From: Tridacna crocea
Lineage: Eukaryota; Mollusca; Bivalvia; Cardiida; Cardiidae
Reading direction: 5' to 3'
NCBI GenBank assembly: GCA_943736015.1
Contig: OX031059.1
Coordinates: forward strand, 19,902,001 to 19,966,000
DNA: 64,000 bases
The notes beneath the pieces are model-generated. The model was given only the letters and a program-made list of their open reading frames with translations, did no database searches and was not told the origin of the DNA. Shown in pieces: positions 1-64,000 of this stretch. How positions within the stretch are numbered: position 1 is the first letter of the stretch; each line of letters opens with the position of its first letter. The position numbers and the translations under genes were made by a program.

Positions 1-90
1 ATGCTTTGTTTCTACGAGATCATTTTAGAGGATGGCATTATACTTGCTGCCTCTTATATTAGTAATCATTTGGTACATTTTTAGGTGTAT

Positions 91-217
91 GGTCAGGTGG
101 CTGGGGGCTTGGAAACTTGTTCATGGCTGTGGTGAATCATGTCATCTGGAGGTGGCGACATGACTCACCACAGCCGTGAACAAGTTTCCAAGTCCCCTGC
201 CATCCTGCCACCTGACT
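91..217. repeat. Hairpin-forming inverted repeat
   Basis: GTCAGGTGGC at 91 pairs with GCCACCTGAC ending at 217. Arms of about 50-60 nt share CTTGGAAACTTGTTCA and GGCTGTGGTGA. Probably a MITE; no other copy seen here. Confidence 0.75.
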
Positions 218-959
218 GCACAACAAATGTATTATGCTGCAAAGCTTTACCGTTCCAATGTGTGTTTAGCATACCTGTTTTTCGTGTAAAACATTGAGTA
301 CCTTGACAAAGTAGAATTTCCCTTCTGAGTACCCCCCAAAAAAATTTCAATGAAAAATGATGTCTTTGGGAACAGAAACCTTGGTAAAACATGATAAAAC
401 ATGCAGATTGGCGCAAAATTTTGTTGTTAATCTTGGTCAAAGCTGCCAACTTGGATATTGTATTAAAAATTAGTCATGTATACAGGACTCACGAAGGCGA
501 AACTACTTTTACATTGGTTTTGCCAGTGTACATGATAAAAATGTTCAGGGCATATTATCCCATCAGATCATGAGAAATTTCTTTGCAATATAATAATAGT
601 AGCCCATCAGAACTTTAGATAAGTGATTGAGACTACTCGTTGTCCATCAGTGAATAACTTCAAATCTTTTGTTCAAAGAAATCTTTTGGCCAATAAGGCA
701 GATACTGACTGTGTAGCTGTTATTGGATGGGAGGGAGAAAAGAAAAATGGAGTTATCTTACCAAAGATGGCCTCAAAGCTAAAATGGGGAAATCAGGAGT
801 CAGATCAAAGTGGTTGATCTGTTTCTTGGGGACTACAAAGAACACAGTTACAGTATGAACTGAAATTTTGCACAACAATTCTTTTTTTTTCCATTCATCC
901 AATCAAGGGAAATAGGACCACTAATGTCTTTTTGTTTTATTTTTCCTTATGAATTTCAG

Positions 960-1043
960 AAATATGTGATGGAGAATGGAGAGCCAGTGGCAGTGTCAGG
1001 GGAACAGGAACATTATGAAGCAATGTTGAACTACTATGTATAG
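960..1043 (+). CDS. Terminal-exon-like piece of an unknown gene
   Basis: A clean acceptor (ttccttatgaatttcag) precedes 27 open codons and TAG: KYVMENGEPVAVSGEQEHYE, then AMLNYYV. The composition looks like protein rather than repeat. I cannot name it and did not find its upstream exon (none in the first 950 bases fits convincingly). It could be the 3' end of a plus-strand gene entering from the left, or chance. Confidence 0.35.
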   Translation, partial: KYVMENGEPVAVSGEQEHYEAMLNYYV

Positions 1044-1121
1044 ACTCTGAACCGATTTGATAAGAATTTCCTGTTTGGGACCAATTTTATTTTTGTGACA
1101 GAGGACCAGATTTCATCTCTA

Positions 1122-1352
1122 TTAATCCTTTACCACACAGCAGAATTTTAGACTTATCCAAATCAAAAGCATTTGTAGGTGATAGTTTCACAGTGGCTCA
1201 AATGATGCATTTTTTTCTTTTGATAGAGTCGAAAACTTTTGTCGTAAAAGGAGAAAATGCTTGTTATCAGCATTTTCTTCTTTTCCACAAAGTTTTCAAA
1301 AGGCCTCTTCCTCAGGGTCATTAAAGTCGTCATTGTGTAGTAAAGGGTCAAG
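1122..1352 (-). mobile_element. TTAA-palindrome element
   Basis: Near full length; the palindrome is worn (ATGCTTGTTATCAGCAT) and the right TTAA has become TCAA. Confidence 0.75.
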
Positions 1353-1456
1353 TTGTTTATACCTCTATGGAATATATTAAGTAGCAGACAATAAAACTAA
1401 GAAAAAACAGAATAATGAAGTAGAGAATGACAGTTTGATAAAAATAGAGTCTGCTT

Positions 1457-1656
1457 TTAACCCTTTGCCACGCAATGCATACTTTTGACAACCCTGAGAA
1501 AGAAGCCTCTTGAAAACAATTTGGAAAAAGAAGAAAATGCTGGTAACCAGCATTTTCTCCTTTTCCCACAATGTTATCTCTCATCTTCGATACACATTTC
1601 AAATTTTTAGTCACTTTCAATAATTTTGACCAGTACAAATGGCGTCAAGGAGAATT
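1457..1656 (+). mobile_element. TTAA-palindrome element, 3' end worn
   Basis: Left end TTAACCCTTTGCCAC is intact, palindrome nearly perfect; the right third drifts away after CACTTTCAATAATTTTGACC. Confidence 0.75.
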
Positions 1657-2009
1657 CTTGTATGCAAACAGATAGTTCCAAACCTTTCTTGATACAATGT
1701 TGCAACAGAAAAAAATTTTTTTTTGGAATTAAGTCAGTTTACCAAAAACATGGATGTATGAATGATCCTATTCAACTCCCATTGAAATGTTATACTTGAA
1801 GAAGTAATTTAGATTCATTACTTGTATAAGTGTTGTGCAAATTGTATTTCTAGGTTATAAAAAGTATAAGTAGGTTGGCACTTTTTGTCTAATTCCTGTG
1901 TATCCCAGTCTGAATTGCTACCGGTATTTATTTTCTTTTTTATAGAGCCTTTGAAAACACATTACTGGTATTGTATTATGAAAGTTTGTAGGGAGGTGAA
2001 AAATCGGGC

Positions 2010-2221
2010 TTAACTCTTTACCAATCCCTGGTTTTACGACCCTGATATAAAAGCCTTTTGAAAACATTGTTGGAAAAGGAGAAAATGCTGGTAACCAGCA
2101 TTTTCTCCTTTTCCCACAATGTTGTCTACCCTTCTGGAAACAAATTTCAATTTTTTAGTTTTGTTTTGTCGTTTGCAAGTGCTTTCAATTTGCGTAAAAT
2201 TTTGTCGTTAGTTAGGGTTAA
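2010..2221 (+). mobile_element. TTAA-palindrome element
   Basis: Both TTAA ends present and palindrome intact; short internal losses in the GTCGTTTGCAAGTGC flank. Confidence 0.85.
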
Positions 2222-3125
2222 CAGGGTTTGTGGTGTATCATAATGAAATATAGAGTTAAAATTATAGACATTAGTGTTCATGACATGTCATGAAAGGAAG
2301 AGGAAAACACGTTACACTGTCCTTTCACAGAACAGTTGGGTAGAAAATGCATGATGTTTAAATCAAATTATTATAGGTTTGATTAATTTAATGCCCACTG
2401 AAATATACATCATAACAAATGTAAAAACAAAAATATCAAGTAACAATAACTAATATAATAAAATAACAATAAGCAATCGTTTAACAAGAAAATGAAAATA
2501 ACCGGACATGTTTTCGTTCAGCGCATAGGACAGTATGCTATATGCCTTGCATGATCAAGTAAAATGTTAATTGATCTGGTCTTGATCTACAGTCATTGTC
2601 AGATTGAAATCATTGTTTCTGTGGTGTCTTACGGTATATACGGTATATGATATGTATCAAATAATGATTAGGTGTGATTTTTTTATGATTTCCGAAGGAG
2701 AGGTGGGAGTCTCTTTTTATACAGACATATTCCATCACTACTTAACAATATTGCAAGTCAGTTGTCAAAGTAAAAAATCTGGCAAAGGAAGACTTAATGA
2801 GAACCAAACTACACATATAAATGTGTCAGCCGATAACTATAATAATTATGACTATTGAATACATTTGTAGATTTACCTCGAACTTACTGACGACTAATCT
2901 AGAGGACTAAATTTATTTTTTAGCCTAGATTAACCTTGGTTATGGAGACTATACATGTACTTAATTGTGACGTATTGTACGAAAAGGGACAATCTGGGAT
3001 AACCGTACATCAATTAGATGAAAACATATCAAAGATAGTGCCGGTCAATTCAAGCTAATACTTCAAAAATGATTGTATAGTAAGGTAGAATGACCCGACA
3101 TTTTTCATACAGAAAATATTATAAA

Positions 3126-3194
3126 AGCGAAAAGTGTCGACCCTGTTCAGCCTGTGCAATCCGCGCAGTCTGACCAGGGTCGACACTTTTCGCT
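3126..3194. repeat. GC-palindrome hairpin (CAGCCTG type)
   Basis: AGCGAAAAGTGTCGACCCTG and its exact inverse flank a CAGCCTGTGCAATCCGCGCA core. Confidence 0.75.
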
Positions 3195-3269
3195 GTTTTC
3201 CAGTTGGTCCCTTTTTGCACTATTAGTCACATTCATTGTTGTCAATAAAAGTTTATAACAGACTTTTAT

Positions 3270-3486
3270 TTAACCCATTACCACACAATCCCTACTTTTG
3301 AAGCCCCTTAGAAAGAAGCCTTTTGAAAACACGGTAGGAAAAGGAGAACCAGCATTTTCTCCTTTTCCCACAGTGTTTTCTACCCTTCCCAGAACAAATT
3401 TCAATTTTTCATTCACCTTTATTTTGTCGTCTGCAAATGCTTTCAATTGAACCAGTCTAAAAATTTGTCATTTGGTAAAGAGTTAA
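3270..3486 (+). mobile_element. TTAA-palindrome element with shortened palindrome
   Basis: Intact ends. The palindrome's inner left arm is deleted, leaving GGAGAACCAGC at the centre. Confidence 0.85.
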
Positions 3487-3492
3487 AACAAC

Positions 3493-3993
3493 TAAGCCAT
3501 GCTATGTGGAAAGGGGGGTTAATGCATCTCTGTGGTGCATTGTAGCAAGCAACTTTGCCCATAATTATGAATCTGTGAACTTAACTTTCTCTTATACACG
3601 GCTGAGTGCAAGGGTAGAATGGTCTAATGACATGCTGAAAATTTACCAGAAGCAGAAGGTTTCAATGCAGGTCAGCTAGCATGAACTGCGCAGGCTGACA
3701 TGATTTGATACTTTTTGTAGATTCATTAAACAAATTTTTCACACAGCATAGCTCATTTCCATGTTACTGTTAAGAATTAAATCTAACTATATAATTAGAA
3801 GCCATGCATTGTGAACGGGGGGTGGGGGGGGGGGGCTTAATGCATCTGAAAAAAGTATTGACCCAGGTCAGCCTGCACAGTCCGTGCAGTCTGATCTGAT
3901 CCAACACTTTAAGCCATTGGTCAAATTTTTGTACGTTTAGTAACATGCATCACAGAGATCCATTAAGCCCCCTTTTACCAGAGCATGGCGTAA
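3493..3993. mobile_element. Composite element ending in 'gccatgct..ggggg.ttaatg' inverted repeats
   Basis: GCCATGCTATGTGGAAAGGG near the left end and its near inverse (CCCCTTTTACCAGAGCATGGC) near the right. It contains a second nested start (about 3800) and a CAGCCTGCACAGTCCGTGCA hairpin. Fragments of the same family lie near 5605-5830, 22690-22820, 29140-29345 and 34080-34183. Confidence 0.6.
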
Positions 3994-4142
3994 TAATTAT
4001 ACACCACGGAACTATTTTATTCATGAAAAAAAAAACCTGCAAGAAAAAGGGTTTATAGTAGCATGCACAGATTTGTTGTAAGTGAATAACAAATGTATCT
4101 GAATCGTTGTATAACATTTCATTCGTGATTAAATAGCTAACC

Positions 4143-4430
4143 TTGAACAGGTTGCAAGGTGCGTAAAGTGTGATCTCAGATCAGTCTGCGCAATCCACGC
4201 AGGCTAATCTCAGACAGCAAAAGTGCGACTACATTAGATTTTGTGCTACAGTAGATTTATGCAAAACAGAAAACTACATAAAAACGGAAAGTGTCGTTTC
4301 AGATTATCCTGCCTGGACGGTGCAGGCTTATCCGAAGCGAACTTTATGCAAATGTTCAAATGTCCTTTTTCGCATGTTTCAAGCCAATTATTAGAAGATG
4401 AGACAAAAATGGGATTTCTCTTTGCAAATA
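4143..4430. mobile_element. GC-palindrome MITE (CTGCGCAGGCTAATC family), copy 1
   Basis: Two inverted halves around CAATCCACGCAGGCTAATCT and GCCTGGACGGTGCAGGC, separated by a spacer with 'acagaaaactacataaaaac'. Confidence 0.6.
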
Positions 4431-4522
4431 TAAAGGACGCAGAGGACAAATGAGAAAATGCTTGATACTAGCATTTCCATCACTTCCAGCAATATTTTCA
4501 CAAGCATTTTCCCAATGGTTGT

Positions 4523-4750
4523 TTAACTCATTATCGAACGACAAAATCCTAGGTGTGTCCAAATTGAAAGCATTTGCACACGACAAAATAAAAGTGACTG
4601 AAAATTTGAAATTTGTTTTTGAAGGGTAGAAAACATGGTGGGGAAAGGAGAAAATGCTGGTTACCAGCATTTTTTCCTTTTCCCATAATGTTTTCTAAAG
4701 GTTTCTTTCTCAGGGTCGTCAAAAGTAGGGATTGTGTGGTGATGGGTTAA
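4523..4750 (-). mobile_element. TTAA-palindrome element
   Basis: Full length, both TTAA ends, 95 bp beyond the transporter stop codon. Confidence 0.88.
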
Positions 4751-4844
4751 ACAAATAACAGCTTGATGAACAATGAAAACTGTCTTGTGTGCTTAGTTAT
4801 GAGTGAGTTTTAGCCATTTTTTGAATCAATGAAATCTTTTAATC

Positions 4845-5288
4845 CTAACCCCGTATGTACACGTTTACATCCTTGCGATCTACATCTACAAATGATTGAT
4901 TGTCATTTCCGAAATCTTTTTGTGAAGCAATGTCTGTGTTTACTGTCCCCGCTTCTGGTACAACAATAATGATAGCTGGCACACTGACACCAGAGGAATG
5001 GGCAAGATTCACAGCCAAATGTTTTGAGATATTTGTATCACCCTTCTCGAAATCTGATACACTTTTATGGTGATATTTCAACCAATCAACTAGAGCGCTA
5101 TTTTCAATAATAATACTTGTACCATTTCTAGTTAAGGTAGAGACGGTTTGTTTCGTGTCCATTGACTCCTCCTCGGAGCTTGAACTTGAGGCATTGTCAC
5201 AATGAACCGGGCCGAGAATGCTGCTAGTTTTCCATTTACTGCTTCTTTTCAATTTTCGGATCGAGGCCTTTCCGTTCACTTTTCTTTC
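4845..5288 (-). CDS. MFSD1-like gene, last exon (cytosolic C-terminal tail)
   Basis: Acceptor tcaatctgtttcag, then 147 codons and TAG. It begins with a very basic stretch (ERKVNGKASIRKLKRSSK), as expected right after a final helix on the cytosolic side. A Ser/Glu cluster (SSSSSEEES) and otherwise unstructured, acidic sequence follow. There is no transmembrane segment. I do not recognise a domain in the tail. No convincing polyadenylation signal was found just downstream. Confidence 0.82.
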   Translation of the reverse strand, partial: ERKVNGKASIRKLKRSSKWKTSSILGPVHCDNASSSSSEEESMDTKQTVSTLTRNGTSIIIENSALVDWLKYHHKSVSDFEKGDTNISKHLAVNLAHSSGVSVPAIIIVVPEAGTVNTDIASQKDFGNDNQSFVDVDRKDVNVYIRG

Positions 5289-8200
5289 CTGAAACAGATT
5301 GAAATTCGTATTTAAACTACAAAGGCAAACATGGAATATGCCAAGTCCTCACGTGAAATGGGGCATTCGGACATTTGCGTAAACAGTCAGCGCAGGCTAA
5401 TCCAAAACAACACTTTCCATTTCTTATGTCCTTTCTGTTTTGAACGAGTCTATTATAGCACAAACTGTAATGTAGTCACAAATTATCGTCTCGGATCAGC
5501 CTGCGTGGACAGCGCAGGCTGATCCGAGGCGACACTTCAGGCCAAATTCCCCTTTCTGTGTGTTGCAAACCACAACATTATATAATGATACATGTATTTT
5601 TAGCCAAGCCTTTAGAAAAGGGGACTTAATGCATGTGCAAAACGTACCGAGCCAGGTCAGCCTACGCAGTTACCGCAGGCTGACCTGGGCCGAGATAATT
5701 TGCTTTTGGTCTATTTTTCTGTATGCCAAAGGACCAGTGTACCTCATTGTTTGGTCGGTTGTTAGAGAAAATGGATTTATGGATCCTCAGTTGCAATGCT
5801 GATCTGCTTAGTATCATGTCTACTAATATGCATAAATCTTATGCCAGAGTATAGCTTACTTTTTTATCATTAGCTACTGGGAATATAATAAAATGTGGTG
5901 ATAACGAGATAATTACTTCGAAACTACGAGATGAATAACTTACGTAAAAAAGTGAGTAAAAATTACTACATGGCAATATCTGGAGGAAACTTTGTACTAG
6001 TGTGATATTTCATGTGGCTCTTTACAACTGTTTACAGCTACTGTCATAAGTTACAACTGTTTACAGCTACTGTCATAAGTTACAACTGTTTACAGCTATC
6101 TTCATAAGTTACAACTGTTTACAGCTACTGCCATTAGTTTCAACTGTTTACAGCTACTGTCAAAAGTTACAATTGTTTACAGCTACTGTCACAAGCTTTT
6201 CTGCTTTTCTGGCAGATAGCATTACTCTCATTCGTTTCTCAGGATTTGATTCTGTTTTTCAATGAATCTGATGGGAAAAGAATAAAACAAAATAGACGGG
6301 CGAAGAAGTAAATTCTAGGAAACATCTTCTTTCTCTTATTTTTTACAATATTTTCTACACCTTCGGGGAATCTTCCCTTATTTGAAATGTTGCCAGCAAA
6401 TATTTTAAAGGGTAAGTTAAAACCTATCGTCTAGTAAGTAGATCTAGTGAAGCAGGAGAAAAATCGGCATTGAAACTTACTGTTCTTCCACATGTCAAGT
6501 TAAGTATCAGTCCAGTAGTCGCACACACAGTGGCATGTCCAAATAATACCAGGAAAACATATTTCCAGCCATCCAGGCTCACCACACCCATACTTCCTCT
6601 GTTGACAAAATGTAAACTTGTATTTGTTATAGATTCTAAAATACGTTTTGTTATTATTCCAGTCATATCGCTCCACCAGTGCGCCTATTTCTGGATTTCT
6701 GGAGTTTCTTATATCACTTATCTCATTTAACATTACATTAGCCCAAGATCTTAATTGGTTCACAACATAAATTCACAGACACAATGTTCAGCGGTGAAAT
6801 TGCAGTGAATCATATTGCAATGAATTTTGGCTGAATTGAAAAACGACCAATGCTTGGATTTCAAGCCCTGTGTGTTACATGCTGAACTATCGGGCATTTT
6901 AAGTTATTTCCATTTATGTTTATGAATATATGAACAATAATAAAGGCTACAAGAGCACATCATACAAACGTGTCTCACCTACCAAGATAACCATATCAGC
7001 AACGTCAACACCTCAGTAGTATAGGGAACTCTTTGGACCCAAACATAGATGACGTATTTACTACGTAATTGGCGACCATATTTTTTTCACTTTTTGTAAC
7101 TCATAGCCGTAAAAGGATTAATTGCTTCTAGTAAAGGGCGGCAATCTAAGATGACTTGGTTACAAGCATCCGTTTTTATAGGTTTTAGCTGTCCTAGTTA
7201 CTTACCTAGGTTTTTTAGGAAAAAGTCGGTCGCCTTCGCTTAGGAAAAAATAGTGGCACTTTACGGAACTGACTCACATATTTGATCTAGGATAGGGCAG
7301 CGGACATTGAGAGCTATGTACTTAATCTTGGGGAAGTTACATCAAAATGTTTTATGTTTAAGATGTTAAAAAGATATTCCTAATTAATCGTGTCATGTAA
7401 AACTAAACTTACTTTGACGAATTTATCATAACTTGGCCAATTGCAAGGCTTGTTAAACCGACCGTTAAATCCAGTAAACAAGAAGCTATTCCATTGGCTG
7501 AACCAACTAAACGATGGGGAACAATATGGGGTATGGAAGACCAAAGACTCACCTGAAAAGTAAAGTAATAACCCTATAGCTGCCAATCCGACTCACTGCT
7601 TTTTTGAAAGACTGTTTAGATAAAGATCACCCTGTGCAAAACATGGGTTCAGACCCTAGATCTGCACTATCGGCAAACAGTAACCTGTTGTCTGTTCCTG
7701 ATTTACTTCAAATGGCAAATGGCAACAAACAACCATTCAAGATAATTCTAAGCGCCTAATGGATTAAAAGTGATGACATTAACCCTTGTCCTGCAGAGTG
7801 AATTAAATGAAATTTTTCAGGCCGATAGTAAAAACCCAAATGATGACACCTGAAATGTATTTTTTTTTTTTGGGGGGGGGGGGAACTTTCTCCTTATTGG
7901 ATAGTGTAGATCCAAGATCAGATTGCACGATCTGTACAGTCTGATCTTGATCTACACTGTCCGAAACGGGTCAGTGAGGCGCACCCTAAGGGGTAAAGCT
8001 GGCCTGAAGTTTTAATCCAAAATTAATCTGTACCTCAATGTGAACCAGATATCTTGGAATGTAAACAAAAGATAGTATATGGTATGTCTGCTATGGCGTG
8101 ACAAACGTTGCAATATTCGATGTCAAAATATTCATTCCAAAACGGAAAAAAATTGTTCGATAAAAAAAATATTTGTTCCCAAAACTAAAATTATCGAATA

Positions 8201-11200
8201 AATAATTTTTTTCGCACACATATTTTTTGTTTTGTAGCAAATATATAGGATTATTGAACCAATATTTTTTTTTTCGAATCATTATTTTTTTTTCGAATGA
8301 AAATATTGGTATCGAATATTGCAACGTTTGTCATGACACAAATGTTGCAATAAAAAAAAATTCATTCGATACTGGTTAAAGACCATTTTGCAACAGTGCA
8401 TTTGATTGGACAACAGTTTCAAGGGATTTCCAACATGGCGATGCTTTATCAGGACGGCGCAAGTTCGGGAAAAACTCTTGCCAGTTAGCTTGATTGCCGG
8501 TAAGTTGAATTTTAAAGGAAATGGGCAACTTGACTTTCTGTATTTGTTTGTACACATACACTTGAACGTTGACCACGATGTTTCCAAGTTAAAAGTAGAG
8601 AGAATGGACCGAGTGACCTCCTTATGATTAGGGCTCGTCGAGAACACCGGACTGCACCGAAAGTTAATTCAAAGTACCAGAATGCACAATTGTCTCTGAA
8701 ATAAAGTATAATTGTGCGAAAGAAATGTGAATTTTATCTCCAATGTAAGGCGAGTGGATACAGTTTTCTCGTTTTCTGTCTGTCTGAACAGATTACTTCT
8801 CTGACTTGGTGCAGTGTCTTGGCAAAAGGGGGCTAAACGTCTGTCAGTAGGGGAATGATTTGTGGATTGTCACAAGGGCTTGCCAATATGGGCATATAGG
8901 CAACGACCCTGAAGACTGCTAGTTTCGTTTCTAGGAATAGTACAGATTGAAATCCATCCTAATCAAGTTACACCCGTTTCTTGAATACATTACTAAACAA
9001 TCAGGGTTTTTACAGCCCTGAGAAACAGGCCTCAGAGAACGTTGTGGGAAAAGGGGAAAATGCTAGTTACCAACATTTTCTCCTCTTCCCACAGTGTTTT
9101 TTGCCCTTCTATACATAAATTTCGATTTTTAAGTCACAGCACTTTTGTCATCTGCAAAAGCTTTCAATTTTGATTATGATAAGTTTAAAATTCTGTCATT
9201 TGGGAAAGGGTTAACACGCTCCATATGTCACATGGGACAGCGGTTTAACATCTCTTCAGAAAGACTGTAAGTAATTCGAGATGGTCAGTCTGAAATTTTG
9301 AAATTTGATAGAGAGTTAGCCATAGGCGGATCCAGAGGGGGGGACCGGGGGTCCGGACCCCCCCTGGAATTTTGGCAAAAATGTGGTTATCGGATTCGTG
9401 AAATGGTACTGGTTTGATATTGCACAGCATTTATGTAAAATACAGTCATAAATTTAAAAGTAAAATGCTCTAAATGTGGAGACCTCCTCATGGTTAGAAC
9501 TGGAAACTTTGACTTTTCTTGTAAACGGCTTACATCCACTGAAATCCGGAAACCAAAGTATCATATAATAAGACCAGTGCGTTTTCGGTGAGACTCCCCT
9601 TGAGAAAGATATCTGGATCCGCCCATGTTAGCTCTTTACCGAACGACAAAATTCTGGATGGGTCAAAATTGAAAACACTTGCACAAAAAAAAGAATGTGT
9701 TATTCAGATATAGATATTTTGGTAAAGATAAAAATCACAGGGGAAAAAAGAGAAAATACTGGTTATCAGTATTTTCTCGCGTTCTCCTTTTTTTTTTTAC
9801 AATGTTTTCAAAAGCTGTCTTTCATAGGGTTGATAAAAGTCAGGATTCTGTGGTAACTAAAGAGTTCGATTTAAACTCCATTTTCACGAAGGCTGAGCAT
9901 AACTTTGGGTTATTGTTATTTTTCAGAACATGGTGTTTGCACATTAGCTTCTTTTCCAACTTTTTGCAGTCCCATGATAGTGCTTGGCCATACCTAAATG
10001 TTAATAACATGTGTGGCGAAAGCTGAAATAACAGATTATGATGAACAAATATTCAGTGGGTATGTATTTGCACAATATCAGAATAAATTCTAGATTACCA
10101 TGCAGGCCGTTTAGGGTTGCCCAAAAGTACATCAAAAGACAACACTCCCCTAGATCTATTTACCAGAAAACAATATTTTTCCTTAACTCTCAACCACACA
10201 ACCAAATTTTAGATATACACGCATCTAACTTTTTAAAGCATTTGCAGAGTAAAACATGAAATTGAATATATAGCTCAAATTACAAAGTTTGTCTCAGAAA
10301 GGGTAGAAAACAATGATGGAATAGTAGAGAATGTCTGTAACCAGCATTTCCCTTTTAACCATGTTTTAAAAATCCTCCATTCACTTTAGGGATTATGTGT
10401 GGTAAAGGGCTAATTTTTATTGATCAAAGTTGTCAAAGGCAATGAAGCTGTGGTTCAGACTTGGAAATTTGTCTAAAAATGTTAAAAAACATTGTGTGGA
10501 AAAGGAGGAACTTTGGTTATTGGTATTTTCTCCCTTTTCTATGTTTTTAAAAGCCTTCTTACTGAGGATGGTTGAAAAAAACAAAGCTGATGGATTTGAA
10601 CAGAAAAGAAAGGACTTTACATCGCACTTTGTAATGTCAAAATTCTGGGTGTCATTGCAACGAAATTGAAAAATATTGAAAATCTTTGAAAATCCTCTAG
10701 TCAGAAGCCATAACCTGAGGGGACTGTGCTCGCTGATCTGGGTCAATATTGTTTGCAGATGCCTCAACTCTTTACTAAAGGACAAAAGGACAGGCCCAGA
10801 TAGCTCCACATCTGCTATCCAGCAACCATTTGGCAGGGGATGGTCATGTCAACATTGCTCTTTTTAAAACATTGTGGGAAAAGGAGAAAATGCAGATGAT
10901 CAGCATTTTTGGCTTTTCCCATGATATTTTCTACTCTATCAAAGAGAAATCCATCAATTGAGCCACATTTAGGTTATTTGCATGAATTATTTATGCATAT
11001 TTCTATAGTTTCAGAAGCTGAAACTGAATGACCTCAGATTCCATATTGTGAAGAAAGAAATGGATATGCAAGGGAAATGTTTGAAGATTTCTTCTTAAGT
11101 CTGACTAAGCTGATTACTTTCAATATATGGAAGAAAGAAGAGGACCATTGAGGAGACTGGTTTCATTGCTGGAAATCCTATTCATAACTCCAGGGTAGAG

Positions 11201-14200
11201 CGTCTTTGGAGGGATGTCTACTATGCAGTCATACAGATGATGATATTCAGCTTCATGGAAGTGATAGGCTTTAAGTTGAACAAGATATTTTAACTCTTTA
11301 CCAATCGCCAACATTTTGGACTAGTCCAAATTGAAACCATTTGCAGACGACAAAATAAATGTGTATCCAAATTTGAAATTTGATTTGGATAGGGTAGAAA
11401 ACATTGTGGGAAAAGGAGAAAATGCTGGTTACCAGCATTTTCTCCTTTTCCTAAAAAGTTTTCAAAAGCTTTCTTTCTCAGGGTCGTTAAAAGTCGGGAT
11501 TCTGTGGTAAAGAGTTAAACCAGTTGAGAGTCTGTTTTGATCCTCTTGCAGCTAGTAATGATATTGGAGTAGACATTTACACAGGGGTGAAAGCAGTATT
11601 GAATGCTTTGCTAAATATGAATAAATGACTTTTAACGACTTGTACAAAGCAAGGTATAAACAAGCTTGCAGAATTTCCTGCCAAAACAGATAGTCATATA
11701 TGGCTTCCGTCCAGACTGTCTGTAATCTCATGCTGCCTGTAGAGACTCTAACCTTTGAAAAATTGTGGTCTGCCATGACTGTCATTATTCTGCCAGCTGC
11801 CTACCTTAGGCAGAAAGCAGAATCACTGGGACAGTCTCGGGAGGAAGCCATTTTCATGCATAGGAAGCAAAAGATCATGGATGGTCTGGGTAGAAGCCAA
11901 ATATGACAGTCTCGGCATGAAGTGAAAACTGACAGACTAGTCTGTGCCCTGTATACAAGGCTGGAATCTATCATATTAACCCATTACCACACAATCCCTA
12001 CTTTTGACTCGCCCGAGAAAGAAGCCTATAGAAAACATTGTTGGAAAAGGAGAAAATGCTGGTAACCAGCATTTTCTCCTTTTCCCACAATGTTTTCTAC
12101 CCTTCACAATACAAATTTCAAATTTTCAGTCATTTTTATTTTGTCGTCTGCAAATGCTTTCGATTTGGATAAGCCAAAAATTATGTTGTTTGGTAAGGAG
12201 TTAAAAAACAACGAATCATTCCAGATAAATATATTTCAATATGGCATAAAAGATTTGTCTTTGAAAGTGTAGAAAACTGTAGGAAAACGATGCTGGAAAC
12301 CAGCAATTTTGTTTTTTTTCCACAATGTTTTCAAAAGTCTTTTGTCCTCAAGGCCATTTAAACCTGGGATTGTGTAGTAAAGGGGCATTTTAAAATTAAG
12401 ATGTTTGAAAAAAAACCCAGGAAACTTTATAACAGTGTAGTCCTAAGTTTTCCAGTAAAGCATTGTAGATTGGAGATTAGGGTCCATTTACACCAACCAT
12501 AAAGAATTTCTTTGTCATATTCTACAAAATTTTCAAAATTTGCGAGTAACAAGACTTCTGATGGGCTAAAAAAATGGTTTTAGCCGATCAGAAGCTATGT
12601 TACTTTCAAATGTGGAAAAATCTGGAGAACAAAACTGAGTATGTTCTCGTGAATGGTTGTTGAATAAGGTCCCTGAGTGCATGTTTTTTTTGCAGTCTAA
12701 TTTTGATCAACACTGACTGCTAAAGCTCTTATAGTTGTGAGTTATTTAGAAGGGGTTCATATGCTGATACATCATCAAAATCTGCATTTCTTCCTCCAAA
12801 AAGATGAAGAAATGGCTGTATTCTACAAAAAGTTACAATTTGGATAACACTGTAACTTGTAGGAGTGTGCATATCACAAGTTGAAGCACATCATTTATGT
12901 GTAGAATTATGTCAAGTAAACTTTAGAAATTCAATCCAGTCAACAGTGTATTATATGTCAAGAGGGCTGTGCTTGCCCTATTTTACTCCACTGCATTTTT
13001 CTGCCTGTACCATGAAATCGTGGGAAGGACATAGGCATCTTTTCAACAGCTTCCAATTGCATCCAAAATTATTCGCATAAATGATGTTCATGGACAGACG
13101 ACCTGTCTTTTGCAACTGTGTCATCAGTTTAAAGGTCAAGGTCACATTGTTATGATGAAATTTGTCAATAGTTGAAACTATTAAAGTGATTACAAGTGTT
13201 TCTGTCTGCACAGTCAAGTCACTTAGCTCAGTCTTTAGCATGGAGGACTTGAGAACAGGTCACTGGTTTGATCCTTAGCTTGGACAATTTCTTCTTGAGG
13301 ATTAATGATTGCGACAGGATCCATTCCTTTCTCACTGCTGTCCACTCTTTTAACAATGGTTATGTGGGGAAGCAGCCAGTGGCCTGGAAATCAGATTGTG
13401 CGGAGTACTGGTGAAAGAAGCTCCACGAAAACATGGATAGAAGCAGTGGCTGCCACGATAAAACTTAATTAATGTTGAAAACGGTGTTTAAACACAACAC
13501 AATCAATCAGTCAATCTGTCCGTCCAATGAATCAGTATTAATTTCCATCAATACTGACAAGTTCTGTAAGTTCCGTTTGGCTATTTCTTTTTCATAGCTT
13601 CACAAATTGAAAAAAAAAAAAATCTTTTGCTGTCAAACTTAAATAAATATGTGTTTACAACATTACATAATGTTTTTTTCTGTCTAAACATGACAGAAGA
13701 TAAAAATTTATCCCTTGCTCATCTTATTAGTTTTGCGGGTTACCTTCTTTTTTTTTGCTCCTTGGGCCAAAGCCCAGGAGCTTATGTTATAGTCATTTGT
13801 CCATCTTTCAACTTGCGAGGTGGAAGGTTGCTCCTTGAAGTAAGTTTTTCTGCCAGCAACTGGATATGACAGGACTTTCTCCACAATAAAGGCCTCAGCT
13901 CAGCCTCGCCTTTAGAGGAGAATATATTACTGCTCAGGTATAACTCAATAAATGACAACTCATGTTTAAGCATGTACTGACGGGAATAAATAAACAAACT
14001 ATCACAAAATTACGGTAGTTTCTTAATATTTATTTGTTATCGTATTGTCGACATAATTATTTCTAATGTGCATTAAAACTAAAAATGAGAAACAATCTTT
14101 AAACAGAATAGAATGATTTGTATCACAAACAAAACCTGACCCACATACAGGATAGCTTGCCTGCCCATCACCAAAAAAATATATCTTGACTTAACTCACT

Positions 14201-17200
14201 ACCAAACGACAATATTTTAGGTTTATCCAACTCAAAAGCATTTGCAGACTACAAAATAAAAGTTACTGAAAATTTGAAATTTGAAGGGTTTTAGAAAACA
14301 TTTTTTAGGAAAAGGAGAAAATGCTGGTTACCAGCATTTTCTCCTTTTTCCCACAATATTTTCTGAGGGCTTCTTTCTCAGGGTCATTAAAAGTAGGGAT
14401 TGTGTGGTAATGGGTTAAAGATAAGCTATCTGGTTGGGGGAGTCTTGTTGAAGATAAAACTAATTAACCCATTACCACCCAATCCCAAGTTATAACAACC
14501 CTGATTTACAGAAAGAAGGCTTCTGAAAGCATTTTGGGAAAATGATGAGGTGCTGCTTACTGCCACTTTTCCCCTATCTCCCCATGTTTTGTACCCAATC
14601 GGAGACCAAAAGCATGAATCTGTTGTCCGTAAATGTTTTAGATTTTGTTTTGTCTAAATTTTTTTCCTTTGGTAAAAAGTTATGTAAAAACAAAATCTAC
14701 CAAAGCATTTGATTCAACCCCAAACTCAAGGTATGACCTTGACCTCAAGGTCAATGAGTGGGTTTGGTGGTACTTAGTAAAGTCCAGACTTGTATCTAAA
14801 AGGGGTTCAAGTATCAACTGATATAGACTTAAAAAAAAATTACCCAACACTTTAAGATGGCAAAGCAACCCTAATGGCCCTAAAATCTTTCACCTGAGCA
14901 TTTTGACCAAGCATGACTTATTTCCATTATCGTCTGATGTGATTTATTGTGACATGCACACACTAATAAACTCTCATAAGTATCTGACTGAAATGTGGCC
15001 ATTAGAGTATGTACAAGTTGTTGCTAGAATTTGTCTCAGTGACCTTTTTAGTTCAACATGCCCCATTTTCAAGACTAACATTCTGACCAACTTTTATGCA
15101 CAGAATACTAGAGCCATCACTAAATGTGATGAATACCCTCAACAGCTCCATGTCAAGAAATAAATCTTTGATACTGAAATGTATATAGCCTTAGTCCAGA
15201 ATACATCTTGACTCTTTACCACATGACAAAATTTTAGACTGATCCAAATTAAAAGCATTTTGTAGACAAGAAAAAATAACTGCAACTAAAATATTGAAAT
15301 TTTTTTTCCAGCAGAGTAGAAAATATTGTGGGAAAAGGAGAAAATTATGGTTTCCAGCATTTTCTCCTTATTCCACAATGTTTTCAAAAGGCTTCTTTCT
15401 CGGGGTTGTTAAAAGTCTGCATTGTGTGGTGAAGATTTAAATAGTAACAAAAAGATAAACTTTGCACAGCAACCTGAATAAAAACTTGAGAAAATAGAAG
15501 CTTTTGCCAATACATAAAGAAGCAATAACTTCATTTTTCTGATATACATGTATGGTACTTCGAATTGGCTATGAACGGAAATCACTATATGTGCCACATA
15601 TCCCCTAAGCACAATATTTGAGTTAACTTGAAGATAGACAGGTATTCTTGTGCAAATTTCATTCTTGTTTTTCAGAGCCTTTGACTAGCTTAAGGCCTGA
15701 ATAAAAACAGTAATAAATTCCAAACAATGTTCAGTGTCTGTACTTATACATGTTTTCATCTGGTTTAAAAAAAAACACACACACAAAAGCCTACTTAGGC
15801 TTTTAAGCCTTTACCACACAACAATATTTTAGACTGTACCAAAATGATAACATTAATTTTGCAGACAACATAATAAATAATTATGGCAGATGTTATGGGA
15901 TTTATTGTGTAACCAGCATTTTGTCCTGTTCCAAAAAGGTTTTCAAAGGATTTCATTTTCAGGGTCGATTGTGTGGTGAAAGGCTAAGGTTTCTTATTCA
16001 TTACCAAATTGGTCTAAAAGTATTTAACTCGCAGACCAAAAAATTTAAGGCTAAACCTTTTGCCATGTGGACTTAATATATGAAAATCAACAGAACTTAA
16101 TAAGAAAAAATGATATTGTGAAATCTTGACAAAAATACCCACACCTCCCTTCAACCCTTTCCCTGGTTATGGCATCTTTGACTTTTTTTAATTTGAGAGC
16201 CACTAAGGAGTTAGATAAGGAACTGGGTGCCCTTTTACTACAGTAGTTATAAACAAAATTTGCCTAAGTAATACAGTATACTGGCATTAATCTGCCACGA
16301 AATACAAGATAGCTTTCATGATTATTTTAGAAAACTACATGTATTGCGATATATCAAAGTTTCTTGGGAATATTATCTTTTCATTTTAACTTGATGAAAT
16401 TTCTAGGAAACTATGATTAATCACAATAGTGTTCTAAAATAATCATGATAGTCACATGTATATTGTATCTTATGGCTAAAATATGCCACCATGTTATAGT
16501 AATGTAAAATTTTGAAAATCATTAACTTGTTGCCAAATTATAATATGCACATCTTAGCTTCATATATAAACTTCCCATAAAGTTTGACTGCAATCCGTCT
16601 GATAGATACTGAGTAATGGACCGGAGAAAAAAATCAAGAAAGGGCCATAACTCGTTTAGAAATTATTCAACTGTAACAAAATTATAATATGCACATCTTC
16701 ACTTCATGATAAAACTTCCTATCAACCCTTTCCCAAACAATCCCTGGTTTTTACAGGAAAGGAATAGAAGCCTTTTGGAAACATTGTGGGAAAAGGAGAA
16801 AATGCTGGTAACCAGCATTTTCTCCTTTTCCCACAATGTTTTCTACCCTATCATATAGAAAAATCATCTTTTAAGCAACTGTTAATTTGTCATCGGCAAA
16901 ATGCTTTGAATTTGGTCTGGTCCCAAATTTGCCGTCTGGGAAAGGGTTAAGTCTGATTGACTGAAATCTATCCTGTAGTTATTGAGAAATAGAGCCGACA
17001 AAAAAAAAATCATGGAAGGGCCATAACTCCTTTGAAAATCATTGAACTGTAGCCAAATTATAATATGCACATCTTGACTTCATAATGGAACTTCCCATGA
17101 ACTTTGACTAAAATCCATCCAGTAGATACTGATACTTTTTGACCTTGTGACCTTTCTTTTGACACAATGTGTGCCAAGCACCCATAGCTCGGTTGAAAGC

Positions 17201-20200
17201 CTGCAAGCTTGAGAACAGGGAGTCACTGATTTGATCACTGGCTTGGCCAATTCAGACTTTTTCTTTTCAGAAACAAGAGGGCCATGATGGCCCTGAAGTT
17301 GCTCACCTGAGCCTTTTTGACCACACATGCCCCATTTCCAATCACTTCCAAGACATGAGTATCAGACTGAAAAAGTGGCCATTAGAGTGTATACAAGGTT
17401 TTTCTAGGACTTGACTTAGTGACAGTTTTTTTAACCCAACATGACCCACTTTAAACTCATCTAGGATATCATTAACCCTTTGCAACACGATGAGTACTTT
17501 TAACACCCCCTGAAAGAGAAGGCTTTTGAAAGCATTGTGGGAAAAGGAGAAAATGCTGGTTACCAGCATTTTCTCCTTTTCTCACAATGTTTTCTACCCT
17601 ATCAAAGAAAAATCATTTCATATGAGCCATGTTAAAACTCTTATCTACAAATGCTTTTAATTTCGACAGATCTAAAATTTTGTTGTGTGGTAAAGGGTTA
17701 AGGAAAATATTCTGACAAAGTTACATGAGAATAAGATTGACAATGTGGCCTGTAGAGTGTACACAAAGTTTTCCCGAGATTAGACCCAGTTACCTATTTT
17801 CTGATTGGTGGCTTTACCAATTCAACAAGAGATATTTGTAAAACATGTATGCCCCCCTAATGGCATCCAATGTGATTATAAACTCTTACGTTCAAAGTGT
17901 AAAAACGAACAAAGGGTAATTACTCAAAAATTATTAATGATAAATTTACAATTCTTGGGCACTGTACTTCCCATTTATGTGAACTATCAACTTTTAAAGT
18001 TTCATGATTTTACCTCACATACTTTTTGAGTTATGCTCCGGAAAAAAAATAAGTACGAAAATCAACAAAGGGCAGTAATTGCAAAAATATAATGGGCAGA
18101 GTTATGGTTCTTGTGCAATGCACTTCTCCTGAATAAGATCTATCCACATATAAAGTTTCAAGATTATACCTGAAAAACCTTTTGAGTTATGCTCTGGACA
18201 AAAATTAAGTATGAAAATCAACAAAGGGCAAAAGCTCCAAAAATATAATGGGCAGAGTTATGGTTCTTGTGCACTGCACTTCTCCTTAATAAGGTTAATC
18301 CACCTTTGAGGTTTCAAGGTGATCCCTGAAATACTTTTTGAGTTATGCTCCAGACAAAAATTAAGTATGAAAATCAACAAAGGGCAGTAACTCCAAAAAT
18401 ATGATGGGCAGAGTTATGGTACTTGTGCACTGCACTTCTCCTTAGTGAGATCTATCCACCTATGAGGTTTTAAGATAATACCTGAAATAAAAAAATTAAG
18501 TATGAAAATCAACAAAAGGCAATAACTCCATTAAAATGTGAAGGGTAGAGTTGTTGTTCTTGTGCACTGCACTTTTCTTTAATGAGATCTATCCACCTAT
18601 GTAGTTTCAAGATGATACCTGAAATACTTTTTGAGTTATGCTCCGGACAAAAATTAAGTCTGAAAATCAACAAAGAGCAATAACTCCAAAAATATGATGG
18701 GCAGAGTTATGGTTCTTGTGCACTGCACTTCTCCTTAATAAGATCTTTTCACATATAAGGTTTCAAGGTGATACCTGAAATACTTTTTGAGTTATGCTCT
18801 GGACAAAAATTAAGTATGAAAATCAACAAAGGGCAATAACTCCAAAAATATGATGGGCAGAGTTATGGTACTTGTGCACTGCACTTCTCCTTAATGAGAT
18901 CTATCCACCTAGGAAGTTTCAAGGTGATACCTAAAATACTTTTTGAGTTATGCTCTGGACAAAAATTAAGTCTGAAAATCAACAAAGGGCAATAACTCCA
19001 AAAATATGATGGGCAGAGTTATGGTTCTTGTACACTGCACTTCTCCTTAATGAGATCTATCCACCTATGAGGTTTCAAGATGATACCTGAAATACTTTTT
19101 GAGTTATGCTCCGGACAAAAATTAAGTATGAAAATCAACAAAGGGCAATAACTCCAAAAATATGATGGGCAGAGTTGTTGTTCTTGTGCACTGCACTCCT
19201 CCTTAATGAGATCTATCCACCTATGTAGTTTCAAGATGATACCTGAAATACTTTTTGAGTTATGCTCCGGACAAAAATTAAGTATGAAAATCAACAAAGG
19301 GCAATAACTCCAAAAATATGATGGGCAGAGTTATGGTTCTTGTGCACTGCACTTCTCCTTAATGAGATCTATCTACCTATGAAGTTTCAAGATGATACCT
19401 GAAATGGTTTTTGAGTTATGCTTCGGACAAACTTGGTCTACGGACCGACCGACCTACCGACCGACAAGTGCAAAGCAATATACCCCCATTTCTTCGAAAG
19501 GGGGGCATAATTACATGTACATGTAAAACTTACACTACAATAAGCAATCCCATATTTCAAAGACCCTGAGGTAGCCATCTTTTGAAACATTGTGGGATAA
19601 GAAAGAAAGGCAAATAAACAGCATTTTCATTTTCCTCCCGACACGACATACTTTCTCCTGGGTTGTTAAAACATGGGATTCTGTTGTATAGGCTGATTAA
19701 ACTCTGCACAAATAACAAAGAAATGATCTATGCTCTAGCAAAGGGAAATTAGAGCATCCGAGAGATCAAATGTGCCAAACAAGTAATCACATATTTATGG
19801 GCCCATGATAAAGGATCCATATAATCATTTTTTCCAATAACTGAGTGCACCATGAGGTGGAGTGGTCCATGAGCGTGCAGAAAAAAACACAAATAATGAA
19901 ATGCTCCGACCCATGCTTAGATACACAGACTGACATGTCTCATTGCTTTTTTGCTGGTGCATCAAGCCTTTTTCACAGAGGATGGCTATTTTTATTTAAC
20001 TCATTATGTTCAGTTATGACCCAAATATTGATTGTTACAGGTGAACAGTCATTCAAAACATCAACAAAAAATAATCTGCCCAGCCAAAGAGAAACAGCCT
20101 TTTCCGAGTATGGACAGAAGGTTTTTCAAGAGTCCATCTCAGTGACCTAGTTTTTGACCCTATGTGACCCAATTTATATCTCGTTAGAGTTCTCAACTTC

Positions 20201-23200
20201 TCATTAACTCTTTACTGAAGAACAAAATTCTAGACTGGTTCAATTGGAAAGCATTTGCAGATGATAAAATAAATATTAAACAAAAAGGGAAATTTGTCTT
20301 GTCTCTTGTGAAGACTAGGAAACATTGTGGAAAGGGAAAAATGCCGGTTACCAGCATTTTCTCCTTTTCTCACTACACTGCCAAATGCCTTCTCTCTCAG
20401 TGCTGTAAACAGGTGGGATTGTGTGGTAAGGAGTCAAGACGTATATTCTTACCAACTTTCATAAGTATTGAACATAACACTTGGTATCTAGGATATACAG
20501 AGTTTATCTAAAATTTAACCAGGTGACCTAGTTTCTAATCCTTTCCCAAACAACAAAATTCTAGACTGGTCCAACTTGAAAGCATTTGCAGATAACAAAA
20601 TTCATGTGACTCAAAAACTGAAAATTGTTTAGGAAAGGGTAGAAAACACTGTTGGAAAAGGAGAAAATTCTGGTTACCAGTTTTTTCTCCTTTTCCCACA
20701 ATGTTTACAAAATGTCTCTAACTCCGGGCCATGAAAAACCGGGAAAAGGGTTGGGAAAGGGGATAACCCTGTCTTGTAAGTCTGTTTTTCTGTACCAGGT
20801 GAAAATCTCCATCCAAAATTAAAGCCATTTTCATCTTCTAGTAAAAAGTTCCTGTATTGACTCTCCAGGTTATGGCCAAAGTGTGAGTCACAAGCAACCA
20901 ATCAATATAGTTGATGAAATTTATTTCTAATCTTTTATGAAATCCCATGCCTGTCCAGAAAGTCAGTAGGTTGTTCCATAGATACATCTCCAGTAGCATC
21001 TACAATAGAAATGAAAGTACATTGACATTACTTTTTAGATAGTGCAGTTATATTTCCAAATTTTGAAAAAAAAGGCATGAAAATTTTTCATAGAAATGAA
21101 ATAAACTGATGGTTCTATAGTGCCACCATAATGTGGAGAGTATTTTACCACATGACAATCTACATGTAATTAGGAAATAATCTTTCTATCGTGGTATGTC
21201 GTTCAATAAACCACAGTTGTGAGTTATGAGGCGCAATGAATAATCCACAAGGGCGATAGCCCGAGCTGGTTTTTCATTGCGCCTCATAACTCACAACGTG
21301 GTTTATTGAACAATATATCACGATAGAAAGAAGATTATTTCGATTCTAACATGACTAATTCTTAATGAAAGGAAAACAAGTTCAAACTTAGAGTAAAAAC
21401 GCGGATGAAGATTATGTTCCATTGAATAACTCAATCATTGAATGACGTCACTCTACATGGATTGTTGCAGATTTTACCACGCTTTCCTTGCACTGTGTTT
21501 ATAGAGCCAAATTCGCGTGTCATGTTAGAATCCATTTTATACCACTGTCCAGGTAAAGAATCACCAGACTGACTTTCTTCAGATACATTTATTTTCACCC
21601 GAATGAAAAGCACAAGGTTTGCTGCCTAAGAGCATGCCATAAAAATCACAATTAAGCCATCATATATAATTTCAAAAATGTCAAATTCAAATACCTGAAA
21701 TTACATAATGAATAGCTCAATTTGACAATTCGCAAAATTTCTATTACATTTCAAAGACAAGGGTTTTGCAAAGCAGCCCATAGTACACCGCAAGGGGCTT
21801 GTCAGTCAAATTATTAATTTCAGAATTAAAGGGCAGATAACTCTAGACCTCATGAACAGAACGAAAAGAAAAAAGTCCCATGCACAACTACACATCATAG
21901 ACTCATACTGCTATGTTTGAACTTATTCCAATGGAAACTGTTGGAGTTGTGCTCACAAGAAATTGCTCCTGGAAGGACAGATGGGCAGAAGGATGACTGG
22001 TGCCATAACATACATGCGTGGATCCAGATATCTTTCTCAGGGGGGATCCCACCGAAAACGCACTCGTCTTATCATATGATACTTTGATTTCCGGATTTCA
22101 GTGGATGTAAGCTGTTAACAAGAAAAGTCAACATTTCAAGTTCTAACCATGAGGAGGTCTCCACATTCAGAACTTTTTTTTTAAAATTTATGACTGTATT
22201 TTACATAAATGCTGTGCAATATCAAACCAGCACCATTTCATAAATCTGATAACCACATTTTTGCCAAAATTCCGGGGGTCCAGACCCCCGGTCCCCCACT
22301 CTGGATCCGCCCATGACATAATAAGACTCTTTTACAGTTTTCTTCACAAAAGTATGGTACACAATCGCGACAAAAAGTACACTTGGAAATTGAAAATAGC
22401 ATGGCATCTTACCAACAGTTCTATCACAACAAGTCCCTCAACATTTTCAGGAATGGCAAAATTGGTTCCAGTTGAATGGACTGCAACCCTATCTACACCT
22501 TCAATATATTTCAGTCCTGTTGCATTTCTGAATTGCAATTGTACCGTCTTTGTCCAGCATACCACCACATATTTCAATGAAAACACCCCGATTATTTAGT
22601 GCAGAATCTACATAAATGCATCTACCTGCAAGAGCAAAAATATAAATGAAATACATCTGTGTGTGTCCATATACAGATATATATACATGTATATGAACCA
22701 TGCTTTTGCAGAAAGGGACCTAATGCATCTACAAAATGTCTTGACCTAGGCTTACCTGGTCTGAAAAATTTTGCCATTTGTCAAATTTTCTGTGTGTTCA
22801 AGGACCAGTCTACCTTGTGATAAACTCTTTACCAAACAACAAAATTTTACACAGGTCCAAACTGAAAGCATTTGCAGACAGCAAATTAAATGTTGTTAAA
22901 ATGGTGATTTGTTTTTCCAATGGGTAGAAACTGTGGGGAAAGGAGAAAACGCTGGTTTCTAGCATTTTCTCCTTGTAGCACAAAGTTGGGATTGTGTTGT
23001 AAAGGATAAAAATGTTGTTAAATAAGGACGGATATTACTGATTCACAATTATGTGATGACTTGCTGGGTATCATGCATGGATCATAGAGATACCTTTAGC
23101 TCCTTTTTGCTTGATCATGGCTCATGTATACATGTTTAACCCTTTTCCAAACAACAAAATTTAACCTAGACCAAATAAAAAGAGTCTACAGATGACAAAA

Positions 23201-26200
23201 TAAATGTGACTCAAAAATTGCAAATTGTTTTGGGAAGGATAGAGAACATTGTGGTACATGTAATTGGAGAAAAAAACTGGTTAACAGTATTTCTTCTTTT
23301 CCCACATTTCAAATGTCTTTTTGCTTTGGGTCACTAAAACTTGGGATTGTGCAGTAAAGAATTAAAGTTTTTCTAAACAATGGGTGTTTACACAGCATCA
23401 TGTTCAACCAACAAAAACTAAACTGGTTAGACTTTAAGTAGCCGCCAAAAATTTGAAGGTGAACAAATCCCTGAAAAATGCTGGCGAGTTGAACTCCTTA
23501 AGATCACTTTAAAGTATGGCAGTCATTGGGTTAAAAGTTTCCAAATCTTTAATTGTACTTGAGATTTGGCTGTTCTAGCACTGACTGGACTGGTACAGTG
23601 ACAATCAAGACAAAATCAGTTGAAAGTTTGGCACAGATTTTGTGTGCAAGTTTGAACTCTTAAAAAATGCTGAACATAAGAGAAAACCCTGCATTTAATC
23701 AGTTAAATTTATGACGGACTTGAGATGGTACAGTGTACAATAAATGTCCAAATATGAAAAAGATCACTGTAGCATCTCATTATTGAGAGTACACACAATC
23801 CCTACTTTGGAAAACATTGCGGGAAAAGAAGAAAATGCTGTTAACCAGCATTTTCTCCTTTTCACACAATGTTTTCTACCATTTACAAAACAAATTTCAA
23901 AGTTTCAGTCTACAAATGCTTTCGATTTGGACAAGCCTAAAATATTGTCGGTTAGTAAATGAGATAAAGCTTGGAAATATTTCTACAAAATTTATAGTAC
24001 TTTTATAGAATCAATTCTTTAACAGAACATAGCTTTGTACATTCATTAAGTCCCATTTTGCAAGAGCATGACTCATGTGATTCAGAAGGTGTTCAGAATT
24101 CAATGCAACTTCTAATGCAAGTGCATTCCGAATTTCTGTCCGTCGCGGTAGGTAGATGTTTCAATTAAATCCAGTAACTTAAATGGTTTCCGGTGCATTC
24201 CGGTGAACTTTCGCCGCTCTAAATCTTATGGCGAAAAGTAAATGCCACTGCTTCCACAACAAACGTTCATGTCTTACATTAGCATGTATGTCATTCACTT
24301 GAAATAATTCGACAATTACAACTTTTCTTCAGAAATTAAATGAAATAAATAATTTTCCACTTACTGAATAAATCTATATTCTGTTGGGCAGCTAGCGTCT
24401 GTTGCGTAGCCATGTTGGAAATCTAACAACAGCATTGTCCAATCAAATAAGCCGTTACTAAATGGGCTTTCCCAAATCTCATTGGTCAATTATCGAATGA
24501 ATATTTTTTCAACTGCAATCTGTAAATTTTTATATGTTGCAAAATTTTTTTTTTCATTGGATAATTTTTTTTTTTCATTGGATAATTTTTTTTTGTATTC
24601 GATATTTATCTTTTATTGAATGTATATAATTTAAGTTTAGAACAAATATATTTTTATCCAATGAATATTTTTTTGTTTTCGAATGAAAATTTTTTTTTCG
24701 AATGAATATTTTTTCGTTTTAGAATGTAAATTTTGATATCGAATATTGCAACGTTTGTCACGCCATAGTCTGCACACTGAAATAAGTGTAATCTAAATAA
24801 CGCTACTTACGATCGTTACAGTGAAGGAGACGCCTATCCATATGTAGCCTATGAGTGGTGGCATGTCTGTAAAAAGTAGTAATGGACCAACTGGTATTGT
24901 TGACAAAGCTCCGAGAAATGCTACCCAGCCTCTGTGACCTACTTTGTCCTGTCGTAAAATATGAAATGAGTATTTAGATTCTAATGTTTTTGTTGTGTGT
25001 GTGTCTAACGTAATAGGATACCGGAAGAAGATTTACTGAGATAGATTAAAGTAACAACAAAAAAGGTATTAGAAACATGAAATGGAATAGAATAGAATCT
25101 TTTTTTCTTTTGGTGAAAGGTTGAAATTCATTTTATTTGGTGAGGATCATATCGTAATATTCTGGTTCGTGTCTACACCACTCGTGAAAAGGTGAACTCC
25201 AGTATTTACTTGATATCAAATACTCTCTATGTACATACCAAAATCATCCCGACAAATGGTGATAATACGACGGATACATCATATATCACACCGTTAATGT
25301 AGGAGGAATCAGTTTGGGCATAACCATATCTGTCTTGTAAGAATTTACTGAAACACAAAGTTATATAAATTGTATCTTTATGATATCAATGAAGTAAACT
25401 GTAACAATTAAGAGCTCTTCCTTCTTTCTGCATAATAAGACATTAATTTATGCTTTTCTTACAATCTGCATTTTTAGATTTAAGAGAAAAAAATGAACTA
25501 AAAAATGTAAAATGATACCCCCATCTCAATAACCACAAAGTTCAATCATGCACCATTTACAAAAGCCATCTAGACTCGGGTCAAGTACTCGTGAGTATAC
25601 ACGAAATTTTCTGATTTTGGTTCTCTTTCTCTATACGGCATGACAAAATTCTGGGCTTGTTCCAAATTTAAAGGATGTCAAGATGAAAAAGTGGCCATAT
25701 TACAAATAATGGCATTTCTATTAGAATGCCAGGCTACACTGTTGGAAAAGGGTTGATTTTTTTTCATTTCTTCTTATCCCAAAATCATTTTCAAAATCTT
25801 TCTCCATTTGGATGGTTAGAGCAGCGGTAAAAATTGTAGATCAAGGTGTAGAAATGACAGAAAGTAGTATAGATTCCTCGTCAAGAGAACAAGTTATTGA
25901 AAAAGGTACTGTATGACTAATTGTCATCACATACAAATACCATTTTCGACCTGTGAGCTGACATATGTACAAACCTGGATATACCAAACTGAACAATACG
26001 ATCTTTTTCATGTTTCTTTTTGCTTATTTGTGAAGCCCCTTTATTTAGTAAAATTATCCAGGCTTATAATTGTAACAAAACTCAGTTTACTAACCGCACT
26101 TAAGCAGCAATAGGGAACATGTCACCCTTTATTTCGCAGCCACGGAAAAATTGCGCCGAAAACAAATTTCAATATTTAGTATCTCATTTCAAATGATTTT

Positions 26201-29200
26201 CTTTTCTCACATTTCCACTCGATGATACAGTATTATTCACTGCAGACTAGCATACCTTCCGTTTGCTGTAAATGGAAGCTGGAAGCCGTAGTAAGAGGCG
26301 ACCATTAGGGGAGACCGGGGCTATTTGTTACAATTTTTCGTTTTTCTTGGATAAAAAATTCAAATATCCGTATATCCAAACAATTCTTATTTTGAAACAA
26401 ACCTTATCAACAGAGGTAAAATATGAACACTTATATGCGAACAAACTTTGAACAGGTTCCTCAGAAAATTGATTTTTTCCATCAGAATTTTCTGTAACAG
26501 TTTGCCCCACGTTTGGGGCAATGTGTTACAAGGAGCGGGGCAAAATGTTACATGAACTGCTTCAATGGCATCTTGATCTTAAAGGCACTTGCACACTCAT
26601 AAGCTAGTAGGCGTACATCACATGGAGACAAACCACCATAAATAATTGCTGCTTTTGTCGGGTACTGAACAAGAATGACCACTTGGACCTTGTCAAAGAC
26701 AGCTAGATGACCCTAATGGAAACAACTGAGACCCCTTCAACTGAACCTTTTGTTTTCGCTTGTTTGACGTAGCAGCAAAGCGTCATGGGTTTCATATTTA
26801 TACTCCCCATAACGAAGTGGAGGGGGTATACCGGAATCGCCATGGTTGTCCGTCCGTCCGTGCGTCTGCAGACACAATTTTGTCCGGAGCTTTTTTCCTA
26901 CAGTTTTTCAAATACTGCTCTGAAATTTACACATAATGTTTGGGTACATATGAAATTGTGCATGTGCAATTTTCAAATGAGAATAACCCTTGATGTTTTT
27001 TTTTTTTTTTTTTCAACAGTAATTGCAATGAAATTCTATTGGAAAAGCAATGACTGCTTTAAATCTGTAATGGGTCTAAAATCTAAACAAGAGATTCACA
27101 TGCAGTTGCAATGCACAGATGCCAGTGCTTTAAATTGTAAGGCGAAAAGGGGTATAAATCATACAAAAATTCCCCTAGTGTTACCTATAACATCCTAGTG
27201 TAGGACCGGAAGTTCGTTTTGTACCGTCATTTGCGATTGTATAGCGATGTTTGGTCGACTGAGAGCTCTCAAGTCATCCGATTTTGATCACTTGAGAGCT
27301 ATCAAGGGACCAAACGTCGATGCACAATTGCAAATGACCGTAAAAATGAACACCCGGCCCTACATTTTGAACATAATGTGTTTGACTTTGGTAGTAAACT
27401 TGCTTTCAGATTTTCGAGTAAATATGTTCATGAATGATTATCAGAGATTCTAACGTTACACAGTAGGCCTATCAGGGTATATTGCAGGACGACAATGACA
27501 TTGACGACGACGACGGAGGCAGGGCTACGACAATATCTTGGTGTACACGGCCGAGCTAAAACGATGCACAATATGAAATAATTGACGGGGTAAACTGTTA
27601 CAGTGTAACAATATGCCCCATCTCTTTGTAACATTTTGCCCCAATCACTTTTTTGGACTTTGTCTAAATGCCAAATTTTAAACGTGAAGGTAGTGAATAA
27701 AATCTTTACATTGAATGAACTACAAATCATTTCTATACAATAACATGTAAAGATATCAAAAATATCTTAACGGGTTACTATACAAATCGAATTTTTCATA
27801 CATCAGTCAAAATTTACTTTCGTGCCAGATTTTGTGTTTTTTTACTCTAGTTTGTTACGGTTTTATAATTCTTCTTCGGTCTGTTCCACAACGTAAGTAA
27901 AAAACATTGCGCTTTTACGTCATAGCAGTTTTGGCCTCATCAAACGCGTCATCATTGAACAATCTCTCCTGTAACAGATTGCCCCGTGTATCATTTAGCC
28001 CCGGTCTCCCCTATACACATGGCAACGAAAGAGGCAGGAAGTTGTTTAATACTGGAACACTTCTGTCGAAGAAATACATATCACATAGTAATTCAATGGC
28101 CCTGAAGTGGCATTACAATGATAGGAAGAGCTGAGAAAAGATCACTTTTTTTTGCCATCGATTATTTTGGCATGAAAAGGTCGAAAGTATGTCAATAAAA
28201 GCAAAATAACTGTGGAATTAACCATCAATATAGAAATTAAGGCTCAACCCACAGCCTCGGATTCGTATCTCCTGGTTAAGTTTAAACGAGAACGTTTCTA
28301 ACTCTTGAACTGAATAGCTGAGACGGGTATGCATCACTTACCTTTTTCGCTTAACGTTCACATGCCAGCTCTGAATGGCTGCACAGTCGTATTTAACCAG
28401 CCGTCAATGCCTGCCTTTGTGACAAGTATATCTAATCTGATTGATCGAAATATTCTATCTTTTCCAGAGAATAGCTTAGTTCAAGCGCCGGACAAGTTCT
28501 CGATATTTTCTGTCCATTGGGAACAAGAAATACCATGATAAATGGTATACGGCGTAAATTTTGCCACCAAAAGGTCTTCAGGGGTCCGAGGAATAAAAAT
28601 CTCTGCAGAATTGACATGTCGATATTTCAAATCATTCATTCGAATGCTATACCGAAAAGTAAGCCAAAAATCAGCGCTTTAAGCTACGCCGATAAAATGC
28701 TGCCATCCCAATGGACCGTTTTAGTTGATTAAAAAGAAGAAGAAAAACCAACCGGCAACGGTAAAAACACGCACAAAAAAAACCCAAGTCAAACAGAAGA
28801 AGAAAAAACTTACAAATGGAGTTTTCTCCTTTATTGCAATGACGGCGTTAGGGTGATACTTTGTACCGTACCAACCTAGGCAACAAAGACATATCGCAGA
28901 CAGGAAACACGAACTACAAATCGCAGCACCTGCAGAGTTAAGTATTCGTGATATAATTAGCCCATGGCAAAAATGCATTTTGTAGGAGAGTGTATCGTTG
29001 ATAATTTGTGAAAACATGTGTTTTTGTTGAACATTTTTGGTGAGGCAAAAACCTTTTGACAGACGAGAAATTGTTTGCACAGGCGATCTGCAACAAAAAG
29101 CTATTGAAAGAGACAAAGGAAATCACTGCTTAGGCGGGAGTCATGCTCTGTGAAAAGATAGTTTAGTGCATCTGCAGAAAGTATCGATTCATATCAGCCT

Positions 29201-32200
29201 GCACAGTCCACATGGGTGGATACTTTTTCTGCTGTTTTTTAATTTTGTGCGTGTGAATGGACCATTCTAACTCATTATTTGGTTGGTTGTTGGACAAAAA
29301 TGGATTCATGGTTGGCGACGACTTGCTTGGTATAACGCATTACTTTGATGCGTCAAACACTTTCCCTCCACCACTGACGGTTATCCTAACATGACAGTGA
29401 AAAAATTTAGTATAAGTTTTTGTTTATTTTGTTTCTCAGTAAAACGTAATGGACATTATCATTTAATTCTACTGGTGACCATGAAAAAGACTAAAATGTT
29501 ATTCCAGTTTAGCGTTTACAAGACCTTTTTTAAAAGTGTCTGACCTTTTCAATCAGACGAACTTGATGTACAAGTCTTTTGAAAATATAAGAGGAAGAGA
29601 TGTATCCACCATTTTCTCCTTTACTAATAAAGTTTCATTCTAATAAATATATATAAAAAAAGAAAAACGTAACTCGTGATGTACACCATATCTCGTCTGC
29701 AAATGCTTTGACCTGTCGAAAACTTAATCCTATAGTTTAGAGTTAAACGACCTTGTTTAATATTTTTGACAATATTTTGGGGAAAAAATAATGGCTCTAC
29801 GCAGCCTTTTACCCATAATGTCTCTTCCCTTCAAATAGCTTACTTGTGCCATATTTGGCTTGTCGTCTGCGCACGCCCTCAGTTTGGATAAGTCTTAAAC
29901 TTTCTCACATGGTTGAGAATAAATGAGATGACTGACTTAATAAGCGACTTTACATACCCACAAATAGTGTTGGACAGAGACCAATCCACTTGGGCATATT
30001 TGATGTGAGTATAAATGTGAGTACACTGCCTATCCCCATTGTAGATACTGCTATACCAAACGCTAAAGCAAGTTTGTCCGGGAACCAGGAGGCTATAACA
30101 CGATCCCTAACAACTGGAAACAGAAATAAATTTAAAAAAATATAATTATATAAAAACAAACAAACAAACAAACAAATGTAAACAATTTGGTCTAGCTGAT
30201 CAGTTATAGTGTTCCTTTGAAACTTACGAAAAACCGTGGCAGATAAATAAAAATAGCTTTTTGAAATATTTGACCTTAGTTGTTTCGTTCCTTTGAATAT
30301 TTTCACCAATACTTGTTCAAATCATACGCAAATAAACGTTACAATGAGAATTTCTTGTACAGAAAGGATAATTTTCAAATTTTCATTCCTAGTGTGTTAC
30401 ACTTTTTGTTGATTAAACAGATGTGTGCAGTCTTTCCAGTCAATACCATGATTTAGAGTTGCATTGACCAGTCAATATAATTATCGAGACCGACACTTAC
30501 TTCTTGAAGAGCCGGTTCCCGCACCAAGTAACAAGCGTCCGCACATCATGAGAGGAAACATGTAGACGGAACCCCGAATAGACTGCAGGGAGGCAATGGC
30601 GAATACAAAGGAACCCGAGGTGGCGATACCAGTAAATACTAACGCCGATACTGAAAATTGCAACAATGACTATAGGTGGTAACCTAAAATGCTTCTAATA
30701 GATTAAGCATTTGTCAGTAATACCGCAAAATTTTAATGACATTATCTACAGTAGACAATGGCAGTATCCATAATGGATTGTAAATAGCAGGATCCATAAT
30801 GCGTATTAAACAGCAGTATATACATGTACAATAGATTTAAAAGGCAGTACAAACAACGGAATATAAATGGCAGTATGTGAGAATGGCACTATTTGCGATT
30901 GGTTGTTGATGGCAATATCCTCGATGAATTGTGCATGACAATATGTCCTACAGCTCGTAGTTGGCAGCATTTGGCACTGTTGTTAAGGGTAACTTTTCGG
31001 TGGGTTGTGCGATTACTAACAGCTAGATCTTAATATAGACTGTAACCTCCATTCTTAGTCTACGGTAGACCCACCAGGCTACAGTCCGATGTACAGTGAC
31101 ATTTTCCAGCTACAGGATTTTTAAAAAATGGCAAAAATTTGGTAAATTCTGCTTTAGACTGGAAATTTTCAGTTGATCTATTCTGCAGTTTTATCTTTAA
31201 GAAAATAATGAAGTAAACATTTTAAATTTCACTCTTACTTACGCCTGTTTCCCATGCGGTCGATGATGAAGCCAACGGGGAGAATCAGCGCGGAACTTCT
31301 ACAAAACAATAATGAGATCATTTTAATTTCTGTTCTGCTATTTAGAGTTTTTAATAAAGTTACATCTAGATGTATTATGAGACATGTACATATGTACATG
31401 TCAATGATTGTATCAGGTAATTTCTTCCAGTCGAACTTGTGGCCTTTTCTACCCTATCGAAGAATTTAAGCTCTACTGTACAAAGTCCACATTCGTCCAC
31501 CTCGTATGCTTTCAGCTTGGAAGTATCTAGAAATTTGTTGTTGTGGAAAATGTGACTATACACTGATGGTGTCTGTGCTAAAAGTTCCATGACTTTCATC
31601 AATTATCGTATTCTTATTAAGAGATAAGACTTGTGCTGATTTAAAGCCATGGAAACTAGAGTTTTTACTTGTAAAACTAAGTGTATCTTAGGTGTAGAAC
31701 TTACGTCCAGGAGGAGATGGTGTAGAGTAGATTATACCTTGCTGCACCCATACCCAGGCAATCATCGCAGCATGACACATTGGCAGATTGACTACAGTTT
31801 GTTGTCTGAAGGAAATAAATATGCCTGACCAAAATTAAACAGCCAAAACTCGTTTTTTATTTGAAAAAAGCTTTGAAATGATAAATAGCCCAGCATATGT
31901 GACGACATTTAAGGATATTGTTACTAAAATATTGGCATTTTATTAAGACTCAAAGATGGAAGCCCTTTGAAAAACATTGTCGGAAAAGGAGAGAATGCTG
32001 ATAATCAGGATTTTCACCTTTTCCTACAATGATTTTCATCCTGCTGGACACAAATTTCATTTTTTGAGTTACATTTATTTAGACGTCTGAAAATGCTTTC
32101 ATTTGGACTAGTTTAAAGTTTTGTCGTCTGGTAAAGGCTCAAGACTCAGAAACTCCTTTCAGGCAACCTACCCATTCATTGGTAAATAAAAAATCGTACG

Positions 32201-35200
32201 ATATGTTCATGGAACCAATGACACGCTTCATAAATTGTTTTTGAAAACGATATTCCGTGGGGCTAATTACATCGCGGGAAATGAAAAAAGATGTAATGTA
32301 TGTGATCAAAGCATTATGGGTAACTGATCAACGACAGTACTGAAAAAGCAAGATATTATTAACTCAGTACAACTTTATATAAATAAGAATGTTATGGGAG
32401 AGTACGAGTGCGATTACATTTGAAAACGGGTACTTTGAAGTTTTTTTTTGTTATTGAAGTGAAATCAACGTTGCAAGAAGAAAGATTATTCTTTATATCT
32501 CTTTTTCACTTTTTCCAACGATATTTTGAATAATCTATTCCTAAAGACGAAAGAAGTATACACGTAGAGGGCAATATGGAAACAAATTAAATTAAGATAG
32601 TTTCAGTACATCATGTGTAAATTTTTGCTGTCGATCATATCATTAATTCCCGCGTTTACAGTCTACCTCATCTTCGCAAGCCAAAGCTGACGACCCTTGG
32701 CGGATCGAGCTTGATGGATGCAGCAGAATGAAATGGCTCGTAGCATTTCATCGTTGATACAAATAGAATTAGGTTGCGACCTTTCGAATAGGAGGTAAAC
32801 ATGGAAACCTACGTGGATGTCTGCTTATCGCTTCATGTTGAATGATTGTATTCGTAAGAGGTTCGTTAAACGATATTTCATTGGCTTTCAGAAATATGAT
32901 GTAAAGGGGGGTAGTAACCAGCATCCAATAGAGGGCGCATTGCAGGAATCTCGTAATCGGGCTCAATCAGCCAAGGTAAGATCCACGTAGTGATCATAAC
33001 CTTGGTTCGCAAAGATGAGTATATCTTGGGCAAATAACATATCTTTTATTATTAACCTGGACCATAACATTAATAGAAACCGGTGTTACATACTGGTTGC
33101 CCCTCGATCTGTGCCTGTAGGGCGCTCGGAATATCCATGCAGAAATAGATGCCGACAACCAGCATACAGTCAAACACTAGTAATAGATATCGTCCTTTCC
33201 CTGAAATAAGATGTGAACAACAATCACTTGTTAGTCATTATTATATTCATTATTATTGTTATTTTGATGTACGTGCTTATGGTCGTAAACATTATTCTAG
33301 TTACATTACAGAGGCCAGATGCGTTTCTGCACTATCTTAAACAGGACCTCTGCGTAACATTCTTTCTAAGTCGGTACCTTCCCCATATAAACATCGTCTG
33401 AACTGTGCTTATCGATAAGAAAGGAATTGATTCTATTGCAACGATTATCATCGATACTCTTTAGTTTCATTAAAAAAAAGGGCATGTTAGATAACCTCAA
33501 GGGTTCATGTCCATCCCAGATGACCTTGAAAAAAGGAGGCATACAACCAGTAGCCTAGAAATTGTTGAAAATTGTCACGATATTATAATCTGTTTTATGA
33601 CGTCACTAGAACTTTAACCTTGACATTGGCATTGCGCTTATCAGCGTTCAGCTTACTCTAACCACTAATTCTTTACCAAACGACAAAGTCTTAGGCTTGT
33701 CCCTATTGAAAGCGAATGCAGACGACAAAATTAAGTTTGCTCAATCGAGGAAATGCGCCTTTAAATGGTTGGGAAAAATGTGGGAAAAGGAGAAAATATT
33801 GTCTACTATCATTTCTTCCTTACACGCAATATTTTACAAAAGCCTTTGTCCATGTGGGAAAATATGTAGGCTATTAAAGAATTACACTGTTTAATAAATT
33901 AGATGCAATATTTGAACCAACGGTAAACTTGCAAACCAGCATTTTCTCCTTTTCCTACAGTGTTTTCTATCCTTCCCAGATCTAATTTTGAAATTTTCAG
34001 TCACCTTTATTTTGTCGTCTGCAGATGCTTTCAACTTGGACCAGTCTAAGATTTTGTCGTTTGGTAAAGAGTTAAACCCCCCTTGCCAAAACATGGCTCA
34101 TATGTATGGGCACTGCTCTTAGAATTCATTTTCCTAATGCATTATACCAAGCAAGTTGTCGGACAAGATGGATCCAATGTGTCTTAACCCATTACCAAAC
34201 GACAATATTTCAGACTGGTCCACATTGAAAGCATTTGCAGACGACAAAATTAAAGTGACTTAAAATGTGAAAATTGTTTTGTGTATGGTAGAAAACATTG
34301 TGGGGAAAGGAGAAAATGCTGGTTACCAGCATTTTCTCGTTTTCCCACAATGTTTTCTAACGGCATCTTTTTCAGAGGCGTCAAAAGTAGGGATTGTGTG
34401 GTAATAGGTTAAAATCGACTGAACTCTGAGAGTAAGACATGAGGGAGAATGGTACTATGACATGCAGAAAATATTTATCAACACCAAAAGACGTTGACCC
34501 TGGTCTGTTTGTACGGTTTGTGAAGCCTGACATAAATCTACGATTTTTGCAGATACACTTAGCCGTTGACAATTTTTCTTATTTCACACAAGTTAGGGAT
34601 CAGCATAGTGTGACACCGTTGGTGAAAGAAATGTACTACTACTCTGTACATGTATTTCCAAAACTGACTTGCGTACATTTTCATGTCAGTTTAACTTTGC
34701 CAAAAAAAAGGGGGGAAAATAGATCCAGGCGTGGTAAGGCTGAAAGTTGATTTATTGTTAGCTTTTAAACCAAAAGGTAATGTACGGGGATCCTTGGAAC
34801 TATTTTCACCTCGCATGAACAATCCTGTTAGAATAGAATAGAATCTACTTATTGCACAGTTATAGCCATTACATGGGTTAAAAGGAAACGTACCATATAC
34901 AAGATACATTTGCATGTACATAAAAAATATGGCTTCATGCATTCCATGTTCGTAAGAATAAATCAATAAAATTTTAGAATTTATTAAAGATGTTAAAAAA
35001 TACCATTTAGCACACGAAAAGCTTTTTTATAACAATTTCAAGATTCGTTTGATTAAATGTTATCTCAAATATCAACTTATGTCAAATCCTATGTATCTCG
35101 ACAGAAATCCTTCAAAGTTTATCAGTTTGTTTGTACACTCTTGGGTTGAAAAGGCTAAGCAGATTTGAGAAAAGATGAACATTGGTCGATGAAATTTTAG

Positions 35201-38200
35201 AAGATTGTTTTGTTTGTTTTAATCTGTATTACTAGAACACTTCAAAATGTCATAGCATCAATATATTGTGCAGTGAACACAAGATGGACTCTCTGTTCAA
35301 AAGGGCACGTTTGACTCTAGGAACTGAAAGTATTTGCGGACGACAAGATAAATGACACTCAAAATTTATATACAATATTTGATTTTAGAAGGTTAGGAAA
35401 CATGACTGTATGAAAGGGATAAAAAGATGGTCAAGCATTCTATCTTTTCCAAATTTTTTTTTGTACGTTGTGGTCGTTAAAACTCGGGATCGTTTCTTTA
35501 ACTTTTTACCAAACGACAAAATTTTAGACTGGTCAAAATTGAAAGCATCTGCAGACGACAAAATAAATGTGATGAAAAATGGAATTCGTTTTGGGAAGGG
35601 TAGAAAACATTGTGGGAAAAGGAGAAAATGCTGGTTACCAGCATTTTCTCCTTTCCCCATAATGTTTTCAGAAGGCTTCTCCCGCATGGTCATTAAAAGT
35701 CGGGATTGTGTGTTAAAGAGTTAACGGTTTAATGTTAAAAATTGATGAGGGGATAAAAATTTAAGGACTTTCTTTTCATTTCAAGGGTGTTTTATCAAAA
35801 TGTTTATCAAAAATTCGTATACTATAGATCCGTTTAAGGCTGCATATTGTGTATGTACAGTCTGAGTTTGGTCTAAAATATCCAACATGAACAACCACTA
35901 TATTCTCAAGAACGTTCGTTGTCTTATTCTCCAGAATATTCTATATTTGAGAGTAAAACATCTTCTGATTGGCTAAACCAAATGGTTTACAAAATTTTAG
36001 ACTGGTCAAAATTGAAAGCATCTGCAGACGACAAAATAAATGTGATGAAAAATGGAATTCGTTTTGGGAAGGGTAGAAAACATTGTGGGAAAAGGAGAAA
36101 ATGCTGGTTACCAGCATTTTCTCCTTTCCCCATAATGTTTTCAGAAGGCTTCTCCCGCATGGTCATTAAAAGTCGGGATTGTGTGTTAAAGAGTTAACGG
36201 TTTAATGTTAAAAATTGATGAGGGGATAAAAATTTAAGGACTTTCTTTTCATTTCAAGGGTGTTTTATCAAAATGTTTATCAAAAATTCGTATACTATAG
36301 ATCCGTTTAAGGCTGCATATTGTGTATGTACAGTCTGAGTTTGGTCTAAAATATCCAACATGAACAACCACTATATTCTCAAGAACGTTCGTTGTCTTAT
36401 TCTCCAGAATATTCTATATTTGAGAGTAAAACATCTTCTGATTGGCTAAACCAAATGGTTTAGCCAATCAGACGATATGTTACTTTCAAACTTTGAATAT
36501 CTTGGAGAATGAGACTAAGAATATTCTCAAGAATGGTTGTTGAATACAGACCCTGGTCTTGATCTACATTATCTATAGAAACAACACAAGTCATGCTTTG
36601 AATCCAAATAGGTGTTAAAATAATCCAAGTTTAACAAACTCAAGGGAGAAGCCGTTTGAAAACCTTGTGAGAAAAGTAGAAAATGCTGTTTCTAGCTCAT
36701 AAAAAAATATTATCGGAAGGACATTTATTTTGTTATCAGCAAATGCTTTGAATTTGGACGAGTCCAAAATTTTGTTGTCTGGTAAATATTCAACCCCTAT
36801 ATCCTGCTGAATAACTAAAGATAAATTTTAAAAGTCGACAGTAAAAGCCCGCATTCCGCTATTTCAAAGTTATATTTTTGAAGAGAAATATCTCCTTATC
36901 GTACAATGTGGAAGCAAGATCAGACTGCGAGTTTTTGGCAGTTAGTGAGTCAGCGGTCAGTGACTCGCACTTAGTAGCCTCAAGGGTTAAGAAGTTTTAA
37001 TGACAGAACGAACCATCGTTACGAGAGACACGACGTCGGAATGTCCGTCCTTCCTTTGCACAACAGCTTTCATAAAAGTAAAAGGCTATGTAGATCTCGA
37101 CCAGACTACATGACTGAGCAGTTCGATCTTTGATCATCACTTCCTGAGAGGTGAAGAAAACATTCTGGTACCAAAATAGAATCAAATTGTTCGTAACTGC
37201 AATATTTGGAAACATTTCATCGCGGGAGAAATGTTCACTTCATTCACTGATTACGATGTATGGGTTATTTCTTTACGAAACGACAAGGTTTTTAGACTTC
37301 CATATTAAAGAACTTGCAGACTACAAATTTAATATTTATCAAATGTTGACAATTATATTTCCGACATTATTAAACATTGTTTGGGTGGAGGATATACTTT
37401 TTACCGCCATTTTCTCTGGTTCAACCATGTTTTCAAAAAGCTTCTAGCCCAGGATCGTAATAACAGGACAGTTTGGCAAAGGGTTGTATCGTAAGACCAC
37501 ACGTAGTCGACCTAATATTAAATAGTTAATCTTCGTATTGAAGACCGTGGCCTTTAACTTCTGTGGTCCTTTGGCTGCTAAACGCGACATAAGGACCCTT
37601 TGCAGACCTTGTAGATTCAAGATCAGACTGCACAGAGTGTGAAGTCTGATCTTGGATCTACAGTGTTTGAATAGGAGATATTTTCCCTTTCAAATAAGTT
37701 TGAAATAACTATACTTGAGTTTTTTACTGTCGACTTTAATTTCACTATAGTTATATAGCAGATTCAAGGATTATCTCTGTCCAAGACGGCAACGTACTGT
37801 CCATGTTGAGAGCTGCCTATCTTGAAAGTATTTGCAGAGAAATAGAATATGACTCAAATAGTCAATTGTGTAGAAATAGGGTAGAAAACACCGTGTAAAT
37901 AGTAGAAAATATTTGCTACTAGCATTTTTCTCTTTTTTTCACTAGGTTTGCAAACGTTGTGTACATTGTACCTCACAGTCGTTGGTCAAAGACCTGACTT
38001 GGCTCAAAATTATTGACATAATGTAGACTTCCTACAGGCCAATGATAGCGAGACACAGTCTGTGGTTCCAGGTACACCAATAAGGCAAGATTGTAAAAAA
38101 GACTTTGAAATATGTCTTGATCTTTTAATTTTCACTACATAAAGATATCATTATTATTATTATTATTATTATTGTTATTATTGTTATTTGGAGTTTTATG

Positions 38201-41200
38201 ACAAAAAAAGAGCAGGCTAATCCTAAACGACTCTTTACAACTACATTTGATTTTGTACTACAGCTGACTTGGACAAAACAGAAAATTACATAAAAACGAA
38301 AAGTGTTGTTTCGGATTAGCCTGCGCGGACTGCGCAGGCTGATCCGAAATGACACTTTACGCAGATCCCAAAAGCCCCTATTTCGCGTGTTGCAGGCCGA
38401 CTGTCATAGATAACAGACCTGTAGTATGCGATGTTTGATTCATGAAGTTCTCCGATTTTGTCCTTATTCAATTACTTACATAAATCAAAAAGAACAGAAA
38501 AGCGAGGAATTTAACCTGTCTAAAGAAGAACAAAGGTCACCCTATGGTCATCATTTAAATAACTACTGTTGAAGTACTCTTGATACAGGTTATTTAAGCA
38601 AAATTTAAACCCAACCTTATCTCCATTTCCCAAAAAGCACATTTTTGTTTCCTTTCATGTTTTGTGATGGCGGCCATATTGGTAACATGACCTTGATACC
38701 TATTCACTAACCATTTTAAAGAATATCCTTAGTAGGCCAATACTGGAATTAGAAAACGGTCGGTTTAACTAATTAGAAAAAAATCTTGAGAATTACTTCT
38801 TAAGAATAACTGATGAATATGAACCCTGATAAACTTTGACAAATATTTTTCATTTTGTATAAAATCTTAGATTGAGTGCACCAATAGGTATTAAAACATT
38901 TTTCTTCGTTTTAAATCTATATTTAGATCTAGTGGCCTAATCACTCCAATAGCCAAAACCATTTGAACGAACTCACGGAAATTATTTATGTAAAGTTTGA
39001 TTGTGTTCCTGGGGGTAAGAATGAGATTTTAACGTTTTAACAAGCTTTAAAGGTCCATGTCTTCACGTGTAATTTGCGTGTACAAATGATTTTAAATGGA
39101 CATAATTTACCAAAGACGAACGACATATGACACAGAGTGCACGACAGGAAATGGCCAGCCCACTCTTTAAAACAACAGACTGATAACAAGAGAAGGTAAC
39201 AAATTACAATAACGAACAACATATAACACAAGACGCATGCAATAAACGACAACACACGACATAACGCATGACATAACGCACGACATAAAACTGTCGAGAG
39301 AGATGACACATGATATAAGACGAAAGGCGCTCTACAAAGGATGGAAGACGCTTGACACTGGACGGATTAAGTGTAACACATAACGGATCCATGGCGCACG
39401 TTACACAGCACAAGATGAATGACACAAGACGAAAGACGAACGAAACATAAGATAAGACAGACGATCCACTTTTAATGAAAGAATACGAACAACGCATGAC
39501 ACCAGACTGATGATGAAAGACGCTTGGTGCAACTCAGTCTATGCGCTTCTCACACAAAAGTGACGTAGCATAACTAATAGCACAAGACGGTCGACGCACG
39601 ACAAGACCCGCTTAAAAACCAACGGAAAGTAAGTGACATTTTTTCTATATAAATGATAGGACAGAACGAACACCGTCCCTCAAACACTTGTGAACGACGT
39701 TTTCACTTTAAAACTACTATATCGCTCTAAGTCGAGACGGCGTAAAACAGAATTTGTTATAGTAACCTAACTATCTACATTGTGTACAAACATTTAGCCC
39801 TTTGGCCTCTTAGCGAGACTAGGTCATCTTTTACTGATAATATAGATCCAAATCAGACAATGAAAAGCACGCACAGTCTGATATCAGTTCTACAGTATTA
39901 AAACAGGTGAAAAAAAGGATGGCTCTTAAAAAATGTCCAGTTTTAACACTTGAAGAACAGGGTTGGCCATAAAAAACTCTTAGAGTATGGCTCTAAGTTT
40001 TATCTAATAACAAAATGGATGTCGAAAAGCAGTTTTCAGTCCAATAGCAGATCAAAGTCATTGAAATCTACAACACCACATTATCTCGTCCAAAGACTAG
40101 AATTCCGACGGAGGAAAATTCTGCGTCGCAACACTATCAGAGCCGGGCCTGAAGAGAAGTAGAGACAGTGTTACTGTGAGAAACAACAACAGATCGAGCT
40201 CACAGTGACCCATCTTTGACAGCAACAACCCCGGCATATGTTCAGGACGTAAGCAACAGTCGCCGCGGAATTCCACCAGATAGCGCCATGGCAAGAAGTT
40301 GACACTGACATCTTGAAACTGTTTCCATACAAAGAACAAATTCTTCGACCTCAAACACATACTAAGAAAGATCAACGTTATGAATGTTGCAAAAGGATTC
40401 AGATCAATCCTCTTGGATTTTCAGATCAATCCTCTTGGATTTTCAGATCAATCCTCTTGGATTGTGTATTTTTGCAACTACTGTTGTAAAAGATTCCTTA
40501 GATCCTGAATATAGGCCGGAGTTAAATGCGACTGATGCCGCTGTTGTTGTGTCTCTAAAGTCCTATAAGGGCTCAGATGATATTACATTATAGGCATAGT
40601 TTGGGTAGATGCGTTTATTAGCATATAAAAAAATCTGCACCACTTTCAAATCTGGCACCCATGCTTGGCTCCAATAGGCTATCCCAACTCACTGTACCAA
40701 TTGAATTTTACTACCAGATGGATTGAAAAAGAAATAAAGACAGGGCCCTTTTTTGACCTGGGCCTTAGCCTACTATCATATTCCTGAAAATGGGAAAAAA
40801 AAGTTTAAAAAAAACCCTATGAATTGCAATTAATAGTACACCTAAGGTTATAAAACTGCATAGTTTTTATGGTCCATCTTGTATGCCCAATGAAAAGAAC
40901 TTTGAGGAGCAATATTCGGGTTGTTTCTATAGACTAGAGATGTCAGTCGGATTTATACATGTAGCAGTTAAAGGGTTAACCTGAGGTTTTTATTCATTTA
41001 TCTTTCCCGAAACGTTGAGTTGCAATATTCCAGTTTGTTTCTCTTCTTTGTTGGATTGAGTGTGCAAAGAACCCTAAAATGACACATCGCAAACTATACC
41101 GGTATTTGCCTATTGGAAATGCATAAAAAATGAATGTAAATACAAGATGACGTTTAGCCAAAGAGAATGCAAAAAATTAAATTTACGTTTGTTCAAAATG

Positions 41201-42161
41201 TGGACATGCTTATTCTGCCGGCTTATTTTCGAGCCAATTTGTAACATCGGATAAAGAATAGTTGCATTTGTTAATCTTTACCCCGCGATATGCCTTTTCA
41301 TACCTTAGCAAATCAATGACATACATGTATGACTAATCCTTTTCTTACACTTAACCCTTTACCATACAACACCGTGTTTTAACGGCCCTGGTGAAGCAGA
41401 CCTTTGAAAATTTCTTGGGTTAATAGAAAAAAGTAGGTATCCAGTATTTTATCCTTTCCCATTATGCGTTAATGTTTGTTACCTTTTCAGAGAAATATAA
41501 TATCATCATTTGAGACATATTAAGTTGGTCTTCCGCAAATGTCTTGAATCTAGAAAAGACTAAAATTGTATCAGCTAGTAAGGGTTAATGGTTTCACCGA
41601 AACATTACTTAACAGACTACATGTCTTGTCAGACACGGGTTAAGTAGAATCTGTTCCTTTCCCAGCGATGAGTTTGATTGACATCTTACAGTCTTGAATA
41701 TATAAAACTGAAAATATCATTTCGATAGTGTTCAAAACAATGAGGAAAAATAATACTTTCTGGCGTAGTTATTTTCTACGAAAAAAAAAAAAAAAAAGAA
41801 AAATCATATTCCAGCACTTCTAACGTCGCTTATCTATTTTTCCAATACTTTTCTTGTTTGTGTTTATTCCTAAGTACCATGGTCTTCGCGTTAACACACA
41901 TTTGTTATTATTCTAGAATTTTCATGCATCTGCTTGTTACATAAATCAATAATGAAGATCACATTTAAATGACATTCCAGTGAACGCCATGTGAAACTGT
42001 TCTGTTAAGTGCATTGCTTAATCCTGTCCCATTCATAATCTAGCACAATATTGCTTTTCAGGGCTTTCAGGACTTTGAAAAAACAAAACAAAACAAAAAA
42101 CAATGCAACTAATAACAACTTGCTCTATTTTGCAAAAAAAAAAAAGTAACTTACATGCCAT
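4845..42161 (-). CDS. MFSD1-like major facilitator transporter, interrupted by a transposon in one exon
   Basis: Multi-exon gene read on the minus strand; thirteen pieces are listed separately. Joined, they give about 580 residues, of which the first ~430 look like a 12-helix MFS protein. Seen: an early helix ending in YFCMDIPSALQ, a lumenal loop with four Cys and two N-glycosylation sequons (NCS, NVS), the MFS loop motif GFIIDRMGNR, a WFPDK block before a Ser/Gly-rich helix, and a late SLWSSIPHIVPHRLVGSANG block. These match, from memory, the MFSD1 family (lysosomal dipeptide exporters; mammalian MFSD1 pairs with GLMP). The ~148-residue C-terminal tail is longer than in the mammalian protein (about 465 aa in total) and holds a Ser/Glu cluster. 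Every junction is GT-AG with matching phase. A 1.7-kb element splits one exon, so the allele shown is probably non-functional. The start exon is uncertain. An SLC-like relative rather than the true MFSD1 orthologue is possible. Confidence 0.85.
5330..5560. mobile_element. GC-palindrome MITE, copy 2
   Basis: CAGCGCAGGCTAATCCAAAA in the left half; GATCAGCCTGCGTGGACAGC with its mirror in the right half. In the last transporter intron. Confidence 0.65.
5605..6021. other. Non-coding intron stretch
   Basis: Holds a fragment of the 'ggggacttaatgcat' repeat family with a CAGGTCAGCCTACGCAG hairpin (5655-5690). Nothing else is recognised. Confidence 0.5.
6022..6195 (+). repeat. 29-bp minisatellite, six units
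   Basis: Unit TTACAACTGTTTACAGCTAC plus TGTCATAAG. Units 3-6 carry single changes. In the last transporter intron. Confidence 0.9.
6481..6598 (-). CDS. MFSD1-like gene, exon 12 (last helix)
   Basis: 118 nt between acceptor cattttgtcaacag and donor GTAAGT. It encodes GSMGVVSLDGWKYV followed by a hydrophobic helix (FLVLFGHATVCATTGLILNL). It takes one base from the two-base tail of exon 11 to complete a Lys codon and ends in phase 0. Confidence 0.88.
6599..7412. other. Non-coding intron 11 of the MFSD1-like gene
   Basis: AT-rich. Frames open across 6600-6760 on the minus strand continue the exon's frame but precede its acceptor. No repeat family is recognised. Confidence 0.5.
7413..7552 (-). 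CDS. MFSD1-like gene, exon 11 (helices 10-11)
   Basis: 140 nt between acceptor cttttcag and donor GTAAGT, after an intron of about 17.3 kb. It encodes VSLWSSIPHIVPHRLVGSAN and then a helix around LDLTVGLTSLAIGQVM. The LW..(I)P..VP...(V)G(T/S)A.G pattern is diagnostic of this part of MFSD1. Confidence 0.9.
7905..7970. repeat. Hairpin 'gtagatccaagatcag' type
   Basis: GTGTAGATCCAAGATCAGAT and its inverse CTGATCTTGATCTACAC around a short GC core. Same type at 37600-37683, and worn at 39838-39900. Confidence 0.6.
8091..8700 (-). mobile_element. AT-rich element with 31-bp end, inverted partner of 24100-24768
   Basis: Starts CTATGGCGTGACAAACGTTG. An inverse of this end also sits at 8311-8332, making a 240-bp hairpin full of TTCGAATGA/ATATTTTT tracts. 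The rest (CAACATGGCGATGC, TGTCCAATCAAAT read on minus) matches the copy near 24.4 kb. Confidence 0.65.
8990..9214 (+). mobile_element. TTAA-palindrome element
   Basis: Right TTAA intact (AAAGGGTTAA); left end degraded; palindrome with a few mismatches. Confidence 0.75.
9325..9624 (+). mobile_element. GGATCC-ended 300-bp element, copy 1
   Basis: Ends GGCGGATCCAGA and TCTGGATCCGCC are inverted. A C/G-tract hairpin (GGACCGGGGGTCCGGACCCC) lies near the left end. Confidence 0.75.
9628..9867 (-). mobile_element. TTAA-palindrome element, abutting the GGATCC-ended element
   Basis: Begins TTAGCTCTTTACC directly after the end of the 9325-9624 element. The palindrome is worn (CTGGTTATCAGTATTTTC). Confidence 0.7.
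10193..10413 (-). mobile_element. TTAA-palindrome element, degraded
   Basis: Left TTAACTCTCAACCACACA recognisable, right GTGGTAAAGGGCTAA; the centre has lost most symmetry. A further worn copy (10440-10590) follows. Confidence 0.6.
10862..11000 (+). mobile_element. TTAA-palindrome element, core fragment
   Basis: Only the palindrome (worn, GCAGATGATCAGCA centre) and the ACTCTATCAAAGAGAAATCC flank survive. Confidence 0.55.
11290..11520 (-). mobile_element. TTAA-palindrome element
   Basis: Full length, TTAACTCTTTACCAATCG to AAAGAGTTAA, near-perfect palindrome. Confidence 0.88.
11976..12204 (+). mobile_element. TTAA-palindrome element, with a second worn copy behind it
   Basis: Full length and intact. 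A minus-orientation remnant follows at about 12215-12386. Confidence 0.88.
12525..12665. mobile_element. 'GGTTTAGCCAATCAGAAG' hairpin element, copy 1
   Basis: CTTCTGATGGGCTAA and its inverse around AAATGG, with flanks ending GAATGGTTGTTGAATA. Other copies: 54845-55050, about 59075-59220, 38690-38835 and 59930-60030. Confidence 0.55.
12666..14190. other. Non-coding stretch of the large transporter intron
   Basis: AT-rich. A fragment at 13120-13270 resembles the interspersed repeat seen near 14.7 and 17.1 kb. Otherwise nothing recognised. Confidence 0.5.
14191..14418 (-). mobile_element. TTAA-palindrome element
   Basis: Full length with both TTAA ends; palindrome outer arm slightly worn. Confidence 0.88.
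14464..14682 (+). mobile_element. TTAA-palindrome element, diverged
   Basis: Left end TTAACCCATTACCACCC intact; palindrome largely lost (GGTGCTGCTTACTGCCAC). Confidence 0.65.
14700..15180 (-). mobile_element. Interspersed repeat of the 'gctcacctgagc' family
   Basis: GCAACCCTAATGGCCCTAAA then CACCTGAGCATTTTGACC. Related blocks occur at 17265-17471 plus 17702-17830, at 20040-20200, and inverted at the end of 57880-58650. Confidence 0.55.
15207..15440 (-). mobile_element. TTAA-palindrome element
   Basis: Right TTAA intact; left end begins ACTCTTTACCACATG; palindrome with several mismatches. Confidence 0.75.
15803..15986 (-). mobile_element. TTAA-palindrome element, internally shortened
   Basis: Ends TTAAGCCTTTACCAC and GTGGTGAAAGGCTAA; most of one palindrome arm is missing. 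Confidence 0.6.
16510..17140. repeat. Degenerate tandem units split by a TTAA element
   Basis: The blocks AATTATAATATGCACATCTT and GGGCCATAACTC recur at about 16536, 16679 and 17056. The TTAA element at 16722-16950 lies inside. Confidence 0.6.
16722..16950 (+). mobile_element. TTAA-palindrome element nested in another repeat
   Basis: Full length with a long perfect palindrome. It splits a repeat unit whose halves (16510-16721 and 16951-17140) share AAATTATAATATGCACATCT. Confidence 0.85.
17265..17830 (-). mobile_element. 'gctcacctgagc' family repeat carrying a nested TTAA element
   Basis: Begins ACAAGAGGGCCATGATGGCC and TGCTCACCTGAGCC. It is interrupted at 17472-17701 and resumes with the same kind of sequence (GTGGCCTGTAGAGTGTACAC after GTGGCCATTAGAGTGTATAC). 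Confidence 0.65.
17472..17701 (+). mobile_element. TTAA-palindrome element nested in another repeat
   Basis: Full length, TTAACCCTTTGCAAC to AAAGGGTTAA. The host repeat continues across it with one TTAA left over. Confidence 0.88.
17848..19509 (+). mobile_element. TIR element carrying a 156-bp tandem array
   Basis: Ends TATGCCCCCCT and AGGGGGGCATA are inverted. Between them about ten units of a repeat (from about 17900 to 19440) run head to tail. Landmark GAGTTATGCTC recurs every 156 bp at 18635, 18791, 18947, 19103, 19259 and 19415. Each unit has AGGGCAATAACTCC and CACTGCACTTCTCC. Because 156 is a multiple of three, a chance frame of 92 codons stays open. Bivalve elements with central tandem arrays are known; the exact class is not clear here. 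Confidence 0.85.
20204..20438 (-). mobile_element. TTAA-palindrome element
   Basis: Left TTAA intact, right TCAA; the palindrome outer half lost on the right arm. It interrupts an interspersed repeat (20040-20200). Confidence 0.75.
20535..20766 (-). mobile_element. TTAA-palindrome element
   Basis: Worn ends (CTAATCCTTTCCCAAAC and AAAGGGGATAACC), palindrome mostly kept. Confidence 0.7.
21174..21343. repeat. Long near-perfect hairpin
   Basis: Arms of about 65-70 nt (AATAATCTTTCTATCGTG to GAGGCGCAATGA) with a loop containing GGGCGATAGCCCGAGC. MITE-like and unusually well preserved; no second copy here. Confidence 0.8.
22018..22313 (-). mobile_element. GGATCC-ended 300-bp element, copy 2
   Basis: Reverse-complement copy of 9325-9624, high similarity throughout (CATAAATGCTGTGCAATATC, CTAACCATGAGGAGGTCTCC). 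Confidence 0.78.
22413..22534 (-). CDS. Exon-like open segment inside the large transporter intron
   Basis: On the minus strand, acceptor attgcaattcag and donor GTAAGA bracket an open frame reading RNATGLKYIEGVDRVAVHST and IPENVEGLVVIELL. It looks protein-like but matches nothing I recognise. It is not needed by the transporter, whose flanking exons already join phase 0 to phase 0. An adjacent frame (22540-22640) also reads protein-like, suggesting a broken gene or repeat-borne fragment. Confidence 0.2.
22821..23010 (-). mobile_element. TTAA-palindrome element, shortened
   Basis: Left AACTCTTTACCAAACAAC; palindrome worn (CGCTGGTTTCTAGCATTT) and right arm truncated. Confidence 0.65.
23136..23365 (-). 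mobile_element. TTAA-palindrome element, worn centre
   Basis: Both ends TTAA; the palindrome has decayed and carries a short insertion. Confidence 0.7.
23790..23966 (+). mobile_element. TTAA-palindrome element, truncated
   Basis: Lacks the left TTAA end; starts at ACACAATCCCTACTTTGG; palindrome clear. Confidence 0.7.
24100..24768 (+). mobile_element. AT-rich element with 31-bp end, inverted partner of 8091-8700
   Basis: Ends with the exact inverse of the first 31 bases of the 8091 copy. It contains GCCATGTTGGAAATC and TTGTCCAATCAAAT in the same order, then tracts of TTTTTCATTGGATAA and TTTTTTTCGAATG. It stops 43 bp short of transporter exon 10. Confidence 0.65.
24811..24948 (-). CDS. MFSD1-like gene, exon 10 (helices 8-9)
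   Basis: 138 nt in phase 0 between acceptor atattttacgacag and donor GTAAGT. DKVGHRGW is the second-half equivalent of the D(R/K)xGxR loop motif. Helices follow around FLGALSTIPVGPLLLF and IGYIWIGVSFTVTI. Confidence 0.88.
25239..25347 (-). CDS. MFSD1-like gene, exon 9 (helix 7-8 region)
   Basis: 109 nt between acceptor tttgtgtttcag and donor GTATGT. It encodes KFLQDRYGYAQTDSSYIN and then a helix VIYDVSVVLSPFVGMIL. This aligns with the KFG...INSVVYVISAPMSPVFG block of MFSD1. Confidence 0.9.
26256..26307 (-). CDS. MFSD1-like gene, exon 8, 3' part (after the transposon)
   Basis: 52 nt, counting one TA copy, ending at donor GTATGC. Read in the frame of the 28014-28062 piece it gives IMVASYYGFQLPFTANG plus two bases, which matches the CxxYYxxxFPF helix of MFSD1. 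With one TA kept, the rejoined exon is 101 nt (phase 0 in, phase 2 out) and pairs with the single starting base of exon 9. Confidence 0.85.
26308..28011. mobile_element. 1.7-kb TIR transposon inserted at TA inside exon 8 of the MFSD1-like gene
   Basis: The ends are inverted copies of GGGGAGACCGGGGCTA, with TA on each outer side (26306-26307 and 28012-28013). Just inside both ends lie repeated GGGGCAA and TGTTACA blocks (26505-26560; 27585-27650; 27970-27990), which look like subterminal binding repeats. No transposase frame is visible. The interior is other repeat matter, including the 'ccccataacgaagtgg' unit at about 26805-27190 and a hairpin at about 27205-27345. A TA duplication fits Tc1/mariner-like or other TA-targeting DNA transposons, so I infer a non-autonomous member. 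The intact flanking reading frame argues for a young insertion. Confidence 0.88.
28014..28062 (-). CDS. MFSD1-like gene, exon 8, 5' part (before the transposon)
   Basis: Acceptor tatttcttcgacag, then AAG in phase 0. The 49 nt encode KCSSIKQLPASFVAMC plus one base and then run directly into the TA and terminal repeat of the inserted element. The frame is carried on by the segment ending at 26307, not by the element. Confidence 0.85.
28814..28929 (-). CDS. MFSD1-like gene, exon 7 (helix 6 and start of the central loop)
   Basis: 116 nt between acceptor taactctgcag and donor GTAAGT. It encodes a Cys-rich helix (AAICSSCFLSAICLCCLGWY), then the hydrophilic start of the central cytosolic loop, AIKEKTPF. 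It ends in phase 0. Confidence 0.85.
29520..29920 (+). mobile_element. Two adjoining worn TTAA-palindrome remnants
   Basis: CTCGTCTGCAAATGCTTTGA (29690s) and TGTCGTCTGCGCACGCCCTC (29860s) mark two decayed copies, split near 29747. Confidence 0.5.
29958..30113 (-). CDS. MFSD1-like gene, exon 6 (helices 4 and 5)
   Basis: 156 nt between acceptor tttctgtttccag and donor GTATGT. The RVIASWFPDKLALAFG segment matches the SWFKGKELN region of MFSD1. It is followed by a helix around STMGIGSVLTFILTS and the start of the next. Phases 1-in and 1-out agree with the neighbours. Confidence 0.88.
30501..30650 (-). CDS. MFSD1-like gene, exon 5 (helices 3 and 4)
   Basis: 150 nt between acceptor caattttcag and donor GTAAGT. 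It encodes a helix around FTGIATSGSFVFAIASL, a short loop QSIRGS, and a second helix ending GRLLLGAGTGSSR. The position matches the GR.(x)FG.GGES stretch I recall in MFSD1. Confidence 0.88.
31243..31298 (-). CDS. MFSD1-like gene, exon 4 (MFS motif A)
   Basis: Short 56-nt exon between acceptor ttgttttgtag and donor GTAAGT. The residues run SSALILPVGFIIDRMGNR. The GxxxDRxGxR pattern is the classic cytosolic loop 2-3 motif of the major facilitator superfamily. It takes one base from exon 3 and leaves one base for exon 5. Confidence 0.88.
31705..31805 (-). CDS. MFSD1-like gene, exon 3 (lumenal loop and start of helix 2)
   Basis: Acceptor ttccttcag, 101 nt, donor GTAAGT. It encodes a loop with Cys at four places (one single, a CC pair, one more) and sequons NCS and NVS, followed by GAARYNLLYTISSWT, which enters helix 2. 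It ends two bases into a Thr codon completed by the next exon. Confidence 0.85.
31935..32142 (+). mobile_element. TTAA-palindrome element, worn
   Basis: AACATTGTCGGAAAAGGAGA and TTTTGTCGTCTGGTAAAG are clear; the terminal TTAA bases are lost. Confidence 0.65.
33094..33200 (-). CDS. MFSD1-like gene, exon 2 (first transmembrane helix)
   Basis: Acceptor cttatttcag, then 107 nt, then donor GTATGT. Only one frame is open. It encodes a basic KGRY start, a hydrophobic helix (LLLVFDCMLVVGIYFC) and DIPSALQAQIEGQP, which corresponds to the first helix and following loop of MFSD1. It starts with two bases of a split codon and ends in phase 0. Confidence 0.85.
33665..34075. mobile_element. Pair of TTAA-palindrome elements in opposite orientation
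   Basis: A minus copy (33665-33890, worn palindrome) is followed by a plus copy missing its left half (33932-34075, right TTAA intact). Confidence 0.7.
34184..34412 (-). mobile_element. TTAA-palindrome element
   Basis: Full length with both TTAA ends and a nearly perfect palindrome. Confidence 0.88.
35498..35724 (-). mobile_element. TTAA-palindrome element, part of a tandem duplication
   Basis: Full length. Most of it (from 35517) is repeated at 35990-36197. A worn copy lies just before it (35316-35487). Confidence 0.85.
35517..36462. repeat. 473-bp direct tandem duplication
   Basis: 35517-35989 and 35990-36462 read the same at every position I compared. The unit contains most of a TTAA-palindrome element and half of an AATGGTTTAGCC hairpin element, whose other half (36463-36560) is single. 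Confidence 0.9.
36630..36792 (+). mobile_element. TTAA-palindrome element, remnant
   Basis: Right half recognisable (TTGTTATCAGCAAATGCTTT); the palindrome is reduced to one arm. Confidence 0.5.
37267..37484 (-). mobile_element. TTAA-palindrome element, worn
   Basis: TTTCTTTACGAAACGACAAG start and GGCAAAGGGTT end; centre decayed. A further remnant lies at about 37805-37990. Confidence 0.55.
38147..38182. repeat. (TTA)n microsatellite
   Basis: About a dozen TTA units with one G interruption. Confidence 0.9.
38195..38395. mobile_element. GC-palindrome MITE, copy 3
   Basis: Right half GATTAGCCTGCGCGGACTGC then GCAGGCTGATCCGAAATGAC. The left half is worn and follows a (TTA)n tract. Confidence 0.65.
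38836..41350. other. Gene-free stretch upstream of the transporter
   Basis: 39050-39620 is a cryptic repeat of short words such as ACGACATAA, GACACAAGACG and AAGACGAACG. Frames at 39950-40600 look slightly protein-like on both strands but are broken and unrecognised. Three 22-bp units (CAGATCAATCCTCTTGGATT plus TT) lie at 40400-40465. Confidence 0.5.
41351..41588 (+). mobile_element. TTAA-palindrome element, diverged
   Basis: Both TTAA ends intact; palindrome decayed. Confidence 0.7.
42155..42161 (-). CDS. Candidate first coding exon (7 nt of CDS) of the MFSD1-like gene
   Basis: The exon at 33094-33200 begins with two bases of a split codon and has no start codon, so an upstream exon must supply ATG and end in phase 1. 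At this site the minus strand reads AACATGGCAT followed by the consensus donor GTAAGT. That gives Met-Ala plus one base and, with the next exon, Met-Ala-Trp-Lys-Gly-Arg-Tyr. Phase, donor and start context all fit, but seven coding bases are weak evidence and the intron would be about 9 kb. The donor-like sites I checked near 38.5, 43.5 and 46.3 kb fail on frame. Confidence 0.35.
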
Positions 42162-42423
42162 GTTATTCAACGGTTTGAATTTGCAATCACGTTTTTATTT
42201 AAAACACTGAAAACCAAATCGATTTCATTCAATTATTAAACGATAAAACTCCTTGAACCTCAATATTAGAACAAGTCAAAGAAATTTCGGACAACCAGTG
42301 ATATCAAAAGCCTATATACTTATATAGAGGGCGACTACGCCCACAGAACCGTCAGGTCATGCTCCCAGTCAAAAAAAAAAAGAAAAAAACTGACTGGGTG
42401 ACCTTTCCTGATAAGGTACCACA

Positions 42424-42655
42424 TTAACCCTTTACCGAACAGTCCTGAGTTTAAGCATCCCTCAGGGAAGGATAATGCGATTTTTTTCCCAATATCGTGG
42501 GAAAAGGGGAAAATGCTGGTAACCAACATTTTCTCCTTTTCCCACAAAATTTTCTGTCCCCACAAACGCAACTTTGATAACTTGAATCATTTATGATTTC
42601 TCCTCTGTAAATTCTTTCAATTTGAACTTCTCTGAAATTTCTAAATTGTGAAAAG
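42424..42655 (+). mobile_element. TTAA-palindrome element
   Basis: Left TTAACCCTTTACCGAAC intact; palindrome good with one arm mismatch (ACCAACATTTTC); right end lost. Confidence 0.75.
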
Positions 42656-43205
42656 CGTTTACAACTTTACTCTTTGTTGTACTTTTAACTTTCAACCTTT
42701 CTTCAGAAGACAAAAATCATAAACTTGTCCGTACTACCGGGAGTTTGTTTCCGGGCGACAAACGTTTCCAGCATTTTTCCCCTTTCTGTACAAAGCTTTC
42801 AAATGCCAATTCAAACAATTTAGCCATATAGGAGATGCCATGTGCTATTGCTGTCTAATTGAGCGACTAAGACATTTTCTAATGAGGAAGACTTTCAAAA
42901 TGATTAAAGAAAGAAAAAAAAATTTTTTTTTTCACATTTAGCAACATAAGAACGGACAAGTTTAGTGATTGTATCCTGATTTTTCCTTAGCTCATATACC
43001 CCTTTAAACGTATGATGTCATTGTAGAGGTAGTTCGTAATTCATTCCAATTGAAGGAGCAGTTTACAAAAATGCATTTGAATAATTAAACAAAGTGAATA
43101 ATAAAAAATAAAAACTCATTTGAAATTAAACAAGAATCTAATAATTCTGTTTCTTTTCATTTTTCAATTACGAGAAAATGTATTTAAAAAAAAAGGAAGA
43201 AAGAA

Positions 43206-43208
43206 TGA

Positions 43209-43248
<40 letters not shown>
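43206..43248. repeat. (GAAA)n microsatellite
   Basis: About eleven uninterrupted units. Confidence 0.92.
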
Positions 43249-43533
43249 ATAGGAAATAAGGCTGTCTAGAACCACTATTCATGCCTAACTTTAATTCCCG
43301 GTAGTTAAAATGAGCAATTTCTTTTTTTTTTTGTCTCTTTAACTCTTTCAAAGATGGGAAATATCATTTTGTCAATAGATAATACATAAATACATAAAAC
43401 ACCCACGCATGCTTTTTTCTTCATCAGATATAGAGTTGTATTCTGTCCAGTTTCTTCCTTACTTGCTATTGACATATCTATAACTTACGAAAATAGGAAC
43501 GACAGAAAAAAGATAATTTATTGTAAAAAAATT

Positions 43534-43649
43534 ACTTCATGTACAATAATGATATACTAGTAATAATAATACGCAGAGTAGATACGTGTATACTTCATGT
43601 ACAATAATGATATACTAGTAATAATAATACGCAGAGTAGATACGTGTAT
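43534..43649. repeat. 58-bp direct duplication
   Basis: Two identical units starting ACTTCATGTACAATAATG and ending GTAGATACGTGTAT. Confidence 0.9.
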
Positions 43650-45318
43650 AGGTATATAGCTGGGCTCGAAGCAAGAGGTACTATGACGTAATTCTACAAC
43701 ATGGTTGGGCCACAGGCCTATGCTAAGTCTTAAGATCAAATAGCTAGCGTGGTAAAATCGAGTTGCTTCTCAGTCGAAGCAACGCTTATGTCTCATAGGT
43801 AGTCACATTTAAAAGGTTAAAGAACTCCGTTGTCTGCGCATGTCATATTCTTCGAAGATTCGACTGTCTTATATGACGCATCACCGAGAAATGAGACCTG
43901 CTTTAGCTCCAGATTTCTCTAAACTGTTGATCATAGCTGAGTGAATTGCACGGGGTAGCGTTTTATTGAGTAAACATTTATTTTAGTTTGAAATTCAGTC
44001 ACGATTGTCGCGTAGGAAAGTGGTTCGGTTCTGTACCCAGGATGCCCAAATTAGATAGATGAGTATATTTATAGAATGCCATCTAGAGCGGGAGATAATG
44101 CAAAGAACTCCTACCGCATTATTTTATCAGGAAAATGATGGAAGGAGAGGTCAAAATTTGTGCCTAGCTCTGCATTAAAGACTGCTGTGGAAACTGGGGG
44201 TAATTACATTTATTTCATACTTTCCGGTAGGCTATCGAGAAATAGCAGTGAAAATATTTTTCGATATTACATGAATACGACCAGTAGTGAAAATACCGAT
44301 TTTCATGTTCTTGTTGCCTAGGTAAATTGCGCGTGCCTCACAACCAGATGAAAATATGACGTCATGTACCCTATATTTCTCGTACCAGACGTAATTATGT
44401 AATGCGTGGAGCTTTGCGGGAGGCGTACGCCGCGGAAAATAACGGAAAAGAACTGAACTGGATTTTGATAACGCTCCTTCCAGAAAGAGTTTAAAGCATT
44501 TTTTGGGAGGGGGGGGGATGAAAGATCGAATTTTATTTCATCCAGTGAACCTTTAAGTGATTCTAGCTCTCCGGTAAGTTAAAAAATGACCTCGCCCTGG
44601 GGTCACATAGACTTTTATGGTCAAAAACATTTGGCCTAGAATTGTAATGTTTGGTGTCTATTGATTGTACAGTATAAGCCAAGAGACCAATACATGATCC
44701 TCTTGTTGAGACAGGTCATTGCTAATGCACCAATGCTAAGTGAATGTCCTCCAAACATATTCCACTCTACAAGGTTATGTAGGCCCTATACTTAGATCAA
44801 CGAAACACAATTGAAGTTCAGGGAAACACGCTTGAAATATAATTTGCAGCATTTGACGATATGAAACTTTAAAAAGATGCAAGTTGACGCGTAATCGCCC
44901 CGGTTTTGAACCCAGTTAAAACCTTTTAAACACTTTTCTGGACGACAATTAAGCAGTTCTTTTACAAAAATCAACTTCGGGATTTTTTATTGGCAAATTG
45001 TAGACCAGGAAAATTCTTATGTGTAAAGCACTCACAAGTAGTATGTACTGTATTAATTTTGCGCTAGAACCAGATTTTGCTAGCCTATTGGCCCATATAG
45101 TACTTGCACGAGTGCGCAGATAGACAGACTGCCTGTAAGGCAAAGTTTTGATTGCAGATTTCTTGTATATGGACTACTTTTTTTCATCTAGATTGTTTCA
45201 TAGACGGCGCTTACATCGTGATAGCAGGCACAAATGACTAAGAGACTGCATAGATATCTTTAATTACCTTAAATGTCAACAAAAGTGTCATAAACCAGTA
45301 CAAAATTTGGACCATATT

Positions 45319-45551
45319 TTAACACTTTTAACCAAACAGCAACATTCAGACTTGTCTAAACTGAAAGCATCTGCTGACGACAAATTAAACGTGACTCAAA
45401 CATAAAAAGTTGTCACGGAAATGTTAGTAGCCGAATTAAAGAAAAAAATGCTGGTTACCAGCATTTTCTCGTTTTCCCCAACTTTTTTTTTTCAAAGGCT
45501 TACTTTTCTCAGTTCGTAAAAAAATCAGTATTGTGTGGCAAAGGGTTTTAA
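45319..45551 (-). mobile_element. TTAA-palindrome element
   Basis: Left TTAA intact; only the inner palindrome is conserved. Confidence 0.75.
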
Positions 45552-45631
45552 AGTAAGCAAATTCGGCTGCTTTCTACGTACTCTGATAAAAGACTCTCCG
45601 GCTTGAAAATGGATAAACTTTTTGGAAAAGA

Positions 45632-45866
45632 TTAACACATGTACCACACAATCCCTACATCTGATGACCCTGAGAAAGAAGCCTATAGAAAACATTGCTG
45701 GAAAAGGAGAAAATGCTGGTAACCAGCATTTTCTTCTTTTCCCCCAATGCTTTCTACATTTCATAAAAGAAATTTCAATTTTTCAGTCACTTTCATTTTG
45801 TCGTCTGCAAATTCTTTCGATTTGGATAAACCTAAAATTGTGTCGTTTAACTGGTAATGAGTTTTA
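45632..45866 (+). mobile_element. TTAA-palindrome element
   Basis: Nearly full length, good palindrome; a 4-bp insertion near the right end (CGTTTAACTGGTAATGAG). Confidence 0.82.
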
Positions 45867-46443
45867 AAAAAAAAACCCTCTTGTTACAGGGGATCAAAAT
45901 CTGCGTAGGCTAATCTTGAACCACATCGCCCCCTGTATTACCTCAGAGTAGGTATCGCAGTGAACGGTTCATTTTGGCATTAGGGTGGTCTGTTTAGAAA
46001 TAATGTAAAAAGGTGTTAAGGAGAGATAAGCCTTAAAATCGTATTTAGGCTTTTTTTTTAAACCACTGCGCTATTTGTCTGACCCAATTTCTGCATTCTC
46101 CTTGCCTTGTTCCGATGATTTCAATTATCTCAGTATTGAGAGAGGGTAAGCGAGAGAGAGACAGAGAGACAGAAAGACGGCTAGAACAGGACAGTACAGA
46201 ACAGAACAGAACGCTTTATTGTTGTAAATGCAAGCATCTTCTCCAAAAATACATGTCTATGCATTTAATATTACTTACGGTATTGATGAAAAAACCTGGG
46301 TAATTAAACCTCAAAATCCTTGGATATAGCCTACATATAGGAGTAAAAAGACAAATAACAAGCATCCGTTTGATATTTTGATACTGTTGAATAGAGCTCG
46401 AGATCTACTATACAATCAATAAGGGTTCCTTTCCCCACCCTTT

Positions 46444-46448
<5 letters not shown>

Positions 46449-46496
<48 letters not shown>
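46449..46496. repeat. (GA)n microsatellite upstream of GCC1
   Basis: 24 uninterrupted GA units, about 370 bp before the GCC1 start codon. Confidence 0.93.
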
Positions 46497-46500
<4 letters not shown>

Positions 46501-46868
46501 AAAGTTAATTTGCCTTTGAAAAAGTCTTTGTAGATCAAGATGGGATCTGTGATTCTTATGGAATTTCAATAATATTGAATTACTTTTGTCCAATTACCCT
46601 TTCTTGTGGGTCAAAGAGATTATTTACTACAAATGTAATGTAAACTTTCTCTTCACGTCGACAGTTCAGAGTGGTACACTCTGTTCTAGAACCGTTTTTG
46701 CCGAAAATATAATCTAAACTATGTTGAAAGATTCCAAAACATTGAAATAGTTTCCGTATGAAAACCTAATGACCAGCTGAATTTGGAAAACAGTGTTTCC
46801 TGTAGTCGGATACACTTGCGGTATATCCGGACGGAACTGTAATCGGATGTCTTGTGTACAAAGCCAGA

Positions 46869-46962
46869 ATGACCTCGGAAAGATCATCATCAAGGGCTGA
46901 GCTTCTAAAAACTATAGAAGATCAAAGGGAACTGATCCAAAGAAGAGAACAGAGATTGAGAG
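46869..46962 (+). CDS. GCC1: GCC1-like, exon 1
   Basis: Starts ATGACCTCGGAA after CCAGA and ends in phase 1 at donor GTCTGT. It encodes MTSERSSSRAELLKTIED and a Gln/Arg-rich helix, matching the N-terminal start of the GCC1 coiled coil. No TATA box is evident upstream. Confidence 0.85.
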
Positions 46963-49900
46963 GTCTGTCTTGCACGTTTATGTTTTCTGCAAACGTTTTA
47001 CAACAACAAAAACTTCTTGTTAAAGCTCGATGTGTGAAAATATTTTCTTCTGAAGGCAAATCGACAGATTGTTTTTATCCTTAGAGTGCTGTTCATTTCC
47101 CTTAGTGTCTCTTTAGCCCACTCAGATCAAGATCAGACTGGAAAAAAAATCTTATCTTTGATCTACATTAGCAGGCAGCTTTTCTATGGCATTATGGGCA
47201 AGGACAACCGTGAAACTGCTTATATTAGACCCTTAAATATATATGATGCATACGATATGAGTATATTGTGGTTTGTGTGGAAAAAGGAGAAAAGGTGGGG
47301 AACTATCCTTGTTTCCTTTTCCCAATGATAGATCACACATTGCTCATGCAGTTGAAAAAAGCATTTGCTAAGGTCTCATCTTTCTCCCTCTTTCCCTCTC
47401 CTCACTTGCCATACTGTTTTCACCTGGTGTCATTTATTCTGTTTTGTATGAATGTTTCAATTTGGACTTGTCTAAAATTCTACAGTTCAATAAAGATTAA
47501 TTCGACTAATCTTTAAGATATGTACACATGATTAGTACATGTTTGTAGTATTCTGTAATTTCAGATGTGATAGCAGCATATAAAGGCGTATTGAAGGAAA
47601 AAGAAGCTCTTGAAAAGAGTGTTAAGGCCCTGTCCCTGAACAAGGTAAAAGGTTCACTTGACGTACCACATAGCCGTGGCCCACCATCAGATGCAGGAAG
47701 TGATAGGGGCAGGGAATCTGACAGAGAATCTGAGGATGGCAGTTTACCAGGAAAGGGTTTTATTGATCCACTGAATGTTCAGGGTCCTGAACAGGTATGT
47801 TGTTTTTTCCCTTTTTTTTTTTTTCCAAATGTCTTAACCCATTACCACACAATCCCTACTTTTGATGCCCCTGAGAAAGAAGCTTTTAGAAAACATTGTG
47901 GGAAAAGGAGAAAATGCTGGAAACTAGCATTTTCTCCTTTTCCCACAATGTTTTCTACCCGTCACAAAACCAATGTCAAAAGTTCATTCACTTTTATTTT
48001 GTCGTCTGCAAATGCTTTCAATTTGGACCAATATAAAATATTGTCGTTTGGTAATGGGTTACATAGGTTTTGACTAATTTCATTTAACCCTTTACAAACA
48101 ACAAATTTTTGGACTTGACCAAATTCAAAGCATCTGCAGACAACAAATTAAATCTTGGTAACATGATGATTTCTGATTGTGAGTGAAAGGGTAGAAAATA
48201 TTGTGGGTAAAGGAGAAAATGGTGGTTACCAGCATTTTCTCCTTTTCCTACAATGTTTTCTATAGGCTTCTTTCTCAGAGTCGTAAAAAGTTGGCATTAA
48301 TTAGTAAAGAGTCAAGATGCATAAAGCAATACATGTTTTAACATTTTTTTTTGAAAATTTGTCCATAGAAAAATTTTGCTCCATGCTACTGTAACTCTTT
48401 ACCACACAATCCTGACTTTTAATGACCCTGAGAAAAAGCCTTTTGAAAAAAAATTGAGGGAAAAGGAGAAAATGCTGTTAACCAGCGTTTTCTCCTTTTC
48501 CCACATTGTTTTATACCCTTGAAAAAAACAAATTTAAAATTTTCAGTCACTTTATTTTGTCGTCAGCAAGTGCTTTCAATTTGGACTCATCTCAATTTTT
48601 GTTGTTTGGTGCAGAGTTAAGCAGATCTATACAGTATACTTGCCATGACCCTTTGTGAATTTCACGCTTATGTGATATGTAAACGTGCATGGAAGGATTA
48701 GAATATCCACATGTGACACTTACATGAAAGCTACATGTGTCACACCCAAACAGTTAATATTCAATTAAAAATCATGGTAAGAAAGCTTGCCTGTGATGCA
48801 AGTAACAGGGTTTTTCTTTATATGTATGTTGTTATTTCAAACATCCTTTTTCCTGTATATTTGTGCAGGATTTACAATTACTGTATGTACTTGTAACATG
48901 TACAGTTTCTTTCCTCTCCTCATCTCATGCCTCACCACCTATCTCTGTTTTTGTTTGTAATAATGATCTCATATCTATGAAAATGCTTAGATGTGAACAA
49001 ATATTGACTGAATAACAGAATCTCCTCCCATAGACAACTTGCACTAAGATAACTCACCCCATATTTAGAAGACAGGTTGCCCAAAACTGAAGACCCAAGT
49101 TTATGAAAGCTCCCACTACTTCACAGAATTCAAAGTATCTCTCTCAACCCATTACCACACAAGAAAAATTTAGACTGGTCCAAATTGAAAGCATTTGCAG
49201 ACAATAAAATAAAGGTGACTGAAAAATGGAAATTTGTCCTGGGAGGGGTAGAAAACAGTGTGGGAAAAGGAGAAAATGCTGGTTACCAGCATTTTCTCCT
49301 TTTCCCACAGTGTTTTCAAAAGGCTTCTTTCTCAGGGGCATCAAAAGTAGGGATTGTATGGTAATGGGTTAAGTTAATAAAAGAAGTCTAAAATCTTGCA
49401 AAATTCTTATCCCATGCTTAAAAAGTCCATACAGATTGGTTATCAGTTCATGAAAACAATCATGAAAGACTTGTCGTCAAATGAATGACTGGTAGGCCAT
49501 TTTGTCTGTTTTTCTATGTGTCTAATGACTGATTGATTTCATTGATTGATTGATTGATTGAAAAGAACTGATATATTGACAGAATGATAGGATATTCATT
49601 CCTTGAGCTAAATATGTAAAAGATGTCAAACTAATCTAAGTTGACATCATTCATGCTAATGTTTAATTGGTGTAAAGGACAGAATGTAACCTTCAATCAC
49701 TGGAAGGAAAGAAAGAAAAGAAGCTACAGGTTTATAGATAAAAAAAAAAAGGAAAGAAAGTGATAAAAATCATTAAATTTTTACACCTCTGTCTTATCAG
49801 TTGGTAATGATGAAAGAGTGGCAAGTTTTCTTCGATTTGGGGTGAGTTGTCTTGTGATTTGGGGGGAGTTGTATTCTGAAGGTGGGTGAGTTGTCTTGTG

Positions 49901-52900
49901 GGGAGTTTTTGGGGGGCAAGTTGTCTTTGGGTGAGTTCTCATGGAGGCAAGTTGTCCTGCACCATATTGGCCATAATGCTATTAACCAGAATTAGAGAAA
50001 AAAAAAGAGAATGAAGAAAGGTAACTTCAACAATGAAAATAATCTGCTGTATGATTAACAGATACAGGATCATATGTGAAGGGAAGGTTTGTTAATAATG
50101 CAAATGAAATATTCAGATTCTAAAGAAATAAGCAAACAAACAAAAAAAACACATTCCTGTTCCAACTCTAAATATTGTTTATACCAGTTTGAATCCAAGA
50201 AAGCAGCTGGTGACTTTGAAAGAATGTTGTATTAAGCAGTGGTAAAAGAAAGTCATTTCCTGCTACCCATGGATTAGCTTCAAAATCATTGAATAGTTTT
50301 GAAAATGGGGTTGAAAAGAGAAAAAAAGCCAAACAATATCTCTATTTTTAACTAATAGGAGCCAGGAGATAAGAAAGAAGAAGATGGACTTGAGATACAG
50401 GAGCTTCAGTCCCAGGTTGAGACCCTGTCTACCTCACTGTTAACTCTGACAGAGGAAAAATCAAAGTTAGAAGCCAACTATATCGCTGAGAAAAAGAGTT
50501 TAAAGGTGTAATTTTTGTAGAGTCTTTTTATCTTATGTTAGCCCTTTACCACATAATCAGTGGTTTTAACATCCCTCAGAAAGAAAGCCTTTGAACTCAT
50601 TGTGGGAAAAGGAGAAAATGCTGGTACCCAGCGTTTTCTCCTTGGCACAATGTTTTCTACTCAATGAAAGGCATGCTTCATTATTTGATCAGTCAAAAAT
50701 TTTGTCGTATGGTAAAGAGTTAAGCCTTTTGCATACAATTCGATCTATCAAAATTTTTTGTAAGAAGGCTATGTAAAAACGTTGTGGGAAAAGGGGAAAT
50801 TTCTAGAGCATTTACTATTTTTGTACATTTTGTTTACCTTTATACAGACAAATCCTATTGTTTGAGTCGCCATATATTTGTCAGCTGCAAATGCTTTAAG
50901 TTTTGATATCTTTATTGTATAAATGATTTTAAAAAAAGTGTCTATCTGATTAAAGTATGTCATTACTGTGCAGTTTATCCTTAGGGGAAAAAAAGAACAA
51001 GTATTCTTGTGTTATTTCCCGGAAAACATAGCTATTCATATTTTCAAAATGGTTGTTGTTAAGTGTTGGCAATGACTGTTGAAAATACCACATTTTGCAT
51101 AAATGTCTTGATGATGTGGTATCATAGTCAAATACATGCACATACAGTATGATAGATAGTGTAATATCTTGTTATATGAAAATATATCAACTTGATAATT
51201 GAATAAAAAAACTTTGCCAATTTTGACTGAAGTTACCTTTCCAATTCTTTAGGCTTGCAGAGACAAACAGTTATGAGCTGTACTTTTGGGAAAGGGGTTT
51301 AACATATTACCAAACAATAATATCTTTCGCTTGTCCAGATCGAAAGCATTTGCAGACAACAAAATAAAAGTGACTGAAAATTTGAAATTTGTTCTGTGAA
51401 TAGTAGAAAACATTGTGGGAAAAGGAGAAAATGCTGGTTACCGGCATTTTCTCCTTTTTCAACAATGTTTTCAAAAGCTGTTTTTTTTTTCAGGGTCGTT
51501 AAAAGTTAGGATTGTGTGGTAAAGAGTTAAACTCCCTTTACAAGGGGGTATGGCTTATGGTTTACCGCAGGTACACATTACATTTTATGACATAGTCAGT
51601 ATCATTAATGACATCAGTATAGAGAATATTTTTCACATCTTTTCAATGATGTGTTAACCCATTACCACACAGCAAAATTTCAGACCTATCCAGATTAGAA
51701 AGATTTGCAGATGACAATTTCAAAGTGGCTTAAATGGTGCAATTCTACTTTGATAGGGTAGAAAACTTTGTGGGAAAAGGAGAAAATGCTGGTTACCAGC
51801 ATTTTCTCCTTTTCCCACAATGTTTTCTAAAGGCTTCTTTCTCAGGGGCATAAAAAGTAGGGATTGTGTGGTAATAAGTTAAAATTGGATGTTGAAAATA
51901 AATAGAATACATGATATATAGTGTTGTTGTATTTCAAAAATATCAGACTCTCTTATGAGAATTGATAATTGTCTGACCTAGGCTTGCCAATTATCAATTC
52001 TTCCAACCTGGTTAGATACATGTATTTTTTTTTATACATGGCAATACCATGTATGTATTCCCCATTTAATGCAATATTTTTTTCTACAATTTTAGCAAGA
52101 GCTGGAAGAGCTTCAGAGAAAGACCCAGGATCTCTCCAAAAAGCTTGATTACCAGGAGCAGGAATCATCTAAATCCTTGCAAGAAGTATATATTTTACCT
52201 TAACCCTTTACTCCATAGATACTCATTTTGACACATCAACAACAGACAGCTTTTAAAAACATTGTGGGAAAATGAGAAATTGCTCGTAACGAGCAATTTC
52301 TCCTTTTCCCACAATGTTTTTCACTCAATCAGATATTTGTATCCTCATTTGTCCATATTTTTGACATCAAAAAAGACAAATATTTATTTGCTGCTAAAAT
52401 GGAAGAGCCTCAAATTGGTATATCAGGTAAAGGGTTAACTCTTTACCAAACAACAAAATTTTAGACCAGTCCAATTTGAAAGCATTTGCAGAAGACTAAT
52501 TGAATTTGATTCAAGAATTGAAATTGTTTTTGGGAATAGTAGAAAACATTTTGGGAAAAGAAGAAAATGCTGGTCTTCCTTTTTAGGGTTGTTAAAACTT
52601 TGTACAGTGTCTGTGGTACAGTATTAACCCTTTACCCCACAATCCTGAGTTTTAACGACCCTGAAAAAGAAAGTTTTTCAACACATTATGGAAAAGGGAG
52701 AAAATGCAGGTCATCAGCTTTTTCTCCTTTTTCCACAATGTTTTTCGACAAACCCACACAAAAAAATCAATTTTTGAAGTACATTGGGTTTTTTTGGTCT
52801 GTAAATACTTTCAATTTGGAACTGTCCAAAACTTTGTTGTTTGGTAGAGATTTAGATATCTGTGAATTGATTGGTTTTCTTTTTATTAGATTTGATGAAA

Positions 52901-55900
52901 CATACAGAATATTTACCTCTTTTTGTCAATATGTTTTGATGGAATAGGGTTTTCCCATGGCTTTGAAAATTGGGGGTCATTTTGACCCCCTTCCTCATTA
53001 GTTGAGGGTCATTTCATTAATTTTGGGGGTCAAAAATATGGATTTCCTCGTCATCAACTTCAAGCGCGATTTATAATGCATTTTACCTTTAAACGCCAAC
53101 TTCCAAGATTGAAAAGTCGGAAGATCATTTTTGGCCGATGTCACTTTTTGACAATCCAAACATTTTCGTCTGAATCGCTGCTTGACGTGGCTTGATCGGC
53201 AGTTGTAGTAAGCAGACGATAGAAGAATGCTACAGTTTTCTTCGTCATGACATCCGCTAACAGCACAGACCGGTAATGTGTACTTTTATATACCGGAAGT
53301 CGTGTAAAATATGCAATGAAATACAGAGAACCCAACCACGACTTTGATTTGGGCCCAGATTTAAGACACGTGTCCAATATACATTTCGACAATAATATGT
53401 AAATCAGTCTTATTCTATAAATAGATTACCGGAAAACCACTTTTATCTAAAATAAACCCTGTAGTTAAATAACGCACGGTGTTCGTCTGACATTGAAATA
53501 AGAACAGACTTGGAATTACGACGCTTCATTCAACTTCGTACATTATTTAGATTTTGGAAAGTTGCGTCACCGATGACGCACTGTCATTTATTTTGGGGGT
53601 CACTTGAATTAAAATTGCGTCAATGACGCAGGATTTGTGCGTCATGGAAAACCCTGATGGAAAATCAATTGAGATTAATTGTTATTAAAACCTGACATGT
53701 AACTCCACAATATAACTAAGAGCTGGCTTTAGTATTAAGCCTCTACCACACAATTCAGATTTTAATGACTCTGCTGAAGAAGCCATCTGAAAACAGTGTA
53801 GGAAAATTTAATTTTGTATGGTGGAGCAAGAAATACAATGGAGGCGGTGTGAAACAGAGAAATGCAATCTGCCACATTGTTTCCTAAGCTTTGTGTGGTC
53901 TTGCAAGGTCCAGAGGAGATGCAGGATGCAGGATCAGATGATCCTAGCACACTCATCAATATTTTGCTGGGATATGACTGAAATAATGTTGTAAATTACT
54001 GAACACTTTACCCATGCCATGTTTTAACTCATTACCAAATGAAATTTTTGGTTTGTCCAAATCGAAAGCATTTGCATATGACAAAATAAGTTTACCAAAG
54101 GCTTCTTTCTCAAGGTTGTCAAAAGTAAGGATTGTGTGGTAATGGGTTAATGACCTTGAGAAAGAAGCCTTTTGACAACCAGCATTTCACCTCTCTTCCT
54201 CAATCTTTTCGGTCTTGTCAAAGAACCTCAGTTCATTTGTACCATTTTCAGATTTGTTACATGCAGATGTTGTCAATTTGGAAGGGTAAAAATCGGGAAA
54301 GTTTTAAAATGCCATTCAATTATACACACAACACAGTTTTGTTAAGAAATCATGATTGCACTTGCCAGATATAGAATGAAAGGGAGAAAGAATGTTGTCA
54401 ATGACTTAAAACACCACTCAATCAATTATTCAATCAACAAACTTTTGTTATCAGTTGAGAAATCGTATCCGCACCCAGCAAATAGAAAGAGAAAAGGAGC
54501 AAACAGATCATGCAGTGATGTTGAGAGAACTCCAGAAACTCCTGGCAAGTGAAAGACAGTCAAAAGAAGTGATAGAACAGCAACATGATGATGTACAGTT
54601 CAATATGAAAGAGAAAGATCATTTACTGAAAGAATTACAGTCACGACACGACCAGGAAGTGAATGGTTTACAATCACAGTTAAAGACGCTCCGAGATCAG
54701 CTTGTCCGTGCTCAGATCAAGTCGGAGGAACCATCTCCTGTTGTTGTTAGCTTGCAGAAAGAAACGGAAGAACTGAAGGTACTAAAGTAAAGTGTTTGTT
54801 TATTATAGTGTTGTGCCTTTTGAAAGGACTACCCGATATACATCTGGGTCTATATTCACTAACCATTTTTAAGGACATTCTTTGTGTTACTCTTCAAGCT
54901 TTTCTAACTGTGACAGTAACAGAACTTCTGATTGTCTAGACCGTATGGTTTAGCCAACCAGAAGTTCTATTACTTTCACATTAACAAAATTCTGAGGAAT
55001 AAGACTAAGAATGTTCTTAAAAATGGTTGGTGAATATGGACCCTGAATTATGAGAGACCTTTGTGCCATTGAGACACCTTCTCTTGCACCGTGGCACATT
55101 TATTTATTACTCATAATCCCATTCCACATCTTTTATGTACAAGGCAGTTAGGTATTTGGTAATCATATTATTCGAACAACTGGTAGCTCATCGACTGGCC
55201 ATATCAGAATAGCTCCTTCCACTTCTGGCAATTAAACCTTCCACTTTCTGCTCCTTAGCCCTATAGCGTAGACAGCCTTAACAATGTGACAAACCTGTTG
55301 TCTAAGAGGTTTGGTTTGGATTGGCCAAATTATGTGAGCCACAAGGGGGTTTAACCCATTACCACACAATCCCTACTTTTGACACCCCTGAGAAAGAAGC
55401 CTTTAAAAAACATTGTGGGAAAAGGAGAAAATGCTGGTAACTAACATTTTCTTCCCACAATTTTTTCTACCCTGCACAAAACAAATTTCAAATTTTCAGT
55501 CAGTTTTATTTTGTCGTCTGCAAATTTTGGACCAGTCTAAAATATTGTCGTTTGGTAATGAGTTGATGCATCTTTATCAGACATGTTGCCTAGTAAGTCA
55601 TCACTTAATTCATAGGTCCATTAAAGGTAGATTGGTCCTTTGACATGCAGAAAAATGATGCAAAATACTAAGTATTAGCCCAGATCAGACTACATAGTCA
55701 CTACTTTTTACTGATGCAGTGAGCTCCCTTTCCAAAAGGACATGGAACATTCTATGAGTGAGGGAATCATCCCTTAACCCATTACCAAACAGTTGCTTGT
55801 TTTACTGACCCTGGGGAAAAAAAAAGATTTGAAAACATGGAAACAGGAGAAAATGCTATGTACCTGTTTTTCACCCCTTGAAAGACAAGACCAAGCGTTT

Positions 55901-58900
55901 TAGTAATATTTGAATTTTTTGTCTGCATGTGCTTTCAGTTTGATGAAATCTAAAATTTTGTTGTTTTGTGAAGAGCTATATCTTTACCAAAACATAGATC
56001 AATTTAACTTTTAAGCAGATGACAAAATTTTTTACTCTTCCAATTTGATAGCATATGCAGACAATGAAATTAAACTCGAAAACTGAAATCTGTCTTGGGA
56101 AGGGTAGAAAACATTGTTACCAGCATGTTCTCGTTTTCCAACAATGTTTTTAAAAGTTTTCTTTCTTAGAGTCATAAAAACCAGGGATTGTTATGGAAAG
56201 GGTTAAGGTTTATGTTCCATACAACTCTGAAAGCATAACTATTATGTAGAAAAGTTAGTTGGCGAAAAAGAATAGCAACAGTTTGAAGTTATTCAAAGAC
56301 TTTACAAAAATAATTATAGGCCCAACATCAGCTTCTTGTTCAACAAGATATGAATCGAGTTAAAGACGCTGAGGAGAAAGCCAAGGTGTACAGTCAGCAA
56401 TGTGAGACAAGAATAGCTGAACTTGAGTCCAAACTTTCGGAATTATCAGAAAGTGTTGGGAACTATGAACGTCTTAGGTTTCAAGATCAGCAAAGTATTC
56501 AAGTAAGTATTATTGTAAAGTTTTTTAACCTCATACAAACACGGTTAGCAAAAAAACAGGTCAGTATGGGTATTGAAATGAAGCCAATTTAATGTGGTTG
56601 ATAAGATAGATTAAATCACTGGCTCACATATCCATAGTGTTTTTGAATTAGTCTTGAAGGCTCTCCTTGACACATGAAGGTATATTAAATATTATCATCA
56701 GTATCATGGTTTTTATCAATAAGATCCTTTTTTATTTAATCATGATTCAAAGGACATTATTGGCAGTCAACTGAAGAGGTTGATTGGTTTAAGTTTCCAG
56801 TTTGAAGTTACATACAGGTTTCCCCTCATTTAAACAATTTTTATCTGTCATTATTTCTTATAGGTTAGATAATTGTTTATAGTTTATATTTTTGTGCATG
56901 ATATGTGCATTGTTCTTTCAGAGACTTAAAGAGAGAGTAGCACAGTTAGATCTCGAGAACACAGCTTTAACAGAGGGTGCTCAAAGACGTCCCGAGCTTG
57001 ATGATGGCATTTCTGATATAAATGGACTTGTGGATAGAATCCTGAAACTTAAGGCGCAATTAAGATTCCTGAACTTACAGTCAGAGAAACCTGTCAATGT
57101 GGAAGGTACTTAGTGTATATCATACCTCTGTACCACTGTATAGTTTGAAATCATTAATATTTGCTGGTCTGTAATTTTACCAGAATTACAAGTATTTTCT
57201 CGTTTTCCAAAAATGTTTTTTTCGAAAGCCTTCTTTCTCAATACTGTTAAAGTCAGGAATGTGAGGTAAAGGGTTGATCTATGGTCCACAATAATTTATT
57301 GAGGTCGACCCATGAAGATTGAGGGTATACTGGAATTGTTTGTCTGTGTATGTTTCTATCTTCTCTTTCTATGATACATTAGACTTAGTTTGGCTGAAAA
57401 TTTGGAGAAAGCTTTTTTAATCTGAGCAGTTGTGCAACTGCTATTTAGATTTAGCTTTATGAACCATAAAAAGAGTTGTGGCCCTTTGAATTTGTTTTCT
57501 GATTCAGTGACAAGGTTACTGGTGGAGTAGGGAGGTAATTCCCTGGCCTTTGATAGTTTTACCTTTCGGATATCTGCTTGTATTTGTTGTTAAACCTTTC
57601 CTAAACAACAGATTTTGGACTCTTCCAAACCAAAAGAGTTTGCAGATGACAATTTTAGATTTGGAGAAAATGGCAGAAAGTTCTCAAGAAGGGTAGAAAA
57701 CACTGGGAAAAGGAGAAATTGCTCATTATGAGCAATTTCTCCTTTTCCCTCAGTGTTTTCAAAAGACTTTTACAGCAGACACATAAAAACCAGGGTTTTT
57801 TTGGGAAAGGGTTAAATATGATATAAAGATACAAAGGGTCAGTTGAACAACGAAAGGCTATCTCGGCCCACTTTTCTGCTGATTTCAGCTCACCTGAGCA
57901 GGTTGAGCTCACGATCAGCTATTGTGATCACTCACAGTCTGTTGTTGTCCGTCATCTGTTCATGGGAACATTCATCAGCATGTCCATCCATCTGTGTGTC
58001 TGTCCGTTCATATTGTTTTTCTTTACACTACAGCATCTACAAATATTAACTAACCAGCACAAAACTTGGTCAAATGTATATGACATTAAGATCTCAAATG
58101 AGATTGATTATGGGTCTAATTTGACCTGAATGACCAGAGTTATTTGCCCTTGAATTAGACAGATTGCTGCATTTGACTTTGGTTACCCTCTAGCATCTAA
58201 AAATGTAAACCAATAAACACCAGGCGTGGTCAGATCATATCTGACAGTAACATCACGGATGTGGTAATTATGGGTCTAATTGGACTAGAATGATTGGAGT
58301 TATTTGCCCTGAAGTTAGAAAAATGTTTGTATTTGACTTTGTTTAAACTCTAGCAGCTGTCAAAATATATATGACAATAAGATTTCAGATGAATTTGAAT
58401 ATTGGTCTTATCAGACCAGAACATTTGGGGTTATCTTTCCTTGAATTAGAAAAATTGCTATATTTGACTTTGTTTACACTTCAGCATCTACAAACAAAAA
58501 TAATCAGCATCAAACTTGCATCAAATATATGACCAGAAGATCTCTGATGAGTTGCATTATTGTTCTAATTGGAATTATTGTATTTATCTTCATTGTAGAC
58601 CTTTACTGCTTAGTACTCAGGTGAGATATATAGGACCATCATGGTGCTCTTGTTTCTTTTTTTCACTCTGTTTGCTCATTATTTAGAGTTGATCATGGAT
58701 GATGGAGATATGGAGCATCCTCTATGTAAAAAGTACAGAGAGGAACTGGAACAGCTGAAAGATGAATTTGAGAGATATCGTCTGAGAGCACAGTCAGTTC
58801 TCAAGAATAAAAAGGTTTGAGCTTTATGCTTTTGTTGGTTTATACCTCAGATCACAAGGTTAATTTTAGTAGTTGTTTTAGGTTTGCCTGTGGCCTCTCA

Positions 58901-61900
58901 ACACTTTTTCAGAAAAAATGAAACATTAGCATCTTTTGGGTGAAAAAATGCAGTATAAAGTAGATCCAGTGAAAAGCTTTATTCTCATGAATTGAAGGAT
59001 TTTACAAAGTCAATTGTCGTGAAGGATCTATGTACTGATTTTGATTGGGTAAACTTATTCTTGATCCAAGTTCACCTAGCATTGCAAATTGCATTCTAGA
59101 TCTAATTCTAGATTTGGGAAGTAAATCATATTTGACTGGCTTAGCCAAAATGGTTTGGCAAATGAGAAGTTATGTTACTTATAACTTAGAAAACTCTTGA
59201 GAAATAGACTAATTATTTGATTAATTTTTTACCACATGTTCCTGAGTTTTGATGACCTAAAAGCAAAGAAATTGTGGAACCAACATTTTCTCCTTTTTTC
59301 ACAATGTTTTTTGCCCTGTCACAGACAGAAATCATAATTAGAGCTACATTTAATATGTTTCCTGCAAATGCTGTCACTTTGGTCCTGTTTGAAAATTTGT
59401 CATTTGGTTTGTGAATGCAGGCCCTGAACTCTCTACAAGAAAACAAAATTTCAGACTGGTCAACATTGGAAACTGTTACTGAGAACAAATTACATTATGC
59501 CTAAACTGATCAGATTTGTCTCTGGTGAGATGCAAACCTATTTCGAAAAGGAAAAAGAAAATGCTTATTAATCTCACTTCTTGTCCAGCAGTGTTTCCAA
59601 TGGCATCTCATTTTAAACACATTGTTTTCATCTACAAATGCTGACAATATGGCTTGCAACACCTGAAAAGGGGCATGCAGACATATGTGCAGGCTAATCC
59701 GAGATGGCACTTAACAACTGCATTTGATTTTGTACAGCAGGAGACATGTATGACAGAGAAAATGTCATAAGAACAGAAAGTATTGTCAGGGATTAGCCTG
59801 GACGGACTGCCCAGACTGGTCTGGGATGACACTTTATGTATATGGCTAAATGCCCCTTTTTGCGTCCTGCACTGTTTCAGACCATAAAAAGCAGTATAAA
59901 ATTTTCAGTCAGTAAAGAGTCCCCAGTGCTGGCATTCACCAACCATTTATTATAACTAATTCTCAGAATTTTTTTTTTTAATTTGAAAGTAAGGCAAGTT
60001 CAGATTGGCCTATTGGTTAATATATTGTGTTATAAATTACTTTATAAATAGAAATATTTAAGGAAACTTTATAAATAGAAATATTAAAGGAAAGTAAAAC
60101 TAAACGGCAGTGAATACTGCCCCAATTGAACCCCTGTAAACTTTTGGTAGATATACTTAATTTTTTACCAAATGACAAAATTTCAGGTTGGTCTAAATTG
60201 AAAGCATTTGCAGACGACAAAATGAATTTGATTAAAGAATTGAAATTTGTTTTAGGGAGGGAAGAAAACATTGTGGGAAAAGGAGAAAATGCTGGTTACC
60301 AGCATTTTCTCCTTTTCCCACAATGTTTTCTAAAGGCTTCTTTCACAGAGGTTTTCAAAGTTGGGATTGTGTGGTAAAGAGTTAAAAAAAGAAATGAAAT
60401 GTTACGCATGATATTTTATGGGGTACTTGTTTGTTATTGTGCAGGAGACCACACACACTAAAGATGAGGAGCTCCTTAAAGATCATGTCAATGAGCTGAG
60501 AGAAAAACTGAGGTCACAACACTTACAACAGGAAGATGAGTTGGAACATTTCAGGCAAAGAGAGGAAAACCTGCGGAAGACATTGTTGATGCTTCAAGAA
60601 AAACACAAACAAGAGGTGGGTTTGTTTGTTTTATACAATATTAATTTTGATTAATACCAAGAGAGGAAAACAGAAGTAAGATGTTTTCCTTCGAGAAAAA
60701 CACAAAAAGTTTGTTAGTTTGTTCTTTCAATATATGTTCATTTATATAGGAGGCTGTTCAGATTTTTATATGCCTGAACGGTCATATTATGTTACGGCCT
60801 TGGTAGATTGTCCATCTGTCTGTCTGTTACCAATTTCTTGTTTGTGCAACTCCTCCTACAGTTTCTATTAAAATAAGTTTAAACTTACCATATTGAATCT
60901 CTGTGATGTGTACCTGTTTTGCAAAGGTTTATTACAATATCACCAAATTTTCAAAATGTTTGATTACGTAGATTGTAACAATTACCAGGACCATTCTGTT
61001 GTCACAACAAAGTCAAAGTCTTGAATGAAGTTTATCAAAGCATGTAAACCCTTTACCAAACAATCCCATGGTTTTTACGACCCTGAGGTGCCTTTTGAAA
61101 ACATTACGGGAAAAGGAGAAAATGTTGTTAACCAGCATTTTCTTCTTTTCCCACAATGTTTTCTACCCTACTTGAAACAAAGTTATGTTTATTTTGTTGT
61201 CTGCAATTGCTTTCAATTTGGGCCAGTCCTAAATTTTGTTGTTTGGTAAAGAGTTAAATAACTTCATAATATTTGCCATATCTAGATCAGCCAGATGCAG
61301 ACTGAACACCATGCTCAGCTGCAGGAGTTTGAAGAAGAGCTGAAAAAACAGAGAGATAGGACAGTGTCAATGCTGGCAGAGAAAGAGAGAGAAATCGAAA
61401 CGTTGCGAGCAACTTCTACACAGAGAATTCAGTCAGATTACATCATGCGCTACAGGTATGAAGGTTTCATTCCTTTTTTTGTTCAGTTTAACCCTTTACC
61501 TCACTGCAAAGTTTTAGACCTATCCAAATTGAAAGCATTTGCAGACAAAAATTTTATACTGGCTCAAATGACTCGGTTTTTCTTTGATAAGGTTGAAAAC
61601 TTTGTGGAAAAAGGAGAAAATGCTGGTTACCAGCATTTTCTCCTTTTCCCTCAATGTTTTCAAAAGACTTCTTCCTCATGGTCATTAAAAGTCATCATAG
61701 TGTAGTAAAGGGTTAACTCAACCAAACAATCCCATATTTTACCAATCCAGAAAAAAAGGCTTTTGAAAACATTGTGTGAAAAGGAGTAAAATGCTGGTAC
61801 CAGTATTTTCTTCCTATCCCACAATATTTTCTATTCAGTTGAAGAACTGTTCCAATATCTTGGCTACATTTAATTTGTTGTCTGAAAAATGCCTTAGGTA

Positions 61901-63545
61901 TGGACGCGTCTACTCTTAAGTTTTGTTGTTGTTGTTGTTGTCAGAAAAGAGAAAATGATGGTATGCAGCATTTTCTGTTTTTTTCCACAATGCTTTCCTC
62001 TCTTTCACAAACAAATCCTGTAGTTTGAAGCCGATCGAGAATATTGTCTTCAAGAATATTGGATACAGACTAGACGAAAATTTTATTGTTTGGTAGGGGT
62101 TAGTGCTGTTTTAACTCTTACCTCTTTACCAAAAAACAAAATTTTAGACTGGTCAAAATTGAAAGCACTTACAGACAACAAAATAAATATAAGTAAAAAA
62201 AGTTGAAATTTGTTTCCTGTAGAGTAGAAAAAATTGTGGAAAAAGGAGAAAATACCAGCATTTTTTCCCACATTTTTTTCCAAAAGGTTTCTATCTCAGG
62301 GTCATAAAAACCAGGATTGTTTGAGAAAGGGTTTACATAATATCAGTGCCATTTATGTAACAGCCCAATAACGCTTGTTTGTCCTGTTTGTTCACATATG
62401 TTCACATACCTTCAGTAGGACACTATTTGGCTATGCAGGATCCCTCCCTGAGAGGAAAAAAACCCAGGAAAACCTGTTAGGATTTAATTCTAGAATATAG
62501 AATCTTTTTAGACATAGTTTAACATCTCTGTGCAATAGACATAGCTCGATCTATCAGTTGTAATATTGTAAGTTTCATATATATAGATGGAATGAAATGA
62601 TAAAATTTCTAGAAACTTTGATTTATGGCAATAGTTCTCTAAACAATCATGATATATATCTCATGTTGTGTGGCACAAATATGCTACCATACTGTAGTTT
62701 TGAAAATTGGATCAAAATGTTTTATATAATTACCTTAACCCATTACCACACAATCTTGACTTTTAACGACCCTGAGAAAGAGGCCTTTTGAAAACATTGT
62801 GGGAAAAGGAGAAAATGCTGGTAAACAGCATTTTCTCCTTTTCCCACAATGTTTTCTATTCTTCTAAAGTCAATTTTCAATTTTTGAGTGACATTCATTT
62901 TGTCTTGTGCAAATGCTTCCAATTTGGACAAGATTAATGAGTTAATCAGATGGGGCCCAGGGTTTTTTCAGTTCTATTGTTTTTAAGCTGTTTTTTTCTC
63001 AGAAAATGCATGACGAAAGATTCCTTAGAGTTCACTGGCAAAAAATTTCTGGTTGCAGGTCCAACTATGATATGGGAGGAGCATCGTCAGAGAGACCCAG
63101 TTTAGAGGATGAAGCCGTAGAAAGACTGTTAACGACACCTCCTAGTGGACAAGGGGAAATGACTCTTCTTTATTTCGCTCAGGAACAAGCCCGTAAAGAT
63201 GTTGACATAAATAGTTTAAGAAAACAGAAGCGAGAGTTAGAGATGGCTCTTAGGGAACTACAGATGAATTCAAGCATGAAGCAAGAACAGTTGTATGAGG
63301 AGATAGATCGTCTGAAGGAAGAAGTCAGAAAGTTGGAGAGAAGTAAAAATCGAGAGGGTGCTAATTTGGAATACTTGAAAAATGTGACTTATAAGTTTCT
63401 CATTTGTCATGACCCGTCGGGAAAGCAGCAAATGTTGAATGCAATAACAACAATACTACAGTTCAGCCCGCAAGAAAAAACGTCAGTGCAATCGGTGAAC
63501 AGAAGCTGGTGGACATCGGGATCACGAACAGAAAAAAAGCTTTAA
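46869..63545 (+). CDS. GCC1: GRIP-domain golgin, GCC1 (GCC88)-like, 11 exons
   Basis: Eleven exons, listed separately, join in frame to 735 residues (human GCC1 is about 775). The protein is almost wholly charged, heptad-like coiled coil. Residues ~672-719 form a GRIP domain: LEYLKNVTYKFLI, with the conserved Tyr at 679 that in this family contacts Arl1-GTP, then a hydrophobic helix and LQFSPQEK. The N-terminal LLKTIEDQ and the DVIAAYKGVLKEKEALE segment, plus LKDEFERYRLRAQSVLKNK in the middle, match GCC1 rather than golgin-97, golgin-245 or GCC2. Known role of the family: recruited by Arl1 to the trans-Golgi, tethering endosome-derived vesicles. All junctions are GT-AG with consistent phase. 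ATG 46869 is preferred; an in-frame ATG at 46854 would add five residues. Confidence 0.93.
47565..47794 (+). CDS. GCC1: GCC1-like, exon 2
   Basis: Acceptor ctgtaatttcag, 230 nt, donor GTATGT. It begins DVIAAYKGVLKEKEALEKSV, one of the best conserved GCC1 stretches. A low-complexity Ser/Asp/Arg/Glu linker follows (SDAGSDRGRESDRESEDGS), a likely phosphorylated hinge. A palindromic TTAA element starts 40 bp after the exon. Confidence 0.9.
47834..48062 (+). mobile_element. TTAA-palindrome element in GCC1 intron 2
   Basis: Full length. The palindrome centre reads GCTGGAAACTAGC. It begins 40 bp after the exon-2 donor. Confidence 0.88.
48084..48315 (-). mobile_element. TTAA-palindrome element in GCC1 intron 2
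   Basis: Left TTAA intact, right TCAA; 22 bp from the previous copy in opposite orientation. Confidence 0.8.
48391..48620 (+). mobile_element. TTAA-palindrome element in GCC1 intron 2
   Basis: Right TTAA intact, left GTAACTCTTTACCAC; the third copy in 0.8 kb. Confidence 0.8.
49143..49372 (-). mobile_element. TTAA-palindrome element in GCC1 intron 2
   Basis: Left TCAA, right TTAA; long palindrome with AACAGTGTGGG matched by CCCACAGTGTT, apart from one arm base. Confidence 0.85.
50359..50505 (+). CDS. GCC1: GCC1-like, exon 3
   Basis: Acceptor tttaactaatag, 49 codons in phase 0, donor GTGTAA. Coiled coil: EIQELQSQVETLSTSLLTLT followed by EEKSKLEANYIAEKKSLK. Confidence 0.9.
50538..50925 (+). 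mobile_element. Two TTAA-palindrome elements in GCC1 intron 3
   Basis: The first (50538-50723) lacks part of its right arm and flank; the second (to 50925) is worn, with GTCAGCTGCAAATGCTTTAA still readable. Confidence 0.65.
51299..51530 (-). mobile_element. TTAA-palindrome element in GCC1 intron 3
   Basis: Both TTAA ends; the palindrome has one central arm mismatch (GGTTACCGGC). Confidence 0.85.
51654..51882 (-). mobile_element. TTAA-palindrome element in GCC1 intron 3
   Basis: Both TTAA ends; the inner palindrome is perfect. Confidence 0.87.
52096..52185 (+). CDS. GCC1: GCC1-like, exon 4
   Basis: Acceptor ctacaattttag, 30 codons in phase 0, donor GTATAT. Coiled coil: QELEELQRKTQDLSKKLDYQ. 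A palindromic element begins only 14 bp downstream of the donor. Confidence 0.88.
52200..52438 (+). mobile_element. TTAA-palindrome element with a variant centre, next to exon 4
   Basis: Starts 14 bp after the exon-4 donor. The centre reads GAAATTGCTCGTAACGAGCA rather than the usual AAATGCTGGTAACCAGC, and both arms differ in concert, so the hairpin is kept. Confidence 0.8.
52435..52856. mobile_element. Two more TTAA-palindrome elements sharing TTAA junctions
   Basis: A minus copy missing its right arm (52435-52627) shares TTAA with the copy before it and with the plus copy after it (52624-52856). Confidence 0.75.
52946..53655. mobile_element. hAT-like non-autonomous element in GCC1 intron 4
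   Basis: Ends AGGGTTTTCC and GGAAAACCCT are inverted copies. The outer 8 bp, GATGGAAT and GATGGAAA, differ at one base, as expected for an aged 8-bp target duplication of hAT-type elements. Subterminal 'GGGGGTCA' and 'TGACGCA' repeats occur near both ends (52970-53030; 53565-53645). No transposase frame is visible; an 83-codon minus frame at 53141-53392 resembles nothing I know. Confidence 0.65.
54024..54302. mobile_element. Two deleted TTAA-palindrome elements before GCC1 exon 5
   Basis: The first (54024-54150, minus) has both ends but no palindrome. The second (54147-54302, plus) shares the TTAA and is decayed. A left-end fragment also lies at 53735-53825. Confidence 0.65.
54455..54778 (+). 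CDS. GCC1: GCC1-like, exon 5
   Basis: Acceptor cttttgttatcag, 108 codons in phase 0, donor GTACTA (weak). Continuous coiled coil with clear heptads (for example LQSQLKTLRDQLVRAQIK), ending SLQKETEELK. Confidence 0.92.
55351..55565 (+). mobile_element. TTAA-palindrome element in GCC1 intron 5
   Basis: Left TTAA intact; small deletions in the right arm and in the GTCGTCTGCAAA flank. Confidence 0.8.
55774..56205. mobile_element. Two worn TTAA-palindrome elements in GCC1 intron 5
   Basis: Plus copy 55774-55978, palindrome mostly lost; minus copy to 56205 with the right TTAA intact and a deleted centre (ACATTGTTACCAGCATG). Confidence 0.65.
56320..56502 (+). CDS. GCC1: GCC1-like, exon 6
   Basis: Acceptor aataattatag, 61 codons in phase 0, donor GTAAGT. 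Coiled coil with RIAELESKLSELSESVGNYE. The polypyrimidine tract before the acceptor is poor. Confidence 0.9.
56922..57105 (+). CDS. GCC1: GCC1-like, exon 7
   Basis: Acceptor attgttctttcag, 184 nt ending in phase 1, donor GTACTT. It begins RLKERVAQLDLENTAL, contains a short break DDGISDINGL, and returns to helix (ILKLKAQLRFL). Confidence 0.9.
57165..57276 (-). mobile_element. TTAA-palindrome element, right-half fragment
   Basis: Right palindrome arm plus GTCAGGAATGTGAGGTAAAG, 60 bp after GCC1 exon 7. Confidence 0.55.
57590..57815 (-). mobile_element. TTAA-palindrome element with a variant centre
   Basis: Both TTAA ends. The centre reads GAAATTGCTCATTATGAGCA, again changed in both arms together. 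Confidence 0.82.
57880..58650 (+). mobile_element. Interspersed repeat with degenerate internal units, GCC1 intron 7
   Basis: Left AGCTCACCTGAGCAGG and right CTCAGGTGAGATATATAGGA form inverted ends. Inside, units of about 170-190 bp repeat the words TATTTGACTTTG and GAGTTATTTGCCCTTGAA. Confidence 0.65.
58687..58814 (+). CDS. GCC1: GCC1-like, exon 8
   Basis: Acceptor ctcattatttag, 128 nt, donor GTTTGA (weak). Too short and lacking a favourable start codon to show up as a long ORF; found by phase and homology. It carries YREELEQLKDEFERYRLRAQ and SVLKNKK, the most conserved central block of GCC1. Confidence 0.9.
59221..59600. mobile_element. Two worn TTAA-palindrome elements in GCC1 intron 8
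   Basis: Plus copy 59221-59412 with palindrome half lost; minus remnant from 59428 (AAACAAAATTTCAGACTGGT). Confidence 0.6.
59652..59880. mobile_element. GC-palindrome MITE, copy 4
   Basis: GTGCAGGCTAATCCGAGATG on the left and GGATTAGCCTGGACGGACTG on the right; in GCC1 intron 8. Confidence 0.65.
60157..60385 (-). mobile_element. TTAA-palindrome element, reference copy
   Basis: Best-preserved copy of the dominant family. TTAA at each end, terminal repeats of the form TTAACtCtTTACCAaac, and a perfect 67-bp palindrome at 60264-60330 around a single central base. One flank carries GCATTTGCAGACGACAAAAT, the other GGGATTGTGTGGTAAAGAG. About 230 bp, too short to code, so a MITE. TTAA ends suggest a piggyBac-type TTAA target, an inference. 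Strand is set as minus when the GCAGACGAC flank comes first and the centre reads GGTTACC, plus when the centre reads GGTAACC. Confidence 0.9.
60445..60615 (+). CDS. GCC1: GCC1-like, exon 9
   Basis: Acceptor ttgttattgtgcag, 57 codons in phase 0, donor GTGGGT. Coiled coil: LLKDHVNELREKLRSQHLQQ to LRKTLLMLQEKHKQE. Confidence 0.9.
61045..61257 (+). mobile_element. TTAA-palindrome element before GCC1 exon 10
   Basis: Right TTAA intact 28 bp before the exon; palindrome nearly complete. Confidence 0.82.
61286..61455 (+). CDS. GCC1: GCC1-like, exon 10
   Basis: Acceptor catatctag, chosen because the next AG (61290) would give a stop in the required frame. 170 nt, ending two bases into an Arg codon at donor GTATGA. 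Coiled coil: ISQMQTEHHAQLQEFEEELK and MLAEKEREIETLRATS. A palindromic element begins 32 bp after the donor. Confidence 0.9.
61488..61716 (-). mobile_element. TTAA-palindrome element after GCC1 exon 10
   Basis: Both TTAA ends; begins 32 bp after the donor. Its right TTAA (61713-61716) also opens the next copy. Confidence 0.85.
61713..62334. mobile_element. Three further TTAA-palindrome elements in a row
   Basis: Plus copy 61713-61938 (worn, followed by a (GTT)n tract), plus remnant to 62104, and minus copy 62111-62334 with shortened palindrome. Confidence 0.65.
62735..62945 (+). mobile_element. TTAA-palindrome element before GCC1 last exon
   Basis: Both TTAA ends; palindrome perfect except for one base at the centre (GGTAAACAGC). 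Confidence 0.86.
63059..63545 (+). CDS. GCC1: GCC1-like, last exon with GRIP domain
   Basis: Acceptor atttctggttgcag, then 161 codons and TAA. In order: a Ser/Pro-rich linker (DMGGASSERPSLEDE, TTPPSGQ), coiled coil (FAQEQARKDVDINSLRKQKR to KEEVRKLERSKN), the GRIP domain from LEYLKN to SPQEK, and a short Trp-containing tail (NRSWWTSGSRTEKKL). The TAA stop falls in the TTAA that opens a palindromic element, so the last residues and the 3' UTR may have been changed by that insertion. Confidence 0.92.
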
Positions 63546-64000
63546 TCTTTAACAGACAATAAAATTTTAAACTTCTCCAAAATGAAAGCATTTGCAGAGG
63601 ATAAATTCAGTATTGGATTAAGTGACAGAATTTGATTCTTATGGGGGCCAAACTTTGTTGGAGAATCGGGAAACCTTGGTTACCAGCACTTTCTCCTTTT
63701 CAAGCAATGTTTTGTACCTTTTCTGACACAAATTCCATATTTAGCTGCTTACTGTTTTCTGAAAATGCTTTCAGTTTGTGCAATTTATTTTTCAGATTTA
63801 ACCATTCACCAAACAATACTGCGTTTAAAAAACATGAGAAAGATGTCCTTTTAAAAACAGTGCTGGAAATGAGAAAATGCCAATATCTTGCTTACTCTCC
63901 TTTTGGCAGTTTTGTATTCTTTCAAAGTCAAATCCATCAATTTATTAAAATCTAATTTATGGTCTGCAATTGATTGGAATATGGACGTGGTTCAGAGTGA
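63542..64000. mobile_element. TTAA-palindrome elements covering the GCC1 stop codon and 3' flank
   Basis: TTAATCTTTAACAGACAATA at 63542 matches the family's minus-orientation left end, and TGAAAGCATTTGCAGAGGAT follows. The copy continues to about 63795 with a worn centre (CTTGGTTACCAGCAC). A second, plus copy begins at TTAA 63798 and runs to the window edge. The first TTAA contains the TAA stop of the GCC1-like gene. Confidence 0.75.
63558..63563 (+). promoter_or_regulatory. Possible poly(A) signal AATAAA of the GCC1-like gene
   Basis: Canonical hexamer 12 bp after the stop codon, lying inside the first arm of the TTAA element. Very close to the stop for normal use; a weak call from the motif only. 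Confidence 0.25.

Follow-up and report, generated by a model that had tools for sequence, protein, structure and literature searches.

Insertions of DNA transposons in exons are reportedly handled by SOS splicing, in work that Zhao et al. are said to have published in Nature in 2026. AKAP17A and CAAP1 are SOS splicing factors; to our knowledge, SOS splicing has never been tested in molluscs. In passages of a 2026 review (PMC13247085), it is described as a process that excises transposons from the mRNAs of animals, with ligation by RTCB and a nuclease that is unknown. For pogo transposons, the portions of PMC7386202 used here give terminal inverted repeats (TIRs) that do not exceed 40 bp in the majority of families, and a size range of 1.2 to 5.2 kb; features of the pogo family were compared with this source and with parts of PMC7325037.

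We analysed a stretch of 64,000 nucleotides of the bivalve Tridacna crocea (positions 19902001 to 19966000 of the 69.8-Mb contig OX031059.1), hereafter the window, in which an exon of an MFSD1-like gene is interrupted by a TIR element. In the reading that we consider probable, a pogo-type element mobilised in trans inserted recently into this exon and left an allele that is likely null and possibly segregating. Specifically, a non-autonomous, internally deleted pogo-type copy would have been mobilised by transposase provided in trans, and its target would have been a TA within the exon that encodes a middle membrane helix of the MFSD1-like transporter. The sequence itself establishes the element with its TA flanks and its family, the split of the exon, and the recency of the insertion.

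The interrupted exon and its gene

Exon D of the MFSD1-like gene is located on the minus strand and comprises 101 nt, which the element cuts into an upstream half of 49 nt (28014 to 28062) and a downstream half of 52 nt including one TA (26256 to 26307), the latter being followed by the donor GTATGC. If the element and one TA are left out, positions 28062 to 28014 join 26307 to 26256 to restore the 101 nt, with entry in phase 0 and exit in phase 2. The rejoined exon forms one stop-free frame of 256 amino acids with exons B (30501 to 30650), C (29958 to 30113), C2 (28814 to 28929), E (25239 to 25347), and F (24811 to 24948), all on the minus strand, and AG before and GT after are the flanks of the MFSD1-like exons. 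The perfect frame that the earlier note had predicted upon removal of 26308 to 28011 and one TA is thus borne out by the 256-residue reading. Exons B, C, and E were delimited by frame reading and tblastn, exon C2 by frame reading and alignment to scallop proteins, and exon F by alignment to scallop proteins, having given no tblastn match. The short halves of exon D likewise gave no match in tblastn with scallop proteins, and a Pfam run on four single MFSD1-like exons returned none. For the outlying exons, homology support is of variable strength: on the upstream side these are exon A (31243 to 31298, minus strand; weak tblastn match, E 0.13), a further exon at about 31834 to 31707, and an open exon with approximate limits of 33100 to 33198 (minus strand), and on the downstream side an open exon with approximate limits of 7427 to 7567 (minus strand), approximately 17 kb after exon F. 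The description of the gene as otherwise intact covers the located exons, which include neither its start codon nor its final exon.

The rejoined protein is 43% and 42% identical over 256 residues to two scallop MFSD1-like proteins (P0001 and P0002), and neither alignment contains a gap at the exon D junction. MFSD1-like proteins of the scallops Mizuhopecten yessoensis and Argopecten irradians were the named proteins among the six matches to the joined fragment. Mouse MFSD1 (8r8q), the sole PDB sequence found at E ≤ 0.001, aligned to the rejoined protein with an E value of 2.5e-15 and was ungapped at the exon D junction as well. The inverted ends, the flanking TA dinucleotides, and the ungapped homologue alignments across the join confirm the initial claim that a TIR transposon interrupts the coding sequence of an exon in an MFSD1-like transporter gene. 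In P0006, a homologous protein of 194 amino acids, a piece of a Tc1-type (DDE_3) transposase reads straight into MFSD1-like exon B sequence, which suggests another transposon beside the same gene in a relative.

The genome searched comprises 1.05 Gb in 31 contigs. With the rejoined protein as query, six matches were obtained from 17 candidates, five of them in the gene's own locus and one distant (C4:45358755; 41% over residues 50 to 115, E 1.4e-4). This single protein search of the genome revealed no close second gene copy or second haplotype; the distant paralogue may share or back up the MFSD1-like function. An alternative intact exon for the helix, raised beforehand as a competing possibility, was sought and rejected, as a peptide search of the window gave the two halves only and the protein search of the genome gave no other close copy.

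Two repeats were observed elsewhere in the window. Two identical 54-aa frames lie about 470 bp apart at 35776 to 35940 and 36249 to 36413, with neighbouring frames repeated too, a pattern which we read as a recent local duplication. Tandem 51-aa frames (LCPSYFWSYCPLLIF...) at 18031 to 19330 form a minisatellite-like array with units of about 156 bp.

The element, its siblings, and a candidate transposase source

The inserted element spans 1,704 bp (26308 to 28011). Including the flanking TA on each side (26306 to 26307 and 28012 to 28013), its inverted arms measure 27 nt each, at 26306 to 26332 on the plus strand and 27987 to 28013 on the minus strand, and are 89% complementary. Inside the element are further repeats of the GTAACA...GCCCC type, some inverted and some direct. 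A 61-nt inverted repeat at 27218 to 27346 (80% complementary, 7-nt loop), which the sibling copies have too, is perhaps a nested small hairpin element. When the genome was searched with the 27-nt end pattern at up to three mismatches, 98 matches (21 exact) were obtained, compared with 0 for a reversed control, which excludes chance for the element ends; since the matches include both ends of many elements, they do not represent 98 elements.

At least 21 other places in the genome are 95 to 99% identical to the window copy over the right approximately 1,030 bp, and further places show 84 to 94% identity, 40 of 1,941 first-look candidates having been scored. A search for other copies of the TIRs, which had been recommended, yielded both end-pattern matches and close relatives. 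Both ends were present in 34 of the 37 sibling loci fetched; 29 of these have a flanking TA at each end, and in the other five one end shows a changed base or alignment. Siblings examined in full were mostly 2.44 to 2.52 kb long, relative to which approximately 780 bp are missing in the window copy at a breakpoint about position 26975.

What remains of a coding region in the window copy are two decayed transposase pieces on the minus strand. These are located at 26566 to 26733, with 80% identity to residues 71 to 126 of the frame of a relative designated L052 and one stop, and at 26724 to 26825, with 68% identity to residues 41 to 74 of the same frame. No Pfam transposase frame was found in the window element or the 2.48-kb copies. 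L052, a relative of 4,465 bp, shares the ends of the element, is flanked by TA on either side, and carries a 759-codon stop-to-stop frame matching DDE_1 with an E value of 1.3e-16 and 61.1 bits (cut-off, 22); DDE_3, OTU, and PHD match this frame under the curated Pfam cut-offs, and HTH_Tnp_Tc5, the candidate for the HTH/CENP-B-type DNA-binding domain of pogo transposons, reaches 17.6 bits in L052, below its cut-off of 22.2. The full-length relative for which a search had been proposed was thus recovered, with the qualification that L052 itself probably carries an internal deletion, because its DDE_1 match does not begin until position 47 of the profile, and because other copies are longer by approximately 117 bases between residues 201 and 197 of the L052 query match. 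The sequence flanking L052 on one side (around 113) recurs in inverted form on the other (around 4577; AAATGCTGG / CCAGCATTT), i.e., the target is palindromic. Three further places contain open frames of 762, 762, and 766 amino acids that are 53 to 65% identical to L052. One end was seen for each, as a match to the end pattern with three mismatches at a distance of about 750 bp; in some of these places, the match to L052 contains a stop close to its N-terminal end. The decayed pieces together with the L052-type relatives point to the window element being a non-autonomous pogo-type copy, the transposase for which was plausibly supplied in trans from the same genome.

Compared with the majority of seven siblings, the window copy differs at 11 of 1,698 sites, 5 of which are private; the siblings in the same alignment differ at 9 to 15 of 2,466 to 2,477 sites. 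Judged by these five private substitutions in 1,698 sites, the insertion is recent on an uncalibrated scale, and the private changes could be older than the insertion at exon D. The assumption of a recent event, made at the outset, fits this count and the 95 to 99% identity of the siblings. The accompanying claim of an active source element held in so far as L052 and the 762- to 766-aa frames provide a plausible source of transposase within the genome; for its other part, the family may still be active today, to judge by the identity of the copies and the open transposase frames.

Predicted effect on the transcript and alternative explanations

Reading from exon D into the element, the first in-frame stop is a TGA at 27991 to 27993 on the minus strand, so that translation of transcripts retaining the element would terminate seven codons past the last normal residue, and skipping of exon D would shift the frame owing to its length of 101 nt. 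With a premature TGA in the one case and a frame shift in the other, the allele is, most likely, null or else much reduced in function. Potential splice sites were assessed with rough scoring matrices, in a scan for GT-AG pairs at a distance of 50 nt or more whose donor and acceptor both fall within exon D or the element. Under these matrices, the gene's own donors score 0.11 to 4.33 and its own acceptors -0.17 to 3.96. Five pairs maintain the reading frame and leave no stop in it; the highest combined score among them is -2.69, for a pair whose use would remove most of the helix, and one of the five preserves the length with five residues replaced, at a total of -14.74. The GT at 28018 and 28016 and the AG giving an exon start at 26320, all near the boundaries, score poorly, and the previous statement that the boundaries supply neither GT nor AG was therefore right in substance. 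Within exon D and the element, these rough matrices revealed no good GT-AG pair that restores the frame with the helix intact, which makes rescue of this allele by ordinary splicing unlikely. The allele is likely young and possibly segregates with an uninterrupted allele. Such segregation is made plausible by mussels, in which, according to PMC7653742, genes show presence/absence variation as well as hemizygosity.

The same scan bears on the idea that the element works as a new spliceosomal intron, as described in parts of PMC9860276 for TIR elements with short target site duplications that turned into introns in other lineages (Introners). An Introner or an ordinary intron was rejected here for lack of good GT-AG splice sites inside exon D and the element, the only frame-keeping candidates being the five pairs of which even the best deletes most of the helix. 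Moreover, none of the 34 siblings was seen in a coding exon, as judged in the unannotated genome by a Pfam scan of 39 of the 97 listed junction-spanning frames, from which exon insertions without a Pfam domain could escape. The single match, FkbM, belonged to the sibling L045, which is located in an intron 75 to 80 bp upstream of an FkbM methyltransferase exon. Overall, we regard an intron function as highly improbable. It is also very unlikely that the MFSD1-like gene was already dead and the insertion merely adds neutral debris to a pseudogene: while the located exons include neither the start codon nor the last exons and the downstream intron is about 17 kb long, exons B to F can be read through in a single open frame, bear splice sites, and contain conserved motifs, the flanking exons at 33198 to 33100 and 7567 to 7427 are open as well, and the insertion is, by its divergence, recent. 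A chimeric join in the assembly can hardly be credited at all; although a single assembly underlies the analysis, a misjoin is not expected to produce exact TIR-to-TA boundaries like those of the siblings, nor exact restoration of the exon.

The remaining alternative concerns the mRNA rather than the gene. In this case, the element ends would pair in the transcript, the resulting hairpin would be excised by SOS splicing, and RTCB would ligate the exon halves, leaving the allele partly functional. In the predicted fold of the 1,807-nt RNA comprising exon and element, the element ends pair over 18 consecutive bases with probabilities of 0.85 to 1.0, and the predicted end duplex reaches -47.6 kcal/mol, compared with a mean of -19.5 and a minimum of -31.4 in 500 letter shuffles. 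This strong pairing makes RTCB-dependent SOS splicing a testable alternative. The RtcB family is encoded in the genome, with five exon matches on contig C7, and a metazoan pathway with RTCB ligation is given in the passages of PMC13247085. End pairing, however, comes with any TIR element and is uninformative on excision; the 3′ end region folded alone behaves like the shuffles (z = -0.44), and precise, frame-restoring removal is not guaranteed. We consider partial function through SOS splicing unlikely. The fuller proposition, that the RTCB-dependent SOS pathway removes this natural, recent exonic insertion of a pogo-type element from the mRNA and that the host tolerates it for this reason, is unlikely as well. 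If it were true, the known range of the pathway would come to include molluscs, and pogo elements in nature.

Comparison with described systems

Young exonic TIR insertions in wild animals constitute material for mRNA-level transposon removal, new introns, and presence/absence variation. At the present locus, the empty site can be predicted cleanly, the family is known, a transposase source is probable, and there is one target gene. It is a clean natural case for asking whether animals cut transposons out of mRNA, and otherwise an ordinary insertional mutation. To substrates of SOS splicing it is similar in that a TIR element with predicted RNA end pairing resides in an exon and an RtcB gene is present; it differs in being a natural insertion in a mollusc, known here from DNA sequence alone. 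With the Introners, as far as described in the relevant parts of PMC9860276, the window element shares the insertion of a non-autonomous TIR element in a coding exon, but it has no usable GT-AG splice sites at or near its ends, and recurrent exon insertion was not seen among the sampled siblings. The interrupted gene resembles MFSD1, a lysosomal dipeptide transporter (8r8q; scallop P0001 and P0002), in its ungapped alignment over 256 residues and deviates from it in that the exon for a middle helix is split.

Among known transposons, the element is closest to pogo. Unlike pogo, the window copy has no transposase gene and retains pieces only, and the frame of L052 shows weak matches to OTU and PHD, both below cut-off, two words that are absent from the main texts of PMC7386202 and PMC7325037. 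In common with pogo, which belongs to the IS630-Tc1-mariner group, the window copy and most of its siblings with both ends have a TA target duplication, the 27-nt TIRs match the length of less than 40 bp, the full-length relative L052 has a DDE_1 transposase, and its 4,465 bp fit the range of 1.2 to 5.2 kb stated in PMC7386202, in the portions used. On these shared features, rather than on placement in a tree, the element is assigned to the pogo type, a family that the earlier note had not named. The insertion of a non-autonomous pogo-type transposon in an exon is an ordinary type of mutation, of which this locus is a new instance.
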